This document shows positions 1 to 64,000 of a DNA stretch of 64,000 nucleotides, one piece after another. The first letter of the stretch is position 1. Each line of letters starts with the position of its first letter. The notes beneath the pieces were generated by a model that searched no databases, had not been told where the DNA came from, and saw only the letters and a list, made by a program, of their open reading frames with translations. Source of the DNA: Methanospirillum lacunae (lineage in GTDB: Archaea; Halobacteriota; Methanomicrobia; Methanomicrobiales; Methanospirillaceae); NCBI RefSeq assembly GCF_003173355.1, contig NZ_QGMY01000002.1, positions 744,001 through 808,000 of the forward strand, read 5' to 3'. Made by a program: the position numbers and the translations under genes.

Positions 1-2
1 TT

Positions 3-245
3 CTGAAATATGTCGGCTATCTGAGCGATATGGAGAGTTACGCAACAAATCTAAAGAACGCTGTTTATTATCAGGAAAAAGGTGGCGATTCTGAATCTCT
101 TCAGACAGCACGCAGATATCAGAACCTTGCAGATCAATTTGAAAAACAGGCTATTGCAGAAGTAAAAACAATTTCTGATTATTGTACCGACTTTAAATAT
201 ACTTTTATAAACCCGATTACGGTTCAGGCATACAGATATGTATAA
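3..245 (+). CDS. C-terminal part of an unknown protein, cut by window edge
   Basis: The reading frame is open from the first bases of the window to a TAA at 243-245, so the true start lies upstream. The first in-frame ATG at 30 has no ribosome binding site and is probably internal. The visible 80 residues are polar and mostly helical in character, with tyrosine-rich stretches. No family motif was recognised. Oligo-T and AT-rich sequence follows, and the next gene converges on it from the other strand. Confidence 0.55.
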   Translation: MKYVGYLSDMESYATNLKNAVYYQEKGGDSESLQTARRYQNLADQFEKQAIAEVKTISDYCTDFKYTFINPITVQAYRYV

Positions 246-289
246 ATCTTCTTTAATAATTTTTAAATAAAATAATCCTTTAAAAAAAT

Positions 290-685
290 TTATGAGAAAC
301 TAACTATACCGGATGTTCCATTTACTTCTGCAATAGTTCCAGAGGGAAGATCCATGAGAGGAATGCTCAGGCGATCAACCATGGGAATATGCCCTATAAT
401 GGCACCTACTACAATGATTGGTTCAGCTTCTGTATTTATGATGGCTGCAGGAGCATGACCGCTTCTTGATAACGCATACAGAATATAACTTCCTACTGTG
501 GAACCTTTTCCATATTCAAATGCTAAAACGGTACCGGTTATATCTTTTCCCTCAAGAGGATGACCTTTCTCCATTACAATACCAGTTTCAGGATCAACAC
601 CTGATAAAAATGAGATGGGATCCGGCCCGATCAAAAGAGGCCCTGTTGCCGTTCCCTGGGAAATACCTCGGCCATGAAGTATCAT
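290..685 (-). CDS. Phosphomevalonate dehydratase small subunit (DUF126, aconitase X swivel domain)
   Basis: This 131-residue protein matches the DUF126 / aconitase-X small subunit family. The N-terminal GRGISQGTATGPLL segment, the SFLSGVDPETG motif and the later KGSTVGSYILYAL and IGHIPMVDRL motifs are the family's conserved swivel-domain elements, and the length is typical. In archaea this subunit pairs with a large aconitase-X subunit to dehydrate mevalonate 5-phosphate to trans-anhydromevalonate 5-phosphate, a cytosolic step towards isoprenoid lipids. The large subunit, often adjacent, is not next to it here: the left neighbour is on the other strand and the next minus-strand gene upstream is an unrelated envelope protein. 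Function comes from family knowledge. Confidence 0.9.
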   Translation of the reverse strand: MILHGRGISQGTATGPLLIGPDPISFLSGVDPETGIVMEKGHPLEGKDITGTVLAFEYGKGSTVGSYILYALSRSGHAPAAIINTEAEPIIVVGAIIGHIPMVDRLSIPLMDLPSGTIAEVNGTSGIVSFS

Positions 686-806
686 GTGTAAAATAATTGG
701 ATAATATCTGGTATTAGGCTATCTTAATTCAGGATAGAATCTGACAGTTATTTCTCTTGTTACACATTTTTTCATTTTTTTCAGTGAATAATTATTAATA
801 GAGAGA

Positions 807-1973
807 TTATCCTTTTATCAGTGAATAAGTGAGCAGGGCCGTGTTGTTTCGATCCGCCATTGTAAGGTTTTTATCTTGACCAGAAACCATCATTACCTGA
901 TTTAGAAGTTTGATGTATGCAGACTCTGTCTCCATAATTATCTGATCCTGACATGTTGTTCGAGTCATCGAAATGCGGGAGAATGAGAGATTGTTACCGG
1001 ATAGACTATATTGACCATTATATAAGTTACATCCGGATGTTCCTGAAATGGAACCATTTTTATCAAATGTAACTGAAATCCGGGTATCATTGGATAGTCG
1101 GACAGGAATACCATCCTTGCGAAGATATGTAGTGAGATACCAGGCCGTGTTACTTAATGTTCTATTGGAATTAATTGGTGAAACAGTGTATTGTTCAAGA
1201 ATTTTATCAAGATGAATAATCATAGGTTCGAGGAGATTAGGTATTGATCCATTCGTTGCTTTAATTGTCTGATTCTTGTATCTTATAGTATAGATAATAG
1301 CATTAGGAGATGGGTTTGTTAACTGAGTCTGTGGTTTTATCGCTGTAATATTCATTTTATTACAGATTGATGTCAGGTTATCCATCTCATTATCAGATAA
1401 GTTTATTGAATGGATTTGTGACCATTTGGTTATCTCTCCGTGTTTATCTGGAAAAATTTTTAGTTCTTCATACGACCCTGTTGTTCCTCCTGACTTTTCA
1501 AATGAAATTAACGATTCAGATCTATTTGCAATCCTGCTACCATCTACTGGTTCGATAGAAATAACTTCTACTGGATCACCGGACATTATAATTGAAACAG
1601 CATCATGTACTGGTCGTAACTGAAATGTAACTTTGGTCCCGTTTACTTTAAGATCTGGAGGAAGAGATAATGGCTGATAGTGATGACCGTCATCACTTTT
1701 AATTATATAAGCCCCTCCTTCAAGATCCTGAAATTGTATTATTCCTGTTCCGGTAATTATAGATAGGTTACTATCTGATGAATCAGATCCACCAACTGAA
1801 ACATTATGAGAAGAATTTATATCTTTATCCATGGTTGGGATAACTGTTGATGTAGATGAATGGGTCTGATTTTGAACTCTCTTGTTCAGATCTGTGGAGA
1901 AATATACTGTAAGAAGGCAAATTACTACCAGTATCAGGATAATTATCAGAAGAAGACGTTTATACTGTTTCAT
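807..1973 (-). CDS. Membrane-anchored protein with C-terminal META (HslJ-like) domain
   Basis: An N-terminal hydrophobic helix after MKQYKR anchors or exports the protein. A serine/threonine-rich linker follows, then two extracellular regions. The last ~115 residues are a META domain: an LSNTAWYL start, a SGCNLYNGQYSL motif and a TRTTCQDQIIMETE motif carrying the two usual cysteines. META domains occur in envelope-stress lipoproteins such as HslJ. A middle region (about residues 140-260) resembles no family known to me. I prefer ATG 1973 over the GTG at 1982, which lacks a ribosome binding site. The role is unknown, presumably at the cell surface. Confidence 0.75.
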   Translation of the reverse strand: MKQYKRLLLIIILILVVICLLTVYFSTDLNKRVQNQTHSSTSTVIPTMDKDINSSHNVSVGGSDSSDSNLSIITGTGIIQFQDLEGGAYIIKSDDGHHYQPLSLPPDLKVNGTKVTFQLRPVHDAVSIIMSGDPVEVISIEPVDGSRIANRSESLISFEKSGGTTGSYEELKIFPDKHGEITKWSQIHSINLSDNEMDNLTSICNKMNITAIKPQTQLTNPSPNAIIYTIRYKNQTIKATNGSIPNLLEPMIIHLDKILEQYTVSPINSNRTLSNTAWYLTTYLRKDGIPVRLSNDTRISVTFDKNGSISGTSGCNLYNGQYSLSGNNLSFSRISMTRTTCQDQIIMETESAYIKLLNQVMMVSGQDKNLTMADRNNTALLTYSLIKG

Positions 1974-2078
1974 ATTATTCACAGATTACCATTAGGTTAC
2001 TCTGAATGATATGAGTGTCTTCTGGTTATCCTATAAAAAAATACTTAAGATGAAACTCTTCACTCATGAAATTTCTGT

Positions 2079-4463
2079 TTAAGATCTCTTCGTTTCTATT
2101 CTATACAATCCAACTGGAACCTGTATCTCAAATCGTGCTCCTTCTCCAGGTATTCCAGTTTCACTAATGTCTAGTCCGGTTGATGTCAATATCTCATGTA
2201 CCAGAAAAAGACCTAACCCGGTATTGTGTCCAACACCCTGCTCAAATATTCTCAATTTCTCTTCAGGTAGGACACCTACACCGTTATCTTCCAGGATAAG
2301 AGTTATTGAATTACCATCAGCCCGTACTGACATTTTTATATTATTTACTTTTTCGCCATGGCGAAGTGAATTTTCCATCAGATTATACAGAGCTCGTGAA
2401 AAGAGAGGATCTGTTCTGACAAAAATATCTGAAACCTGATTATCAATGGTGATACCGTTAAGGTTCAGTTGGCTGGCAGCCTGATCAAAAGCCTTTCCAG
2501 CATTAATCCATTCACTCTCTCTGATCCCAAGGCTTTGATAATCACGAGTGAACTCAATAAGGTATTTGATACCATCCACAGCATTTTGAGCCTGATTGAT
2601 AGTATCAGAAATATATTTATCATACTCATCTCCATCTTTTACAAGATCCAGAAATCCCCCTAACGTTGTTAATTTATTTAAAATGTCATGACGTGTTAAA
2701 TCAGATAATAATTGCAGGCGGTGATTCTTCTGCATTAACGCCTTTTGTACTGATTTATATGCAGAAATATCTCTTCCAATTATTTGTATACCATTAAATT
2801 GATTTTCATGATAAATCGGTACCCCACGCATATCGAGGGTAACATATCTACCATCTTTACATTTTATTTGTATTTCAAAATGAGAAATGGGCTTTCCAGT
2901 ACAAACTTCCATTTGCATACGAGCAATCTTATCTTGATCATCTTGAGAAAAAAGATCCAACCGGAGAGGTTTGCCCAATACTTTTGATATATCATATCCG
3001 GTCATTTCATAAAATGAAGGAGAAATATATATGGGCATATACTGGTCATTTAACATTATAATGAGGTCTTCACTCCTCTCTACCAGACCCCGATACCTTC
3101 CTTCACTCATCTTGAGTTCTTCTTCAGTGATCCTTATCTGTTCATAAGCTGCAGCTAATTCAAAATTCTTTGTCTGAAGGATTTCTTCTGTCTTTTTCCT
3201 CCTCACTATACCCCACGTTCCATTCATGAGAAGGTTAAGCTGACGAACATCTTCGTCATTATATTCCTCTGTTTTATTGGCAACTCCTGCCACCATCACA
3301 ATTTTACCACTATTAAAAACAGGAACATTCATGTGACGTTTAAATGGAATATTTATAGGAAGCAATTCTTTAATTTCAGATGGATTTGGAGAATATTCAT
3401 TTGTAATTACTGCTGTCCGCTTTCTTACCGCTTCACCCCAGAGTCCAGTATTTTTTACCTGATAAGATATTGGCTTTTCAGATACGACGCATTCATTTAA
3501 CGTTCGTTCTGACCAGGAATATAATGTCATAGTATGTTCATCATCAGTCAAAAACGCAAGATATCCATACTGGCTTTCGGTTATAGTGACAGCACTTTCT
3601 AAAGCAAAATCAGTTATATCTTTCAGGTTTTTATCCCTGATTGCGTATAATCCAATCATTGCTTCAAGCCGAATCTCATTTAGCATCCGGCTCTTCTCTT
3701 CTTTTTTCCTGACACTAATGTCACGAACAATTGCTTGCAGAAGTATGCGACCGTGTATGACCAGTTGACTCATCGTTACTGAAGTATCAATCACAGTTCC
3801 ATCTGGTCTGAAAAATTGCCACTCAAAAACTGGTATTTCTCCTGAAAGAGCCCTGAAAATATTTAACTCAAAAAGATCTTTCGCAGATCTGCCATCCGGC
3901 TGAACCGATGTTGAGATCTCTGAAGGAACTATCCCAATTACTGTTTCCCTATCCAGACCAAGAAGCGTGATCCCTCTTTGATTACTATCAACAATACGAT
4001 CATGATCGAGAATAAAAATTGCCTCTCCTGCCGATTCAAAAAACTGCCTGAATGTCTCCTCACTTTCTTTCAATTTTGTAGAAGCACTTCGGGTTGAGAC
4101 GGCTTTTTTAATTTTATGAGCAAGTTCGGTAAATTGTGCTTTAGGATCACCACCTTTCTGAAGATAGAAATCAGCACCACTATTCAGGGCTTCTATAACA
4201 ATTTCTTCTCTTCCTCTTCCAGTAAAGAGAATAAAAGGAAGATCAGGCCAGGTTGTCCGAACTTCACGCAGGAGTAAAAGCCCGCTCATCTCAGGCATCT
4301 CATAATCAGATACTACTGCATCATATTCCCCAATATGAAGTTTGTTGATTGCTTCTTCCCCTGATTGTGCTACATGTATCTTGAATTCACCGATTTTTTC
4401 AAGAAACATCCGACCAATATCAAGGAGGACGGGTTCATCATCAACAAGTAAGACGGTAATCAT
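2079..4463 (-). CDS. Hybrid sensor: receiver-PAS-GAF-PAS-histidine kinase
   Basis: The 794-residue soluble protein starts with a complete receiver domain (acidic D8/D9, phosphoacceptor D53 in VVSDYEMP, T81, K103). A PAS domain (~133-255), a GAF domain (~258-420) and a second PAS domain (~450-575) follow. The kinase core has its phosphoacceptor H592 in the box LTRHDILNKL, an N-box LMENSLRHGE, a G1 box EDNGVGV and a G2 box NTGLGLFLV. Two further large proteins here (at 18021 and 41831) also put a receiver at the N terminus and this kinase type at the end. It has no membrane segment, so it should sense cytoplasmic cues or take phosphate from another kinase. The ligand and the output partner are not visible. 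Confidence 0.9.
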   Translation of the reverse strand: MITVLLVDDEPVLLDIGRMFLEKIGEFKIHVAQSGEEAINKLHIGEYDAVVSDYEMPEMSGLLLLREVRTTWPDLPFILFTGRGREEIVIEALNSGADFYLQKGGDPKAQFTELAHKIKKAVSTRSASTKLKESEETFRQFFESAGEAIFILDHDRIVDSNQRGITLLGLDRETVIGIVPSEISTSVQPDGRSAKDLFELNIFRALSGEIPVFEWQFFRPDGTVIDTSVTMSQLVIHGRILLQAIVRDISVRKKEEKSRMLNEIRLEAMIGLYAIRDKNLKDITDFALESAVTITESQYGYLAFLTDDEHTMTLYSWSERTLNECVVSEKPISYQVKNTGLWGEAVRKRTAVITNEYSPNPSEIKELLPINIPFKRHMNVPVFNSGKIVMVAGVANKTEEYNDEDVRQLNLLMNGTWGIVRRKKTEEILQTKNFELAAAYEQIRITEEELKMSEGRYRGLVERSEDLIIMLNDQYMPIYISPSFYEMTGYDISKVLGKPLRLDLFSQDDQDKIARMQMEVCTGKPISHFEIQIKCKDGRYVTLDMRGVPIYHENQFNGIQIIGRDISAYKSVQKALMQKNHRLQLLSDLTRHDILNKLTTLGGFLDLVKDGDEYDKYISDTINQAQNAVDGIKYLIEFTRDYQSLGIRESEWINAGKAFDQAASQLNLNGITIDNQVSDIFVRTDPLFSRALYNLMENSLRHGEKVNNIKMSVRADGNSITLILEDNGVGVLPEEKLRIFEQGVGHNTGLGLFLVHEILTSTGLDISETGIPGEGARFEIQVPVGLYRIETKRS

Positions 4464-4557
4464 AATTACAAAATTTGCGATTATACCGTTGGATGGGGAC
4501 CTATATAGGCAATTTCATTGATATGGTGCGAAAATACTATCTGGTTCCCATACAGAA

Positions 4558-4992
4558 ATGGGTATGAGCGGCATGATTACCATATCTTGGTTTTATACAA
4601 CAAGTCATGTTTTAATGGTCGGGCTAGGGATGCTCTATCTTTTTGGAAGTAAGGATACGAAAAGAAAAATTGAACACATTGCATGGAGTGTGCCTATCCC
4701 TCCTGATCTTCTATCTCGATTACGAGAATTTTCACCGGTATCAATTTCTAAAGTTTCTGGCATATATTTGGACGATGTCTTTGATATTTTAAAAGGTAAC
4801 AAAACAAAAACAGCTCCCGAAGTAATTGATAAACTCAATAAAACCATCGAAATTTTAATAAAACAAGATGAAGAACTTGAACGAGAAGCCGCAAAAATTG
4901 GATTTATGATAAGAGGATTTGATGCTATTGAACAGCGCGAACATGAAAAAACCGATCAGCCGAAAAGGATTACTGGTAAAGGGAAGACGTAG
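4558..4992 (+). CDS. Small membrane-anchored hypothetical protein with possible HTH-like segment
   Basis: This 144-residue protein has one N-terminal hydrophobic helix (about residues 5-29) and a soluble charged remainder. Residues ~47-95 read like a short helix-turn-helix (SISKVSGIYLDDVFDILKG), reminiscent of small DNA-binding repressors, and a lysine/glutamate-rich helical tail follows. It is divergent from the hybrid kinase gene at 2079-4463 and separated by about 95 bases. No clear ribosome binding site supports ATG 4558; ATG 4564 is an equal alternative. The DNA-binding reading is a guess from pattern only. Confidence 0.6.
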   Translation: MGMSGMITISWFYTTSHVLMVGLGMLYLFGSKDTKRKIEHIAWSVPIPPDLLSRLREFSPVSISKVSGIYLDDVFDILKGNKTKTAPEVIDKLNKTIEILIKQDEELEREAAKIGFMIRGFDAIEQREHEKTDQPKRITGKGKT

Positions 4993-4994
4993 TA

Positions 4995-5001
4995 TTTTTT
5001 T
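4995..5001 (+). terminator. Oligo-T terminator
   Basis: A run of seven T starts two bases after the stop codon of the small membrane protein gene, the usual archaeal intrinsic termination signal. Confidence 0.45.
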
Positions 5002-5346
5002 GGGGGTATAATATTCAAAGTGGTGATACAGATTTAGTATTCCGTTAACTAACAACAGGCGTACCAATGTATAATATTATAGTTTTTTCTTTTCATGGAT
5101 TATTCTTTTTTAGAACAACTGCAATAATGTGAAAACCCGTAATCATATTACCCTGTTTCTTTATTTTTATACCATCACATTATTCTCTGGGAGAAAATAT
5201 CTCATCCATAGGATTTGATAAAACATTACCTGATTCTATACAATATTCCTAATTCCATATAAAAAAAGAATAGAGAGATCTATGAATGTGTAAATGTATA
5301 CGATAGACTCATTTGAATAGACCTATAATGTAGGTATTAAAGACCC
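5002..5346. other. Intergenic stretch without recognisable gene
   Basis: This is about 345 AT-rich bases before the Cache-kinase gene. All frames are broken by stops and no RNA-like hairpin or repeat stood out. It presumably holds the promoter of the downstream kinase, but no single TATA box is convincing. Confidence 0.5.
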
Positions 5347-8127
5347 ATGATGGCATCGACATCAACGGTCGGACAATCCCTGAGTTCTACAATGTTTCTT
5401 AAAACCATTAAGCGATTGATAGGAAAATTCAGATTACGCACAGTACTGACGATTTCGCTGGTGGTACTACTTGTTTGTGCCATGGGGATTATCTGGGTTT
5501 TTTCATTTCTCAATAGCCAGTATATTGTTTCAGATCTCGCCGGACAATTAGAGAATGAAATATCGGATAGGATTGTCCAGCACCTAGATGTATATCTTGA
5601 AACTCCACAACTTGTCAATAAACTTTGTCTTGATAGTATCAAATTTGGAGGAGTAGATATCCATGATAATTCTGCCCTTGAAAAATATTTCAGAGCCCTA
5701 TCATATCGATTTCCTACTGTAGAATCAATATGTTACGCAAATGAGGAGGATGGAAATTACACAATTATATCTACTATAGGATCTGAAGGTATCACAAATG
5801 GAACTGACCGATATCTAGGGTTCTCAAGAGCAAGTACAAATTATTCATTCGAAGAATACCTGACTGACAATGAAGGCAGAATAATCAGACAGACAGTAAA
5901 ACCATTACCATATGATCCCAGGACACGACCTTGGTATAAAACAGCCATAACTTCTGATAAACCTTCCTGGACTCCGATATATATGTGGGTTGAGGGAGTA
6001 GTAAGCCAGGATGCAGTTATTCCGGTACACTCAATTGATAATCGTATTATCGGAGTATTGGACACCTCATTAACACTTATAGGTATATCTGATTTTTTAC
6101 AAAATCTGGAAATTTCCCAAAATGGAGAGGCATTTATATTAGAAAAATCCGGACTTCTTATCGCTTCATCAGAGTCAAATAATACATATTCTAATGAAAA
6201 TGGGACCTTAATCCGCCTATCAGCTCTAAATTCATCTGATTTAATAATACAAGCAACAACCCGATATCTGATAAACCAAGCCCACTTAAATGGTAATATC
6301 ACTGTACAAGAGCAATTTAAACTCGATATCAACAATACTCGTGAGTGGATTCAGGTTACGCCATACCAGGATCAATATGGATTGGATTGGCTCATTGTTG
6401 TTGCCATTCCTGAATCAGACATAATGGGTAAGATTAATCATAACAATAATTTGACATTTCTTCTTATTGTTACCGTAGTAATATGTATTATATTCCTTTG
6501 TATTGGTCTTGCACGATGGATTACCAGACCAATCTTATCATTAAACCGATCTGCCCGATCACTTTCCAGAGGAAATTGGACAGACTGGACTGATCTTGAT
6601 CGACATGATGAAATTGGTGAGCTTTCTCAGTCATTCAAGCAAATGGCCAATCAATTGCGGACTACATTTGTTTCTTTAAAAAGTAGTGAGGAGCGATACA
6701 TCAGGTTATTTCAATCTTCAGCAGATGCAATTCTTCTCTTTGATAATTTCACTCTTGTCCAGATGAATAAAGCCGGAGAAGAGATGTTTAATATTGCATC
6801 AAAGGATGCAATTGGTTTAGATATCAGAAATTTATTTGCCGATATTGGACTCGGGATTGGAGATATGATCCGCCAGGGATCAGAAAGTGGGAAATCCTAT
6901 TTGGATCGGACTATATCACGGACCAATAACAGCGAAGAGCAGTATATGAATATCCGTCTTACGCATATTCCCGATGAAAATAGAAATTTAAGTCTGGTTC
7001 ATATAAGAGATATTTCAGATCAACGAAAAGCCATTATTGCATTTGCAGAGCAGGATGCATTAAAAGAATCCTATAACCAAATTAATACAATCCTACAATT
7101 ACTCCCAGATCCAACCTTTGTTATAAATGCAGAAGGACAGATCATTATCTGGAACCGGGCAATTGAGAAGTTAACAGGAAAAAACTGGGATGAGATGATT
7201 GGAAAGAAGAATTATGCATATTCTAAAGCACTTCATAATACAGAAAAACCAATTCTTATTGATATAGCTCTCTCTCCAAAAAGGTATGGTTTGGATTTAT
7301 ATCCAGATATCGAACAATCCGGAGATCTATTAAAAACGAGTTTCGATATTGATGTATCAGGAGAAAGAAAGTTTTTCTCTTGTCTGGCCGGACCATTGTA
7401 CAATAAAGTCGGTGAGATAATTGGAGCCATTGAATCTATCAGGGATATCACATCACACAAACTAAATGAAGAAGCCCTGCTTATCGCTAATAAAAAATTA
7501 AATCTTCTTTCAAGTATTACTCGTCATGATATTCTGAATAAGATAATGATTACGAAAGCACATCTCTTCCTTCTTGATGATACCAATCTTACATCTGAAC
7601 AAATAGAATCTACTTCAGCGATCAAACGTTCAATGATTGAAATCGAGCATTTCGTGTCGTTCACAAAAACGTATCAGGAACTTGGATTACATGTACCAAT
7701 TTGGCAGGATGTAGGTGAAACATGTAATAGGGTTATAAAGGACATCAATGTAGGGTCAATAATCATCCTAAATAACGTTTTTGGTATTTCTATCCTTGCT
7801 GATCCTTTATTTGAGAAAGTCTGTTACAACATAATCGAAAATGCTATACGTCATGGAGAAAATCTTTCAGAGATTTCAATTTCTGGTGTTGAGCAAAATG
7901 GAAAACTCACGTTAATATTTGAAGATAACGGGATCGGAATCTCAACAGAAAATAAAGAGATCATATTTGAACGTGGGTTTGGAAAAAATACAGGATATGG
8001 ATTATTTCTTACCAGAGAAATCTTATCGATTTCAGATATTAGTATAATTGAGAGTGGACAACCCGGTTTCGGATGTCGTTTTGAAATTCTTGTCCCAAAA
8101 GGGAAATTCAGATTTAATAATAAATAG
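5347..8127 (+). CDS. Transmembrane sensor kinase: dCache-HAMP-PAS-PAS-histidine kinase
   Basis: This 926-residue membrane sensor has a first transmembrane helix at ~31-53 and an extracellular double-Cache ligand domain (~54-365, with the Cache-typical YDPRTRPWYK motif). A second helix lies at ~369-388 and a HAMP linker at ~389-440. Two PAS domains (~448-560 and ~571-710) follow. The kinase core has H727 in SITRHDILNKI, N-box IIENAIRHGE, G1 EDNGIGIS and G2 NTGYGLFL. It should bind a small external solute and phosphorylate a separate regulator; it has no receiver domain of its own. ATG 5350 or ATG 5398 are alternative starts, since the ribosome binding site is weak. The convergent DUF4013 gene ends nine bases away. 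Confidence 0.9.
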   Translation: MMASTSTVGQSLSSTMFLKTIKRLIGKFRLRTVLTISLVVLLVCAMGIIWVFSFLNSQYIVSDLAGQLENEISDRIVQHLDVYLETPQLVNKLCLDSIKFGGVDIHDNSALEKYFRALSYRFPTVESICYANEEDGNYTIISTIGSEGITNGTDRYLGFSRASTNYSFEEYLTDNEGRIIRQTVKPLPYDPRTRPWYKTAITSDKPSWTPIYMWVEGVVSQDAVIPVHSIDNRIIGVLDTSLTLIGISDFLQNLEISQNGEAFILEKSGLLIASSESNNTYSNENGTLIRLSALNSSDLIIQATTRYLINQAHLNGNITVQEQFKLDINNTREWIQVTPYQDQYGLDWLIVVAIPESDIMGKINHNNNLTFLLIVTVVICIIFLCIGLARWITRPILSLNRSARSLSRGNWTDWTDLDRHDEIGELSQSFKQMANQLRTTFVSLKSSEERYIRLFQSSADAILLFDNFTLVQMNKAGEEMFNIASKDAIGLDIRNLFADIGLGIGDMIRQGSESGKSYLDRTISRTNNSEEQYMNIRLTHIPDENRNLSLVHIRDISDQRKAIIAFAEQDALKESYNQINTILQLLPDPTFVINAEGQIIIWNRAIEKLTGKNWDEMIGKKNYAYSKALHNTEKPILIDIALSPKRYGLDLYPDIEQSGDLLKTSFDIDVSGERKFFSCLAGPLYNKVGEIIGAIESIRDITSHKLNEEALLIANKKLNLLSSITRHDILNKIMITKAHLFLLDDTNLTSEQIESTSAIKRSMIEIEHFVSFTKTYQELGLHVPIWQDVGETCNRVIKDINVGSIIILNNVFGISILADPLFEKVCYNIIENAIRHGENLSEISISGVEQNGKLTLIFEDNGIGISTENKEIIFERGFGKNTGYGLFLTREILSISDISIIESGQPGFGCRFEILVPKGKFRFNNK

Positions 8128-8136
8128 TAAAAAAAG

Positions 8137-8823
8137 TTAGATTCCTGAATCATACAGGAGAGAGTAAAATCTGCTCGACATAAGTGAGATAAATGGTCCC
8201 AGGAACATACTCAAAACCCATCCAACAATCCATCCGACTACAGGAATTATGATGAGCATTAGTTCTATGATAGTTACAACTGTCATTAGTATAAAAACCA
8301 CTACCATGAGGGCTAAAAGGGAAACGATATAATGAATCCACCCGATTCTACCAATGGTAGATACGATCTCTCCAATCGCGAATGCCTCACCCATGGATCC
8401 GGTTCTTGCAAACCTGACAGATCCAATGATACCAACCATTCCAAAGATTATTGCCAGGAATATAAAAATAAGAATTCCGGTTATAAATCCACCAAGAATT
8501 GGTAGTACAGAATTAATCGTAATTTCCTTTCCTGAGATGATGATTCCAAATAATGCATAACCAATTGTAGCAAAGAGTACCAGCATCGGTATAATCATGT
8601 ATACAATGTTTATGATACATAATTTGACCCCATCAATAAAGAGACCAAAAAAAGATTCTTCTTCATATACTGGCTGATTTCCCCTCATTACCCGAACTGT
8701 ATATCCATACATAATTGGAAAGATAATCGAACTGATAACGAGCATAATCCATCGGACCCATTTTCCAAATAGAGCTTCCTGAGCAAATCCCCAGGATTCA
8801 CTTAATGCATCACTTATTCTCAT
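8137..8823 (-). CDS. DUF4013 multi-pass membrane protein
   Basis: The 228-residue protein begins with the characteristic MRISDALSESWGFAQEALFG segment and has about five hydrophobic helices with glycine-rich turns. This matches DUF4013, a family common in methanogenic and halophilic archaea. Its biochemical role is unknown. It stands alone, converging on the Cache-kinase gene, so context gives no function. The start ATG 8823 fits the conserved family N terminus. Confidence 0.75.
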   Translation of the reverse strand: MRISDALSESWGFAQEALFGKWVRWIMLVISSIIFPIMYGYTVRVMRGNQPVYEEESFFGLFIDGVKLCIINIVYMIIPMLVLFATIGYALFGIIISGKEITINSVLPILGGFITGILIFIFLAIIFGMVGIIGSVRFARTGSMGEAFAIGEIVSTIGRIGWIHYIVSLLALMVVVFILMTVVTIIELMLIIIPVVGWIVGWVLSMFLGPFISLMSSRFYSLLYDSGI

Positions 8824-9060
8824 GATATCACTATATGATGCTGTAATGTGCTGCTCCGATTATTATATAGATCGGTCATTTTGGAACTTCATGAATTTAT
8901 TATTAGAATGTATTTTCATTCTAAACGTTTTATAAAAGATATCAATGATGTACAAAATTTTTTTTGAATCAAATGTGAATTTTTTATAGTTAAGAGGCCA
9001 CGTAAAAATTTATTAAATTATAATCATTATTAGGCTCTACATATATCTATATACGTACTT

Positions 9061-9080
9061 CAACACCAGATTGGGTGTTG
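9061..9080 (+). promoter_or_regulatory. Hairpin/inverted repeat in leader of the CGSC protein gene
   Basis: CAACACC and GGTGTTG form a perfect 7-base inverted repeat around a 6-base spacer, 15 bases before ATG 9096. An AT-rich TATA-like stretch (about 9041-9055) lies just upstream, so the repeat sits near the transcription start. It could be a repressor site or a leader hairpin. Confidence 0.4.
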
Positions 9081-9095
9081 ATAAGAGAATAAAAT

Positions 9096-9602
9096 ATGTT
9101 ACAGTTATTTTATACAAATATGATTAAGATTTTACAAATTGTTCTAATCTTGATTCTATTGTTATTAATTCATCCAGTCTCTGCTGTATTGTTCTACAAT
9201 AATGGAACCGATATTCCTGGTGCTCATCTTGTTGAATTCTTAAACAATGACACAAATTTCTCATCATCTCCATTCCCAATACAGTTCTTTTACAATACTC
9301 ATTGTGGATCATGTGTATCATCTGTAAAATTTATCGATAATTTTACCATAAAGCACCCGGATATAGGGGTTGAATATCATGATCTATACAATAACACTGA
9401 GAGTTTTGCATTATATGAAGAAGCAAAAAAGCAGTATAACCGATCAGATCTATATTATCCAGTAATTTTTATCGGTGATATTGGGATTATGGGAAGTCCT
9501 GATATTGTGACTTACACCGATCTTCTAACACTCTGGTATCAGAATCATGTGAAGACTGATCCCCTTACAGAAGTCAGATCATGGGTAAGATCAGTTATCT
9601 GA
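9096..9602 (+). CDS. Exported thioredoxin-fold protein with CGSC motif
   Basis: The 168-residue protein has an N-terminal signal or anchor helix (after MIK, residues ~9-30, ending in HPVSA). A thioredoxin-like core contains FYNTHCGSCVSSVKFID, where CGSC replaces the usual CxxC, and a later YYPVIFIGDIGIMGS segment matches the cis-proline strand of the fold. It is expected to face outward and do thiol-disulfide exchange, perhaps delivering or removing electrons. ATG 9120 would start directly at the signal peptide and is an alternative. No partner such as a DsbD-type membrane reductase lies nearby; the Yip1-like protein follows on the same strand after about 170 bases. Confidence 0.7.
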   Translation: MLQLFYTNMIKILQIVLILILLLLIHPVSAVLFYNNGTDIPGAHLVEFLNNDTNFSSSPFPIQFFYNTHCGSCVSSVKFIDNFTIKHPDIGVEYHDLYNNTESFALYEEAKKQYNRSDLYYPVIFIGDIGIMGSPDIVTYTDLLTLWYQNHVKTDPLTEVRSWVRSVI

Positions 9603-9610
9603 TGAACATC

Positions 9611-9617
9611 TTTTTTT
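9611..9617 (+). terminator. Oligo-T terminator
   Basis: Seven consecutive T begin eight bases after the stop of the CGSC protein gene. Confidence 0.45.
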
Positions 9618-9775
9618 CTACATACTTGTAAGAATTCACTAATTAAGAAAAAGAAATACAATGGTAGTTGATATTACAATCATAGTAGCAACAAAACAAT
9701 TAATTTAGAAGAATTTTCTAAAATTCTTCATATTTTTCTATAACCTTCAAATACTTATCAAGAAAATAAAAATGT

Positions 9776-10402
9776 ATGTTCGAAGACCTTATTCCTAATA
9801 TCAGGGGGTTGCTATTATCACCTGTTGAAACCTTTGAAAATCTTAAAAAATCATCATTATCTGAATCTCACCAGCATTTTGTAATTCTTCTTCTCGTATA
9901 CACAGTTCTTGTAGGTGTTGTCACTGCAATATCTTCACTGATGGCCTACTACAATATGATGATTCAACTTATCTCAATTCCAATAATCGGTCAATTTCTT
10001 CTCCCTAAAATCGAATTATTTAAACCAATTATTCTCAATTTAAGTTTTTTTTCTGTATATTTACTTTTTATAACTCTGTTTTTTGGAATTTTTCTCAAAG
10101 GGTTTTTTCTCCATGTTTTTGTGATACTTCTTGGAGGAGAACAGGGAGTAACAAAAACAATTCAGGTTCTTATGTATTCAATAACTCCATTCTTGCTTCT
10201 TGGATGGATACCATATATCTCCATATTAGGGTTGATTTGGACTCTGATATTATGTGTTATCGGTTTTCATATCATACAGGAAATTCCGGTCTGGAAATCG
10301 GCTCTTATAATTATAATCCCAATTATCTTTTTATTTACGGGATTAATTTTGGTTTTTTTTATAACATCATCACTCATTACTGCCACATCAGGAATAGTCT
10401 AA
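9776..10402 (+). CDS. Yip1-like membrane protein
   Basis: The 208-residue protein has a short cytoplasmic start (LLLSPVETFENLKKSS) followed by five hydrophobic helices. This arrangement is typical of the Yip1 domain family that is abundant in Methanomicrobiales. Members are integral membrane proteins of unknown function in archaea. An in-frame alternative start does not exist nearby; ATG 9772 is in another frame. The gene converges on the nicotinamidase-like gene, with 43 bases between the stops. Confidence 0.65.
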   Translation: MFEDLIPNIRGLLLSPVETFENLKKSSLSESHQHFVILLLVYTVLVGVVTAISSLMAYYNMMIQLISIPIIGQFLLPKIELFKPIILNLSFFSVYLLFITLFFGIFLKGFFLHVFVILLGGEQGVTKTIQVLMYSITPFLLLGWIPYISILGLIWTLILCVIGFHIIQEIPVWKSALIIIIPIIFLFTGLILVFFITSSLITATSGIV

Positions 10403-10445
10403 TTACCTGATTTTCCATTTTCTCATCAAGGTATTTGTACACAAT

Positions 10446-11141
10446 TTATCCGTATATTTCTTTCAGATATTCATTACATGAAATTGATCGAAGTTTGTCA
10501 GAACGGAAACTGCAATATTTCTCTTCCTCAAGAACCTGATGGATTTCTTTTTCAATGCCTTTAGTAAGATCAGAAATAATTGTCACTTGAGCATTTCTCT
10601 CAAGCCATCCTTCCATTGCGTACCTGATACAAAAATCTGATGCAACACCTATCATTGTTACATCTATCTTTGTAGTTGTATTATCTGCATATATTGTCGA
10701 TATGAACTTGTCACGTTCAATTTTTAATTGTGGATTAATTGGATTATCAATAAGATAAAACAATGAATCATAAGCTACTTTTTTTGAGGGAGACGTGATA
10801 TGGATATCTAGATTATCATTCATCCCCCACATATCGAACCGGTTTTTTAGTAGATAGTATTTGTGTGACAGATCAGGAACATCTATAGATAAATTCCAAT
10901 CAGGTGAACCAAAAACACAATGAATTGGAAACTGTTTTCCTTCCTCAGATAAATAATATTCCTCTGCAAAATGAGTATCTAATACAATGAATATGTAATC
11001 AAAGTCTGTATTTTTTACCAATTTTAGAAAATTATTGGTTTTATTAATTAGGTTTTCAGCATCACGAACGTATAAATTACCATTTTTTGTGATGAATCCA
11101 TTTTGCATATCACCGATATGTAATATTTTTATACATTTCAT
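10446..11141 (-). CDS. Nicotinamidase-like cysteine hydrolase (isochorismatase fold)
   Basis: The 231-residue protein has the catalytic triad of the isochorismatase/nicotinamidase superfamily: D11 in IGDMQNGF, K99 in YYLLKNRFDMWG and nucleophile C171 in GVASDFCIRYAMEG. A metal-binding pattern, D55-x-H57 and H74 in FPIHCVFGSPDW, is the nicotinamidase-specific WPxHCV element in slightly altered form. It probably hydrolyses nicotinamide or a related amide in the cytosol for NAD salvage. Divergence is substantial, so the substrate is uncertain. It ends close to the convergent Yip1 gene and lies 17 bases after the exported-protein gene upstream, so the two may be cotranscribed. Confidence 0.75.
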   Translation of the reverse strand: MKCIKILHIGDMQNGFITKNGNLYVRDAENLINKTNNFLKLVKNTDFDYIFIVLDTHFAEEYYLSEEGKQFPIHCVFGSPDWNLSIDVPDLSHKYYLLKNRFDMWGMNDNLDIHITSPSKKVAYDSLFYLIDNPINPQLKIERDKFISTIYADNTTTKIDVTMIGVASDFCIRYAMEGWLERNAQVTIISDLTKGIEKEIHQVLEEEKYCSFRSDKLRSISCNEYLKEIYG

Positions 11142-11158
11142 CCATATGTGCTTAAAAT

Positions 11159-11971
11159 TTAATCTTTTAAATAATATCGGGGACAGGTAAATGAAATGGG
11201 AAATGGATCACTCATATTGCCATCACCATTTACAAGAACCAGATCATAAGGAATTGTAACATTATCTACTTGACAGCATGACAATGCATCGGGAGCTATC
11301 AGCGGATATGAAAAATTCATAAAAGTATACTTCGATATTATCGTCTTCCAGTCATACGTTTGAATATCCTGTATTCCAGGGAGAATATACAGAGTTATTG
11401 GATATTGAGGATCACCAGCCCAATATATTTTTATATCTTCAGGATTTCCACAGGAAGTAACAGATAATGGAGCATCTACACGTTCAATACTCAATCTTGT
11501 AGGGTTCTCTTCAATCTTTGGCTTTACATAATCATAATCGATCGAAGAAAACCCCATTCCCTGAGAATAATTATTGGCAGAGAGGGTTCTTTTATCAGAA
11601 TCAATTATGGTATAATTGCCTGGCTTTACAAGAACATCAGGAAAGGCCCACCACCAAGTATTTGATACATTATACACTGGCTGGCCCTTTGTTTGCCAAG
11701 GACCGTATGAAGTACCATCTTCATGAATCAACGTTATAGTTCCCGATATCTGGGTTCCGTTACCCTGATTCCAATGATTAGTACCAATCTGAAGAATATG
11801 TGCCGGATAGGCAAGTGTAAGCTGTGGATCTGATGTAGATATTCCGGTAATTAATTTTCCGTTAGCTGATGTCCAGGTGCAATCATCCCACGCTTTAAGA
11901 TTATTGCCATATACGCCGACGGATAACATAATGAGAATAAGAACGACGAATATGATAAATCTGGATTCCAT
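11159..11971 (-). CDS. Exported protein of unknown function (methanogen surface type)
   Basis: The 270-residue protein has a signal peptide (hydrophobic residues ~5-22, ending VYG). The mature part is rich in N, T, W and Y with several N-x-S/T sites. Repeated beta-strand patterns such as ISGTITLIHEDGTSYGPWQ resemble exported proteins common in Methanospirillum and Methanoregula. Three cysteines near the end (residues ~231, 232 and 264) and one near residue 193 could form disulfides. No enzymatic motif was seen. The nicotinamidase-like gene follows 17 bases downstream, which suggests a shared transcript but gives no functional link. Confidence 0.6.
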   Translation of the reverse strand: MESRFIIFVVLILIMLSVGVYGNNLKAWDDCTWTSANGKLITGISTSDPQLTLAYPAHILQIGTNHWNQGNGTQISGTITLIHEDGTSYGPWQTKGQPVYNVSNTWWWAFPDVLVKPGNYTIIDSDKRTLSANNYSQGMGFSSIDYDYVKPKIEENPTRLSIERVDAPLSVTSCGNPEDIKIYWAGDPQYPITLYILPGIQDIQTYDWKTIISKYTFMNFSYPLIAPDALSCCQVDNVTIPYDLVLVNGDGNMSDPFPISFTCPRYYLKD

Positions 11972-12170
11972 ATCTTTACCTACAAAATTCTTCAGATCCC
12001 ATGGGATAGTCTCATTTAAAGTATTAATATATTGAGGATCTCTTTTGTAGTAATTATTTTGGTTATATCCGGATAATTGTAATAACGTTTCAATATACCA
12101 AACATTGATGGAAATTCAAAAAAGACTTCAGATGAAAAATAAAAAAGGGCTATTTAGATTCATATTCCGG

Positions 12171-12821
12171 TTACTTTGACAACCAATCTTGAAAATGAAC
12201 TTTTTTCATTAAACCACCAATAAGGATTATAATATAGCCAACAAGGACAGCAGAAATGATTGTTCCTTCTCTAACTCCATTTAATGTCCCAAAATTCACA
12301 AGGGATATGATAATTGCTCCAGACACTAACGCAGAATCAAAAATAATCTTTATGATACCAAATCTTATCCGGGTTTTCACTGCAATTATCTGGACAAGGC
12401 CCTCTCCCGGATTCATTAAAACATTGGCTGAGACCTGAAGATAAATACCAAGAGCCAAAATAACACATCCAATTAATAAAACAATTATTTGGAAGATATA
12501 TAAAAAGGGTTGAATTGATGAAACAATCAGCATACCCAAATCAACGAATAAACCTAAAAAAAAACCTACAAAAATCTGTGGATATTGATCGCGAGGAAAT
12601 TTTGTACCCAAGAGACATATTTCTCCAATTAGAAATATGAGGCTAAAAATAAAAGTAAGAGAACCGAAAGTGACTGGATATATAAGACAGAGCACATAGG
12701 GTATACTGGATATGGGTGGGGTCCCAAGTGTTGATTTTGTTATGAGACTAATGCCTAAACCCATAAAAAAGAGACCCAGAATGAGTATGGCATATCGTTT
12801 TAATAAACCGATACTGAACAT
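12171..12821 (-). CDS. YczE/YyaS/YitT-like integral membrane protein
   Basis: The 216-residue protein has about six hydrophobic segments. The first helix is followed by the family signature LGISLITKSTLGTPPISSIPY, and later come QVSANVLMNPGEGLVQ and IRFGIIKIIFD. These match the YczE/YyaS/YitT group (DUF6198) of bacterial and archaeal membrane proteins, whose transport or regulatory role is not established. The gene is isolated, with 200 and 265 bases of AT-rich sequence on either side. Confidence 0.7.
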   Translation of the reverse strand: MFSIGLLKRYAILILGLFFMGLGISLITKSTLGTPPISSIPYVLCLIYPVTFGSLTFIFSLIFLIGEICLLGTKFPRDQYPQIFVGFFLGLFVDLGMLIVSSIQPFLYIFQIIVLLIGCVILALGIYLQVSANVLMNPGEGLVQIIAVKTRIRFGIIKIIFDSALVSGAIIISLVNFGTLNGVREGTIISAVLVGYIIILIGGLMKKVHFQDWLSK

Positions 12822-13086
12822 TTTTAAAATTCTCTCATTATTTAAGACAAGATATGGATTAAGTATAATGGTCTAAATTATTGCACATTGAATAAAAATA
12901 TCCATATCAGTAATTATTCGATGTTTGTATCAATACCTAAATCTCTTGTAAACAACATCTATCATTCGAATTTTAGATTATATACAAGGTCGAAGATGTG
13001 ATTTATTTGTACAAGAGGATGATTCAGTTGTTTGCAGCTATTTATTTGCGATATCAGAGCACCTGTTTTTCAAAAAAAGAAGAAAA

Positions 13087-13587
13087 TTATTGAGGATATA
13101 CGAGGGTATTATTAATCTCATGGATAATATCAGAATATTTAGATACAGCTTTCTGATTTGAAAAAATGAAGAGAATAATTTTCAGGTATCCAGACGTGTT
13201 TTCAACTGCTATAGTATTTATAAATCCACTTGCGTCTTTTCCGGCTACAACAATTCCACCATTTTGATACGATTTTGTCTGTTCAATAGTTATGTTTTTG
13301 CTCGTAGCTATTTCTTCAACAAAATTTCTCAACTCTGTTTCTCCTAATACCTGATTCTGTGGTTCTTTTTTATATCCAAATATTACCGACGCACTTGTAT
13401 CAGACTCTTCTATCGTAAATTGGACTCCCTTATTATCAGAAGTTCCAATTTCGTTGTATTGCCACGTAGGTGGAACTTTGAATGAATATCCATTATCCGT
13501 AGACTGAGATACCCAATTTGATGTATCTACGGCCAGAACAGGTATAGCAATCGAAAATAAAAGTAAAAGTATCAAAAATCGATTCAT
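13087..13587 (-). CDS. Exported PsbP-like protein
   Basis: The 166-residue protein has a signal peptide of about 20 residues (cleavage near PVLAVD). It continues as a single domain beginning GYSFKVPPTWQYNEIGTSDNKGVQF, the pattern of PsbP/MOG1-like domains in small exported proteins of many archaea and bacteria. Such domains are usually surface proteins of unknown role; no cysteine or lipobox is present. It stands alone on the minus strand. Assignment to the fold is from pattern only. Confidence 0.6.
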   Translation of the reverse strand: MNRFLILLLLFSIAIPVLAVDTSNWVSQSTDNGYSFKVPPTWQYNEIGTSDNKGVQFTIEESDTSASVIFGYKKEPQNQVLGETELRNFVEEIATSKNITIEQTKSYQNGGIVVAGKDASGFINTIAVENTSGYLKIILFIFSNQKAVSKYSDIIHEINNTLVYPQ

Positions 13588-13875
13588 GATCTCAGATCAA
13601 CACTCAGAAAGATAACATTACCTCGCCCAAGCATCATGTTTACAAAAATGTTTATAAGATAACCCGGAATTTTGTCATAGAAGTTCAACATCGCATCGAA
13701 AAATACAACTATTCAAAAATAATCTAATACTTATATTGTTATTTTATACCATATGATGTATACTTGAATTATCCAATTTGAAATATAATATGAATATAAT
13801 AAATAGTAGAGAGACAATTCTAATCTTTCTTCCTTGCATCAACTGGTTTTACCGAAAATTTTTATTCATTTTTCA

Positions 13876-14073
13876 ATGGAATATAATGATACAGACAGAT
13901 TTGAGAATTTTTTCATTGATATAGCACTTGACTCAAAACTCATCCGTTTAATATTTCTACAACTTCCAGATATTTCCGGATACGAAAAAAGTTATAACCC
14001 GGTATCTTTCTCAAAAACTAGGTCGGAAAATGTGAGGGTTATGAGAATTCTGACGCCGTTCCAGATTATTTAG
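13876..14073 (+). CDS. Doubtful small ORF or gene fragment
   Basis: In the 478-base gap 13588-14065 only one frame stays open: 65 codons from ATG 13876, or 79 from a TTG at 13834. Codon choice looks like the surrounding genes, and the product (DRFENFFIDIALDSKLIRLI in its middle) is plausible protein. However, no ribosome binding site precedes it and it overlaps the end of the TIG-like gene by eight bases. It may be a relic. The rest of the gap holds only AT-rich sequence. Confidence 0.25.
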   Translation: MEYNDTDRFENFFIDIALDSKLIRLIFLQLPDISGYEKSYNPVSFSKTRSENVRVMRILTPFQII

Positions 14074-14476
14074 TTACCATGAACGTTACATTGGATGGAA
14101 AGATTTCTCCTGCTTCTTTCACTGTAACATTCCATGCACCTAGTGTGCTGGTTTGTGGAATATTAAATGAACCAGTCAAAGATGTGGGTGATGTCACATT
14201 TACTGCATTAGCAATAATACTTTTTGAATTTTTCGTATCCCCATTTTCCAGATAGACCTTGATATTTTTTGATAATTCAGTTCCATTTAAAATAAACGGG
14301 ACTGTCTCCCCTAACTTTCCTGTTGCCGGAGTAATTGAGGTTACTGAGGCTTTTACGTTTGATGAGATAACCGTAGTTTTAGGAGATGGATCTGTTGTAG
14401 ATACAGCTGATGAAACTCCTGTACATATAAGACACAAAATTAAGGCCAAAGAAAAATACATTACTTTTGTAGTCAT
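14066..14476 (-). CDS. Small exported protein with TIG/IPT-like domain
   Basis: Starting at ATG 14476 gives 136 residues with a clean signal peptide (MTTKVMYF, then a hydrophobic core ending TGVSSA). The start at 14551 would add 25 polar residues in front of the signal and is less likely. The mature part carries one immunoglobulin-like TIG/IPT pattern: SVTSITPATGKLGETVPFIL, then LTGSFNIPQT and LGAWNVTVKEAG. Such domains are repeated in large methanogen surface proteins; a single copy suggests a small secreted or wall-associated protein. It is divergent from clpB, and the 214 bases between them hold both promoters. Confidence 0.65.
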   Translation of the reverse strand: MTTKVMYFSLALILCLICTGVSSAVSTTDPSPKTTVISSNVKASVTSITPATGKLGETVPFILNGTELSKNIKVYLENGDTKNSKSIIANAVNVTSPTSLTGSFNIPQTSTLGAWNVTVKEAGEIFPSNVTFMVTK

Positions 14477-14587
14477 GCAAGTCCCTAATTTAGTATAGTA
14501 ATTTGCTAATAGGTTTCTCATGACTTTTACTGGATCTCTGCAGGTTTCCATGAATTTAGTTTAATGAAAAAAATCTGAGTACTCATG

Positions 14588-14607
14588 GTGCACCTATGTG
14601 AGTGCAC
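14588..14607. promoter_or_regulatory. Paired GTGCAC palindromes upstream of clpB
   Basis: Two perfect GTGCAC palindromes, starting at 14588 and 14602, lie 14 bases apart, about 85-100 bases before the clpB start and between two divergent genes. The region is otherwise AT-rich. They could bind a regulator of the chaperone gene or of the small exported protein. A TATA-like TAGTATATTG lies around 14647-14657. Confidence 0.3.
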
Positions 14608-14690
14608 ACGCGGACAAACTATTTGAAAAAAGGAATTATACAAGTAGTATATTGATAATTTCGAATTGAAAAATCAGGATTGATTCATTT

Positions 14691-17282
14691 ATGAACTTCA
14701 ACAATTTTACTCTCAAATCTCAGGAAGCAGTCCAGAAAGCTATGGAGATTGCTGTTGCAAAACAAAATCAGGGAATTGAAACAGCGCATCTTCTGAAGGG
14801 AATGTTAATTGTTGACGAGAATGTTATCCCATATCTGCTGAAGAAACTGAATGTAAATCTAGATAATTTCTCTCGTTCATTAGATCGCATCGTTGATTCA
14901 TATCCCAAAGTAAGTGGTGGTGAGCAATATCTCTCACAAGATTCAAACAGGGCGTTGCAGAAAGCATCATCAATTTCCCAGGAATTTAAAGATGAATTCG
15001 TTTCCATAGAACACCTGCTATTAGGAATATTATCAGTGAATAATCCTACAACTAAATTGCTCAAAGAGAATGGAGTTTCTGAAAAGGATCTAAAAAATGC
15101 AATACAAAACCTCAGGAAAGGATCAACCGTACAAAGTCAGACTGCTGAAGAAACATACAATGCACTGAATCAGTATGCAAAAAATCTGAATGACTTAGTT
15201 AGTAGTGGAAAATTAGATCCTGTTATCGGACGAGATGAAGAGATCCGTAGAGTGCTCCAGATTTTATCCCGAAGGACAAAAAATAACCCAATACTTATAG
15301 GAGAGCCCGGGGTTGGAAAGACGGCTATAGCAGAAGGGCTTGCTCACCGGATCATCGATGGTGATGTACCAGATAATCTAAAAACCAAACAAATTTTCTC
15401 ACTTGATATGGGAGCCCTCATTGCCGGGGCAAAATATAAGGGAGAATTTGAAGAGAGACTCAAGAGTGTTATCAAGGAGGTGATATCTGCTGAAGGTGAG
15501 ATAGTCTTGTTTATCGATGAAATTCATACTCTCGTCGGAGCAGGCGCAAGCGAAGGGGCTATGGATGCAGCAAATATTCTAAAACCAGCTTTGTCCAGAG
15601 GAGAACTCCATGTCATCGGGGCTACAACCCTGAAAGAATATCAACGATATTTTGAAAAAGATAAAGCGCTTGAGCGGAGATTTCAGCCAGTAATGGTAGA
15701 CGAACCTGATATTCCGGATGCAATCTCCATACTTCGGGGAATAAAAGAGAAATATGAGACTCATCATCATGTTCGAATCAAGGATGAAGCAATCATCGCT
15801 GCCGTGGAGCTCTCACAACGATATATATCTGATCGATTCCTTCCTGATAAAGCAATAGATCTGATAGATGAAGCAGCATCCAAGCTTCGTCTTGAGATAA
15901 ACTCGGTTCCGGAAGAACTAGAAATAATTGAGCGAAGAATTCGCCAATTAGAAATAGAGCGAGAAGCAATCAAACGAGAAAAAGACCTGGATAAACTAAA
16001 TTCTCTAAATGAGGAGATCGGAAATTTATCAGAAGAGAGAAACCAGCTGAAGGTTAAGTGGCAATCAGAAAAGGAAATTGTAGAACAGATTCAACAGCAG
16101 AAGAACGAAATTGAGACTTTAAAATACGAGGCAGAGAATTCAAACCGTAAAGGCGACCTTGGAAAGGTTGCTGAAATAAGATATGGCCTTATTCCTGCGA
16201 TTGAAAAGAATATTGAATCATTAAAGACGAAACTCACTGATTTGCAAAAAGATTCCGCAATGGTGAATGAAGAAGTAGATGCAGAGGAGATAGCCGAAGT
16301 TGTTTCCCGATGGACCGGGATTCCTGTAAGCAGGATGTTACAAAGTGAAAAACAGAAACTTCTCACTCTTGAATCTGAATTACACAAACGAGTCGTTGGC
16401 CAGGATGAAGCTATTGAAGCTGTGTCGGATGCTATTCGGAGAAGTAGAGCAGGCCTTCAGGATACGAAACGTCCCATCGGCTCCTTTATTTTTCTTGGAA
16501 CTACCGGTGTAGGAAAGACGGAACTTGCCAAGGCTCTTGCAGAATTTTTGTTTAATAATGAAAACAGTATGGTTCGGATAGACATGTCCGAATATCAGGA
16601 GCGACATACTGTCTCCCGGCTTGTAGGAGCTCCACCGGGATATGTCGGATATGAAGAGAGCGGACAACTTACTGAAGCTGTCCGAAGGAAGCCATATTCT
16701 GTTGTTTTATTAGACGAGATCGAAAAGGCTCATCCGGATGTATTCAATATTCTTCTTCAGGTTCTAGATGATGGCCGTCTCACGGATAATAAAGGGCGAA
16801 CTGTAGATTTCAAAAATACCATAATAATAATGACCTCCAACATTGGGTCTCCAATTATTCAGGAGAATCTGGAACATATAACTGACGCTAACCGAGAAGA
16901 GATTTTTAACCGGACCCAAATACAAGTAATGGATCTCCTAAAAAAGACCATACGTCCTGAATTTCTAAATCGTATTGACGAAGTAATCATGTTCAAGCCT
17001 CTTACTAAAAATGAAATTGAAACTGTTGTAAAGTTGCAGATAGGCCATATCCAAAAAATGTTAGAAAAAAATGATGTCAGGTTTATTGCAACTGATCAAG
17101 CGGTTAGATATATTGCAGAACGTGGTTTTGATCCACAGTTTGGAGCAAGACCTATAAAACGAGTTATTCAAAAAAATCTTCTCAATGAACTTTCTAAAAT
17201 GATCCTGGAAGGAAAAGTATCAAAGGATAAAGAGATTATTGTCAATGAAGAGAATGGCATATTGACCTTTATAAACCAATGA
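14691..17282 (+). CDS. clpB: ClpB-type disaggregase
   Basis: The 863-residue protein has the full ClpB layout. An N-terminal Clp repeat domain (~1-145) is followed by the first AAA+ module (Walker [14 protein letters not shown], Walker [14 protein letters not shown]), a coiled-coil middle domain (~395-525), the second AAA+ module (Walker [15 protein letters not shown], sensor motif NRIDEV) and a C-terminal small domain. The length equals the bacterial norm. ClpB hexamers work with Hsp70 to pull proteins out of aggregates with ATP. The middle domain marks it as ClpB rather than ClpA or ClpC. Most archaea lack ClpB, so an old transfer from bacteria is likely. No dnaK or grpE is in the window. 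Confidence 0.96.
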
Positions 17283-17363
17283 AACCCATTTTTATTATAA
17301 TTCCACGATATGAATAATCGTATTACATTAATGAATTATAGGTTTAGATCAGGTTTTTTTTGA

Positions 17364-17393
17364 GAAGATATGGCAACATCACTACATATCTTC
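17364..17393. repeat. Inverted repeat between clpB and histone gene
   Basis: GAAGATATG (17364-17372) and CATATCTTC (17385-17393) are perfect 9-base arms around a 12-base spacer. A run of eight T lies just upstream. It could be a terminator-associated hairpin of clpB or an operator for the histone gene, about 145 bases before the histone start. Confidence 0.4.
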
Positions 17394-17536
17394 CAAAATA
17401 CCAAAATATTTTTAAACTATTTATTCATACTATAAAATATTCATGATGATATCTGATGGGGGGATTTGGTCTGAACTTTTATCAGTTAGACAATTTCTCA
17501 TTGTACATACAGTGCGTCATGATATTGGGGGAATGA

Positions 17537-17848
17537 ATGGCAAAAAAAGCCACATCTAAGAAAGCAACAGCTAAAACTTCTGTAAAACAGGCTGTAAAAT
17601 CTAAAAAGTCAACCACGGTAAAGTCAAAAATTGCGGCTAAGAAAACAGATTTGCCAACTGCGGCAATAATGAGGATTGCAAAAGCAAGTGGAGCTGAGAG
17701 AGTAGGGGCCGATGGGGCTGCCTCAATATTGTTACTTGCAGAGGAATATATTGGCAAACTCGTTAGAGAAGCAACAAATTTTGCTTCAGAAGCTGGCAGA
17801 AAGACCCTCAAAGGTGAAGATGTTGAGAACGCATCTCAAATTATCTAA
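17537..17848 (+). CDS. Archaeal histone with lysine-rich N-terminal tail
   Basis: Residues ~39-103 form a single histone fold: LPTAAIMRIAKASGAERVG, central helix AASILLLAEEYIGKLVREA, then SEAGRKTLKGEDVENA, closely matching HMfB-type histones including the GAERV and GRKT(L/I)K DNA-contact motifs. Ahead of it lie about 38 residues rich in lysine (13 K), alanine, threonine and serine, an extended basic tail. Classic archaeal histones lack such tails. ATG 17537 is supported by a GGGGGA ribosome binding site five bases upstream; the ATG at 17533 is out of frame. Dimers or longer multimers should wrap chromosomal DNA. The gene stands alone with an oligo-T terminator. Confidence 0.93.
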   Translation: MAKKATSKKATAKTSVKQAVKSKKSTTVKSKIAAKKTDLPTAAIMRIAKASGAERVGADGAASILLLAEEYIGKLVREATNFASEAGRKTLKGEDVENASQII

Positions 17849-17852
17849 CACC

Positions 17853-17859
17853 TTTTTTT
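17853..17859 (+). terminator. Oligo-T terminator of the histone gene
   Basis: Seven T begin five bases after the histone stop codon. Confidence 0.5.
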
Positions 17860-18020
17860 GTTGACTGCCTATTATTGATTCCTAAAAAATAACAAGTTCT
17901 TCCAGGCACTTTTCTATTTCTTAATCTTATCATCAAGGTCAGGCACGAAATCCTCATCTCATGGAAGGATACTATCCCACTTATTAAAACATAACCTGCT
18001 GAATAACATGTACCAAAAAA

Positions 18021-21000
18021 ATGTCAGAGTCAACCCTTTCAATCCTGTATGTTGATGATGAACCATTATTACAGGTAGCTACTGTTGAGTATCTGAAAAG
18101 ATACAAGATACTAGTGGAAATTGCATCATCGGGCTCTGAAGCTCTCTCAATATTAGAGAATCAACAATTTGACGCAGTAGTGTCAGATTATCAGATGCCA
18201 GGAATGAATGGTATAGAATTATTAAAGATCATCAGGAAAAAATCGGACATTCCATTTGTTCTTTTTACTGGAAGGGGAAGAGAAGATGTAGTAATTGAAG
18301 CTATCGAAAACGGGGCTGATTTTTACCTTCAAAAAGGTGGGAAACCCACACCCCAGTTTACAGAACTTACCCATAAGATAAGAACCGCTGTACAAAGAAG
18401 AAGAGACACAGATCTCATAAGGAAAAATGAACTTAAATTTGAATTATTAATTCAGAATTCTTCAGATATAATCCGGATTCATGATAAAGATGGCCTTATA
18501 ATTTTTGATTCGCCATCCTCATCTCAAATTCTGGGTTTTCCAGAAGGTTATTTCATTGGGCATAATTTTTTTGATTACATTCACCCCGAAGATAAAATCC
18601 GAATTTATTCAGAATTCCAGGAAATATTGAGGACTACAACCAATCAAACACTACATGAATACCGGATACAAAAATCTGATGGCACCTATCTGTATGTAGA
18701 GTCCGTTGGATCTAATCTTTTAGATGTTTCTGGTATTGATGGAATTATCACAACAACTCATTCAATTCAAAATCTTAAAACTGCTGAATATGAAATTCGA
18801 AAAATGGCTGATGATCTTGCATCTGCGTATAAAGATCTAGCGAATAGTGAAGAAATACTCAGAAATAATTATCAAATATTAAAATGCCGTGAAATTGAGC
18901 TGGCAAAAAGTGAAGAACGATTCAGAAATATGGCTGAACGATCTTCTGATTTAATTATTCTTCTTGATACCAATTTATGTGTCTCATATGCATCCCCTTC
19001 TTCTACATTGATCACAGGATACGACCCGGATGAACTCATAACATTAAAAGAAAAATTTTCGGAACGGCTATTCTCAGAAAATCACCGGGAATTTTTATCC
19101 TGTGTCAGGAATGCAACGTATGGTGATCCCATAGAAAACCTCGAATTTGAGATTTTTAAGAAAAATGCGGAGGCGGGATTTGTCAGTATGAGCATTGTCC
19201 CAACATATGTATATAATAATATATCCGGTGTTCAGGTTGCAATACGTGATATTACTCGTGCAAAGCGATCTGAATTACAACTTAGGGAAAGTGAAAATAA
19301 GTTCAGGACCTTAGTAGAATATTCACTTGATGGAACATTTATTCTTGACCCAGTTGGGAATATCAGATTTGCCTCTACATCAGCAGCCGATATGGTTGGC
19401 GCTGACCATCCGGATGAAATAATAGAAAATAAAAATGTAATCGAATTTGTTGCCCCCGAATCAGTCGATGATGTTATTAAGGATTTTGAAACCGTTGCAA
19501 ATGGTACTGATGGCTATATTGCACAATACAAAATTATAACATTAAAAGGAAAAACCCGATGGCTCGAAAGCATTGGGAAAAAAATTCTCTTTCAAAATTC
19601 TCCCTCTATTCTAATATCTATACGTGACATCACGGCAAAAAAACTGGCGGAGGATGTCCTCCAAAAAACCTCGAAAGAGATGGAACTGATAATCAGAAAT
19701 ATGAGTTCCGCTTTCGTTATTTATGAATCCGTTTTTGACGAAACCGGTAAGTATGTCAGTTACAAATTCGGGTATTTCAATGATACCTTTGCAGAGAGAA
19801 CCAAACTAAACCAATTGGAAGTTCAAGGCAAATGTGTTTTCGAAGTGTGGCCGGAAACTGAACAGAGCTGGATAGATATGTTTGGTTTAGTTGCCACCAC
19901 CGGAACTCATCAGATATTTGAAATGTTTCATAAACCTACTAACAAGTGGTATCATTGTAATGCGTATCGCCCTTCTAAATCTCCAGATTGTATTTGTGCT
20001 TTTTTTGATGATATAACAGAACGTAAAGCTGAGAAATTAGCATTTGAAGCACTAGTAAGAAGTATGGTCGGGACATGTGGTATTAATTCCCTTCATTTTA
20101 TTACAGATACTATCAGATCATGGTTGAATGCTGATTGTGTTTTAATCGGAGAAATTCAATATAAAAATGACCTTGTAAATGTCCTAGCAATGAACCTGGA
20201 TGGCAATATTATTTCAGATTTTAAATATTGTTTTAAAGGATCTCCTTGTGAAAGTGTCACAAAAAATGGATTTAAAATCTATCAAGATAATGTTGCGTCG
20301 TTGTTTCCAGATGACATAGATCTCCAAACATTAAAAATCCGTGGATATGTTGGTACACCGCTTGTTAACTCATCTGGTAATCCCTTTGGGATTCTGTGTA
20401 TTCTTTTTAGAAATCCGATAACGATTTCTGAAACATTACGCGAGATTGTAGATATTATTGCAGTAAAAGCAGCTGCAGAAATTGAAAGAGCCCGAATAGA
20501 ACAGGAACTGGTAGTAAGCAAAAACCTACTAAGCGATGCCATGAGTATGTCCCATCTAGCAGCATGGGAATATGATATTGCTACTCGTTTATTCATCTTT
20601 AATGGACGCTTTTACGAATTATATAATACAACTTCAGAAATTGAAGGGGGATATCAGATGACAATAGAGCAATATTTACATAAATTTGTATATCCGGATG
20701 ATATCAATCAAGTAATAAAAGAAGTTACAAATGCCATAAACGCTTTCGATCCAGCGTACATTTCCACCTTTGAACATAGGATTATCAGAAGAGATGGCAT
20801 TATTCGAACAGTTCATGTCAGAATTGCCATCACAATAGATCAATCAGGGAAAACCATCAAGGTTCAAGGTGTCAATCAGGATATCACTGACCGAAAAGAG
20901 ACAGAAGAGAGAACACTGAGGGCAAACAGACAACTAAATCTTCTGACAAATATCACCAGGCATGATATTCTAAATAACGTCTCAATTGGCCAAATATATC

Positions 21001-21554
21001 TTGACAATGTACTGACCACATATACCGACCCGGGATTAATAAACAATCTAGAGAAAGTCCAACAATCCTTCGAGGGTATACAGGATCAGATTGAATTCAC
21101 ACGGATATATCAGGAACTTGGATCTCATGACCCACTATGGATTTCTCTTAATAATGCAATACCCATGGTAGTTCCAAAAACAATTATCTTTGAGAAAAAG
21201 ATTGCAGACATCTCTGTCTTTGCCAATCCAATGTTAAGTGCTGTCTTTTCAAATCTTTTGGATAATTCAATCAGACATGGAAAAAAGGTTACTCGAATCC
21301 GTGTTTCAACAATAAAATATGATAATTATCTCAAGATAATATGGGAAGATGATGGAATCGGGATCGTTCAGGAGGAGAAGGAAGAGATATTTGAGCGAGG
21401 ATTTGGTCAAAACACGGGTTTTGGATTATTTCTTGTAAGGGAGATCCTAATTTTTACTTCAATCTCAATAAAAGAGAATGGAGAATGGGGCGTAGGAGCC
21501 CGGTTTGAAATAACTGTGCCGTCTGGGAAATACCGGGAGACCGGAGAGATATAA
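18021..21554 (+). CDS. Large hybrid sensor: receiver, five PAS, GAF, histidine kinase
   Basis: The 1177-residue soluble protein has an intact N-terminal receiver (D12/D13, D56 in VVSDYQMPGMNG). PAS domains lie at about 143-258, 300-420, 425-545 and 560-665, a GAF domain at ~670-820 and a fifth PAS at ~830-950. The kinase core has H981 in NITRHDILNNV, N-box LLDNSIRHGK, G1 EDDGIGIV and G2 NTGFGLFLV. Helical linkers separate the PAS units. The last PAS and kinase closely resemble the smaller receiver-PAS-kinase at 41831-43309, which suggests domain shuffling or duplication. Partners are not encoded next to it. Confidence 0.9.
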   Translation: MSESTLSILYVDDEPLLQVATVEYLKRYKILVEIASSGSEALSILENQQFDAVVSDYQMPGMNGIELLKIIRKKSDIPFVLFTGRGREDVVIEAIENGADFYLQKGGKPTPQFTELTHKIRTAVQRRRDTDLIRKNELKFELLIQNSSDIIRIHDKDGLIIFDSPSSSQILGFPEGYFIGHNFFDYIHPEDKIRIYSEFQEILRTTTNQTLHEYRIQKSDGTYLYVESVGSNLLDVSGIDGIITTTHSIQNLKTAEYEIRKMADDLASAYKDLANSEEILRNNYQILKCREIELAKSEERFRNMAERSSDLIILLDTNLCVSYASPSSTLITGYDPDELITLKEKFSERLFSENHREFLSCVRNATYGDPIENLEFEIFKKNAEAGFVSMSIVPTYVYNNISGVQVAIRDITRAKRSELQLRESENKFRTLVEYSLDGTFILDPVGNIRFASTSAADMVGADHPDEIIENKNVIEFVAPESVDDVIKDFETVANGTDGYIAQYKIITLKGKTRWLESIGKKILFQNSPSILISIRDITAKKLAEDVLQKTSKEMELIIRNMSSAFVIYESVFDETGKYVSYKFGYFNDTFAERTKLNQLEVQGKCVFEVWPETEQSWIDMFGLVATTGTHQIFEMFHKPTNKWYHCNAYRPSKSPDCICAFFDDITERKAEKLAFEALVRSMVGTCGINSLHFITDTIRSWLNADCVLIGEIQYKNDLVNVLAMNLDGNIISDFKYCFKGSPCESVTKNGFKIYQDNVASLFPDDIDLQTLKIRGYVGTPLVNSSGNPFGILCILFRNPITISETLREIVDIIAVKAAAEIERARIEQELVVSKNLLSDAMSMSHLAAWEYDIATRLFIFNGRFYELYNTTSEIEGGYQMTIEQYLHKFVYPDDINQVIKEVTNAINAFDPAYISTFEHRIIRRDGIIRTVHVRIAITIDQSGKTIKVQGVNQDITDRKETEERTLRANRQLNLLTNITRHDILNNVSIGQIYLDNVLTTYTDPGLINNLEKVQQSFEGIQDQIEFTRIYQELGSHDPLWISLNNAIPMVVPKTIIFEKKIADISVFANPMLSAVFSNLLDNSIRHGKKVTRIRVSTIKYDNYLKIIWEDDGIGIVQEEKEEIFERGFGQNTGFGLFLVREILIFTSISIKENGEWGVGARFEITVPSGKYRETGEI

Positions 21555-21730
21555 AAAAAATGTGCAATTTTTTTCCCGATTTTAAGTATATCACGTATAG
21601 ATTCTGAAATCATTATAATCTTTCAAGAATCTTCTTTTAAACCACATATAAATTAATAAATCATATAATATTCAGGTTCACTGTAACAGGAAGACCCATA
21701 TCTGATTAAAACAGGTATGTAATAGATAAT

Positions 21731-22114
21731 ATGAAAAAAGAATTGATCATTGGTTCATTACTCCTATTCATGGCAGTTGTAATTGGCGGAGTTACAGCTG
21801 AAACTTTTGAGGATTATATGTCAAAAGCTCTCACCTTTGAAAACCAACAACGATATACCCAGGCCATAGATAATTATGACCTTGCATTGAAACTCAATTC
21901 TACGAATATAGACGCACAATATCAAAAAGCACTTGATCTATACAAGGCAAAACGTTTTTCAGAATCACTGGCAGCCTTTAAGAAAACAACAGAATTAAAT
22001 CCAAAAAATGCATCGGCTTGGTATTATCAGGGAATAATTAATGAGCAACAGGGCAACAAAGATGATGCACTTGATGCCAACAACAAAGCACGTTTGCTTG
22101 GATATATAGTATAA
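21731..22114 (+). CDS. Exported TPR protein
   Basis: The 127-residue protein has a signal peptide (hydrophobic residues ~5-24, VTAE cleavage region). Nearly three tetratricopeptide repeats follow: FEDYMSKALTFENQQRYTQA, then AIDNYDLALKLN / AQYQKALDLYKAKRFSESL, then AAFKKTTELNPKNASAWYYQ and GIINEQQGNKDDALD. TPR proteins scaffold protein contacts; this one should sit outside the membrane or be anchored there. No partner is evident. An oligo-T terminator follows and the convergent UPF0210 gene ends about 100 bases further on. Confidence 0.8.
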   Translation: MKKELIIGSLLLFMAVVIGGVTAETFEDYMSKALTFENQQRYTQAIDNYDLALKLNSTNIDAQYQKALDLYKAKRFSESLAAFKKTTELNPKNASAWYYQGIINEQQGNKDDALDANNKARLLGYIV

Positions 22115-22117
22115 ACA

Positions 22118-22124
22118 TTTTTTT
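22118..22124 (+). terminator. Oligo-T terminator
   Basis: Seven T begin three bases after the stop of the TPR protein gene. Confidence 0.45.
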
Positions 22125-22211
22125 CTTTCTGTTATCTGTCCCTTTTATAAAGTTTGTTTTTGAGAACCATATGTTTGGCATCATTCACTCAATAAAAAAG
22201 GAATGAGAATT

Positions 22212-23576
22212 TTAATTTCTAAAACTATGAATCGGTGGAGGAATCCTTCCACCCCGGTTAATAAAATCACTGCAACCAAATTTATTGACCTGTTGAACCG
22301 GAGCATGACCAAGCAGACCACCGAATTCAACCATATCGCCAACTTCTTTTCCAATTACCGGGATGAGTCGAACTGCAGTGGTTTTTTGATTAATCATACC
22401 AATCGCGGCTTCATCGGCAATGATTCCTGATATCGTAGACGCCGGAGTTGACCCCGGTATTGCTATCATATCTAACCCCACTGAACAGACACAGGTCATG
22501 GCTTCGAGTTTTTCAAGAGTTAGGGCTCCACGATTAACAGCATCTATCATTCCCTGATCTTCGCTAACCGGAATAAAGGCTCCACTTAATCCTCCAACAA
22601 ATGAACTGGCCATCACTCCACCCTTTTTAACCTGATCGTTTAAAAGAGCAAGAGCAGCAGTTGTTCCCGGAGCTCCAACTGATTCAAGACCCATCTCCTC
22701 GAGAATCTCGGCAACACTGTCTCCAACCGATGGAGTAGGAGCAAGGGAAAGATCTACTATCCCAAAAGGTATATTTAGTCGTTCTGAAGCAGCCTGTGCT
22801 ACAAGTTGACCTGCACGAGTAACCTTGAAGGCAGTTTTTTTCACAGTCTCGCAAAGAACTTCAAAATCCTGACCACGAACCCCTTCTAGTGCATGTTTCA
22901 CTACTCCGGGACCACTTACACCAACATTTATAACCGCATCAGCCTCTGAAACTCCGTGAAATGCTCCAGCCATGAAGGGATTATCATCTGGTGCATTGCA
23001 AAAGATTACAAGCTTCGTGCAGCCAAAAGAATTATTCTCTTTTGTTGCTTCAGCAGTCTCTTTTACAATAGTTCCCATGAGTTTCACGGCATCCATGTTG
23101 ATTCCGGTCTTCGTTGAACCAATGTTAACAGAACTACAGACCCACTCTGTAGAAGAGAGAGCCATCGGAATCGATCGTATAAGATTCTCATCTGCAGGAG
23201 TCATTCCTTTTGAGACAATTGCCGAGTATCCACCCAGGAAATTGACACCCATATCATATGCAGCTTTATCCAGGGTTTTGGCAACTGATACAAAATTCTC
23301 CGGAGTTTTACAGGCCTGGCCTGCTATTAAGGAAATTGGTGTTACGGAAATCCTTGTATTAACAATCGGTATTCCATATTCACGTTCTATCTCTTTTCCT
23401 GTAGAAACGAGATTTTTTGCTAGGGTTGTAATTTTGGAATATATTTTTTTATTTAGCGAATCCAGATTTGAATCAGCGCAATCAAGAAGACTGATGCCGA
23501 GCGTAATCGTTCTCACATCAAGCTTCTCCTGCTCAATCATTTTATTGGTCTCATTGACCTCGAAGATATTAATCAT
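22212..23576 (-). CDS. UPF0210 (DUF711) family protein
   Basis: The 454-residue protein is clearly of the UPF0210 / PFL-like DUF711 family: the N-terminal [17 protein letters not shown], then [34 protein letters not shown] and the C-terminal glycine-rich [10 protein letters not shown]. The family has a fold related to glycyl-radical enzymes but no glycyl-radical loop, and its reaction is not established. Length is the family norm. The ACT-domain gene lies nine bases upstream on the same strand. This pair is conserved across many bacteria and archaea, so the ACT protein probably regulates or complexes with it. Confidence 0.92.
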
Positions 23577-23585
23577 AGGAATTTT

Positions 23586-23858
23586 TCAGATCCGGTGCAT
23601 GTTAGTAAAAATCTCTTCACGCTGACATCTAATTTTTACACCAATCTCATTCCCAAGATTTTCAAGGTCTGTTACCATATCAGAATATGATTTTTCCAGC
23701 CGTTCAGTGTCCACGATCATCATCATATTGAAGTAGCCCTGCACTATTGTTTGAGAAATATCTTCAACATTTACCTGATTATTAGCAAGATATGTACAAA
23801 CTTTGGCAATAATTCCTACTGTGTCCTTTCCAACTACTGTGATAATTGTTTTTTTCAT
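23586..23858 (-). CDS. ACT domain protein, UPF0237
   Basis: Starting at ATG 23858 the protein has 90 residues and consists of a single ACT domain: KKTIITVVGKDTVGIIAKVCTYL (in two parts), a central NVEDISQTIVQGYFNMMM and the closing helix. A TTG at 23870 would add four residues without family support. This matches UPF0237, the usual upstream partner of UPF0210. ACT domains typically bind amino acids or other small ligands as dimers and control an enzyme. The nine-base gap to the UPF0210 gene indicates one operon. The ligand is unknown. Confidence 0.9.
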   Translation of the reverse strand: MKKTIITVVGKDTVGIIAKVCTYLANNQVNVEDISQTIVQGYFNMMMIVDTERLEKSYSDMVTDLENLGNEIGVKIRCQREEIFTNMHRI

Positions 23859-24060
23859 ATAATCGAACAATCCTACATTAATATGTACACGTATCAGAAA
23901 TTATAATTGATACCGGGAAACATTTTCCACTGCTAGGAAAAATGCATTTTTTTTATTTCGGCCCTCCTTAAGAAGAAATTGTATATAAATCAAAGATGAG
24001 GACTATTAAATAAAAAACATGCATTCATATCGGAATCCAAAAAGAAAATAAATTATCAAA

Positions 24061-24303
24061 TTAAGGCAATCCGATTCCGGATTTAAGGTAATGATACCCT
24101 GCAAAGAATAACATAAAAACCAGAACCACAATAAGGGCCCAACCTAACCGCATAACCCGGTCTTTTGGATCCATGTCTGAATATCTGCCTGAATATGATC
24201 TCCTATTTTGAGAGATTTGGGATCCTCCATCTAATTGTGTACCGCATTTCGGACAAAATCTAGCTGAATCAGCTAGTTTCTCACCACAATTTGGGCAAAA
24301 CAT
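24061..24303 (-). CDS. Zinc-ribbon membrane protein
   Basis: The 80-residue protein begins with a zinc ribbon (MFCPNCGEKLADSARFCPKCG, two CPxCG knuckles), has a polar basic linker and ends with one hydrophobic helix (WALIVVLVFMLFFAGYHYL). Such zinc-ribbon/transmembrane proteins are frequent in archaea. They may recruit partners to the membrane, but no function is established. The gene stands alone. Confidence 0.75.
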   Translation of the reverse strand: MFCPNCGEKLADSARFCPKCGTQLDGGSQISQNRRSYSGRYSDMDPKDRVMRLGWALIVVLVFMLFFAGYHYLKSGIGLP

Positions 24304-24676
24304 GATATCTGATCATATAAAGTGATCATATCGTATTTATGTATAGAGTTCAGATTTCAATTCTGATGATTATAACTTAATACAATTTTGAATAATTGGA
24401 GTTTAAATCTAAAATACATGATTGAAGAAAATTTTAAATCACGATTATTTCATTCGTGTTGTGGGGGTTTCCCCCCAAAAATGTAGGAGAAATCAGTTGT
24501 AGGATTACTGTAAAAAGCCTCAAAGATTGAATTCTTTTTTGACTCCTTCTCCTCTCATCAAAAGATGACGGTGTGATGAATAGTAGTAGTTCTCTCAAAC
24601 ATATATAATTAACGAATACCTTTTCGACATATCACGAACTTCTTGAAAATTACAATTGAAAATTTTATTTCGGGGA
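24304..24676. other. Intergenic region with G/C hairpin
   Basis: No gene of more than a dozen codons was seen in these 373 AT-rich bases. GGGGG-TTT-CCCCC at 24463-24475 forms a short, strong hairpin in otherwise AT-rich sequence, followed by four A. It lies beyond the 3' end of the permease and before the zinc-ribbon promoter region, so it may be a terminator or protein-binding site. Confidence 0.4.
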
Positions 24677-25924
24677 TTATTCACAAACTATTCCATATTT
24701 TGATAATGCTATAAAAAACAAGTTTAAAAATATTCCAATGATGGTCGCGAGAGACATCCCTTCCATATTATATGGTCCGAGTTTCATCACTGCTCCTGAA
24801 CATCCAACTACCAATATTATAGAAACAAGAACCATATTTTTTATTTTAGAGAAATCTACTTTTGCATCGATTAACATTCTAAAACCCTGAACTGCAATTA
24901 CCCCAAAGAGTAGTAGAGATATCCCCCCAATTACAGGATCAGGGATGCTCATAATTGCTGATGAAAATTTTCCACAAAAGGATATTAAAATTGCAAAAAC
25001 CGCACTGGCTGCAAACACAGTTGTACTATATACCCTGGTGATAGCCATTACACCAATATTTTCTGAATATGTAGTGTTAGGTGTGGATCCAAAAAATCCA
25101 GATATTGTGCAGGCTATTCCTTTAGCGGCCACTACCCGAAACAGCCCAGGATCTTTCATCATATCTGACCCAACAATACTGCCTGTAACCTCCAGATGTC
25201 CAATTAATTCTACGAGAGTTACGAAAAAAGCCGGGATGAGAATTATAATGGCATGTATAGACCACTCCGGAGAGTATATTGGAGGAAAAGCCAGCCATGG
25301 GGCTTCAATGATTTTATCAAAAGAAAAATATCCAAGCAGGACAGCCAATGAACTCCCACAGATAATTCCAACAAGAACCGGGATAACCCGGAGAAAACCT
25401 TTAAAGACTGTCATGCAGATGAGCGTAACCAGAAGAGTAAAAAGTGAAATTGCAACGATATTGAAATCAGAATTATCCAGAGATAAACCCGACAATTTAG
25501 CAGCTGTTGGTGCCAGTGCAAGACCGATAACTGCAACTACACTACCCATAACAACATCGGGAAAAAGAATTTTTACCCAATTTGTTCCAACCCAATAGAT
25601 TATCAAAGCAGAAATGAGAAAAAATATTCCAGTTGCTATATACCCGGATAATGCTGCTCCATATCCATAAGATCCAATGATGAGAAGAGAAGGGGCAATA
25701 TATGCAAAGCTTGATCCAAGATATGCAGGAACTTTCCATTGACAGATAATGAGAAAGATCAAGGTACCAATTCCATTAAACAATAAAATAGTTGCAGGAT
25801 TTATACCAAGAAGAACTGGAACAAGAACTGTGGCTCCAAACATTGCAAATAAATGTTGGATACTCAGGGGGATCAAAAGAGAAAGAGAAGGTACACTATT
25901 CACCGGAATATCATCAGTATTCAT
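24677..25924 (-). CDS. Uracil/xanthine permease (NCS2 family)
   Basis: The 415-residue protein has about 12-14 hydrophobic helices and the NCS2 landmarks: an N-terminal LIPLSIQHLFAMFGATVLVP, a middle VTLVELIGHLEVTGSIVG and SGFFGSTPNTTYSENIGVMA with the family's proton/substrate-binding glutamates. Sequence resembles the UraA/PyrP branch that imports uracil with protons. It stands alone, flanked by a G/C hairpin downstream. No pyrimidine genes are adjacent, so uracil rather than xanthine is inferred only from resemblance. Confidence 0.9.
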   Translation of the reverse strand: MNTDDIPVNSVPSLSLLIPLSIQHLFAMFGATVLVPVLLGINPATILLFNGIGTLIFLIICQWKVPAYLGSSFAYIAPSLLIIGSYGYGAALSGYIATGIFFLISALIIYWVGTNWVKILFPDVVMGSVVAVIGLALAPTAAKLSGLSLDNSDFNIVAISLFTLLVTLICMTVFKGFLRVIPVLVGIICGSSLAVLLGYFSFDKIIEAPWLAFPPIYSPEWSIHAIIILIPAFFVTLVELIGHLEVTGSIVGSDMMKDPGLFRVVAAKGIACTISGFFGSTPNTTYSENIGVMAITRVYSTTVFAASAVFAILISFCGKFSSAIMSIPDPVIGGISLLLFGVIAVQGFRMLIDAKVDFSKIKNMVLVSIILVVGCSGAVMKLGPYNMEGMSLATIIGIFLNLFFIALSKYGIVCE

Positions 25925-26121
25925 TTAGTAAGAGTCGGTATCACAAGGAATAGGTTTTTCGAAAAACATCAATAAGAACACACATCTTTCATTGAATTAC
26001 CTCTCTTCAATCTTTTGAGATAACATTAACATAGTTGAGAAATGTATTATCAAAGAGAAGTGATTTCATGTGAAGTTTTTGAATAATTAGTTTTTTATAA
26101 AATAACATGGAGGTGTATTAA

Positions 26122-26736
26122 ATGAAAATAGTATTGCTTGATGATAATGATCGATTGGCTCAGGTATACCAGTCAGTTCTCATGAGTAAGGGCTATGATA
26201 CTGAAATTATTGGAGATGCCAGTAAAATAGTTGAAACATTAAAAACAAATAAACCAGACCTTCTTTTACTTGACATTATGATGGAGCCATTATCCGGTTG
26301 GGATGTACTTGAACTCATAAAAAAAGAACCTGATCTTGATGATATTCTCATTATAATACTCACTGGTAAAGTGATGACAATTGAGGAAGCGCTAAACTAT
26401 GGTATGAATATTGATGGATATGTTATGAAACCTTTAGAACGTTCCATATTATTGTCTGTTATCGAAGAAATAATGGAGATTTCCAGAGAAAGTTCTTCCA
26501 GGTATTATAAAGCACTTGAAACTGGAATGTCTGAAGAGGAAGCATCTCAATGTCGACGCATCTTTCGAAAGCGAAAAGTACTTTCATACCTTAAAGATTT
26601 ACTAGTAAAACAGGAGAAAATGCTCTCTCTTCGTCCAGTTGAACAATCGGATATTCTAGAATCTATTGAACATCTTAAAAAAATGATCACAAATCAATAC
26701 CATATATTAAATCAGAGTGAGATGACCTGTCCATAA
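26122..26736 (+). CDS. Response regulator with helical C-terminal extension
   Basis: The 204-residue protein has a full receiver domain (D7/D8, D51 in LLLLDIMMEP, T81, K103) and an ~85-residue helical extension, rich in charged residues, that does not match a known DNA-binding or enzymatic output. A strong ribosome binding site (GGAGGTG, seven bases before ATG) supports the start. It may act by protein contact, like single-domain regulators. It converges with the kinase-regulator operon at 26770-31308, which makes that kinase a possible partner. Confidence 0.85.
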   Translation: MKIVLLDDNDRLAQVYQSVLMSKGYDTEIIGDASKIVETLKTNKPDLLLLDIMMEPLSGWDVLELIKKEPDLDDILIIILTGKVMTIEEALNYGMNIDGYVMKPLERSILLSVIEEIMEISRESSSRYYKALETGMSEEEASQCRRIFRKRKVLSYLKDLLVKQEKMLSLRPVEQSDILESIEHLKKMITNQYHILNQSEMTCP

Positions 26737-26769
26737 TATTGAAAACCTGTCTGTGTAAAGATAACAATA

Positions 26770-28167
26770 TTAAATATTTTTTTGTATCTGGTCCTTTATT
26801 GCTGCATAATCCACCCATGCGACATCAAGTTCATGAAGCAGATTATTCAGGTTTTTGACCCAATCATCAGTTTTTTTCCCGCTATTTCCCTGTTCATCTT
26901 CAATTTTTCTGATCATTTCCTGAAATGGAGCTTTTATTTCCTTTGAAAGAATTTGGAAACTTTCAAGAGAAGATACTAAATTAGAAAAAACCTGTTTAAT
27001 TTTTTCTGACTCATATAAAGCTTGTTTTTCTGCGGTTACATCCTGGAAAATCATAACAATATGAGTAGTTATATCATCCTTTTTTAGTGGTATCCGAATA
27101 ATCTGGATATAAATAAAATCACCATTAATACGAAATTTTTTTACCTTTTTATCTTGATATCCTAATTTATAGGCATCCTGAAGATCCTGAATATCAGCAA
27201 ACATAGAAAAGTTAGGAGTTTCAAATAGAGGGCGATTCAGCATATATTGACTAATACCCACCTTACGTGCTAAATCACAGAATTGTTGGTTATAACCAAC
27301 CAATATCATCTTTCTATCAACCACAAAGGCAGGAAAATCCAAAGCGCCCATTATGGACATGAAATATTTTATCGCTCCAGGACCAAGAAGAGAAGATGAG
27401 ACATCAGCAATCTCTTCCGTCTGGATTACATACAGATTACGATCATATTCTTTTAATTCACCGGATATAAGGCCCACTGATACGGTAACTGGAATTTCAA
27501 GTTTTCCCTTTTTCTTGAGTACCAATTGATCAGGCATAACCAAATGATACTTCGGTTCTGACCGCTCATTGTTCTCTTCTATTGCTTGTGTCTGCTCTCC
27601 AATTAAAATAGAAAGAGGTTTATTTAAAACTTCATGTAATGAAAATCCTGATATTTTTGAAACTGATGAATTGATAAATTCGATAATATCATTTTTAGTT
27701 GTAACAATAACAGGAACTGGAAATTGCATCAAATCCTGGTATAAACCAGCAGATGTTTTTGGAGTTGTTTCTTCCCTGATTTTTTGTTTTATGCGGTGTT
27801 TGTGTAAACTCATTTCGATATTAGTCATCAATTCTCTTTCTTTGAAAGGTTTGAGAAGATAACCTGAGGGAGAAAGAGCAACTGCACGTTCCAGAGTTGC
27901 TTTATCTGAATGTGCAGTTAGAAAAATAATTGGGAGATCATACAGATCCATGATCCGTTGTGCCGCACTAATACCATCCATCTCACCTTTTAGTCTAATA
28001 TCCATAAGGACTAAATCAGGCTTTGTCTCTCCAGCTTTTTGTATCGCAGATTCACCAGTAATAGCCTGACCTACAACAATATAACCCATCTCAAGGAGTT
28101 TTTGTTTAATTTCCATTGAAATGATCATCTCATCTTCTACAACAAGAATCTTACTTCCGTGCGGCAT
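26770..28167 (-). CDS. Receiver-PAS-PAS protein without kinase domain
   Basis: The 465-residue protein has an intact receiver (E11/D12, D56 in LVLMDIRLKGEMDG, the LKPF lysine motif) followed by a PAS domain (~145-255), a second PAS (~268-390) and a helical tail of about 75 residues. No histidine-kinase or DNA-binding domain is present. Its ATG directly follows the TAA of the kinase gene upstream, with its ribosome binding site (GAGGAG) inside that gene's last codons, so translation is probably coupled. It is therefore the likely phosphorylation target of the neighbouring kinase; how the signal leaves it is unknown. Confidence 0.85.
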   Translation of the reverse strand: MPHGSKILVVEDEMIISMEIKQKLLEMGYIVVGQAITGESAIQKAGETKPDLVLMDIRLKGEMDGISAAQRIMDLYDLPIIFLTAHSDKATLERAVALSPSGYLLKPFKERELMTNIEMSLHKHRIKQKIREETTPKTSAGLYQDLMQFPVPVIVTTKNDIIEFINSSVSKISGFSLHEVLNKPLSILIGEQTQAIEENNERSEPKYHLVMPDQLVLKKKGKLEIPVTVSVGLISGELKEYDRNLYVIQTEEIADVSSSLLGPGAIKYFMSIMGALDFPAFVVDRKMILVGYNQQFCDLARKVGISQYMLNRPLFETPNFSMFADIQDLQDAYKLGYQDKKVKKFRINGDFIYIQIIRIPLKKDDITTHIVMIFQDVTAEKQALYESEKIKQVFSNLVSSLESFQILSKEIKAPFQEMIRKIEDEQGNSGKKTDDWVKNLNNLLHELDVAWVDYAAIKDQIQKNI

Positions 28168-31100
28168 TTAATTCTCCTCTTTTGTAAAAAAACCTTCATT
28201 TATTGGAATTTTCAAAGTAACAATAATTCCTTTATTAGAAGACATAGTCATCTCCCCACTGGATTGGAAAACCAGATTCTGTATCAACTGCATCCCCAAT
28301 GAATCACAATTATCTAAAACAAATCCATCAGGTAATCCTTTTCCAGTGTCACGGTAAATAATATTAATCCACCCCTCTTCCTCTCGACTTACATTAATAC
28401 TAATCTTCCCTTGTTGATCCTTAGAAAAACCATGTTTAAATGAATTAGTTAATAGTTCATTAATAATAAGACCTAATGGAATTCCTACGTCTATTGTCAT
28501 CTCTATTGTTGGATCACATGAGAGATCTAAAGTAATAAGAGATTTTTTCAGAGAAAAATCAGAGATAATGGTATTTGCAAGAGTATCGAGATATTCTAGA
28601 AGATTAATACTTTCAAGATTAGCAGTATTGTATAATTTTTCATGTATCATCGCCATAGATAAAATTCTGTTCTTGCTTTCTTGAAGGATATCAACAATTT
28701 TCGGATCATCAATCATGTTTTTCTGCATTCGAAGTAAACTGACAATTATTTGCATATTGTTCTTTACACGATGATGGACTTCTCTCAGAAGAATCTCTTT
28801 TTCATTAAGAGATTGTTTAAGTTCAATTTCAGAATTCTTTCTGGTTGTTATATCCATTATACTACCGATTACTGCAGGCCTTCCCTGGAATGTAAATTGA
28901 CTCAATAAATTTTCTAAAAAGATTGTCCGACCATCTGCTGTAATAGCCCGGATCTCATAATCATCATGAGCTTCTGGAGTTTCAATAATCCGATTATGAC
29001 GAGAGATCGCCATATTGATATCATCCGGATGAAAACACAAAGCAAAGGGCATCATTTGCAATGAATCACGTGGATATCCAAGAATTTCTGACATTCGAGG
29101 ATTCACATACATAAACATGTTATCTTGAACCAGGTAAATACCCACAAGAGATCGATCCACTGGTTTATGAAATAATTCTTCAGTTTGGGTTCTTTCGATA
29201 ACAGAACCCATAATTCCTGATGCCGTAATTAACGTATCAATTTCAGCAGGGGTTGGTTTAAAATTATTTGAACCTATAAAACCAAGAACAGCAGGTATAG
29301 ATACCGATGTATTAATTGGAAGAATAATATATGAAAAAAGAGATGTATTTTTAGATTCTTCAGATATATCATCAGAATTGATCTCAATAGTTCCTTGAAT
29401 TGATGGACTGTCTTTTAAAATATCGAAATTTTTAACGATTTGATCGTTTATTGCCGATAAAATTTTCGACCTCATAAGATCCGATGGATTATTCTTCCAC
29501 CAATTATATGAAGGTCTACAGGATAGCGAGCCGTCATTCGAAGTTAAACAAGAAAAAAAGGCGCATTCCTTTTCTGTAGCTTCTCCGAGAAGAGATAAAC
29601 ATTGAGGAATAAGAGGGCCCCAATCTGAATTTCGGACCAATAAAAAAGCAAGAGTACTTACGGCACTTAGAATCCTATCCCTAATTTGCAATTCTTGCCT
29701 AGTCTGCACGAGTGAGGTAATATCAACTGAGGTTCCAACAATTCCAGTAATTTTTCCCGTTTGATCGTGAGTTGGAATTTTAGATGAAACCAGCCAAACA
29801 GGGGTTCCATCGTTAAAAAAGAATTCTTCTTCTACATCATAGACCGGCGAATCTTCGGAAATTACCTTAAGATCGATTTCTTTTTTTTGTTTTGCAACAG
29901 TGGGAGAGAAAAGATCATCATCAGTAAGTCCATAAATAGATTGGTCTTTTACATTCACAAACTGTATAAATGGTTCATTAGCAGTAAGATATTTCAGAGA
30001 TGCATCTTTCATATATATTTGAGCAGTTGAAGAGGATAAAATCGCCTTTAATCTTTCAACATACTCATATAGACTTTGTTCAGCTTTTAGTCTGTCACCA
30101 ATCTCTCTACTGATACAAAATAAGACATGATGCCCCGACCATACTCCGATAGTGCCTCTTGTTTCAACGGGAATCAATACTCCATTTTTAGTCATAAATG
30201 GGTGAGCATTTCGAATTTTCCCTCCATTTCGTGTTAGATCAAGAAATTGAAAAACAATTGAATCTCTAATTTCAAAAGGATAAAGGATATGTATTGGTTC
30301 ACCAAGAAGTTCGTTTTCAAAATACCCAAGAGTTCGAGTTACCGCTGGATTGATATTGAGTATAGCACCATCCATATCAATAACTACGACTAATTCTTCC
30401 ATTGCATTATATAGTTCGTTTAATTCTTCCTGCCGATTTCTCACAAGTTCTTCTGACTTTATTCGAAGTATTGAATTACCCAATAATGAAACGAGAAGTT
30501 CGACAGTATCACGGAGATCTGGTTTTACAGTCTGATGAATATCAAATATGAAGGAAAGGACACCAATTATGTTGTTGCTACCAGAAATAGGGATTTGACC
30601 GCCAGTAATCAATAATGGATTTTCACTATCTTCTGCAGAAAAATACAATGGTTGTCCTGTATTAATGACTTTGTAAACATCGCCATATGTAAAGTGCTTT
30701 AAAAGTTCGTTCGGAAGATTGTGTGCTATTAATAACTCAATTTTTTCAGAAATTGGATTATAGAGGTGAATACTTCCAGTTTGACAATGCAGAAGATTTT
30801 TAACCGATGACAAGCAGGTGTCTGAAGCCTGGTTAAGAGTTGTTGAACAGGTCAGACGATTCATCAATTCTCGTTGAATATTAATATAATATTCGCGTTT
30901 TTTAATTCCCTTTTGAACTTCTTTTTGTGCGCGATTTTTTGCTACGGCTGATCTAATTTTCTGGGCGATTTCAGTGAATAAAATAGATGGCTTAGTATTT
31001 TTAAATTGGATAAAATCTATCCCTGAATTCATAGCATTCAGGATGATTTTCTTTTCATCGTATGCAGTTAAAAGAAGAAAGGGAATATTGAGATGTCTCG

Positions 31101-31308
31101 CCTTTATTTCATTATAAAATGATATCCCATCCATTTCCGCCATCGAATAATCAGAAATAAATGCATCAGCATTATCAGATAGGAGATGGTCTAATGCTTC
31201 AATTGGTGAGGTATAGGTGACAATGTCAAAATCTCCAAAATCTTTAAGGTATATTTCAAGTAATTCCGTAAATGCAGGTTCGTCATCAACGGCAACTAAT
31301 TTGATCAT
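28168..31308 (-). CDS. Hybrid sensor: receiver-GAF-PAS-PAS-GAF-PAS-HisKA_2 kinase
   Basis: The 1046-residue soluble protein has an N-terminal receiver (D8/D9, D53 in FISDYSMAEMDG), GAF (~140-285), PAS (~290-415), PAS (~425-545), GAF (~550-715), PAS (~715-835) and a kinase core of the HisKA_2 type. The kinase box is LREVHHRVKNNMQII, followed by ATPase motifs IINELLTNSFKHGF, DTGKGLPDGF and SLGMQLIQNL. This core differs from the TRHDILN kinases elsewhere in the window. It forms an operon with the directly adjoining receiver-PAS-PAS gene. TTG/GTG alternatives are not needed; ATG 31308 starts the receiver exactly. Confidence 0.9.
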   Translation of the reverse strand: MIKLVAVDDEPAFTELLEIYLKDFGDFDIVTYTSPIEALDHLLSDNADAFISDYSMAEMDGISFYNEIKARHLNIPFLLLTAYDEKKIILNAMNSGIDFIQFKNTKPSILFTEIAQKIRSAVAKNRAQKEVQKGIKKREYYINIQRELMNRLTCSTTLNQASDTCLSSVKNLLHCQTGSIHLYNPISEKIELLIAHNLPNELLKHFTYGDVYKVINTGQPLYFSAEDSENPLLITGGQIPISGSNNIIGVLSFIFDIHQTVKPDLRDTVELLVSLLGNSILRIKSEELVRNRQEELNELYNAMEELVVVIDMDGAILNINPAVTRTLGYFENELLGEPIHILYPFEIRDSIVFQFLDLTRNGGKIRNAHPFMTKNGVLIPVETRGTIGVWSGHHVLFCISREIGDRLKAEQSLYEYVERLKAILSSSTAQIYMKDASLKYLTANEPFIQFVNVKDQSIYGLTDDDLFSPTVAKQKKEIDLKVISEDSPVYDVEEEFFFNDGTPVWLVSSKIPTHDQTGKITGIVGTSVDITSLVQTRQELQIRDRILSAVSTLAFLLVRNSDWGPLIPQCLSLLGEATEKECAFFSCLTSNDGSLSCRPSYNWWKNNPSDLMRSKILSAINDQIVKNFDILKDSPSIQGTIEINSDDISEESKNTSLFSYIILPINTSVSIPAVLGFIGSNNFKPTPAEIDTLITASGIMGSVIERTQTEELFHKPVDRSLVGIYLVQDNMFMYVNPRMSEILGYPRDSLQMMPFALCFHPDDINMAISRHNRIIETPEAHDDYEIRAITADGRTIFLENLLSQFTFQGRPAVIGSIMDITTRKNSEIELKQSLNEKEILLREVHHRVKNNMQIIVSLLRMQKNMIDDPKIVDILQESKNRILSMAMIHEKLYNTANLESINLLEYLDTLANTIISDFSLKKSLITLDLSCDPTIEMTIDVGIPLGLIINELLTNSFKHGFSKDQQGKISINVSREEEGWINIIYRDTGKGLPDGFVLDNCDSLGMQLIQNLVFQSSGEMTMSSNKGIIVTLKIPINEGFFTKEEN

Positions 31309-31565
31309 GTATTCCCCGGATATGAGATACTTTCGAGGAATAACTCTTATAGTTATTGCCTAATCAACGATTCATAATAGGGGGTACACACAAACATTAG
31401 AAAGAGATTGTACAAACAAGAAATCTATCAAATTATATCGTAAACAATAATTCAAATAAAATAACTCAACAAATTTTATTTTTTGATTAATATATTATAT
31501 AAGACATTTATTTAATCAAGTTATTTAGCGTTAAAATAAATAAAAGTTGATAAAAGGTTCGCTAT

Positions 31566-34500
31566 TTACTCTATGAATGTTCTTCTAAAACTGCCTGAAG
31601 GAAGCACGATTTCAAATTTTACACCGTCCCCTTCTTTCCCTGTTTCCCGAATTAAAATGTCTGTCATAGAGAGGATTTCCCGGACTAGAAAAAGACTTGA
31701 TCCAATTTTTCCTTTAAAATTCCTGTCAAAAATGTGGGTCTTATCGTTATTGCAAATACCTCTTCCATCATCCTCATAGATAATAATGAGAGAATTATTC
31801 ATTGATTCTGAAAATAGTTTGATTTTTTGAACATCTCCTCCATGATCTATCGAATTTTTTATCAGTATAAAAAATACCTGCCGGAGCATCAAATCAGCAT
31901 ATATCTCGATATTATCTTCAATTTGATTAATTATTTCGATATCTGACGACTTAAAAATTAGAGTTATTGAATTGATTAGAGAAGTTATGTTCTGCCATTG
32001 ACAGAGATGAGAGTTATGATTGTTATATTGAACAAAAAAATTGATAATCTTTTCAATTTGATTACCCTCATTATGAGCTAGTTGAATATTTTCATGAATC
32101 ATTTCTAAATTTGATGATTCTAATGATTTTTTTTCGAGAAAATTGATAGTAGCAATTAATGAATCAATATCCTGATTTAATAGACTAATTAAAAGATTAA
32201 ATCTCATATTTAATTCTTTTATCATCGTACCTTGACTTTTTATTCCGGAAATATTACGGAAAAGAGCGGTAACTTCATTTGGTGAACAATATATAACGTA
32301 AATTTCATACCAGTGACGTTGTTTTTCATCATCTAGGAAAAATTCAAAATGTTGCTTTAGATTTGTAGAAATCGCTATATTTATTATTTGTATGATCTGA
32401 TTTGCAAGATGACAGGGTAACAATTCATGAAGGGATTTCCCTTGATCCAATTCTGGATTAGATGAAAATAATGATAATCCTTTGGTTTTATTTTCTAATA
32501 TAACACCTTTCCAGTCAATGGTATAAATTAGATCTGGTATTATCGATATAATAGCAACTTCATTTTCAATTTTTTTTCGAAGAGTTTCTTCAATTCGTTT
32601 TTGTTCTGTAATATCTTTCAGAATATCAAGAGAAATTATGGAATTTTCATATTGAATAAAAAATTTGTGGATAATGGTTATCTTTTCAATACCTTCCTTT
32701 GTAATGAAAGTTACGGGAGGAATAGTTTTATTACCAGATCCAGAAATTATTTTTATAACATTTTTCTTAGATTCTGGAGTTAGGTATTCCAGAAGATTAG
32801 AACCAACCATCTCTTCAGAAGTATAACCTAAAGCGTATAACGCTGAGTTATTAGCAAAAAGAATTTTTCCTTTCTTATGGAGAATTATATATTCCGGAAT
32901 ATTTTGGAGTAGTGTCCAGAAGCGATCTTCACTATCCCATAATTCACGTTCAATATGTTCTTTTTCAGTTATATCATTAATAGTACCAAGCAATGCAGGG
33001 CTTTCCTGGAAGAATATTTGTGATATAAAAAGTTCTAACGTTTTATTTGAACCATCTTTTGTTTTTACATGGATAATATATTTATCCGGGACCTGTTTTC
33101 CTTCCTTTCTTTGACGAGATATTTCTTTTATCCATTCATAGTCAATTGGATCAAGGAATTCTATCATTTTTTTATTATAAATCTCATTATGTGAATAACC
33201 AATAATTTCTGTTAGAGCATCATTCACAAAAACAAAAGAATCATTTTGAAATATGAAAAAACCGGTTTTTATATGTTCTGCAATAGTTCTGAATTTTTCT
33301 TCTTCATTACGTATTCCGGTCTCAGTTTGTCTTTGTTCGGTTATATCGGATGCAATTTCAATTTTTACAAACCTTCCATCAAACCAACGGAATGCCCAAT
33401 CCCGGCAGGAATATACTCTTTTATTATCAGGTTTGGTAGATTCCCATCGATAAACTCCTGTAGGGCCATATTCATCTATTAAATATGAATTCGGACAATA
33501 TGGACAGGGATTGTCATTATCCTTCTGAAAAATCTGGTAACATTTTTTACCGGGAAAATCCCCTACCAGATTTCTTAAGCGGCGGTTTATAAATACAAGT
33601 TCATATGACTCAATATCAACTACATACACAAAATCATCAAGACAATCCAATATTGAAAATAAAAGACCTTGAGACTCTTCAACTAATAATTGAGGCTCTT
33701 CTTTTTCACTGATAGATTGATTTATTTTTAATTGAATTTCCTGATTATTTGTTACTGGATTGATACTTATCTGGTGATGTTTGGTCAAAAATTTTAATAT
33801 TTTATCAGATTCAGCCCATCTTTTATCTAATTGAGTAACGATATCATTGATAATATTGACTTGCTCTAATATTACATTTTTTTCCTGATTTTCATTTTCT
33901 CCACTTGATAAAAGAGAAATGATTGTTAGAGGGTTTCTGATTCCATCATTTAGTATTGCAAGTTGGGCTAGGTTCTGTTTTACCTGTTCAATGGCGATAT
34001 TTCGTTCATTTTCGTATTTATTTTTGGCTGTAACATCCTGCCCCTGGGCTATTGTAGCTATTGGCACATTGCCATCATCTGAAAAAAGTGTGGATGAATT
34101 CCATACTACTGTTTTTATAGTCCCATCAGTATGTTGAATCTGAAGTTCTACTGTCTCCCATCTTACACCTTCAAGGGTAGACTTAATCAACCTCATTGAA
34201 CGATCAACAAGTGAAGGAGGAAAAATAATTTTTAGTGACTTTCCAAGAGCATCTTGACTTGATAATCCAGTAAGTTTTTCAAATGAATGATTACACCGAG
34301 TTATTCTAAAAGCAGAATCCCATACAATAATAGGGACATTTGCGAGGTTAATTAGGTTTTCTAAGAAATTATTCGTTTCTTTAAGTTTCTCTTCATTCGC
34401 CTTGATTTTAGTAATATCCTGAATTACTCCGGTAATTTTTTGGTTTTTACCAAATTCGTCTCTTTGGATAATCGCAACGAGGTGGATAAATTTTTGTGGA

Positions 34501-36143
34501 GATCCATCTACAGGATGAATCATGAGAACTTGATTAAACTCATCAACTTCAATTATTTGTTTACTAAGTAATTGAATGAAATCATCATAATCAGGAATGC
34601 ATTTTTTTATTTTTTCTAATGAAACATCTCCAGCAATTGGGGGATATCCAAAAATTTTTAACGTTTCAGCAGATGCCCAAACAATTTCTGTTTGAAAAGA
34701 ATATTCCCAACAACCAATTTTTCCAATTTTTTGTGCTAAAAGTAATTTTTCTTCATTTATCTTGAGCATTTGCTCACTTACATAAAGATCAGATACTTTT
34801 CGCTTAAGATGTTCTTCACTGAGTGAACATTGATTATACGTTTCAATTAATTCCTGATGTTCTTGTGCAAACTGAGTCTCCAGGTTTTTCCATGCAGATA
34901 TGTCTACTATCAATCCAGAAATCTTATTAAGACATTCATTTCCAAATCCTGATACAACCATACCTTTGATCAGTATCCATTTCCATTCTCCAGTTTTAGT
35001 TTTAATTCGAAATTCATGTTCAAGGACAGTATCTTCCCGATGGATGATATTGTGCATTTTTTTTTCTAATGACTGTATATCCTCTTGATGGACAAGAGAC
35101 TTCCATGATTGGAGATTATTTCCAACTTCATTATAATTGTATCCAAATGCAGCATACCATTTTGGACTAATATCAATCAAATCTTCTGTTATTTGCCAAT
35201 CCCAAAAATCTTCAATTGCAATATCATTAAAAAATGATGTTCTCTTTTCACTATTTTGGTCAACCTTATCGGATTGAGTATTCTGTATTTTAAAAAATTG
35301 AATACCAATAATAGTTTCATTTATATCGAATATTTTTATATTGTATTTTAAATAATTAACATTTAAAAAGAGTTTATCATTTGAGATATCTCCAGTTAGA
35401 ATAACATGTAATAATCGATCCGTCAAATCATTTAAGAATTGCGAATTAAGTTCGGTTAATTTTTTTCCATGAATATTATCAGTTACCTGAGAAAATTTTT
35501 CTTCAAAAGCAGGATTAGATTCTATAATTTTAAAATCAATGGGAAATTTTGACGAATTATAAATTATTTCACATATTATTAATCCATCATTACTTTTTTC
35601 CCAAAACAATTTTATCAGTTGGAGATAATCAATGGTATTGCCTTGGTCATCTAATTTTGATGGCAATGCCTGAAATTCGTTATTGTTACAAATCTGATAA
35701 AATTTTGATAATTCCTTTTCAACTGATTGACGTGCAGATACTGCTTTCCATTCTTTCAATATTCTATCACAGATTTCTGGTAAAGCATTAAGAATCCGTT
35801 CAGTTATAGGGATATATTCAATAAATTGATGTTGGGAGAGGAGATCGGGTAGATCGCTGATATTATTTTGAAGTAAGAAAATAATTGGAATCTTATATAA
35901 TTCAGCATTTTCTCCAAAAAAAGATGATTCTGAATTTAAAAATTTTTCTTCGATATAGATTATATCCGGTGGATCTTCATGAATTACTTGGTATACTTGT
36001 TCTAAAGAGTGAATACATGTGAAGTGAGACTTTTTTTCCCAGGATTCAAATGCCTTCAAGATTAATGGATATAATATTTGAGCATTTTCAATAATTAAAA
36101 TATGGAGATCTTGATCCTCTGCTGGTTCACAATTCATCCTCAT
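31566..36143 (-). CDS. Giant eight-PAS protein with degenerate receiver and kinase ends (putative pseudokinase)
   Basis: The 1525-residue protein has an N-terminal receiver-like domain (~10-140) whose acidic pocket and phosphoacceptor are altered: IIENAQ replaces the DD motif and IIYIEEKF puts Glu at the Asp site. Eight PAS-like domains follow, with a helical DHp-like module between the fourth and fifth. The end resembles the TRHDILN kinases, but the phosphoacceptor segment reads LLNQDIDSL, with Gln where His should be. The ATPase keeps N-box LIKNSIDHGG and G1 EDDGRGIC, while G2 reads GKIGSSLFL instead of GxGL. It may be a scaffold or ligand-responsive partner rather than an active kinase. 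No frameshift is present. Confidence 0.85.
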   Translation of the reverse strand: MRMNCEPAEDQDLHILIIENAQILYPLILKAFESWEKKSHFTCIHSLEQVYQVIHEDPPDIIYIEEKFLNSESSFFGENAELYKIPIIFLLQNNISDLPDLLSQHQFIEYIPITERILNALPEICDRILKEWKAVSARQSVEKELSKFYQICNNNEFQALPSKLDDQGNTIDYLQLIKLFWEKSNDGLIICEIIYNSSKFPIDFKIIESNPAFEEKFSQVTDNIHGKKLTELNSQFLNDLTDRLLHVILTGDISNDKLFLNVNYLKYNIKIFDINETIIGIQFFKIQNTQSDKVDQNSEKRTSFFNDIAIEDFWDWQITEDLIDISPKWYAAFGYNYNEVGNNLQSWKSLVHQEDIQSLEKKMHNIIHREDTVLEHEFRIKTKTGEWKWILIKGMVVSGFGNECLNKISGLIVDISAWKNLETQFAQEHQELIETYNQCSLSEEHLKRKVSDLYVSEQMLKINEEKLLLAQKIGKIGCWEYSFQTEIVWASAETLKIFGYPPIAGDVSLEKIKKCIPDYDDFIQLLSKQIIEVDEFNQVLMIHPVDGSPQKFIHLVAIIQRDEFGKNQKITGVIQDITKIKANEEKLKETNNFLENLINLANVPIIVWDSAFRITRCNHSFEKLTGLSSQDALGKSLKIIFPPSLVDRSMRLIKSTLEGVRWETVELQIQHTDGTIKTVVWNSSTLFSDDGNVPIATIAQGQDVTAKNKYENERNIAIEQVKQNLAQLAILNDGIRNPLTIISLLSSGENENQEKNVILEQVNIINDIVTQLDKRWAESDKILKFLTKHHQISINPVTNNQEIQLKINQSISEKEEPQLLVEESQGLLFSILDCLDDFVYVVDIESYELVFINRRLRNLVGDFPGKKCYQIFQKDNDNPCPYCPNSYLIDEYGPTGVYRWESTKPDNKRVYSCRDWAFRWFDGRFVKIEIASDITEQRQTETGIRNEEEKFRTIAEHIKTGFFIFQNDSFVFVNDALTEIIGYSHNEIYNKKMIEFLDPIDYEWIKEISRQRKEGKQVPDKYIIHVKTKDGSNKTLELFISQIFFQESPALLGTINDITEKEHIERELWDSEDRFWTLLQNIPEYIILHKKGKILFANNSALYALGYTSEEMVGSNLLEYLTPESKKNVIKIISGSGNKTIPPVTFITKEGIEKITIIHKFFIQYENSIISLDILKDITEQKRIEETLRKKIENEVAIISIIPDLIYTIDWKGVILENKTKGLSLFSSNPELDQGKSLHELLPCHLANQIIQIINIAISTNLKQHFEFFLDDEKQRHWYEIYVIYCSPNEVTALFRNISGIKSQGTMIKELNMRFNLLISLLNQDIDSLIATINFLEKKSLESSNLEMIHENIQLAHNEGNQIEKIINFFVQYNNHNSHLCQWQNITSLINSITLIFKSSDIEIINQIEDNIEIYADLMLRQVFFILIKNSIDHGGDVQKIKLFSESMNNSLIIIYEDDGRGICNNDKTHIFDRNFKGKIGSSLFLVREILSMTDILIRETGKEGDGVKFEIVLPSGSFRRTFIE

Positions 36144-36330
36144 ACCTGCTTTTTTTTACAAAAACCCTAAACTAAAGTTATGTTTTGCCTTTAACAATTG
36201 AATTTCCCAAATTTTTTGGTGACCATATATAGACCATTCAATAATCATAATCTTGATTATTAGTACTGCTATCTTAAACTATCGGTAAAAAAATAGAGTG
36301 AAGGTATCGTAAAATCTAGTCTGAAGATAT

Positions 36331-36678
36331 AGAAACAATATCATTGTAAGTTATGTCCCATCCGGGAAAAAATACAACCTAACATATACATTTCTTGTTG
36401 AATCATTTTCTCTTGCAAACTATATTGCAGCCTTCAATGCTGCAATTGTCAATATTGTTCTTCCGACTATCTCTAAAAATTTTTTCCTTTCTTTCCTGGA
36501 CCTTCAAGAGTGGTGTAGACTGTATATGTACTCGTTATGGCTAGGTTTGTTCTGATATTCTGGAAAATATCAAAAATTAATAGATATCTGAAAACATTTT
36601 CCATCAAATTTTTTTCTATTTATACGGGGTTAATTTTCTTTGGATTTCTTACCAATAACCTAAAATTCATTTTGTAAT
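36331..36678 (+). pseudogene. Remnant of an MFS drug-efflux-type transporter (N-terminal part)
   Basis: In one frame, ~36331-36555 reads through SLANYIAAFNAAIVNIVLPT and ISKNF, the first transmembrane helix and IVNVALPTIS-like signature of 14-helix MFS transporters (EmrB/QacA type), and then hits TGA. After a frameshift near 36550, a second frame to a TAA at about 36678 gives GKISKINRYLKTF, matching the loop-2/3 GxLxDrxGRKr motif, then a hydrophobic IYTGLIFFGFLTNN helix. No start codon or downstream helices are left. This is decayed DNA in an 879-base gap. Confidence 0.55.
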
Positions 36679-37022
36679 TATTATGAGTTTTTTCTGATAA
36701 TTGTATTCCTTGTATATCATGAGACAAACTCTACTTATTTATCAGAAAAAATCAATACCTTAAAAATTAATATTGATCGGACTCATTATCTCACAAAAAG
36801 ATTTACAACTTTTCCAATCAGATGAATTAAAAATTATCTCTAATTTTCATCATAATATTTTCTTTTTTTACCTTATCTCACTTTACTGGTGATAAATTGT
36901 CTACTTTTTGGGAATGAATCTACTACTCAATAAAAAATACATGTATATTAAAAGAAGAAGGGCTTTTTTTACTCAAGAAACAGTTTCGAAATTTATTTAG
37001 GTATTTAAGGATACCCATTAAT
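36679..37022. other. AT-rich intergenic stretch
   Basis: Nothing recognisable in these 344 bases beyond very AT-rich sequence. It may contain further decayed MFS sequence, unrecognisable by eye, and the promoter of the exported protein that follows. Confidence 0.4.
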
Positions 37023-37583
37023 ATGAAACTGATAGTACAATCATTAGCATCTATACTTATACTCTTACTCATGATAGAAATGATAATCCCGGTTATGGCA
37101 AACGATGATGGACTAACATATCCATTAAAACCATCACCTTCAATCGGACCTTACGATGATCAAAAATTTTTGAATAATTCTACTGCAATCCTCACAAAAC
37201 TATCTGGAAAAATAATTCCAATTGAAGGGCCTGACCTCCTTAATCTGAAGTCCGAACAGATCCAGTTGTCACGTTTAAATATTAGTCCCGACTTTTATCC
37301 AGAGGCTACGAAAATTAACGCATACTTATTTAAAATCTCGCAGGCCGGTGAAACGTATGGTACTTCAAAAAGGTTGACTGAACATCCTGACACTTTAGGT
37401 AGTCCGGTGTATGATCAATATACAAAAGCCAGAAGTTATTACTCTGATGCAATGGAAATTTGGACAGATATTAAGGATTTATTCCCAAATACAAAGCCAC
37501 CAGTTCTTCCAGATCCAAAACTCCCAATTCATCGTTCCAATGAGAATGGTATACCTTCAGATTCAATTTTTGGAAACAAGTAG
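37023..37583 (+). CDS. Exported protein of unknown function
   Basis: The 186-residue protein has a clear signal peptide (MKLIVQ, then a hydrophobic core to residue ~26, PVMAND). The mature part is polar and proline-rich at both ends, with a tyrosine-containing helical middle (KARSYYSDAMEIWTDIKDLF). No family was recognised. It lies in a region of gene decay, but its frame is intact and codon use is ordinary. Confidence 0.55.
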   Translation: MKLIVQSLASILILLLMIEMIIPVMANDDGLTYPLKPSPSIGPYDDQKFLNNSTAILTKLSGKIIPIEGPDLLNLKSEQIQLSRLNISPDFYPEATKINAYLFKISQAGETYGTSKRLTEHPDTLGSPVYDQYTKARSYYSDAMEIWTDIKDLFPNTKPPVLPDPKLPIHRSNENGIPSDSIFGNK

Positions 37584-37732
37584 ATTATATCAAATAATCT
37601 GAAAGATATAACTCTTCAACACATAATTTTTGTATTATTTACTGACATATCAGTCCTGATCTTTAAAAAATATGGAGATCATTATTATTTTATTCCCAAT
37701 CATCCAAAAGTTAAATATCAAAAAAGAAAGAG

Positions 37733-38392
37733 TTATTTTATACGTGTTGCATTCCAGGTATCTACCTCTTTTTGAGGCTTATTCCCATATGTGTATGTCC
37801 CATTATAATATGAGCCATCATCTGAAAGAATAAACAAAATATTTCCAGATTCATTAAACGTTCCTGTTATCTCTTTTCCATCAGGAGAAACGGTTGCATT
37901 AATAAACCCACTTACTCCCGTTTGATCATCGATTGATTCATAGGTTCCAAATACGAGAGAATCTTTTTTCTGAAGATTTAATGACAGACTGCTAGAATTC
38001 CATGTACCATCAATGTCATTATTACTGTCCATTTTCAAGAACTGTTGGACTTCATCACTATATGCCCATACACCATCAAGGGTTGAATTATCATTAGATA
38101 CATTAAATAATACGTCCCCGGTTTCTGTCCAGGATCCGGTGAGTCTAGATCCATTATTTGTAAGGGTACCATTAATTATTCCATTATCCTTCAGAGAGTT
38201 CGTAAAAGGAACATACGTTCCGGTGACGTTTGTTTTGTTCTGCTCTAAAGTTTCGGTATATAGAAGACTCTCCCATACACCACTCCAGGAAGGCTGTATA
38301 TCTGAACCAGTTTCATTTTTGTCAGCACTTACAATACAAGATGAGAATATCATACAAATAGTCATAATTCCTAAGACCCAATTAAACCTCAT
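37733..38392 (-). CDS. Exported beta-rich repeat protein
   Basis: The 219-residue protein has a signal peptide (hydrophobic residues 5-22, CIVSADK). About five repeats of a short beta motif of the form G-x-W/Y ... N/D-G-T follow, for example DNSTLDGVWAYSDE, NDIDGTWNSSSLSL, GKEITGTFNESGN and GSYYNGTYTYG. Many N-x-S/T sites are present, consistent with an archaeal glycosylated surface protein. The repeats resemble those of small lipocalin-like or adhesin-like domains, but no family is certain. Its start faces the pseudogene region. Confidence 0.6.
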   Translation of the reverse strand: MRFNWVLGIMTICMIFSSCIVSADKNETGSDIQPSWSGVWESLLYTETLEQNKTNVTGTYVPFTNSLKDNGIINGTLTNNGSRLTGSWTETGDVLFNVSNDNSTLDGVWAYSDEVQQFLKMDSNNDIDGTWNSSSLSLNLQKKDSLVFGTYESIDDQTGVSGFINATVSPDGKEITGTFNESGNILFILSDDGSYYNGTYTYGNKPQKEVDTWNATRIK

Positions 38393-38470
38393 GTTTCACT
38401 TCCAATAAGGAATAATCATCCAGCGGGTATAACATTTTTGAATTTGTCAAAGAGTTACACCATATAATAA

Positions 38471-38925
38471 GTTTGTAAAACTAGAAAATTCAGAGATATC
38501 ATCTTTATTGCTAATATCCAGAACCTATCTGGGAAGACAATTGGAACATATGTTCAATCTGTTCTGATTAGTTACCTGAACAACATTTTTAGTATGATCG
38601 GGATGATTAATAAAATCCAGTAAAGAATCCAAAAATTGTTAATTACACCAGTGAAAATGATGTGATACATGATCTTGTATCTTCTAAAATCGATGCAATT
38701 TTATTTCCAGATACAGAAATTGATAAAGTAATTGCTAATGGTACACCGATAATTGCATTAAAACCATATGCATTTTTAGGGTATTCAGGGATAGCTGTTG
38801 AAAAAGAGAATAATACATCTTCTAAATCTCTAGTTAATAATTTAATTGAAATTACTCATGTAATGCATCAAGATAGGACCTTAACATCCATAATCATGAA
38901 TTATTTCAATAATGATTATAGTTAA
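38471..38925 (+). pseudogene. Remnant of a periplasmic solute-binding protein (SBP_bac_3 type)
   Basis: One frame (38471-38610) reads IQNLSGKTIGTYVQSV, the interdomain 'LKGKKIGVQ' element of family-3 solute-binding proteins, and stops at TAA. A second frame from about 38614 to the stop at 38925 continues as NPKIVNYTSENDVIHDLVSS, KIDAILFPDTEI and AFLGYSGIAVEKEN, the C-terminal lobe, so the two halves are joined by a frameshift. The signal peptide and N-terminal lobe are missing. The open piece from GTG 38662 (87 codons) is therefore not an independent gene. The intact double-domain protein at 39264 is a relative. Confidence 0.7.
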
Positions 38926-39263
38926 GAGATGGGATTTTGATATCTCAACTCAACCAGTTCAATGAGACAAAGAGATGAATCTGAATTTCTTCCTTATTTT
39001 CTGACTATTTTATAAATATCCAGACCTTATTTTTTATCGATTATTCCATTAGTCAAAATGTGATGTTTATGAAAATAATCATTCGGTAGAATGTATATTT
39101 GATTTTTAGATTTTATTTATTAGAGAGATTAATAATAAATTTCATACAATTATCATATTTTCGGGTCTGAAGATAGATTCGGACCAACATTTTTTTCCAA
39201 ATCATCTTAAAAAATATTCAATAAATTCGACAGGCCTATATAACTAAACTTCACATACAGATT
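38926..39263. other. Intergenic region, promoter at its end
   Basis: These 338 AT-rich bases have no reading frame of note. Apart from the TATA box at 39237 nothing recognisable was seen. Confidence 0.5.
39237..39243 (+). promoter_or_regulatory. TATA box of the double solute-binding protein gene
   Basis: TATATAA at 39237-39243 is centred 24 bases before ATG 39264, so transcription should start at or within a few bases of the start codon (leaderless mRNA). Confidence 0.55.
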
Positions 39264-41177
39264 ATGCCTCTAAAACCACATCTATTTCTTTTTATTTTAT
39301 ATTGTTTTCTAATTATTACCAGTATATCTGTTAACGCAGACACCCAGACAACTACTCTGCATGATCTTACTTGGGTTACTGAAGAATATCCACCGTTTAA
39401 TTTTCATGAAAATGGTACAGCATCAGGTCTTATGATAGATCTTATTTCTGCAATATCGCAAAAAGCAGGTGAAGAAATTCCTATAGAATCATTTATATTT
39501 CTACCATGGAATGAAGCATATCATAAAGCGATAACTGATCCTGATACGGTTATTTTTGCAATTGCTAAAACACCAGATCGTGAAGATCTATTCAAATGGG
39601 TTGGACCTATTTTAACATACAATATCTCTCTTTATTCAAAGAGAAGCAATAACATTACTATAACCAATTCTAATGAACTCTCAAAATATAAAATCGGAGC
39701 CGTAACAGATGATGTTGCAATCGATAATCTGATTCAGGCAGGAATTAAAAGAGAGGATATTTTTACTAGATCTGATCCGAGAATCCTAGTTCAGGAACTG
39801 GAAAATGGGTCTATTGATCTCTTATCTTATGGCGACATTGCAGCAAATTATTATATAAAAAATGTAACTGGAAATTCTGCATATTACAAACTATCTGGTA
39901 AAACTGGAACCGTTCCGATTTACATCGGTTTTAATAAAGAAACTCCAGATAACGTGGTAGAAAAATTCAGGAATGCCTTTGATGAATTGAAAAATAAGCC
40001 TGAATCCGGAGAAATGAGTGAGTTGGATCAGGTATTATCCTCATGGATGCTTGGAGATGGGCTTTCTAACACTCAGTATTATACTGAAGGATACTACCCA
40101 TATACCTTTATTGAAAACGGAACTCCGAAGGGAATTTCCATAGATATTCTTCAATACATTGCATCTCAATATGGAGCACAAATTCCTGTTGACCACTTTA
40201 CGTTCGGAACATGGGAAGATGTCTATAAGACTACTATGAACCAGAATGGAACTGCTCTTGCCATTCTTGCAAGATCTCCAGAACGTGAAAACTTATTCAA
40301 ATGGGCAGGTCCTGTAGATAAAACACCGGTGGTCATATTCACCATTCGTGATTCTGCTGATAAGTTCAGAAATACCAGTCCGTCTACGATGAAGATTGCT
40401 ACAATTACTGAAGATATAGCTGCCACTACTCTCGTAAATGCCGGAGGAAAGGATATTATCTACTCAACTGAGCCCAAGGAACAAATTAAAATGCTTGAAA
40501 ATGGATCGGTTGATGGATGGGCTTATGCACTTCTCCCGGGTCGTCAGTTAATTAGTCAATATGCTGCTAATGCTTCTGCCATTGTTCCAGCACAAACTCT
40601 ACAGACATATGATTTCTATATAGCCTTTAACCGGAATACATCTCCTCATATTGTTAATTCACTCCAAGATACAATGGATCTATTGAGAACTGAAAAAGAT
40701 ACTTCAGGAGTAAGTATATATGACCAAATCCTGTATCGATATGTTCAACCGGTCTTTTCAGATTCAAATGTTACAGTTTCAGAAGTGACAAGTCTGATTA
40801 ATCAGACCGTACATGATATTAGTCTGGATGCACCAGGTACAATAAAAAATATCAATGCAGGTCAGACACCTTACAGAAATACCGAAAAACCTGACCTCTA
40901 TGTCTTTGTCTATGATCCAGATGTAAACATGGTGGCCCATGCTGAAAATCCCGGAATGGTGGGGCTCAATTATCATAATAAAGGAGATGTTTCTGGCAAA
41001 CCATTCAGAGACCAGCTTGTCCGGGAAGCATTGACTAACGGATCTGGTTGGGTGGATTATATCTACAGTAGTCCTGCTGAAACAGGCCTGTTCTGGAAGA
41101 GTACCAGATGCCAGCTTGTAACCGGAAGTGACGGGAAAAGATACATCATTTGTGTTGGAGTGTATAAAACCAAGTAA
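39264..41177 (+). CDS. Exported protein with two solute-binding domains and a C-terminal Cache domain
   Basis: The 637-residue protein has a signal peptide (~1-25). Two tandem family-3 solute-binding domains (~30-255 and ~262-490) each begin with a TEEYPPFNFHENG- or TEGYYPYTFIENG-like ligand segment and carry WAGP/WVGP motifs. A single Cache domain (~495-637) ends the protein (YDPDVNMVAHAENPGMVG, FRDQLVREALTNGSGWVDY). No transmembrane helix follows, so it is probably secreted or held by its N terminus. It may capture amino-acid-like ligands and present them to a membrane sensor. No ABC permease or ATPase genes are adjacent. Confidence 0.85.
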   Translation: MPLKPHLFLFILYCFLIITSISVNADTQTTTLHDLTWVTEEYPPFNFHENGTASGLMIDLISAISQKAGEEIPIESFIFLPWNEAYHKAITDPDTVIFAIAKTPDREDLFKWVGPILTYNISLYSKRSNNITITNSNELSKYKIGAVTDDVAIDNLIQAGIKREDIFTRSDPRILVQELENGSIDLLSYGDIAANYYIKNVTGNSAYYKLSGKTGTVPIYIGFNKETPDNVVEKFRNAFDELKNKPESGEMSELDQVLSSWMLGDGLSNTQYYTEGYYPYTFIENGTPKGISIDILQYIASQYGAQIPVDHFTFGTWEDVYKTTMNQNGTALAILARSPERENLFKWAGPVDKTPVVIFTIRDSADKFRNTSPSTMKIATITEDIAATTLVNAGGKDIIYSTEPKEQIKMLENGSVDGWAYALLPGRQLISQYAANASAIVPAQTLQTYDFYIAFNRNTSPHIVNSLQDTMDLLRTEKDTSGVSIYDQILYRYVQPVFSDSNVTVSEVTSLINQTVHDISLDAPGTIKNINAGQTPYRNTEKPDLYVFVYDPDVNMVAHAENPGMVGLNYHNKGDVSGKPFRDQLVREALTNGSGWVDYIYSSPAETGLFWKSTRCQLVTGSDGKRYIICVGVYKTK

Positions 41178-41280
41178 AAAATTTAATAAACATAAGAAAA
41201 ATCAATAATCTAATATCCACATATTTTTTCAGTCATTTCCTGATCAAAAACACCGATCTATAAACTATGAATTCTTATTT

Positions 41281-41664
41281 AGTCTTTAAAAAAGGGGATT
41301 TTGCGGTTTCCTATGGAGTAAACCATATGGTAACGGGCAAGGCAATAAACAATGATGGAGTGGTATATGGTTCAGATTACTTCAATGGGGTTCCTCTGTT
41401 GACAGTCCGAAATTAATAGGAAGTGCTACTCGTTATGTGAAAGATAACCCAAATATGTAAAACTCTATGCATATATCATTACCCGAACAAATTCAATGGA
41501 ACGTTATACTCATACAGTTCCAAAGGGTCCATCATTGCAGGGAATTAGGCTACATGAAAATATGTGACTCGGCTCGAGAACATATATATGGAACCAGAAA
41601 CTAATGTTGCATCATTATATCCGGAACTAGTCTATGACAACGTTATTATCTTCACTTCAACATA
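41281..41664 (+). pseudogene. Possible decayed beta-propeller surface protein fragment
   Basis: This lies in a 653-base gap (41178-41830) without intact genes. Short pieces in different frames read like blades of exported propellers: AINNDGVVYGSDYFNGVPLL, then YVKLYAYIITRTNSMERYTH, then NVASLYPELVYDNVIIFTST. Each ends at a stop or frameshift. The reading is by pattern only and could be chance. The rest of the gap is AT-rich and holds the promoter of the next kinase gene. Confidence 0.3.
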
Positions 41665-41830
41665 AATCTCAAGAATACATACCATTTTAAGATAGAATGT
41701 TATTTTTAAATTCATTTGTTCAAAATTTATTGAAAACATATAGATTCTATTTAGCAAATACGAAAATCATAAATCTTCCAGGTCATAGAAGAAACATATT
41801 ATTAAATATCGGCACAGTGTTTATTTGATT

Positions 41831-43309
41831 ATGTCTGGAAAAGATTGTAACCCATCATATCCAGAACAATATTCAATTCTTTACGTAGATGATGAACCAG
41901 ATCTTCTCAATACTGGAAAGTGTTTCATAGAAAAAACAGAAGGTTTCAAAGTACACACTATTTCATCAGCAATTAAAGCCTTGGAGTGTTCCGATTTATT
42001 AATATATGATGCTATTGTGTCTGATTACCAGATGCCAGGAATGGATGGTATTACATTTCTTAAGGAAGTTAGAAAGAGGTATAAAGACATTCCATTTATT
42101 CTTTTTACGGGTCGTGGAAGAGAAGAAATTGTTATTGAAGCCATCAATAATGGTGCTAATTATTATGTTCAGAAAGGAGGAGATCCGGTCTCCTTATTTG
42201 TGGAATTAGTACATAAAATTCGTCTGGCAGTTGATCATAACCGGGCAAATAATCAGATATCCCGGCTCGATGAATATCAAAAGAAACTTGCAACAGCAAT
42301 GAATCTGATAAACGTCGTAAGCTGGGAATGTGATGCTGTCAGTCATATTTTTACATTTGATGACCGGTTTTTTGCCATGTATGGAACCTCAGCCGACCGC
42401 GAAGGCGGTAATCAAATATCAACAGATCAATATGTTAAAGATTTTATTCATCCTGATGATCGTGAGTATGTGTTATCAGAAGTAAGAAGAGTTTTTAAAA
42501 ATCCTGATCCTCAAGCGGTGACCTACATCGAGCATCGAATAATTCGACGGGATGGAGAGGTTAGAAATATTTTAGTGGGGACAGGTATTGTAAGGGATGC
42601 AAATGGTTGTATTATCCGGACATATGGTGCAAATCAGGATATAACGGAACGGATAAAAACGGAACTTGCATTAAAAAGAGCATATCGTCAAATAAATCTT
42701 CTAACCAGGGTTACCAGACATGATATTCTTAATAACCTTTCAGTGTTATATATGCAACTTGATGCAGCAAGGACGAACTGTCCGGACTCACATTTCAATG
42801 AATATCTGAAAAAAATGGAGGATGTCGTCGATATAATCCAGTCCAGAATAGAGTTTACCCGGATATATCAAGAGTTAGGGGCAGAAAAACCATCCTGGAT
42901 TTCTTTATCCTCAATTCTTCCGGATTCTGATTCCTCAATCACGATATCGTATGAACCCATAATATGTACAATCTCTATTCTTGTCGATCCATTAGTAAAA
43001 ACAATCTTTGATATATTTCTAGATAATTCAAAAAGACATGGTGAACATGTTAAAGATATTAAAATTATGGCCAAGGAATCCGAAAATACTCTACTCATTA
43101 TCTGGGAGGATAATGGGGTTGGAATATCTGATAATGAGAAGAATCAAATTTTTGAACAAGGCTATGGAAAACATACCGGTTTGGGATTGTTTCTGGTAAA
43201 AGAAATACTATTTTTAACTGGTATTTCTATTCAAGAAACCGGAATATTTGGGTCGGGGGCCAGGTTTGAGATATTAATTCCCAAAGGATCATACCGGTTT
43301 AATTTGTAA
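41831..43309 (+). CDS. Receiver-PAS-histidine kinase
   Basis: Starting at ATG 41831 the protein has 492 residues; a TTG at 41825 would add two. It has an intact receiver (D20/D21, D65 in IVSDYQMPGMDG), a PAS_3-type domain (~150-270) and a kinase core with RVTRHDILNNL, N-box LDNSKRHGE, G1 EDNGVGIS and G2 HTGLGLFLV. The PAS and kinase closely resemble the last third of the 1177-residue protein at 18021 (for example the shared EHRIIRRDG and FTRIYQELG segments), so they are paralogues. It is soluble. No partner is adjacent. Confidence 0.9.
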   Translation: MSGKDCNPSYPEQYSILYVDDEPDLLNTGKCFIEKTEGFKVHTISSAIKALECSDLLIYDAIVSDYQMPGMDGITFLKEVRKRYKDIPFILFTGRGREEIVIEAINNGANYYVQKGGDPVSLFVELVHKIRLAVDHNRANNQISRLDEYQKKLATAMNLINVVSWECDAVSHIFTFDDRFFAMYGTSADREGGNQISTDQYVKDFIHPDDREYVLSEVRRVFKNPDPQAVTYIEHRIIRRDGEVRNILVGTGIVRDANGCIIRTYGANQDITERIKTELALKRAYRQINLLTRVTRHDILNNLSVLYMQLDAARTNCPDSHFNEYLKKMEDVVDIIQSRIEFTRIYQELGAEKPSWISLSSILPDSDSSITISYEPIICTISILVDPLVKTIFDIFLDNSKRHGEHVKDIKIMAKESENTLLIIWEDNGVGISDNEKNQIFEQGYGKHTGLGLFLVKEILFLTGISIQETGIFGSGARFEILIPKGSYRFNL

Positions 43310-43558
43310 TGATTCATCGATTCAGAATATATTTGATGAAGCATATCAATATTGGATAATTAGTTTTTTGTTCGAAATATGCATGTATAGATGATTCTTC
43401 GTAGTTAGCAACAGAATTTTGATATTAAATATAGAATTGGTTACTAGAACCATCAGGATCGGGGAAAGAATACTATAACCAAACCTGAAAATAGATTCCA
43501 TTGAAATTATTATAGTTACTATAAAGAGGAGAAATTACGAATTGAAAGAATTACTGAT

Positions 43559-43732
43559 TCAAACTCTTTGATTCCATTTAAGTATAATCTCTTCTCTGGT
43601 TTTCCCATAAGGGATATAAACCATGTGACATCTAGGACAATGGATAGTCCATACATGATTATAATCATCATCTGGTTTTATTTTAACATAATTACTTCCA
43701 CAAAACGGACATGGTTTATAAGATTCAGTCAT
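43559..43732 (-). CDS. Small zinc-ribbon protein, Lar-like
   Basis: A 57-codon gene runs from ATG 43732 to TGA at 43559, missed by length filters. It has a strong GGAAGG ribosome binding site eight bases upstream. The product contains MTESYKPCPFCGSNYVKI, a tryptophan, HCPRCHMVYIPYGKT and the closing EEIILKWNQ helix. This is the layout of Lar-family (restriction-alleviation-like) zinc-ribbon proteins, which are frequent in phages and mobile elements. Biochemical function in archaea is unknown. It is the last of two tiny minus-strand genes here, each with its own ribosome binding site. Confidence 0.75.
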   Translation of the reverse strand: MTESYKPCPFCGSNYVKIKPDDDYNHVWTIHCPRCHMVYIPYGKTREEIILKWNQRV

Positions 43733-43951
43733 TCAAACCTTCCAGGATGTTTTAAGAGCCTTAAATGTACTGGAAAAAATGCAATATTTACAAATTTCAA
43801 AATTATTCTTACCACTATTAATATGTAGATAATGATCCATGTTCTTTGTCCAAAGTTTATGATTACCGAAATATTCGCTAACATTATATGAAAAATAATC
43901 ATCGCGAATGTTTACTTACCTGTTCAATAGCAGGACCGCATCTGGTATTTT

Positions 43952-44101
43952 TCAGTCTATCGTATCATAATTCTTCTCAAAAAATTCTCTGCAACGTCCA
44001 TCTTCTCCGATATGGACCTTTTTAAGGCTGCATCGGCCGTCTTCAAATGAGCGAGATTGACACATAAAAGCACTACATGTATGGATAATGGTATCAGTCA
44101 T
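43952..44101 (-). CDS. Tiny cysteine-rich protein
   Basis: Forty-nine codons run from ATG 44101 to TGA at 43952, preceded by a good ribosome binding site (GGTGGAG, three bases before ATG). The product has four cysteines (TCSAFMCQSRSF, DGRCSLKKVHIGEDGRC), suggesting one bound metal ion. A short repeat, EDGRC, occurs twice. It lies about 220 bases upstream of the Lar-like gene on the same strand. No family was recognised. Confidence 0.6.
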   Translation of the reverse strand: MTDTIIHTCSAFMCQSRSFEDGRCSLKKVHIGEDGRCREFFEKNYDTID

Positions 44102-44312
44102 TACTCCACCCTGCTATTCATATAAATCCTAACCTAATAATACCAATATATCAAACAAAAAAACTCTGAATATTACGACTCATAATTATGCTTTGATCCT
44201 CTTATATTAAAATCGTATAAAATTTTTAAATATCATCAATTCATATACGAGATGAATTTATTATAAAAGCATTATTTGTTAAATATTTAAAAAAATACAA
44301 TAATCTAACAAT

Positions 44313-44855
44313 TCATGAACTGTTTTGGTATGTCATTTCCTTAGTAATTGACACGAGCTTTGTAAGTGTATTGATATTTCTTATAGTGCCGTTGGTAAAC
44401 CGCTTTGGCCATTTTAATGTAGAGCGACCCATTCCATCCGGATAATACACATATATTTCCCTGTTTCCTAGAATTATCTCCTCTTTTCCCTTGATCCCAA
44501 ATTCAATAATTCTCATGTCCTCTATTATATCATTTACCATCATCACACCTACTTGTGATCCTTTTTGAACAGAAAAGGGGTTACTATTAATGATTTGTTC
44601 AAGTTCAACTGCATTACGGATAGTAATCAGAATCTTTTTTCCAAATTTTCTGAACAATCCGGTTTCAAGAATTTCACGAAGGTTTACTTCAGGAATAGAA
44701 CTTCTAATAATTAGGTTCCCGCTATTTAGATAACTCCTGGCATTTTCAAAACCCAGGTCAGTACAAATCTGTACTAAGTCCCTCATTGAGACCATAATAT
44801 TCCCTCCGACATTTATCCCTCGAAGAAAAATGATAAAAATATCCTTAGATTCCAT
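44313..44855 (-). CDS. DUF1697 family protein
   Basis: The 180-residue protein matches DUF1697: the start MESKDIFIIFLRGINVGGNI, the segment DLGFENARSYLNSGNLIIRS and the end TLKWPKRFTNGTIRNINTLTKL are the three conserved blocks. The family is widespread in bacteria and some archaea and its function is unknown. ATG 44855 is preferred because AGGA lies eight bases upstream; the TTG at 44876 has no such site. It is divergent from the chemotaxis receptor gene. Confidence 0.85.
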   Translation of the reverse strand: MESKDIFIIFLRGINVGGNIMVSMRDLVQICTDLGFENARSYLNSGNLIIRSSIPEVNLREILETGLFRKFGKKILITIRNAVELEQIINSNPFSVQKGSQVGVMMVNDIIEDMRIIEFGIKGKEEIILGNREIYVYYPDGMGRSTLKWPKRFTNGTIRNINTLTKLVSITKEMTYQNSS

Positions 44856-45108
44856 AATTATTCCTAAATTCTTCAATCCTATATTTAATAAGGATAGTAA
44901 ATTAGATTTGAGGTAATAATGGTATGATTATTGTGTAATAAGGGTAGATAATCAATTAATTACTACGCTTAAACAACTAATCAATTGTATTTTCGATTAT
45001 TCTCTTCATGATTCTGCAATAATTTTCCGGTTACAGAGACCCTTTATATTTTTGCAAACAAGTTTCATAAGTAAACTGTTATTCACAGGAAAAAAATGGA
45101 GCATCAAT

Positions 45109-47217
45109 ATGAAATATTTAGATAATATGCCGATGAAACGCAAGCTAATCGGCTCCTTTTTACTTATTGCACTGGGTCTTTTTATCGTAGGGTTAATTGG
45201 ATATCTGGGAGTTACGACTTCTGATGCCTGTGCCGATGCTATTTATGAAGATCAGTTTTTACCAACCTACCAATTGGAGATAATTGCACAAGAAATTTCA
45301 GAAATAAGAGGAAATTCTTTACTATATTATTCAACACCAGAAACTAGAACAGCGATATTAAAGAAAAATGAGGCACTTATTGCAGATATCGATGCAAATA
45401 TTTCAGAATATAAATCTCAGGTTGTTGATAATGAAGATCAGGAATTATATTCAGCATTAATGAAATCATGGTCTACCTATAAAAACGCTCTTTCGACCTT
45501 TTATAACAATGTAGACTCTGGTGATGTAAATGCAGCAAAGGTTGCATTAAATTCCGGTGACCTCATTACACAGAAAAACATCATCGATGACACGATGCAG
45601 AAATTCAATCAAATGAAATTGAGAGAGGCTAAAGCCGCATATGATCTCAGTAACAACAATGTCTTTCTGATTAGCAATGAAATTATTGTCGGTCTATTCA
45701 TTGGTATAGTTCTATCACTCGTTCTTGGTTTTCTCATCAGTCAAAGCATTTCAGTTCCACTTTCAAAGGCAGTCTATAATCTAAAAGAGATGAGCACAGG
45801 ACATCTCAATACCAGGCTCAAATTAAATAGAAAAGATGAGATTGGAGAACTTGCTGATGTTATGGATACATGGTCTGATGGCCTTCAATTCGGAATTCTG
45901 GATGGACTAAAACGTATTGCTGCAGGAGATATGTCGGTTCATTTTCCTCCAAAGGATGAACAGGATGAAATTGCGATTGTTTTCAATAAATTAGTCGAAT
46001 CAATAAGTTCTGTGGTTACTGACATCAATAAACTCATTCATGAAGCAGAGGAGGGAAATTTACGTTTACGAGGTGACCCGACTCATTTTACCGGAGCATA
46101 TAGGGAGATAATTGCCGGTATAAACAATATGCTCGAAACGATAATGACTCCAACAAATGAGGCATTACGAGTCTGTGAGCTTTTTTCTCAGGCTAAATTT
46201 TCGACGCGGTTTAATGAGCAGATACAAGTAAAGGGGGACTTGATAGCTTTAAAGATGGGTCTCAATAATGTTGGTATAGAAATATCAAAAGCAATTGAAG
46301 AGATTTCAGGACAGGTAAATTCACTATCAGCTTCGTCTGTTGAAGCAGCTGCAAGTGTTGAAGAGATAACAGCAGGCTCGGCATCTCTTGCTCATAGTGC
46401 TTCTATGGTCAGTTCACAATCTACTAGTTCAGTTCAGGCAATTGAGCAAATCCATGCTGCTATGGAAGATTTATCTACATCAGTATCCACGGTTGCTACC
46501 AAGGTTGATTCAGTAAGTCGTTTGTCTCAGGAGACAGATATTGCATCAAGACAAGGAATCGAACAGGCTGCTGTAGCTGAAAATGGAATTACTACAATAG
46601 ATGGTGCTGTTCATGATGTAGAAGCAATTATTCTTGAAATCAAAGGACAAATGAGTGAAATTGGTAAAATTGTAAATATAATTACTGATATTGCAGATCA
46701 GACAAACTTACTTGCTTTAAATGCCGCAATTGAAGCTGCCAGGGCTGGCGAAGCCGGCATGGGTTTTGCAGTAGTAGCCAATGAAGTTAAAACCCTAGCC
46801 CTGGAGTCACAGCACTCAGCAGAGAATATTGGAAAGATTATTGCATCACTGCAGAATCAATCCGAACGTGCTGCTACAGCAATGAATAATGCAACATCTG
46901 AAGTTGAAAAAGGGTCAACGGCAATAACTGATACCATCAAATTCTTCCATACGATTGCAACCCAGATAAATCAGATATCAGATCATATGACTGAAGTAGC
47001 CAGTCTGTCTGAGGAAGAAGCTGCATCTGTAGAAGAAGTCACAGCCAGTTTCTCTGAAATTAAAACATTGGCAATCGAATCTGCAAAAGAAGCAGAACAA
47101 TCTGCAGCTGCATCACAAGAAGCATCTTCTGCATTATCACAGGTTTCAACAATCGTAAGTAATTTATCGGTCATTGCATCACGGATAAATGAAGCTACTT
47201 TAAAATTAAATGGATAA
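45109..47217 (+). CDS. Methyl-accepting chemotaxis protein
   Basis: Starting at ATG 45109 (GGAG upstream), the protein has 702 residues; a TTG at 45052 would add 19. It has a first transmembrane helix (~18-37), a four-helix-bundle extracellular sensor (~40-185), a second helix (~195-215) and a HAMP domain with further HAMP-like repeats (~216-410). The signalling hairpin ends in the conserved tip [20 protein letters not shown]. Glutamine/glutamate methylation-type heptads are present. It should relay external cues through CheW to CheA and the archaellum. Its layout and length are nearly the same as the receptor at 48279-50390, so the two are duplicates. Confidence 0.92.
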
Positions 47218-47226
47218 AATAAAAAC

Positions 47227-47262
47227 ACTGCGCCATCAGAAAAGAAATCAGGATGGCCCAGT
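47227..47262. repeat. Inverted repeat after chemotaxis receptor gene
   Basis: ACTG-c-GCCATC (47227-47237) pairs with GATGGC-c-CAGT (47252-47262), ten base pairs broken by one C:C mismatch, with a 14-base loop. It starts nine bases after the receptor stop codon and probably forms a transcript-end hairpin. Confidence 0.5.
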
Positions 47263-47342
47263 ATCTAGATACAAAGACAATCAACTACATGGAGAATTTA
47301 AATCTCCACCTTTTCTAAAAAAAAATCGATAGTAAGAATATA

Positions 47343-47555
47343 TTATTTTTTCATCGGGACTTTTCCATCCCCATCAAGATCTGTCCCGAGAGTTTCTTCT
47401 AATTTTGTGATGACATTTTCAAGCAGAGTGCCCATCTCGTCGATCTCTTTTTCAAGTTCAGCCACTCTCTGCTCAAGTGAAGCAGATGCCATCATTTGTC
47501 TGGCATTCCGTCTTCTACCCTGGCTTTGTTGATGCATTTCCCAGATTAATCCCAT
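47343..47555 (-). CDS. Small coiled-coil protein with EF-hand-like end
   Basis: This 70-residue protein has a basic start (QGRRRNARQ), a strong heptad coiled coil (EQRVAELEKEIDEMGTLLEN and onward) and a C-terminal TDLDGDGKV that looks like a calcium-binding DxDxDG loop. It sits between the receptor gene and cheW, downstream of cheW on the same strand after about 150 bases. No family was recognised; a chemotaxis link is only by position. Confidence that it is a gene is moderate, because there is no strong ribosome binding site. Confidence 0.5.
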   Translation of the reverse strand: MGLIWEMHQQSQGRRRNARQMMASASLEQRVAELEKEIDEMGTLLENVITKLEETLGTDLDGDGKVPMKK

Positions 47556-47702
47556 AATATGAATATCTAGTATCAGTGAAAATAAAAGGCTTGTGAATTT
47601 ATTTTTAAAGTCCGGTTATTATCGAATACAGATCTTTTTCTGGTATTTCTGGTGAATAATTGATCTGAAACGGTACACATTCAGAGATCTTGACTCCTGG
47701 TT

Positions 47703-48269
47703 TTACAGATCTTTCTCAATTTTTTTTATCATCTTCTTGATATCCAGCCAGATAACAAGAACACTCTTCTCCTTACCCCGGGAATCTTTTCTCTTTTTTC
47801 TAATGACTCCAATAATATCACGATGACTCTCATGTGATGAATGGGCATCCTGATCGATATCCTCTTTTGTGTATGTTGTAACAGAATGAACATCATCTAC
47901 CAGGATTCCTATCATCTTTTCACTGACTGTTTTATCAAGCACTATTACTCGTGATCGTTTTTTCCCGGTTGACTCATGAGTAATGTTCATCATGACCCGG
48001 AGATCGATAATTGTTGTAATTACCCCCCTGAGATCGATCATACCGGTAATAAAACAAGGAGCATTCGGAATTGGAGTTACTTCCGGTGTTGTTATCACCT
48101 CCCTGGTATCAAAGAGATCAACGGCAAATAGCTCATTTCCGATGACAAACTCTACAACCTGTTCTGCCCCATTCATCCGGGAACGAGAGGAGTTGGTTCG
48201 AATACTCCTCATCGATGATCCAGGATCTAAATTTTCTGATATTTCTTCGTCAATCAGTAATTTTCCCAT
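47703..48269 (-). CDS. cheW: CheW coupling protein
   Basis: ATG 48269 (AAGGAG five bases upstream, overlapping the receptor stop codon) gives 188 residues; a GTG at 48275 is less likely. A charged N-terminal extension of ~35 residues precedes a CheW domain: EQVVEFVIGNELFAVDLFDT, VTPIPNAPCFITGMIDLRGV and IGILVDDVHSVTTY. An insertion-like segment near the end (KKRKDSRGKEKS) is highly basic. CheW links receptors to CheA in the chemotaxis array. It is translationally coupled to the receptor gene directly upstream, so they form an operon. No cheA is in the window. Confidence 0.92.
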   Translation of the reverse strand: MGKLLIDEEISENLDPGSSMRSIRTNSSRSRMNGAEQVVEFVIGNELFAVDLFDTREVITTPEVTPIPNAPCFITGMIDLRGVITTIIDLRVMMNITHESTGKKRSRVIVLDKTVSEKMIGILVDDVHSVTTYTKEDIDQDAHSSHESHRDIIGVIRKKRKDSRGKEKSVLVIWLDIKKMIKKIEKDL

Positions 48270-48278
48270 AATCACTCC

Positions 48279-50390
48279 TTACGAGGTGGTAAATTTACTC
48301 ATTTCTACAGATATTCTTTGGATAGATGCTGATGCTTCAGATATCGCCCGGGTAATCTGATCTATAGATGCTGTAACCTCCTCGGTTGCGGCTGCTGAAT
48401 CTACAGCTTCTTTAGCAGTCTGCTGTACAAGACCACCGACTTCATGGACACTCGCCGTGATCTCTTCAACAGCTGCAGCCTGTTCTTCAGTGGCTCCTGC
48501 CACTTCGGTCATATTATTGTGAACAATATTAATAGCCTGGACAATCTCGTTGAAGACATTGAGAGTGGCACTTACAGCCTCATTTCCGGATTTTACTTCT
48601 GAAGCTGAAACCTTCATGGACTCAGAAACTTTTTGAGACTTCTTCTGGAGGTTTCCTATTATTGTTGCAATATTTTCTGCTGATTTCTGTGACTCAAGAG
48701 CAAGAGATTTGACTTCATCTGCTACAACTGCAAAACCCATCCCTGCATCTCCAGCCCGGGCTGCTTCGATAGCTGCATTTAGAGCAAGAAGTCCGGTCTG
48801 TTCTGCTATTCCGGTAATAACTTCAACAATCTTTCCAATCTCATCCATCTGACTTGTGATATCAGTAATTATAACACTCGTCTCATCAACAGACTGCATA
48901 ATTCCTTCCATCCCTTTCTCAGCTTTTCCGGCTAACATGACTCCTTTCTCTGAGAGGTCCACGGTCTGTTTCGCCATGGTAGAGGCTTGTTCTGCCTTGG
49001 TAGCTACCGAACTTACTGTGTTTGATAGATCATCCATCGCTGTCAGAGTTTGTTTGACTCCGGATCCACTCTTTTCGGCAAGAACACTCACTGAGTTGGA
49101 ACTCTGTGCAAGCATACTGGAAGTACTTGCGACTTCTTCTGCACTGGCGTTGGTCTCTTCCATCCCGGCACTGAGACTTTCAACTCCATCCTTTACGCCA
49201 CCGATAGCACTGCTAATCTGAATTCCAATCTTATTGAGTGCCTCTTTGAACTGGATGAAATCTCCTTTAAGCGGAATTTTTTCGCTGATTTCATCAGTGA
49301 AATCTCCATCAGCATATGAATTGGAAAGACGCATTGCTTCATTTACCGGATTGATAACCGAATCAAGGGTTGCATTGAATCCTTGCAATACCTCTTTGTA
49401 TCCCCCCTGGAACCGGTTTGTATCTCCGCGAATTCTGAGATTTCCCTCAATAGCAGCCTGACTGAGCATCTTAGCTTCTGATACCAGACCACGGATAGAT
49501 TCAACCATGTTTATCATTGCCGGTGAAATCTCGTCATTTTCATCCTTTGGAGTTATCGTCACTGAGAGATCACCAAGGCCAACTTTTTTCATCGAAGATA
49601 CGATTACATTCTGCAGATCATCAGAAAAAGAGTCCATGACCTTTGTAAGCTCACCGATTTCGTCTTTTCTTTCCAGATTTAACCGGTTTCCTAAATGACC
49701 AAGACTCATTTCCTGGATTAAAGAGACTCCTCTTGCAAGCGGAACTGTGATACTTTTGGTAATAAGAAATCCAAGGGTTAGAGCTATTACAATACTCAAA
49801 ATAATTGCACAAACCATCTGAATTATAATTTCAGCCACAGCCACTTCGCTATCGTCATTGAGTTTTTTTGCTTTTTTCAAATTCTGAGCAATAACATTTT
49901 TGAGTGCATCTGATGTTGCCTGCCTACTGGCAGTCAATTCTCCGGTCGAAAGAGATTCTTTTACATCATCAATTTTTCCATCATCTACATTTTTTATACT
50001 GTTATTAATTGCATTGTGGTAACTTCCCCATGCCTGAACAATATCATTATATGAATTCTTTTCTTCATCTGTGACCGCAAACTGCTCATACTTCTTTATA
50101 TCGCTTTCAACAATTGCAGTATTTTCATTTACTGTTTTTAGGGTTTTTTCACGGGCATCATCTATACTCATATATTTGTATACATCGCCCCGGAGTTCCC
50201 AGACATGAGCATTGATAGTCTCAATATTATCAGTAGGAATAAGTTGTTCATCATACATTTCGTTTAATCTGGAATCAATCGATACAATTCCCAGGTATCC
50301 GACAGTTCCAATGATTATCATTATCAGAACGATAACGATAAATGATCCAATCAATTTTTTTCCAATTTTAATATTATCAAGCCAATCCAT
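48279..50390 (-). CDS. Methyl-accepting chemotaxis protein, operon with cheW
   Basis: The 703-residue receptor has a transmembrane helix at ~13-32, an extracellular four-helix-bundle sensor (~34-185), a second helix (~188-212) and HAMP plus HAMP-like repeats (~213-405). The signalling hairpin ends in the tip [20 protein letters not shown]. Several glutamate/glutamine heptads provide methylation sites, and it shares length and layout with the receptor at 45109. The stop codon overlaps the ribosome binding site of cheW. The stimulus is unknown. The two receptors converge on cheW, which suggests local duplication with inversion. Confidence 0.92.
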
Positions 50391-51390
50391 AATTTTCTAC
50401 CATTACATGAAACCAAGATGATCTCATTCCACTCTATCATCCATCTGAATGAATCGAGGGAATCCATACACTGAATAATTAAATAATCAATATTCTCTTT
50501 TTTTCAATATCCTGGACATAATGTTCTACAGGCTGTACTCTGGATTATACCCCTTTTCCACTGTACCGGAGGAGGTTTTAATAAACGAGGATAAAAAATC
50601 GTTATTGAAAAAAACTGAATATGTATGATAAAAATTTTAAATAACAAAAATGTAACAACAGATACCCTTACACGATTCCCTGACTTATCCATATTTATCA
50701 GAAAGGTACACCGTAACGATTTTTCCCAGTTTTTCCGCAATATTCAACTGATAGTTTCTTCCCACTAGCCTAGTACTGCCAAAGCGTACAATTCCCGGGT
50801 AAGAAGATGCTAAATCAATAATTCAATATATTAATATCGAATTAGTCAATGAATTTCTATTAGATAAGAAATTCTTTGAGTGAATTCCATTTATATAAGT
50901 GCCCGGCGGTGTCGTAGGGGATAAATTCAAATAGAGAAAATCCGGGTGTTACGTTAATGCTAAAAAAATCGTGCCTAACAGTTCTTTGATATTTGATCAA
51001 ATTAAATGAGTTTTATGAGTTATACTAATTCTATGTTCTTTTATACGAGTTCAATTGGGATAATGTCATGATTTATTAATGGATTTTGAGAAGTCTAATA
51101 TAAAAAACATTTGATAATAATAAATCCTGCCAGATTTTTTAAAAAAATCTTGCATTATCACTTTGGAAGAGCTATCAAGAGACGATCTGGTATAGATATT
51201 GCCACTTAAAATTCATATAACTGCTTTTCAACCATTTAACATATGATTCTTGGTTTTTTTACCTCAAAACTAATATCGTTGTTTTTTTGAGAGAATGATA
51301 GTAATTCTGTATGGAAATTTAGTTTTTATCTATCTTCCCGGTGTCTAAAGTAGACATCATTGGAATCTTTAAAAAACTGGAGATTATGCA
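50391..51390. other. 1-kb gap with a strong TATA box; possible untranslated RNA
   Basis: No convincing protein gene is present. The longest frame, 78 codons on the minus strand at 50504-50740, starts with TTG and has no ribosome binding site or family. A canonical TTATATAA at 50891-50898 points rightwards. Transcription from it would begin near 50923, in a notably G-rich stretch (GTGCCCGGCGGTGTCGTAGG at 50899-50918 and on) that could pair with CCGGGTG at ~50942. It could give either a long leader of the regulator gene at 51391 or a small RNA. No known RNA family was recognised. Confidence 0.35.
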
Positions 51391-53571
51391 ATGGATGGTA
51401 TATATGAAAAGATAATCCACGCCCTATCTGGTGAAAGAAAACCGCTTATGATAAAAATTATTGCGGAAAAATGCTGTCTTCATCCTCAGACTGTTGCAAG
51501 GAAACTTGAAACACTCGAAGCTCTTGGCAGAGTCAGAAAGATCCAGATGGGTCATGCCAAAAAATATTACCTTGTTGATACGATGCCGATTTCAAATCTC
51601 ATTGATATAAGTTCCGATTTTATTCTCATCCTCAATACGAATCATACGATACAATACATCAGCAAATCTGCTGAAAAAATCCTGTCCTTACAAAGCCGGA
51701 AAATAATTGGAGAACAATTAGAATCATTACATCTGGACATATTTTCAACTCCGCAAGTTCTTTCGGGTCTTCAGAATTTCTCCCGTGAAAAGGTATTCAA
51801 AACTGAAATTGAGTATGTAGTTAATGAAACAACATTCTGGTATCAAATCAGTATAATGGCTCTTTCACTAAATATCAATAGCATTTCTATAGCCATCATT
51901 GCAAGTGACATTACAACAAAGCGGGAAGCTGAACAGAAATTAAAAGATAGTGAAGCCAGGTATAGACTGATTTCAGAAAATACAACCGATGTTATCTGGC
52001 TTTTAGATACCACAACATTCCGGTTACTGTATGTGAGCCCGTCAATATTTGATTTGACCGGGTTTGAAAGTAAAGATTTAACTGGGATTTGTTTAAAGGA
52101 CATGGTAAATCACCCTCAGGAATTAAAACTACTACAATCCTTTCCCGAGAGGATAGAGAAATTTTTAGCAGGAGATGAATCAGCAAAAGTATGCATGGAT
52201 GAAAGTGAACTTATCCGGAAAACCGGATCTATTATTCCGGTTGAAATGGTTACCACTCTTCTTATAAATGAGGATGGAACAATAACCCGGATACTCGGAG
52301 TCACCAGGGATATCACAGAACGAAAGAGATCAGAAAATGCCTTAAGAAAAACTCATGAACAGGCATTAGTTCTTGGAGAGATTCTGAAGCACTCTTTTCA
52401 ACCAATTATTGTACTGAATCCTGATTTAAGCATAGACTACTGTAACAGGTCTTTTGAATACCTCATCGGGTATAATATGGAAGAACTTATTGACATGAGC
52501 CGGACAAACAGGACCGGATATGAGAAATGGGTTACTATCGCAAGGAACATTGTCCAACAGGTTCATGAAAAAGATCATCCTGTTACATGTGAATATTCAA
52601 TAAAACGGCCTGATGGAACTGATGTACACCTTGAAATATCTACCCATATGATCTTCAATAAAGAGGGGGATGTTATTCGATATTATGCAATAATTTCAGA
52701 TATTACAGAGCGTATTCAAACTGATGGGCAGAATAAATCATATCTGGTTGAGCTTAAAGGACTCATACAGGATAGGACATATAGTTTACAGGAAGAGATA
52801 AAGGCTCGGATTCTGGCAGAATCTGAATTTCGGATAAATGAAGAACGGTACAAACAGGTAGCAGAGACATCAGGAACCTGGGTGTGGGAGATTGATAAGC
52901 ACGGTACGTATACCTATTCCAGCGATGTTGGCACCAGGATTATCGGATATTCTCCGGATGAAGTAATCGGCAGAAAATATTATGATTTTTTTCATCCTGA
53001 ATCAAGGAAAGAACTCATAACAATTCTCCGGTCAGTATCTCTTCGTCATGAATGTATTCGCTTTTTCCAGATAGATCTTGTTCACAAAAACGGTTCAATT
53101 ATCAGGGTTGAAAGTAATGGTCTTCCGATTTTCAACAATGAAGGAGTTTTTTCAGGGTACCGGGGAACAATGATTGATATCACCGATAATTTTCAGATGG
53201 AACATGCTCTCGTTGAAAATAGGAAATATTATCGCTCACTTTTTGAAAATGCACCGGTTCCACTGATTCTTGTGGATGCACAAACACTGACGATACTTGA
53301 AGGTAATAAGGCTGCATCGCTCTTTTTTGGATATTCATTGGATGAACTGGTTGGGCAGAAACCACATATTCTTACGATAAAACCCGGTTTAGGTGTTGAT
53401 AATCTGTACAATCATTTTGAAATGAATCAAAAATCAGAAAATGACGCATATGAGGTTATTTATCTGAAGTCCAATGGAATTCTCTGGACCGGAACTGCAT
53501 CGCTCAGCTATATTGATGTTTCAGGGAAAAATTGTATTATGTATGCACTTCAGGATTCGGTTAAGTCATAA
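51391..53571 (+). CDS. Winged-helix DNA-binding protein with five PAS domains
   Basis: The 726-residue protein has an N-terminal winged-helix domain (~1-62: recognition segment AEKCCLHPQTVARKLETLEA followed by a wing GRVRKIQMGHAKKYYLVD). Five PAS domains follow (about 70-175, 185-310, 325-440, 480-600 and 605-722), each closing with a DIT motif or its remnant. There is no receiver, kinase or other output domain. It is best read as a one-component regulator in which PAS ligands control DNA binding. The start at ATG 51391 has GGAG eight bases upstream. The large upstream gap may hold its target site. Confidence 0.85.
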   Translation: MDGIYEKIIHALSGERKPLMIKIIAEKCCLHPQTVARKLETLEALGRVRKIQMGHAKKYYLVDTMPISNLIDISSDFILILNTNHTIQYISKSAEKILSLQSRKIIGEQLESLHLDIFSTPQVLSGLQNFSREKVFKTEIEYVVNETTFWYQISIMALSLNINSISIAIIASDITTKREAEQKLKDSEARYRLISENTTDVIWLLDTTTFRLLYVSPSIFDLTGFESKDLTGICLKDMVNHPQELKLLQSFPERIEKFLAGDESAKVCMDESELIRKTGSIIPVEMVTTLLINEDGTITRILGVTRDITERKRSENALRKTHEQALVLGEILKHSFQPIIVLNPDLSIDYCNRSFEYLIGYNMEELIDMSRTNRTGYEKWVTIARNIVQQVHEKDHPVTCEYSIKRPDGTDVHLEISTHMIFNKEGDVIRYYAIISDITERIQTDGQNKSYLVELKGLIQDRTYSLQEEIKARILAESEFRINEERYKQVAETSGTWVWEIDKHGTYTYSSDVGTRIIGYSPDEVIGRKYYDFFHPESRKELITILRSVSLRHECIRFFQIDLVHKNGSIIRVESNGLPIFNNEGVFSGYRGTMIDITDNFQMEHALVENRKYYRSLFENAPVPLILVDAQTLTILEGNKAASLFFGYSLDELVGQKPHILTIKPGLGVDNLYNHFEMNQKSENDAYEVIYLKSNGILWTGTASLSYIDVSGKNCIMYALQDSVKS

Positions 53572-53675
53572 ATTTCATATTTATTCCTTTATCCAGCAAT
53601 GTTGTAAGGCATATGTTTTAATACCGGACATTATTTTTATATGGAAAAAAAGTATAAAAAATAAAAAATGGGAAA

Positions 53676-54734
53676 TTAAGCAGGAGACAGATGGTTTAAT
53701 ATCCGGTCTGCTTCATCATCGGTCAAAGAGTAATTATAGAATGTTGAATAAAATTCTTTAATTTCTTTAATCATATCGATGTTAGAGAATTTATCCGGGT
53801 AAAACATCTTAGCAAGGTATTCCAATAATAGGACTCCTTCACTTGAATAATCCCAGGACATGACTCCATCAGGGTTTGTATAGACTTTCCCTTCTTTAAC
53901 CGCTTTTATATCCTTCCATTTTGGATCATCCATTATCAGTGAAGTTGAATTTACCCTTCCCATTACTATGATATCCGGATTCCAGGAGATAACCTGTTCA
54001 ATAGAAACTTTTGGCATCATATCCTGTAACTGATCTGAAACAAGATGACCGCCGGCCATTGAAACAAGCCACGCAGTGTTGGTGTTTTTCCCATGTGTTG
54101 TCAGAGCATCAGGACCCCTCACATAGTATACCTTTGGCTTTTCATTTTCCGGGATAGATGAAGTAATATTTAGGATCGGATTTACTTTCTCATCAAAATA
54201 TGTGTTGAATTTTTTAGCTTTTGCTTTGGCATCAGGTCCTAACACATCTCCGTAGATACTGATATCTTTCTTGAAATTGTCTTTAAACTCATCTATCGAC
54301 TGTGGCTCTGTTTCCGGAGTTGTTGCAAGAGTCACTACTACCGGAATGCCAGCATCAGTCATTTTTTCTATCGGTTTTGGATAATCACAGAATAAGACAA
54401 CATCGATACTCTGATTCAGCAACCCTTCGATGCTCGGATCATCTATTGAATCAGAGGGGATATTTTTGATTCCCGGAATAATTTTCGTAGCCCAGGAATT
54501 ACCTTTGTAAAATGGAGGAACGAGAGCCAACTTATCAATACCACCCAGGAGAAAGACTTTTTCAGGACCAGGTCCGGAAAGGGCTGCCACATGGTGAACA
54601 GTTTCTGGAATATCTACTGTTCGCCCAATAAGATCTGTAATTGTAACAGTTTTATTTTGTTCTGCAAATACAACTGCAGGTGTTCCCATACAGATGAGCA
54701 CTACGATCATAAGAGAAATAATTTTTATTTTCAT
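53676..54734 (-). CDS. Orphan ABC-type metal/cobalamin-binding protein
   Basis: The 352-residue protein has a signal peptide (~1-24) and the fold of class III (TroA/BtuF-like) binding proteins: ITDLIGRTVDIPETVHHVAA, the helical backbone linker ending near residue 180, and VSIEQVISWNPDIIVMGRVN. This group binds iron chelates, cobalamin or molybdate-like ligands for import. AGGA six bases before ATG 54734 supports the start. No permease or ATPase gene accompanies it, so it must share a transporter encoded elsewhere or act in sensing. Ligand specificity cannot be read from the sequence. Confidence 0.85.
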   Translation of the reverse strand: MKIKIISLMIVVLICMGTPAVVFAEQNKTVTITDLIGRTVDIPETVHHVAALSGPGPEKVFLLGGIDKLALVPPFYKGNSWATKIIPGIKNIPSDSIDDPSIEGLLNQSIDVVLFCDYPKPIEKMTDAGIPVVVTLATTPETEPQSIDEFKDNFKKDISIYGDVLGPDAKAKAKKFNTYFDEKVNPILNITSSIPENEKPKVYYVRGPDALTTHGKNTNTAWLVSMAGGHLVSDQLQDMMPKVSIEQVISWNPDIIVMGRVNSTSLIMDDPKWKDIKAVKEGKVYTNPDGVMSWDYSSEGVLLLEYLAKMFYPDKFSNIDMIKEIKEFYSTFYNYSLTDDEADRILNHLSPA

Positions 54735-55043
54735 TGAACATCCTGCTCATTTATACTAAAATAAGCATACATGATTTATTTTGAGAACTTATTAGAGATT
54801 TCTTTTAATCGCATTTCAATTTTTTTTCAGATAAAAGAGAGATAGACTTAAAGAAATCAGATATATGGATTATATTCATTAAGAACCGATATTCATCACT
54901 ATATTCGATTTTTGGTTTCTACTAAAACGCTGAAATATTTGTATTGAATCCGGGATTTATCTGCATTGAGGACTCATTTTTTCTGCTGATCTAATCAGGT
55001 CTATCATTAATTATTGTTAAGAATCGCTCATATCTCTTGCTTT

Positions 55044-55064
55044 GAGTTGCAAAAAATGCAACTC
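55044..55064 (+). promoter_or_regulatory. Operator-like inverted repeat before TATA box
   Basis: GAGTTGCA (55044-55051) and TGCAACTC (55057-55064) are perfect 8-base arms around five A. It ends nine bases before the TATA box, over the BRE position, where a bound protein could block or recruit TFB. Confidence 0.5.
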
Positions 55065-55073
55065 CAAGACAGG

Positions 55074-55082
55074 TATATATAA
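55074..55082 (+). promoter_or_regulatory. TATA box for small basic protein gene
   Basis: TATATATAA is centred 25 bases before ATG 55103, so the mRNA should be leaderless; no ribosome binding site is present, in agreement. Confidence 0.6.
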
Positions 55083-55102
55083 CCAACAATTGAGTACACA
55101 CC

Positions 55103-55360
55103 ATGAAATCCAAGGAAAAAATACCGGTTAAAGAGAAAAAAACATTGAAAGCCGGAGTTAACCCAGCTCAGGAATCGGTTGAAAATCCAGATGCACCGGT
55201 CCAGGGCCCAATTGAAAATGCCAAAACCAAAGGAAAAAAGGGCGGTACTGATGGTAAAAATAAAAAAATATTCGACCTGGCACAAATGAAAGCAAATCAA
55301 ATGAGTTCAAATATTAGGATTAAAGCACATCAGGTTTTAGCAGGTAACCGGAAGAAGTGA
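55103..55360 (+). CDS. Small lysine-rich protein
   Basis: The 85-residue protein is very basic and low in hydrophobic residues. Lysines dominate both the start (KSKEKIPVKEKKTLKAG) and the middle (KTKGKKGGTDGKNKKI). A short helical end (DLAQMKANQMSSNIRIKAHQ) follows. It is likely disordered and could bind nucleic acid or acidic proteins. The strong promoter and operator-like repeat upstream argue for a real, regulated gene. No family was recognised. Confidence 0.6.
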   Translation: MKSKEKIPVKEKKTLKAGVNPAQESVENPDAPVQGPIENAKTKGKKGGTDGKNKKIFDLAQMKANQMSSNIRIKAHQVLAGNRKK

Positions 55361-55756
55361 TCAAAGATGAAAAGGGTCTTGGCACAAGGAATCGATGAAT
55401 GAACAAGTAATTCCGGTATTTAATAATTTACTTACACCCTTCAGGAGGTCCATGTACAATTTATTTTTTGTAAACAACAAACATCCCTATATACAACTTC
55501 CTACATGTATTCCTATATTCTGATGTGAATCTCCCGATATTTTATAAGAATTTAAGGAATTTTTATGAAATAATTCATATCAGATTCCCGAGTTCTAAAT
55601 TATTGTATAATGCAAAATCTTACGAATAATTCAGAGCCTTTGCATTATACAATGAATCACTAATGAACACATCTAGAAATAATTTTCATTTTAATTCGAT
55701 TATTTCAGAGGTTGTTCATTCTACTCACATTACACGTTTCTATAGAGGATATTATT
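55361..55756. other. Intergenic region containing a 15-base inverted repeat
   Basis: The region has no gene. It holds a perfect inverted repeat (55602-55653, listed separately) and otherwise AT-rich sequence. Confidence 0.5.
55602..55653. repeat. Perfect 15-base inverted repeat, 22-base spacer
   Basis: ATTGTATAATGCAAA (55602-55616) and its exact complement TTTGCATTATACAAT (55639-55653) flank 22 bases. The repeat ends about 100 bases before ATG 55757. It could be a cruciform or regulator site, a stem-loop in a transcript, or the ends of a tiny mobile-element relic. Confidence 0.6.
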
Positions 55757-56161
55757 ATGCAAAACTATGACACTCTCAAAATCAGCATCCAAAAGAGGAA
55801 TGACAGTACTGCCGAAGAACACAAAATCGCAAATATAAAAAAGAAAAGAGCAAAACTGCTGAAACAGCAGAATGATATCAGGGAAGATACCCTCAAAAGC
55901 AGTTTAAAAATTCAAAAGATAAGCGATACTGTGGACCTCAATTTCATACCAGTATCACCATCATCTCAGGAACATTCGATTCCATCTGCAAATTTAACTT
56001 TTGGACATTTAAAACCCGTTGAACAGAGAAAACAAGATCCGATGGAATTTCAAAAGATAGGTGAATTTTCAACCAAAATTCCATTTGGATATCAAAACCC
56101 CGGAGGATCAGTATACAATAAGGTATCTGAACGTGTAAAGAACCTTCACCATGTACAATAA
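55757..56161 (+). CDS. Hypothetical basic helical protein
   Basis: From ATG 55757 (GAGG eight bases upstream) the protein has 134 residues; a start at 55712 would add 15 in front without a ribosome binding site. The N-terminal half is a charged helix (residues ~15-60, EEHKIANIKKKRAKLLKQQN), possibly coiled coil, and the C-terminal half is proline- and serine-rich. No family or membrane segment was seen. It neighbours the small lysine-rich protein gene, but each has its own upstream signals. Confidence 0.55.
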   Translation: MQNYDTLKISIQKRNDSTAEEHKIANIKKKRAKLLKQQNDIREDTLKSSLKIQKISDTVDLNFIPVSPSSQEHSIPSANLTFGHLKPVEQRKQDPMEFQKIGEFSTKIPFGYQNPGGSVYNKVSERVKNLHHVQ

Positions 56162-56303
56162 TTTTTCATATGATCTGTAACAACAGTGAACTCCGGATAC
56201 ATATTTTGTCAATTATCGCTGATGTTATGGATCAAATGAATGGGTTTTGATACCAACAAAGGTATCTCCATTTTTTGGGTGAAGAGAGATTAAATGGGGG
56301 ATT

Positions 56304-57464
56304 TCACCATTTCTTCAGTTCTACCGGGAATAAACCCCTCCCCCATTCCATCTTATTCTCAATACAGAGAGTTACATCATCCGGGGAAATTGAGTCTGCA
56401 TTGGTTGGATCATTCAGGTATTCTGCCCGGAGCCTCATGATCTCATCTATAATGATTGCACTCTGGGTCCCGATAATTACCCGGTACCCGGATTTTACCA
56501 TCCTGACAAAGAGCCGGGCAAGGTGTATCTGCTGGTCCGGGGTCAGATGCTCTTCGGGTTGTTCGATGATGAAGACCTCGCCCGGGATATGTCTGTATTT
56601 CAGCGAGAGAAAGATAGGGATGAGACTTGAAACATCAGGTGAAGTCTCATTTGGAGGAATGTCTCTATCACCGGTTCTGACCACGATCTCATACCTCCCT
56701 TCAGGATCAATAATAAGGTGGGAAGATGTCCTGATGAGATTGTTTTCATCTTCTTTCCAGGTTTCAGAGTCATAATGATCATTCCTGAATGAACAACCAT
56801 CAAACTCCTCGAGGAGTTCATTTACGATAGGTGCATTTTGGGCAGGATCCAGTTCTTGATCATACACATTTGTAATTTCTCCCCGGTTTGTTGGGAGATA
56901 CAATGAGTGAGGAAGATTTCCTTCAGAGATTGTGATCACCCATATCCCGATTGCTCCTGAAATAAGCGAACTAAATGCGGTTGTAGATGTTCCCGGCCTT
57001 GGAAGTTTTTTCGGTCCTTTGGCAAACAGTTCGAGAGGGAAGGGGCATTCTGATTCGCAAAATTTTAATTCGCCACTCTCGTTGGTTTTGAGATACGCCC
57101 CGGCTGTTTTTGATTTCAGGATTATTTCCGCAGCACGAGTTTTTGAACGTCGCAGATCCGAAGTTTCCACTCCTAAATATGATTCAAGCCGGTTCACCAG
57201 ATTTCGTTCGTATACTTCTCTCAGAGCTGTCGTGGCAACAAGGTCAACTACGTTTTTATCAGGATACTGTTTTACTTTAGGTGCTCTTTTGAGATCCGGG
57301 ATATTGGTTCCATAACTCTCGTGAAGGCGATAGAGCGTGTGGATGAACCTGAGAAGATAGAGATAGTCTGAATGTTCTGGTCCGGTGAGGATGGTCAGAG
57401 GTGTTATTGGAATCTCAGCCTGTTGATACGGGCCGATGTTTTTCAGGATCAGGGTGAGAGTCAT
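56304..57464 (-). CDS. AAA/ABC-type ATPase relative with degenerate P-loop
   Basis: The 386-residue protein has the layout of OLD/DUF3696-type ATPases: an N-terminal LKNIGPYQQAEIPITPLTIL, where the Walker A should follow, and a C-terminal PGEVFIIEQPEEHLTPDQQ Walker B with D-loop, then the GTQSAIIIDEI switch. At residues ~28-38 the P-loop reads TGPEHSDYLYL, so the usual G-x-x-x-x-G-K-S/T is gone. The signature region (PDVSSLIPIFLSLK) is also weak. It may bind but not hydrolyse nucleotide, or be a decaying relative of defence-type ATPases. The first 28 bases of its start region recur beyond the neighbouring permease gene. Confidence 0.7.
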   Translation of the reverse strand: MTLTLILKNIGPYQQAEIPITPLTILTGPEHSDYLYLLRFIHTLYRLHESYGTNIPDLKRAPKVKQYPDKNVVDLVATTALREVYERNLVNRLESYLGVETSDLRRSKTRAAEIILKSKTAGAYLKTNESGELKFCESECPFPLELFAKGPKKLPRPGTSTTAFSSLISGAIGIWVITISEGNLPHSLYLPTNRGEITNVYDQELDPAQNAPIVNELLEEFDGCSFRNDHYDSETWKEDENNLIRTSSHLIIDPEGRYEIVVRTGDRDIPPNETSPDVSSLIPIFLSLKYRHIPGEVFIIEQPEEHLTPDQQIHLARLFVRMVKSGYRVIIGTQSAIIIDEIMRLRAEYLNDPTNADSISPDDVTLCIENKMEWGRGLFPVELKKW

Positions 57465-57476
57465 GAGATTACCGTT
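57449..57476. repeat. Direct repeat, left copy (start of ATPase gene)
   Basis: These 28 bases recur at 59009-59036 with one mismatch (A/G at the 20th base). This copy contains the ATG and first codons (MTLTL) of the ATPase gene on the minus strand. Confidence 0.65.
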
Positions 57477-57643
57477 GAAGGTGAGTTAGGGAATCAGGTA
57501 CGAGAATTTGCCTATGTGCATCCGGTGTATGAGAACTGGCTGCCAACCGGGGGGTTATCCGGGGTAATAGGAACTATTGGTAAAGAATACGTTTCCATTT
57601 GAGATAATGGTCTTCTTTTATTCTCATATTTTAAAGAATTTTG

Positions 57644-58897
57644 TTATGGAAAAAACCATTGAATCCCAAGCGCTAAAATACAGGTTACACACCCAAAAAT
57701 TAGTTGGGGCAGAGTATAATATTTTATTACTGTCTTAACATCATCACCGGTCTCCCGATGAATTAACCAGAAATATGGATCTGTCACGAAGCAAATAACT
57801 CCCGTTCCAGCAATAATAAGTAAAAATAATGATATCGGGTTTAATATTCCTGATATTTTTTCCTGTGCCATTAATAATGAGGTAAGTGATGCTGTAACAA
57901 TTCTCGATCCTTGTGCAGTTTGAATAAGTGCAGCTAATAGAAATGGAACGATTATTAATGGAACTGTTTTGTAGATCAATCCAAGGGCATCATCGGCAAA
58001 TGATGTCTGTTGTATAACATATCCCAGGGCACCTGCTCCGCAGATATCAAAAATAATAACACCGGCATGTTTTGCACCAAGAACAAACCCGGTCCATCTC
58101 TCATCAGGTTTTGTAACTACAACTGCTGTTATCATTCCTGATAGCATAAAAAACTGTACAAGACTAAGGTGATCAAGATTAAATACGAAAATTCCAATAA
58201 AAATGCTAATGATTAATACGATAAACGGAGCCCATGCCTTTGGATGAAATTTCTCATGATATTTGGGAAAAAGTTCTAATTCCTCTAGTGTGATGGTTTT
58301 CAAAAATTTTTTCTGCATATACATAACCATTATACCAAGAAAAATCAGGGCAATGGGTATCGCAACCAAATTATAGATAATAGGGGAAAGATGAGATGAA
58401 AAATTCTCAAATAATGAGAGGGTAATTGGTGTTGGATAGACATATGCAATTCCAAGAACACTTCCAATTGCAATCAGGTATAATAGGGCTGATTGCTTTT
58501 TTCTATCAGAAGTGAAATTTTCCATCATTGGAGATAAAACTAAAAATGATGTTATCGGGCAGGTTGATGGAATTGCGAGAGCAAAACCTGACAAAGAAGA
58601 TAAAATTGATGGATTTTTAATAATTTGTCGTATATCAGAGATTATTTCCTGAATGAACCCCTGTTCGATAAGATATTTAGCCATTACCGAACCTGCAAGG
58701 ATTGGGATTCCAAAACTATTAAAAATCAATGCAGATCCCTGGGAAATTTGAACCAATACAGCGTTTAAACTGGTTCCCATAGCTAACCCAAAAACCAAGG
58801 CACCCCCGGTTAAGGTAAAAAACGGAGGCATTTTATTTTTTATTCCGATTATTGAGATTAGGATAATCACCAAAAGAAATACGAGAAGTGAATACAT
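57644..58897 (-). CDS. GntP-type organic-anion permease
   Basis: The 417-residue protein has about 12-13 hydrophobic helices. Characteristic GntP-family segments are LAGSVMAKYLIEQG, AIPSTCPITSFLVLSP, FDICGAGALGYVIQQT and IQTAQGSRIVTASL, the last matching the family's conserved QGS motif. GntP carriers import gluconate or related sugar acids with protons. A methanogen rarely uses gluconate, so the substrate may differ. The gene is flanked by a 28-base direct repeat, unlike any neighbour, which hints that it arrived as an insertion. Confidence 0.8.
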   Translation of the reverse strand: MYSLLVFLLVIILISIIGIKNKMPPFFTLTGGALVFGLAMGTSLNAVLVQISQGSALIFNSFGIPILAGSVMAKYLIEQGFIQEIISDIRQIIKNPSILSSLSGFALAIPSTCPITSFLVLSPMMENFTSDRKKQSALLYLIAIGSVLGIAYVYPTPITLSLFENFSSHLSPIIYNLVAIPIALIFLGIMVMYMQKKFLKTITLEELELFPKYHEKFHPKAWAPFIVLIISIFIGIFVFNLDHLSLVQFFMLSGMITAVVVTKPDERWTGFVLGAKHAGVIIFDICGAGALGYVIQQTSFADDALGLIYKTVPLIIVPFLLAALIQTAQGSRIVTASLTSLLMAQEKISGILNPISLFLLIIAGTGVICFVTDPYFWLIHRETGDDVKTVIKYYTLPQLIFGCVTCILALGIQWFFP

Positions 58898-59221
58898 GAA
58901 TGATTAATCAAATGTAAAAAGGTAATAAGTTTCTTTAGTTATAAAAAAAATCAATTTTTTTAAGTAGAAAATTTAATACCCATATGCTCCTTTTTTTGTA
59001 CTAAAAAGTCAGGGTGAGAGTCATGAGGTTACCGTTTGACATAAGTGATTTCAACCTAGGTCATTTCATTTCAGAGCCGAATTAGTCAACGTGCTCAAAT
59101 TTTTGTAAAATGATGAAGATATTTCCCTCTATTATATGAGAATTAACATATGAGTGACCCAAGCGTACAATAACTAATAAATCTTTATTGAACCATATTT
59201 TCAAATTTCATTTATATAAGT
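58898..59221. other. Intergenic region with right copy of the direct repeat
   Basis: The region has no gene. It holds the second copy of the 28-base repeat. A TTTATATAA box at 59210-59218 has no gene behind it on its strand, and its 13 bases CATTTATATAAGT also occur at 50888-50900. Confidence 0.4.
59009..59036. repeat. Direct repeat, right copy (relic of ATPase gene start)
   Basis: On the minus strand it reads ATG ACT CTC ACC CTG ACT TTT TAG, i.e. the same start MTLTL followed by a stop. It looks like the broken front end of a second copy of the ATPase gene, 1560 bases from the intact one. Confidence 0.6.
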
Positions 59222-60010
59222 TTAAAGACTAGATTTTCTTATCTTAATAGTTGAAGGATTACCATTTTTATCATCCAATAGTAGTCTAATTTCAGATTCT
59301 AGGTCATTGTCAGCGTTTGGACGCATAATAATCTCATCTATTAAAAATTCAAGATTAACACTAATACGTTTTCCATTTTCTGAATCTATTCCGGCATTTT
59401 TATCTTTGAGCAAATCGTAAGGGTCTGGTTTAGTTATCAAGACCCGATATTCATATTCATCACGGTATGCAGGTCTTTTATAGAATAACCTGAAACAGTT
59501 ATCAGTTAGGTATTGTTTATTATCCAACATTGTTGTATCATAAGTAACAAATCCAATAACAAATTGATGTTCACTGTGATTTTCTACTATTTTCTTTATT
59601 TTTCCAATAGATGTTTTTATCGCAACTTGACTGCTGCCTCCTTCAAATTCATTCCACATATATAGGGACTCTTCTTCACTTGTATGAAAGCAACATCCGT
59701 ATGAATAGTGCGTTAATATCGAATAGAACTGACAATGCGACTCATAATTACCATAAAGTCCGGGATCCTTATCTGATAAATTATAATCCTTTCTAAATTG
59801 ATCATAAATTTCATTAAAGTCATTTTGAGAGATAATACCTTCCCTCTTATCTTTCCAATCTGATATTCGAGAAAAAAATAACTTCTTTGTTTGAATAAAT
59901 TTCTTAAAACAATCAAAATTTGAATAATATTTATACAGAGATAACTTTTCATCAGGTGAAATTATTAAATGGTTACCATCTATTGCATCTACTAATTCTG
60001 ATAAACTCAT
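59222..60010 (-). CDS. DUF2971 family protein
   Basis: The 262-residue protein matches DUF2971: the start LYKYYSNFDCFKKFIQTKKL, LFFSRISDWKDKREG, CFHTSEEESLYMWNEF and the end YEYRVLITKPDP / DEIIMRPNAD. The family is broad, in bacteria, phages and archaea, often in islands and near defence genes, and its function is unknown. A palindromic TATA box 26 bases before the ATG implies a leaderless mRNA. It lies at the edge of the GAGCGGG motif cluster, so it may belong to the integrated element. Confidence 0.8.
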   Translation of the reverse strand: MSLSELVDAIDGNHLIISPDEKLSLYKYYSNFDCFKKFIQTKKLFFSRISDWKDKREGIISQNDFNEIYDQFRKDYNLSDKDPGLYGNYESHCQFYSILTHYSYGCCFHTSEEESLYMWNEFEGGSSQVAIKTSIGKIKKIVENHSEHQFVIGFVTYDTTMLDNKQYLTDNCFRLFYKRPAYRDEYEYRVLITKPDPYDLLKDKNAGIDSENGKRISVNLEFLIDEIIMRPNADNDLESEIRLLLDDKNGNPSTIKIRKSSL

Positions 60011-60030
60011 TTTTAAAAATCAGATTTCAT

Positions 60031-60040
60031 CTTATATAAG
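60031..60040 (-). promoter_or_regulatory. Palindromic TATA box CTTATATAAG
   Basis: The box is centred about 26 bases before the DUF2971 ATG (60010), the archaeal TATA distance for a leaderless start. Being palindromic, it could also fire towards the motif cluster. Confidence 0.5.
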
Positions 60041-60062
60041 TCATATTTTCCTAATGAATATT

Positions 60063-60357
60063 GAGCGGGAGAAAAAACTCAATCCTTGGTTAGAGCGGGA
60101 CCTCCCGCTCTCCTTTGCCCCATATATCCCGGGTAAAACTAAGTTTTATCTAATTATTATAAGTATTAATAATAGAGAGCGGGAGGAAAGGGTCAGAGAG
60201 ACCAAACCCATAAACCGAATTTCCTCTCTCTCCGTGTGTCTGTGGATCCCGCTCTCCCGCCCAATGATCCACCGGACAACGGAATACCAACAAAATTAAT
60301 AACCAACGAAAATATGAGAGCGGTACCTTCCCGCTCTCATCACTATTCTCCCGCTCT
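60063..60357. repeat. Iteron-like GAGAGCGGGAG cluster around AT-rich core, candidate replication origin
   Basis: Eight copies of (A)GAGCGGGA or its complement occur: forward near 60063, 60092, 60175 and (as GAGAGCGG) 60316; reverse ending near 60111, 60256, 60340 and 60357. Two pairs form hairpins: AGAGCGGGA-cc-TCCCGCTCT (60092-60111) and ATGAGAGCGG-7 bases-CCGCTCTCAT (60314-60340). A stretch almost free of G and C (about 60133-60174) lies in the middle, like a DNA-unwinding element. The cluster sits next to a primase-ATPase gene. Iterons plus an AT-rich core are the usual design of plasmid and viral origins, but it could instead be an operator array. No known ORB motif is seen. Confidence 0.55.
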
Positions 60358-60415
60358 ACCAGATAAATCAGAATAGATCTGAATTTACTGACAAAAAATA
60401 ATAAATAAAATTTTT

Positions 60416-60727
60416 TTATCTAACCAAACTAACAGGCCCTTTCCGGTTCTTTCCTTCCATCACAGCTCTCACCCGGGTGACCGGAATTGCATATCTCACC
60501 CCCTTAATATCAAGATATACCCCCCGGCCACTCACAGACAGCCGGACTCTCCCCCAGGACAACTCTTCATCACCAAGACCAGCAAGAACATATACCAAAA
60601 CCCTCCCCGGGATTTCAAATCTTCCCACCTCATCAACAAACACTACAAGGTTCTCATTCTCTTTGATAATCCGCCCACAGAGCACAAAACCGGGTTCAAC
60701 TTTTTCTTCAACAATAAACTGACCCAT
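60416..60727 (-). CDS. Small beta-rich protein of the integrated element
   Basis: The 103-residue protein starts at ATG 60727 with a strong GAGGTGA ribosome binding site eight bases upstream. Alternating hydrophobic strands (FVLCGRIIKENENLVVFVDE, RVLVYVLAGLG, YLDIKGVRYAIPVTRVRAV) suggest a small beta-barrel. No family was recognised. It lies 77 bases downstream of the primase-ATPase gene on the same strand and beside the motif cluster, so it may be a copy-number, DNA-binding or accessory replication protein. Its codon choice is richer in G+C than typical genes here. Confidence 0.65.
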   Translation of the reverse strand: MGQFIVEEKVEPGFVLCGRIIKENENLVVFVDEVGRFEIPGRVLVYVLAGLGDEELSWGRVRLSVSGRGVYLDIKGVRYAIPVTRVRAVMEGKNRKGPVSLVR

Positions 60728-60804
60728 ACAACGTTCACCTCACTTTTTTTGACACTCTCAAGTACACATGCAAAAATCGGATCCCGAATCAGGATACCAA
60801 TTAC

Positions 60805-63696
60805 TTACGGAGGACCGGGACTGAGAGAATCCGTGTCAAAATTCTCGCTGATCGTCTTTTTGTAGCACTGATCACACACATGAACCCGGGAATCTGGATC
60901 AGACCAGACAGCAGGCTGAAGATTGCAGACCTGACACCGGCCACTGGGAACGTCTCGTTTCACGAGATTCTTTGTATCAATCACGCCCGGAAGAGTGATG
61001 ATAGATGCGACCTCACGCGAAACTGTACGTTTATAGCACGAACGACACAGCATTCTTTGAATGGCCTTTGAATTTTCAGCAACCCGCTCCTTGTACTGTG
61101 TCGGGCATTTTCCACAGACACTACATCTCTGGCGATCTCCATGACCTGATATCCTGACAAAATTTCGTGACTGCACATCTGCCATCGACATCGAAGTATC
61201 GCAAACATCCGGATTTACATGAGCCGGATAAGATGATTCATTCATATCATCAGGATCATTCCCATCAGAGTCATCAGATTCCTGATATTCATCATCACAG
61301 AGCCAGACACTCCCGCCTTTCTCCCAGGCTTTGTACAACGCAGCATCCCAGAGATACACCCGGGTCCGTCTCATTGTTGAGCAGCCTTCATCACCACTCG
61401 TTACCGTCCGGTCAAGAAACGAAACAGCCGGACACTTGTCAAGCAGACCGGAGTAGGTCTTGCCATACGAATGATACCCGTGAAGAAGTTTTCCTACCGA
61501 TGAATTTGTAAGACCTGAGGCATGCTGCAGATCTCCAATCGTCACCTCATACTGATTCATCGAAGACAAAATACCAATGAGATTACTCTCACGTTTCGTC
61601 AGTTTGTTGGCCTGGGCTCCGGTCTCACCATTCAGCATTGCAAACAGCCGTGCTGCTTCATTAAAATCAGTTCTATCAGCAATCACACAGGTCACAGAAC
61701 CGATGGTTTTTGTCTCACGCTGACGCTGGTTGAGTGCTGCATTCGTTCTCACCAAATCAAGCAGCATATCAGGATTTCGTCTGTTTTCAGCAGACTGAAA
61801 CCTGATCTTTCTTGCATATGGAATGACCACCCAGACCGGTGAGAGAGACTCCCAGATCTGCCTGCATACAAGCACTTCCTCAGATTCAGGACTAGTAGCA
61901 TCAGGGAGATCTTCAGCACCGGAAAGTGTCCTGTCAAGAACTCTCTTATCCTGATCTTCTGAATCATCGATCCAGCAGGTCAGCATCCGGTTAAAGACCT
62001 GATCATCACCGGGACCTTCAACCTTTGCAATCCACCAGACACACCGTTCAGGAATTACATAGGTCTCAGCCTTTCGATCCTTGCTCACTGTCCGGTAGGG
62101 AAACGGCTTTTGAAAAGAAGTTGTAACACCTTTCAAAACTTCCTGCATCTGATCTGAAAGACTCACATCATCAAGTGCAATGACACTGCCTGCAGAAAGA
62201 TCTTCCATGTAAAATAATGCCTTGTCACTCAGCCTGCCTTCAAGTCTGAACTTCTTTGGAACAAGACTCTTCATCGTCTCGATAGCATGAGACTTCCCTT
62301 TCCCTGACTCACCGGTAATAGAAACATGAAGACCTTTACTGTTGATGACAGACCGGGACGCAAAAGAATGAATAAGACATTCTGCAACAGTCTGATCTCC
62401 TTCATGAACAGATGCAAACGTTTCAAGCATGAAAGAGAGAGGATCAGCAGATTCAAGGATCCCTGTGCACCGGGACAAGATAGACTCATTCACCTCATCC
62501 GGCCCATCATCACCGTGACCGGAAGAATCACTTGAGCCAGATGCTTCGTACAGGGCTTTAGCCTGTGCCATCTCTTCTTCAGAAAGGGGAAGCCGTCCTT
62601 CAGCCTCCATCTTTGCTCTGATCCGTTCTGATCGCAGTTTTGCGAGTCTTGCCTCAAAATCCAATTTGGGTGGATCAAACCTGGCACGAAGTTCTGGCCA
62701 TCTCTGTTTCCCTCCTCCACATGATGTATGATGGCATCCTGCAAAGATCGCCCCGTTCTCAAACTGAATAGCATATGCTCCGTCAGTATGAGCTGAAGAG
62801 AACGGACAGGAATCAAACACAAAAACCTTGCCACCCTGATACGGTTTTTCAGTATACGAAAAACCATGACCAGAGAGCCATGATCCAAGATCTATCCGGG
62901 AATCAGATTTCAGGACATGTTCTTTATCCGGTCCAGTGCAAAGATCAGGGTGCTCAGATGAAAGAAGCAGACGAAGCTTATCTTCACTAACAAGAGAATC
63001 AGAAGACTGTGGATCAACAATGGACTTGAGAATTTTCGATCTCCGGTGTGGTCGTTCTAAAAGATTATCTCCTTTTCTTGACAGCGTCCCATACACTTTC
63101 CAAATTCTTGAAGCGTTGAAATTGGCTGTATCCACCATGCAACGTGAATCAGAAAACCGGCGATCAAGCAGCTCTAGAACAGATTTAACAATCGCTTTAC
63201 TTTCATCATTCTGAGGGAGATCAATCCGGTACAGAAGATGAGCACCATTTCCAGAATCAGCAATAATCGGATCAGGCCATCCAAGCCCGGAGAGAAATTC
63301 TGCAATTGTATCAGCCCTGCAGATGGCATCTGCATGCTCACTCTCAGAAGAAGAGACTCCTGACGGTCTGCGGGGATCGATATCAATCGGCAGCCACCGT
63401 CGCCTGATAATATCAGAATCGCCAGTACTTGCATCTTTTTTCCCAAGTCTGAACTTGATCCGGTTTGCACGACGGACAAGAAGAGCAGGATCAACATCAT
63501 TCAGAGTGACATAAATTCCTGAAACCTTGCTATCTGCATCATACTTGAGAATTTCTGTAGCAGCTTTCTCCCGGTCTGAAAAGTACCCGCTACAGATCCC
63601 ATCATCCCGAATGATCCTGATCTCAAAGATGCCGTCATGCTGAGAAAGAAGATGAAGAGAAGTAATTATCTCCTTTACCTGTATCTCTTCAGGCAT
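60805..63696 (-). CDS. Primase-polymerase/ATPase replication protein of an integrated element
   Basis: ATG 63696 (GAGGTG just upstream) gives 963 residues. The N-terminal AEP primase-polymerase domain has DxD in LPIDIDPRR (~105-107), H153 in DSGNGAHLLYR and D189 in MVDTANFNASR, then YGTLSRKG. A CHC2-like zinc knuckle (CPFSSAH, GCHHTSC, ~295-325) follows. An ATPase module has Walker A GESGKGKS (~460) and Walker B VIALDDVSL. A winged helix (~695-745) and two C-terminal zinc ribbons (CSVCGKC...CRSC and CQVCNLQ...CDQC) close it. It should prime and unwind DNA of a plasmid- or virus-like element. Visible G+C is higher than in its chromosomal neighbours, a sign of transfer. Confidence 0.85.
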   Translation of the reverse strand: MPEEIQVKEIITSLHLLSQHDGIFEIRIIRDDGICSGYFSDREKAATEILKYDADSKVSGIYVTLNDVDPALLVRRANRIKFRLGKKDASTGDSDIIRRRWLPIDIDPRRPSGVSSSESEHADAICRADTIAEFLSGLGWPDPIIADSGNGAHLLYRIDLPQNDESKAIVKSVLELLDRRFSDSRCMVDTANFNASRIWKVYGTLSRKGDNLLERPHRRSKILKSIVDPQSSDSLVSEDKLRLLLSSEHPDLCTGPDKEHVLKSDSRIDLGSWLSGHGFSYTEKPYQGGKVFVFDSCPFSSAHTDGAYAIQFENGAIFAGCHHTSCGGGKQRWPELRARFDPPKLDFEARLAKLRSERIRAKMEAEGRLPLSEEEMAQAKALYEASGSSDSSGHGDDGPDEVNESILSRCTGILESADPLSFMLETFASVHEGDQTVAECLIHSFASRSVINSKGLHVSITGESGKGKSHAIETMKSLVPKKFRLEGRLSDKALFYMEDLSAGSVIALDDVSLSDQMQEVLKGVTTSFQKPFPYRTVSKDRKAETYVIPERCVWWIAKVEGPGDDQVFNRMLTCWIDDSEDQDKRVLDRTLSGAEDLPDATSPESEEVLVCRQIWESLSPVWVVIPYARKIRFQSAENRRNPDMLLDLVRTNAALNQRQRETKTIGSVTCVIADRTDFNEAARLFAMLNGETGAQANKLTKRESNLIGILSSMNQYEVTIGDLQHASGLTNSSVGKLLHGYHSYGKTYSGLLDKCPAVSFLDRTVTSGDEGCSTMRRTRVYLWDAALYKAWEKGGSVWLCDDEYQESDDSDGNDPDDMNESSYPAHVNPDVCDTSMSMADVQSRNFVRISGHGDRQRCSVCGKCPTQYKERVAENSKAIQRMLCRSCYKRTVSREVASIITLPGVIDTKNLVKRDVPSGRCQVCNLQPAVWSDPDSRVHVCDQCYKKTISENFDTDSLSPGPP

Positions 63697-63794
63697 AACC
63701 ACCTCGACAGATACTAAAAACTCCTTTTACACGAGCAGTTCTGCAGGAGAAGTCTCCTGGATGATACAAGGATTGAACATCAGATCTATGTAAA

Positions 63795-63998
63795 TTATGA
63801 CCTGACATCCTTATACTCTCTAATTTTATACTCTCCAATTCGTACCGCTCCACCTGCATGAATCTGATATGCTTTATAGGCAGAATCCTCAAAAACCCAG
63901 AGTTGAATCAAACCGGGAATTGTATTACTGCGAAAGAGTTCAGAAAGTTCGATGATCTCTCTGCGAAAACACTTTCGTGTAAGATCACGCCTGATGGA
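63795..63998 (-). CDS. C-terminal part of an unknown element protein, cut by window edge
   Basis: The frame is open from the window end to TAA at 63795-63797. The visible 67 residues include KCFRREIIELSELFRSNTIP, GLIQLWVFEDSAYKAYQIHA and the basic end IGEYKIREYKDVRS. No family was recognised. It is transcribed in the same direction as the primase-ATPase, about 100 bases upstream of it, and is likely part of the same element. Confidence 0.55.
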   Translation of the reverse strand, partial: SIRRDLTRKCFRREIIELSELFRSNTIPGLIQLWVFEDSAYKAYQIHAGGAVRIGEYKIREYKDVRS

Positions 63999-64000
63999 TT

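Follow-up and report, generated by a model that had tools for sequence, protein, structure and literature searches.

The array of iterated motifs described here is very probably the replication origin of an integrated mobile element of about 6-8 kb, belonging to the arCOG07809 family, in Methanospirillum. The best account of its features is an iteron origin served by an initiator, primase and helicase that the element encodes itself; there are no binding, unwinding or replication data. The window, that is the whole 64-kb stretch of DNA analysed (C2:744001-808000), holds the array, and the module to which it belongs was read past the window's end. In a preliminary description the array had already been interpreted as an iteron origin, and this reading is supported by equivalent arrays in relatives, where layout and spacing are kept. 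Absent from that description were the multicopy integrated element, the element-specific motif and the location of the origin inside the primase gene in most relatives.

Anatomy of the array

The anatomy of the array can be established directly from the DNA (Table 1). Eight iterons of the form GAGCGG[G/T]A lie on both sides of an AT-rich core. The preliminary description had counted eight near-identical motifs in both orientations, which are now resolved into seven exact copies of GAGCGGGA and one variant, GAGCGGTA at 60318, distributed over both strands; a ninth copy with one mismatch (60251-60259) overlaps iteron 5. The seven exact copies fall within 300 bp, and there are none elsewhere in the 64-kb window. 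This number compares with 0.52 expected for the exact 8-mer, and at least seven copies were obtained in none of 100 shuffles. The two motif hairpins that had been proposed were both found, the first consisting of AGAGCGGGA-CC-TCCCGCTCT (60092-60111) and the second spanning 60314-60340. The core had been presented as almost devoid of G and C, and its best 36 nt (about 60139-60175) indeed contain only four. Two criteria for an iteron-type origin are met: a short motif clustered beyond chance, and an AT-rich unwinding region adjoining the motifs.

An ordinary scattered repeat was considered and ruled out, since the exact motif is confined within the window to the array.

Table 1. Features of the array and of the genes around it (positions in the window)
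Feature	Position	Strand	Basis
Iteron array, predicted element replication origin	60063..60357	.	eight motifs, 0/100 shuffles; layout and spacing kept in relatives
Iteron 1, GAGCGGGA	60063..60070	+	exact motif match
Iteron 2, hairpin 1 left arm	60093..60100	+	exact motif match, hairpin
Iteron 3, hairpin 1 right arm, left flank of AT core	60103..60110	-	74 bp from iteron 4
AT-rich core, predicted unwinding element	60139..60175	.	4 G/C in 36 nt; core also in relatives
Iteron 4, right flank of AT core	60177..60184	+	exact motif; spacing test
Iteron 5	60247..60254	-	exact motif; ninth copy overlaps
Iteron 6, GAGCGGTA, hairpin 2 left arm	60318..60325	+	variant motif, hairpin
Iteron 7, hairpin 2 right arm	60329..60336	-	exact motif, hairpin
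Iteron 8	60349..60356	-	exact motif
103-aa element protein	60416..60727	-	small beta-rich fold, AF2 pLDDT 91, no confident PDB match
965-aa predicted initiator, arCOG07809-type	60805..63702	-	ORF, CxxC pairs, AF2/Foldseek; architecture named in PMC4158269
Small gene, 3' part in window, runs out of window	63795..63998 (C2:807795-808223)	-	HJR-type nuclease arCOG09441 by position
262-aa candidate defence gene, PDC-S31, likely cargo abutting the array	59222..60010	-	PADLOC

The element and its replication protein

The neighbours named in the preliminary description, a small protein and a primase-ATPase, correspond to ORFs of 103 and 965 aa. The larger protein is composed, in this order, of an archaeo-eukaryotic primase, a Zn region, an MCM-like AAA+ ATPase, a winged helix, a short linker and a C-terminal CxxC zinc domain. 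Its AlphaFold model (pLDDT 82) has MCM helicases as best match (Foldseek, E 4e-9), and the arCOG07809 criterion of a primase-ATPase-HTH-Zn protein is met on the basis of AF2, Foldseek and CxxC pairs; this assignment follows the description in PMC4158269 and not an arCOG profile search. The closest named relatives of this primase are from Methanospirillum. Members of the 103-aa protein family are encoded 3' of the primase at 26 of the loci compared; the fold of the 103-aa protein gave no match below E 0.1 against the PDB. A sequence search of the PDB gave no match. The small gene is present 5' of the primase in 32 loci, with no Pfam or PHROG match.

The module consists, in order, of the array, the 103-aa gene, the 965-aa primase-ATPase, the small gene at the HJR position and divergent genes of 172, 195 and 79 aa ending at C2:810077. 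The latter trio (L009:12739-14077) is conserved, and many copies have it in divergent orientation to the primase. No family match was obtained for the C6 relatives of the 172- and 195-aa proteins or for the L040 relative of the 79-aa protein; their products are possible surface or virion proteins.

The complete relative G007 is without positions 58424-66375 (window-based numbering), which places the whole module in a variable segment. In this empty-site comparison the surroundings vary too, so the left boundary of the element is unsure; a 14-bp direct repeat, TTTCTTATCTTAAT, at 59235 and C2:810107 is a possible pair of element ends. The source genome contains seven intact primase ORFs plus fragments, and G007 contains eleven. 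A tyrosine integrase gene lies 5' of the primase in 11 relatives, overlapping tRNA-Phe in L045. Overlapping contig ends, which would indicate circles, were not found, nor was any free circular form. No full-length relatives were found on plasmids, phages or viruses; what these share is limited to the primase domain or a weak match to the ATPase.

Arrays in related elements

A search for arrays beside related primases had been proposed in the preliminary description, and they are indeed found in or beside the gene across Methanomicrobiales. The comparison set comprised 66 loci from named Methanomicrobiales genomes. Conservation of the array is an observed fact in this set: repeated motifs are present in most of the full-length homologues, as a rule within the coding sequence of the primase, where a disordered linker connects the winged helix to the C-terminal zinc domain. 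Other families of the order (G040, G044) show this intragenic arrangement too. Within the genes, linker segments have a median score of 5.1, with 77% reaching 4.2 (n=48), against a median of 2.8 and 8% for 600-nt segments taken from elsewhere in these genes (n=166; p=1e-15), which means that the linker signal is not due to composition. No clear array was detected by the scoring method in the homologues L047, L059, L071, L080 and L108. Apart from this, L080:6491-6912 contains twelve direct copies of CCTACAAC on one strand over about 420 bp, perhaps a CRISPR or a tandem array.

In the window and its close relatives the array is found outside the gene. The linkers of this clade score 2.8, with a maximum of 3.2. 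Linker length is about 53-59 aa in the window, L019 and L040, 86-87 aa in L042 and L043 and about 138-155 aa in relatives whose array is intragenic; the shortfall corresponds roughly to the length of an array, which in the window's clade lies downstream instead. All outside-array loci form one clade in the tree (support 100/100), beside relatives with intragenic arrays, so a single move out of the gene is the simplest account. That the array changed place is documented by these comparisons, and the window's clade appears to have lost it from the shortened linker in one relocation.

In 42 of 46 loci the intragenic motif copies use both strands and more than one codon frame, and overall all codon frames are represented, which argues that the DNA, and not a repeated peptide, is the selected feature. 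The arrays have a common order of orientations, namely several forward copies, then a reverse copy, the AT region and a forward copy, then mostly reverse copies. The outward-facing pair flanking the AT region is separated by 73-76 bp (14 arrays) or 87 bp (16 arrays) in 30 of 32 arrays, the other two having other spacings; in the outside arrays it is 74 bp in six out of six. Motifs were hand-aligned for this test, the pair was chosen using the position of the AT core and not the exact spacing, and 13 further arrays had no qualifying pair at one mismatch.

Motif specificity and recognition

Iterons differ between elements and are consistent within each of them: GAGCGGGA, GGGCGGGA, GGGCGGCA, TCGCGGAA, TAGCGGTA, CTTCCGCA, CTTCAGCA and others have been found, most of which fit NNNCNNNA. 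Within a single genome the element copies have different motifs in most cases, although GAGCGGGA is common to the window element and the C6 element. Motif and adjacent initiator gene are demonstrably inherited together, motif distance tracking protein distance throughout, with r about 0.5. An additional correlation (partial 0.20, p 0.0005) remains for residues 601-690 and is highest at 620-659, and columns 637 and 659 best separate elements with GCGG-type iterons from those with CTTC-type iterons. As judged from these alignments, this region may be a lead to the recognition surface, not a proof of it; the motif alignment was manual, and tests of this kind are inflated by relatedness.

Orphan arrays and defence genes

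Arrays without primase are located at C6:50.9k and C18:85k, with a weaker one at C6:~59.5k, and a tandem pair is present in G007. The C6 arrays at 50.9k and 62.4k are direct repeats around Shango genes, with the weaker copy at 59.5k between them. Defence genes adjoin several arrays: Shango SngABC, a HEC-01 pair, a TIR-SIR2 protein and PDC-S31.

Several details of these regions were also recorded. In L012:9894-18720 (C6:50.9k-59.7k) direct-orientation arrays stand on either side of a Shango-like SngABC operon, and at L012:8804 a partial array adjoins a PDC-M68-like pair. In L133:7210-11020 (G007 C1) two arrays 89% identical and 3.4 kb apart enclose a HEC-01-like ATPase/nuclease pair, with a DrmD-like (DISARM) helicase further out. 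The orphan array at L014:9269-9610 (C18), without primase, is less than 6 kb from a TIR-SIR2 protein gene. The window itself encodes, at 56304-57464, an AAA_21 ATPase matching defence ATPases (PD-T4-4, NsnB).

The orphan arrays may be junctions left by recombination. Ectopic copies of the lambda ori block lambda replication (PMC4488673), and for this reason a decoy role of orphan arrays is possible, though untested. A wider proposal, in which the array is a movable module acting as docking and decoy site, as recombination hub for defence cargo and as competitor for incoming initiators of related elements, with initiator-less orphan copies at the points where defence genes were joined on, is speculative and rather unlikely.

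Alternative functions of the array

The explanation that competes best with an origin, and still a distinctly less probable one, is a recombination or integration site, at which elements and cargo would insert by crossover between copies. The recurrence of arrays as direct repeats beside cargo (C6; G007 C1) agrees with it, as does the fact that no integrase was seen in the window element. However, most relatives have the array within the initiator gene, the 11 already mentioned encode a separate tyrosine integrase, and a recombination site needs no element-specific multi-copy iterons around a melting core; besides, the duplicate arrays could have arisen secondarily through homologous recombination.

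Iterated motifs bound by an element protein would also suit a centromere-like partition or incompatibility locus, for which the 103-aa protein is a candidate binder. This function is improbable: neither ParA nor ParB was seen among the recurring neighbours, and the AT core, the fixed spacing and the nesting in a primase-helicase gene favour initiation over partition. Even less support remains for a transcriptional operator of the replication genes. The window array does sit in an intergenic gap, but it is 3' of both genes there and in the 3' third of the gene in most relatives, and it is therefore not at the replication gene promoters. A packaging signal would follow from the satellite virus nature proposed for these elements in PMC4158269, but it is scarcely credible when no terminase or capsid has been recognised and the arrays of most relatives lie inside the initiator gene.

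The host chromosomal origin is ruled out for practical purposes: the GC-skew analysis suggested in the preliminary description does give a local change of sign near 59-60 kb, but this coincides with minus-strand genes, both orc1/cdc6 genes are elsewhere (on C7 and C5) without an array nearby, and the array belongs to a multicopy, variable element.

Proposed mechanism and significance

For the element origin favoured here, the following steps can be envisaged from the predicted domains and the array layout, by analogy with SaPI Rep. The 965-aa initiator would bind the iterons, with the specificity residing in its C-terminal half, and molecules placed on the two outward-facing iterons, 74 bp apart, would form a complex that melts the AT core. 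The MCM-like AAA+ ring would then load and unwind the DNA, and the fused primase domain would lay primers to be extended by a host polymerase. Binding, melting, priming and replication in vivo are all inferred.

These results provide a predicted origin for widespread and little-studied archaeal mobile elements, with up to 11 intact copies per genome, and the replication of arCOG07809-type elements thereby becomes testable. They also document, across the order, a predicted origin that lies within the gene of its own initiator and was once cleanly relocated to the outside; for these elements, such an intragenic location had not been described before. The diverged pairs of iterons and initiators are a natural set to decode DNA recognition by an MCM-type initiator, and arrays with their initiators could supply replicons for methanogen vectors.

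Comparison with known systems

In archaeal Orc1/Cdc6-ORB origins, inverted repeats flank an AT-rich core. The criterion of an adjacent orc1/cdc6 gene is not met by the window array, whose motifs, in contrast to those origins, are element-specific. The earlier remark that the motif is not the archaeal ORB fits its location far from both orc1/cdc6 genes.

Small integrated elements with an arCOG07809 protein (primase, helicase, HTH, Zn finger) and an HJR nuclease were described by Makarova et al. 2014, who proposed a satellite virus (PMC4158269). The elements of that study (Mpal_2033, Methanosphaerula) share with the present one the primase-ATPase-HTH-Zn protein; the HJR nuclease, judged here from gene position, and the integrated state may be shared as well. 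The ATPase was called SF1 or DnaA-like there, whereas the fold predicted here matches MCM best. No origin is described for arCOG07809 elements in PMC4158269, and arCOG07809 is named in no other paper found by literature search.

The PrimPol-PV1/PrimQH primases of mobile elements contain a primase, a Zn region, a P-loop helicase (MCM in some) and a winged helix proposed for origin recognition (PMC5862659), all of them shared with the window protein, whose family has in addition an extra zinc domain and an origin-bearing linker. Neither Mpal_2033 nor Methanomicrobiales are mentioned in PMC5862659.

The closest positional analogue is the ori of lambdoid phages, whose iterons and AT-rich tract are situated centrally within gene O (PMC7466680). 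The criterion of a lambda O-type intragenic origin is met by most homologues and not by the window array. Unlike in lambda, iterons are found here on both sides of the core and in both orientations, and in one clade the array has left the gene. Lambda O is not known to be a primase-helicase.

The closest functional analogues, as initiator helicases of mobile elements with downstream iterons, are SaPI Rep and SCCmec Cch2. Both have been shown to be active, and through C-terminal domains they bind iterons that lie immediately downstream of the gene encoding them (PMC7581432). The location of iterons downstream of the initiator gene, as in the SaPI Rep-ori, is met in the window and its clade, and SaPI5 Rep also fuses primase and helicase domains. 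The SaPI criterion for the protein is not met, as the window protein has no DUF927 or D5/Primase_C Pfam match and an MCM-like fold. Those systems are bacterial, with DUF927 or D5-type helicases, whereas the present family joins an archaeal primase to an MCM-like ATPase and its origin is usually intragenic.
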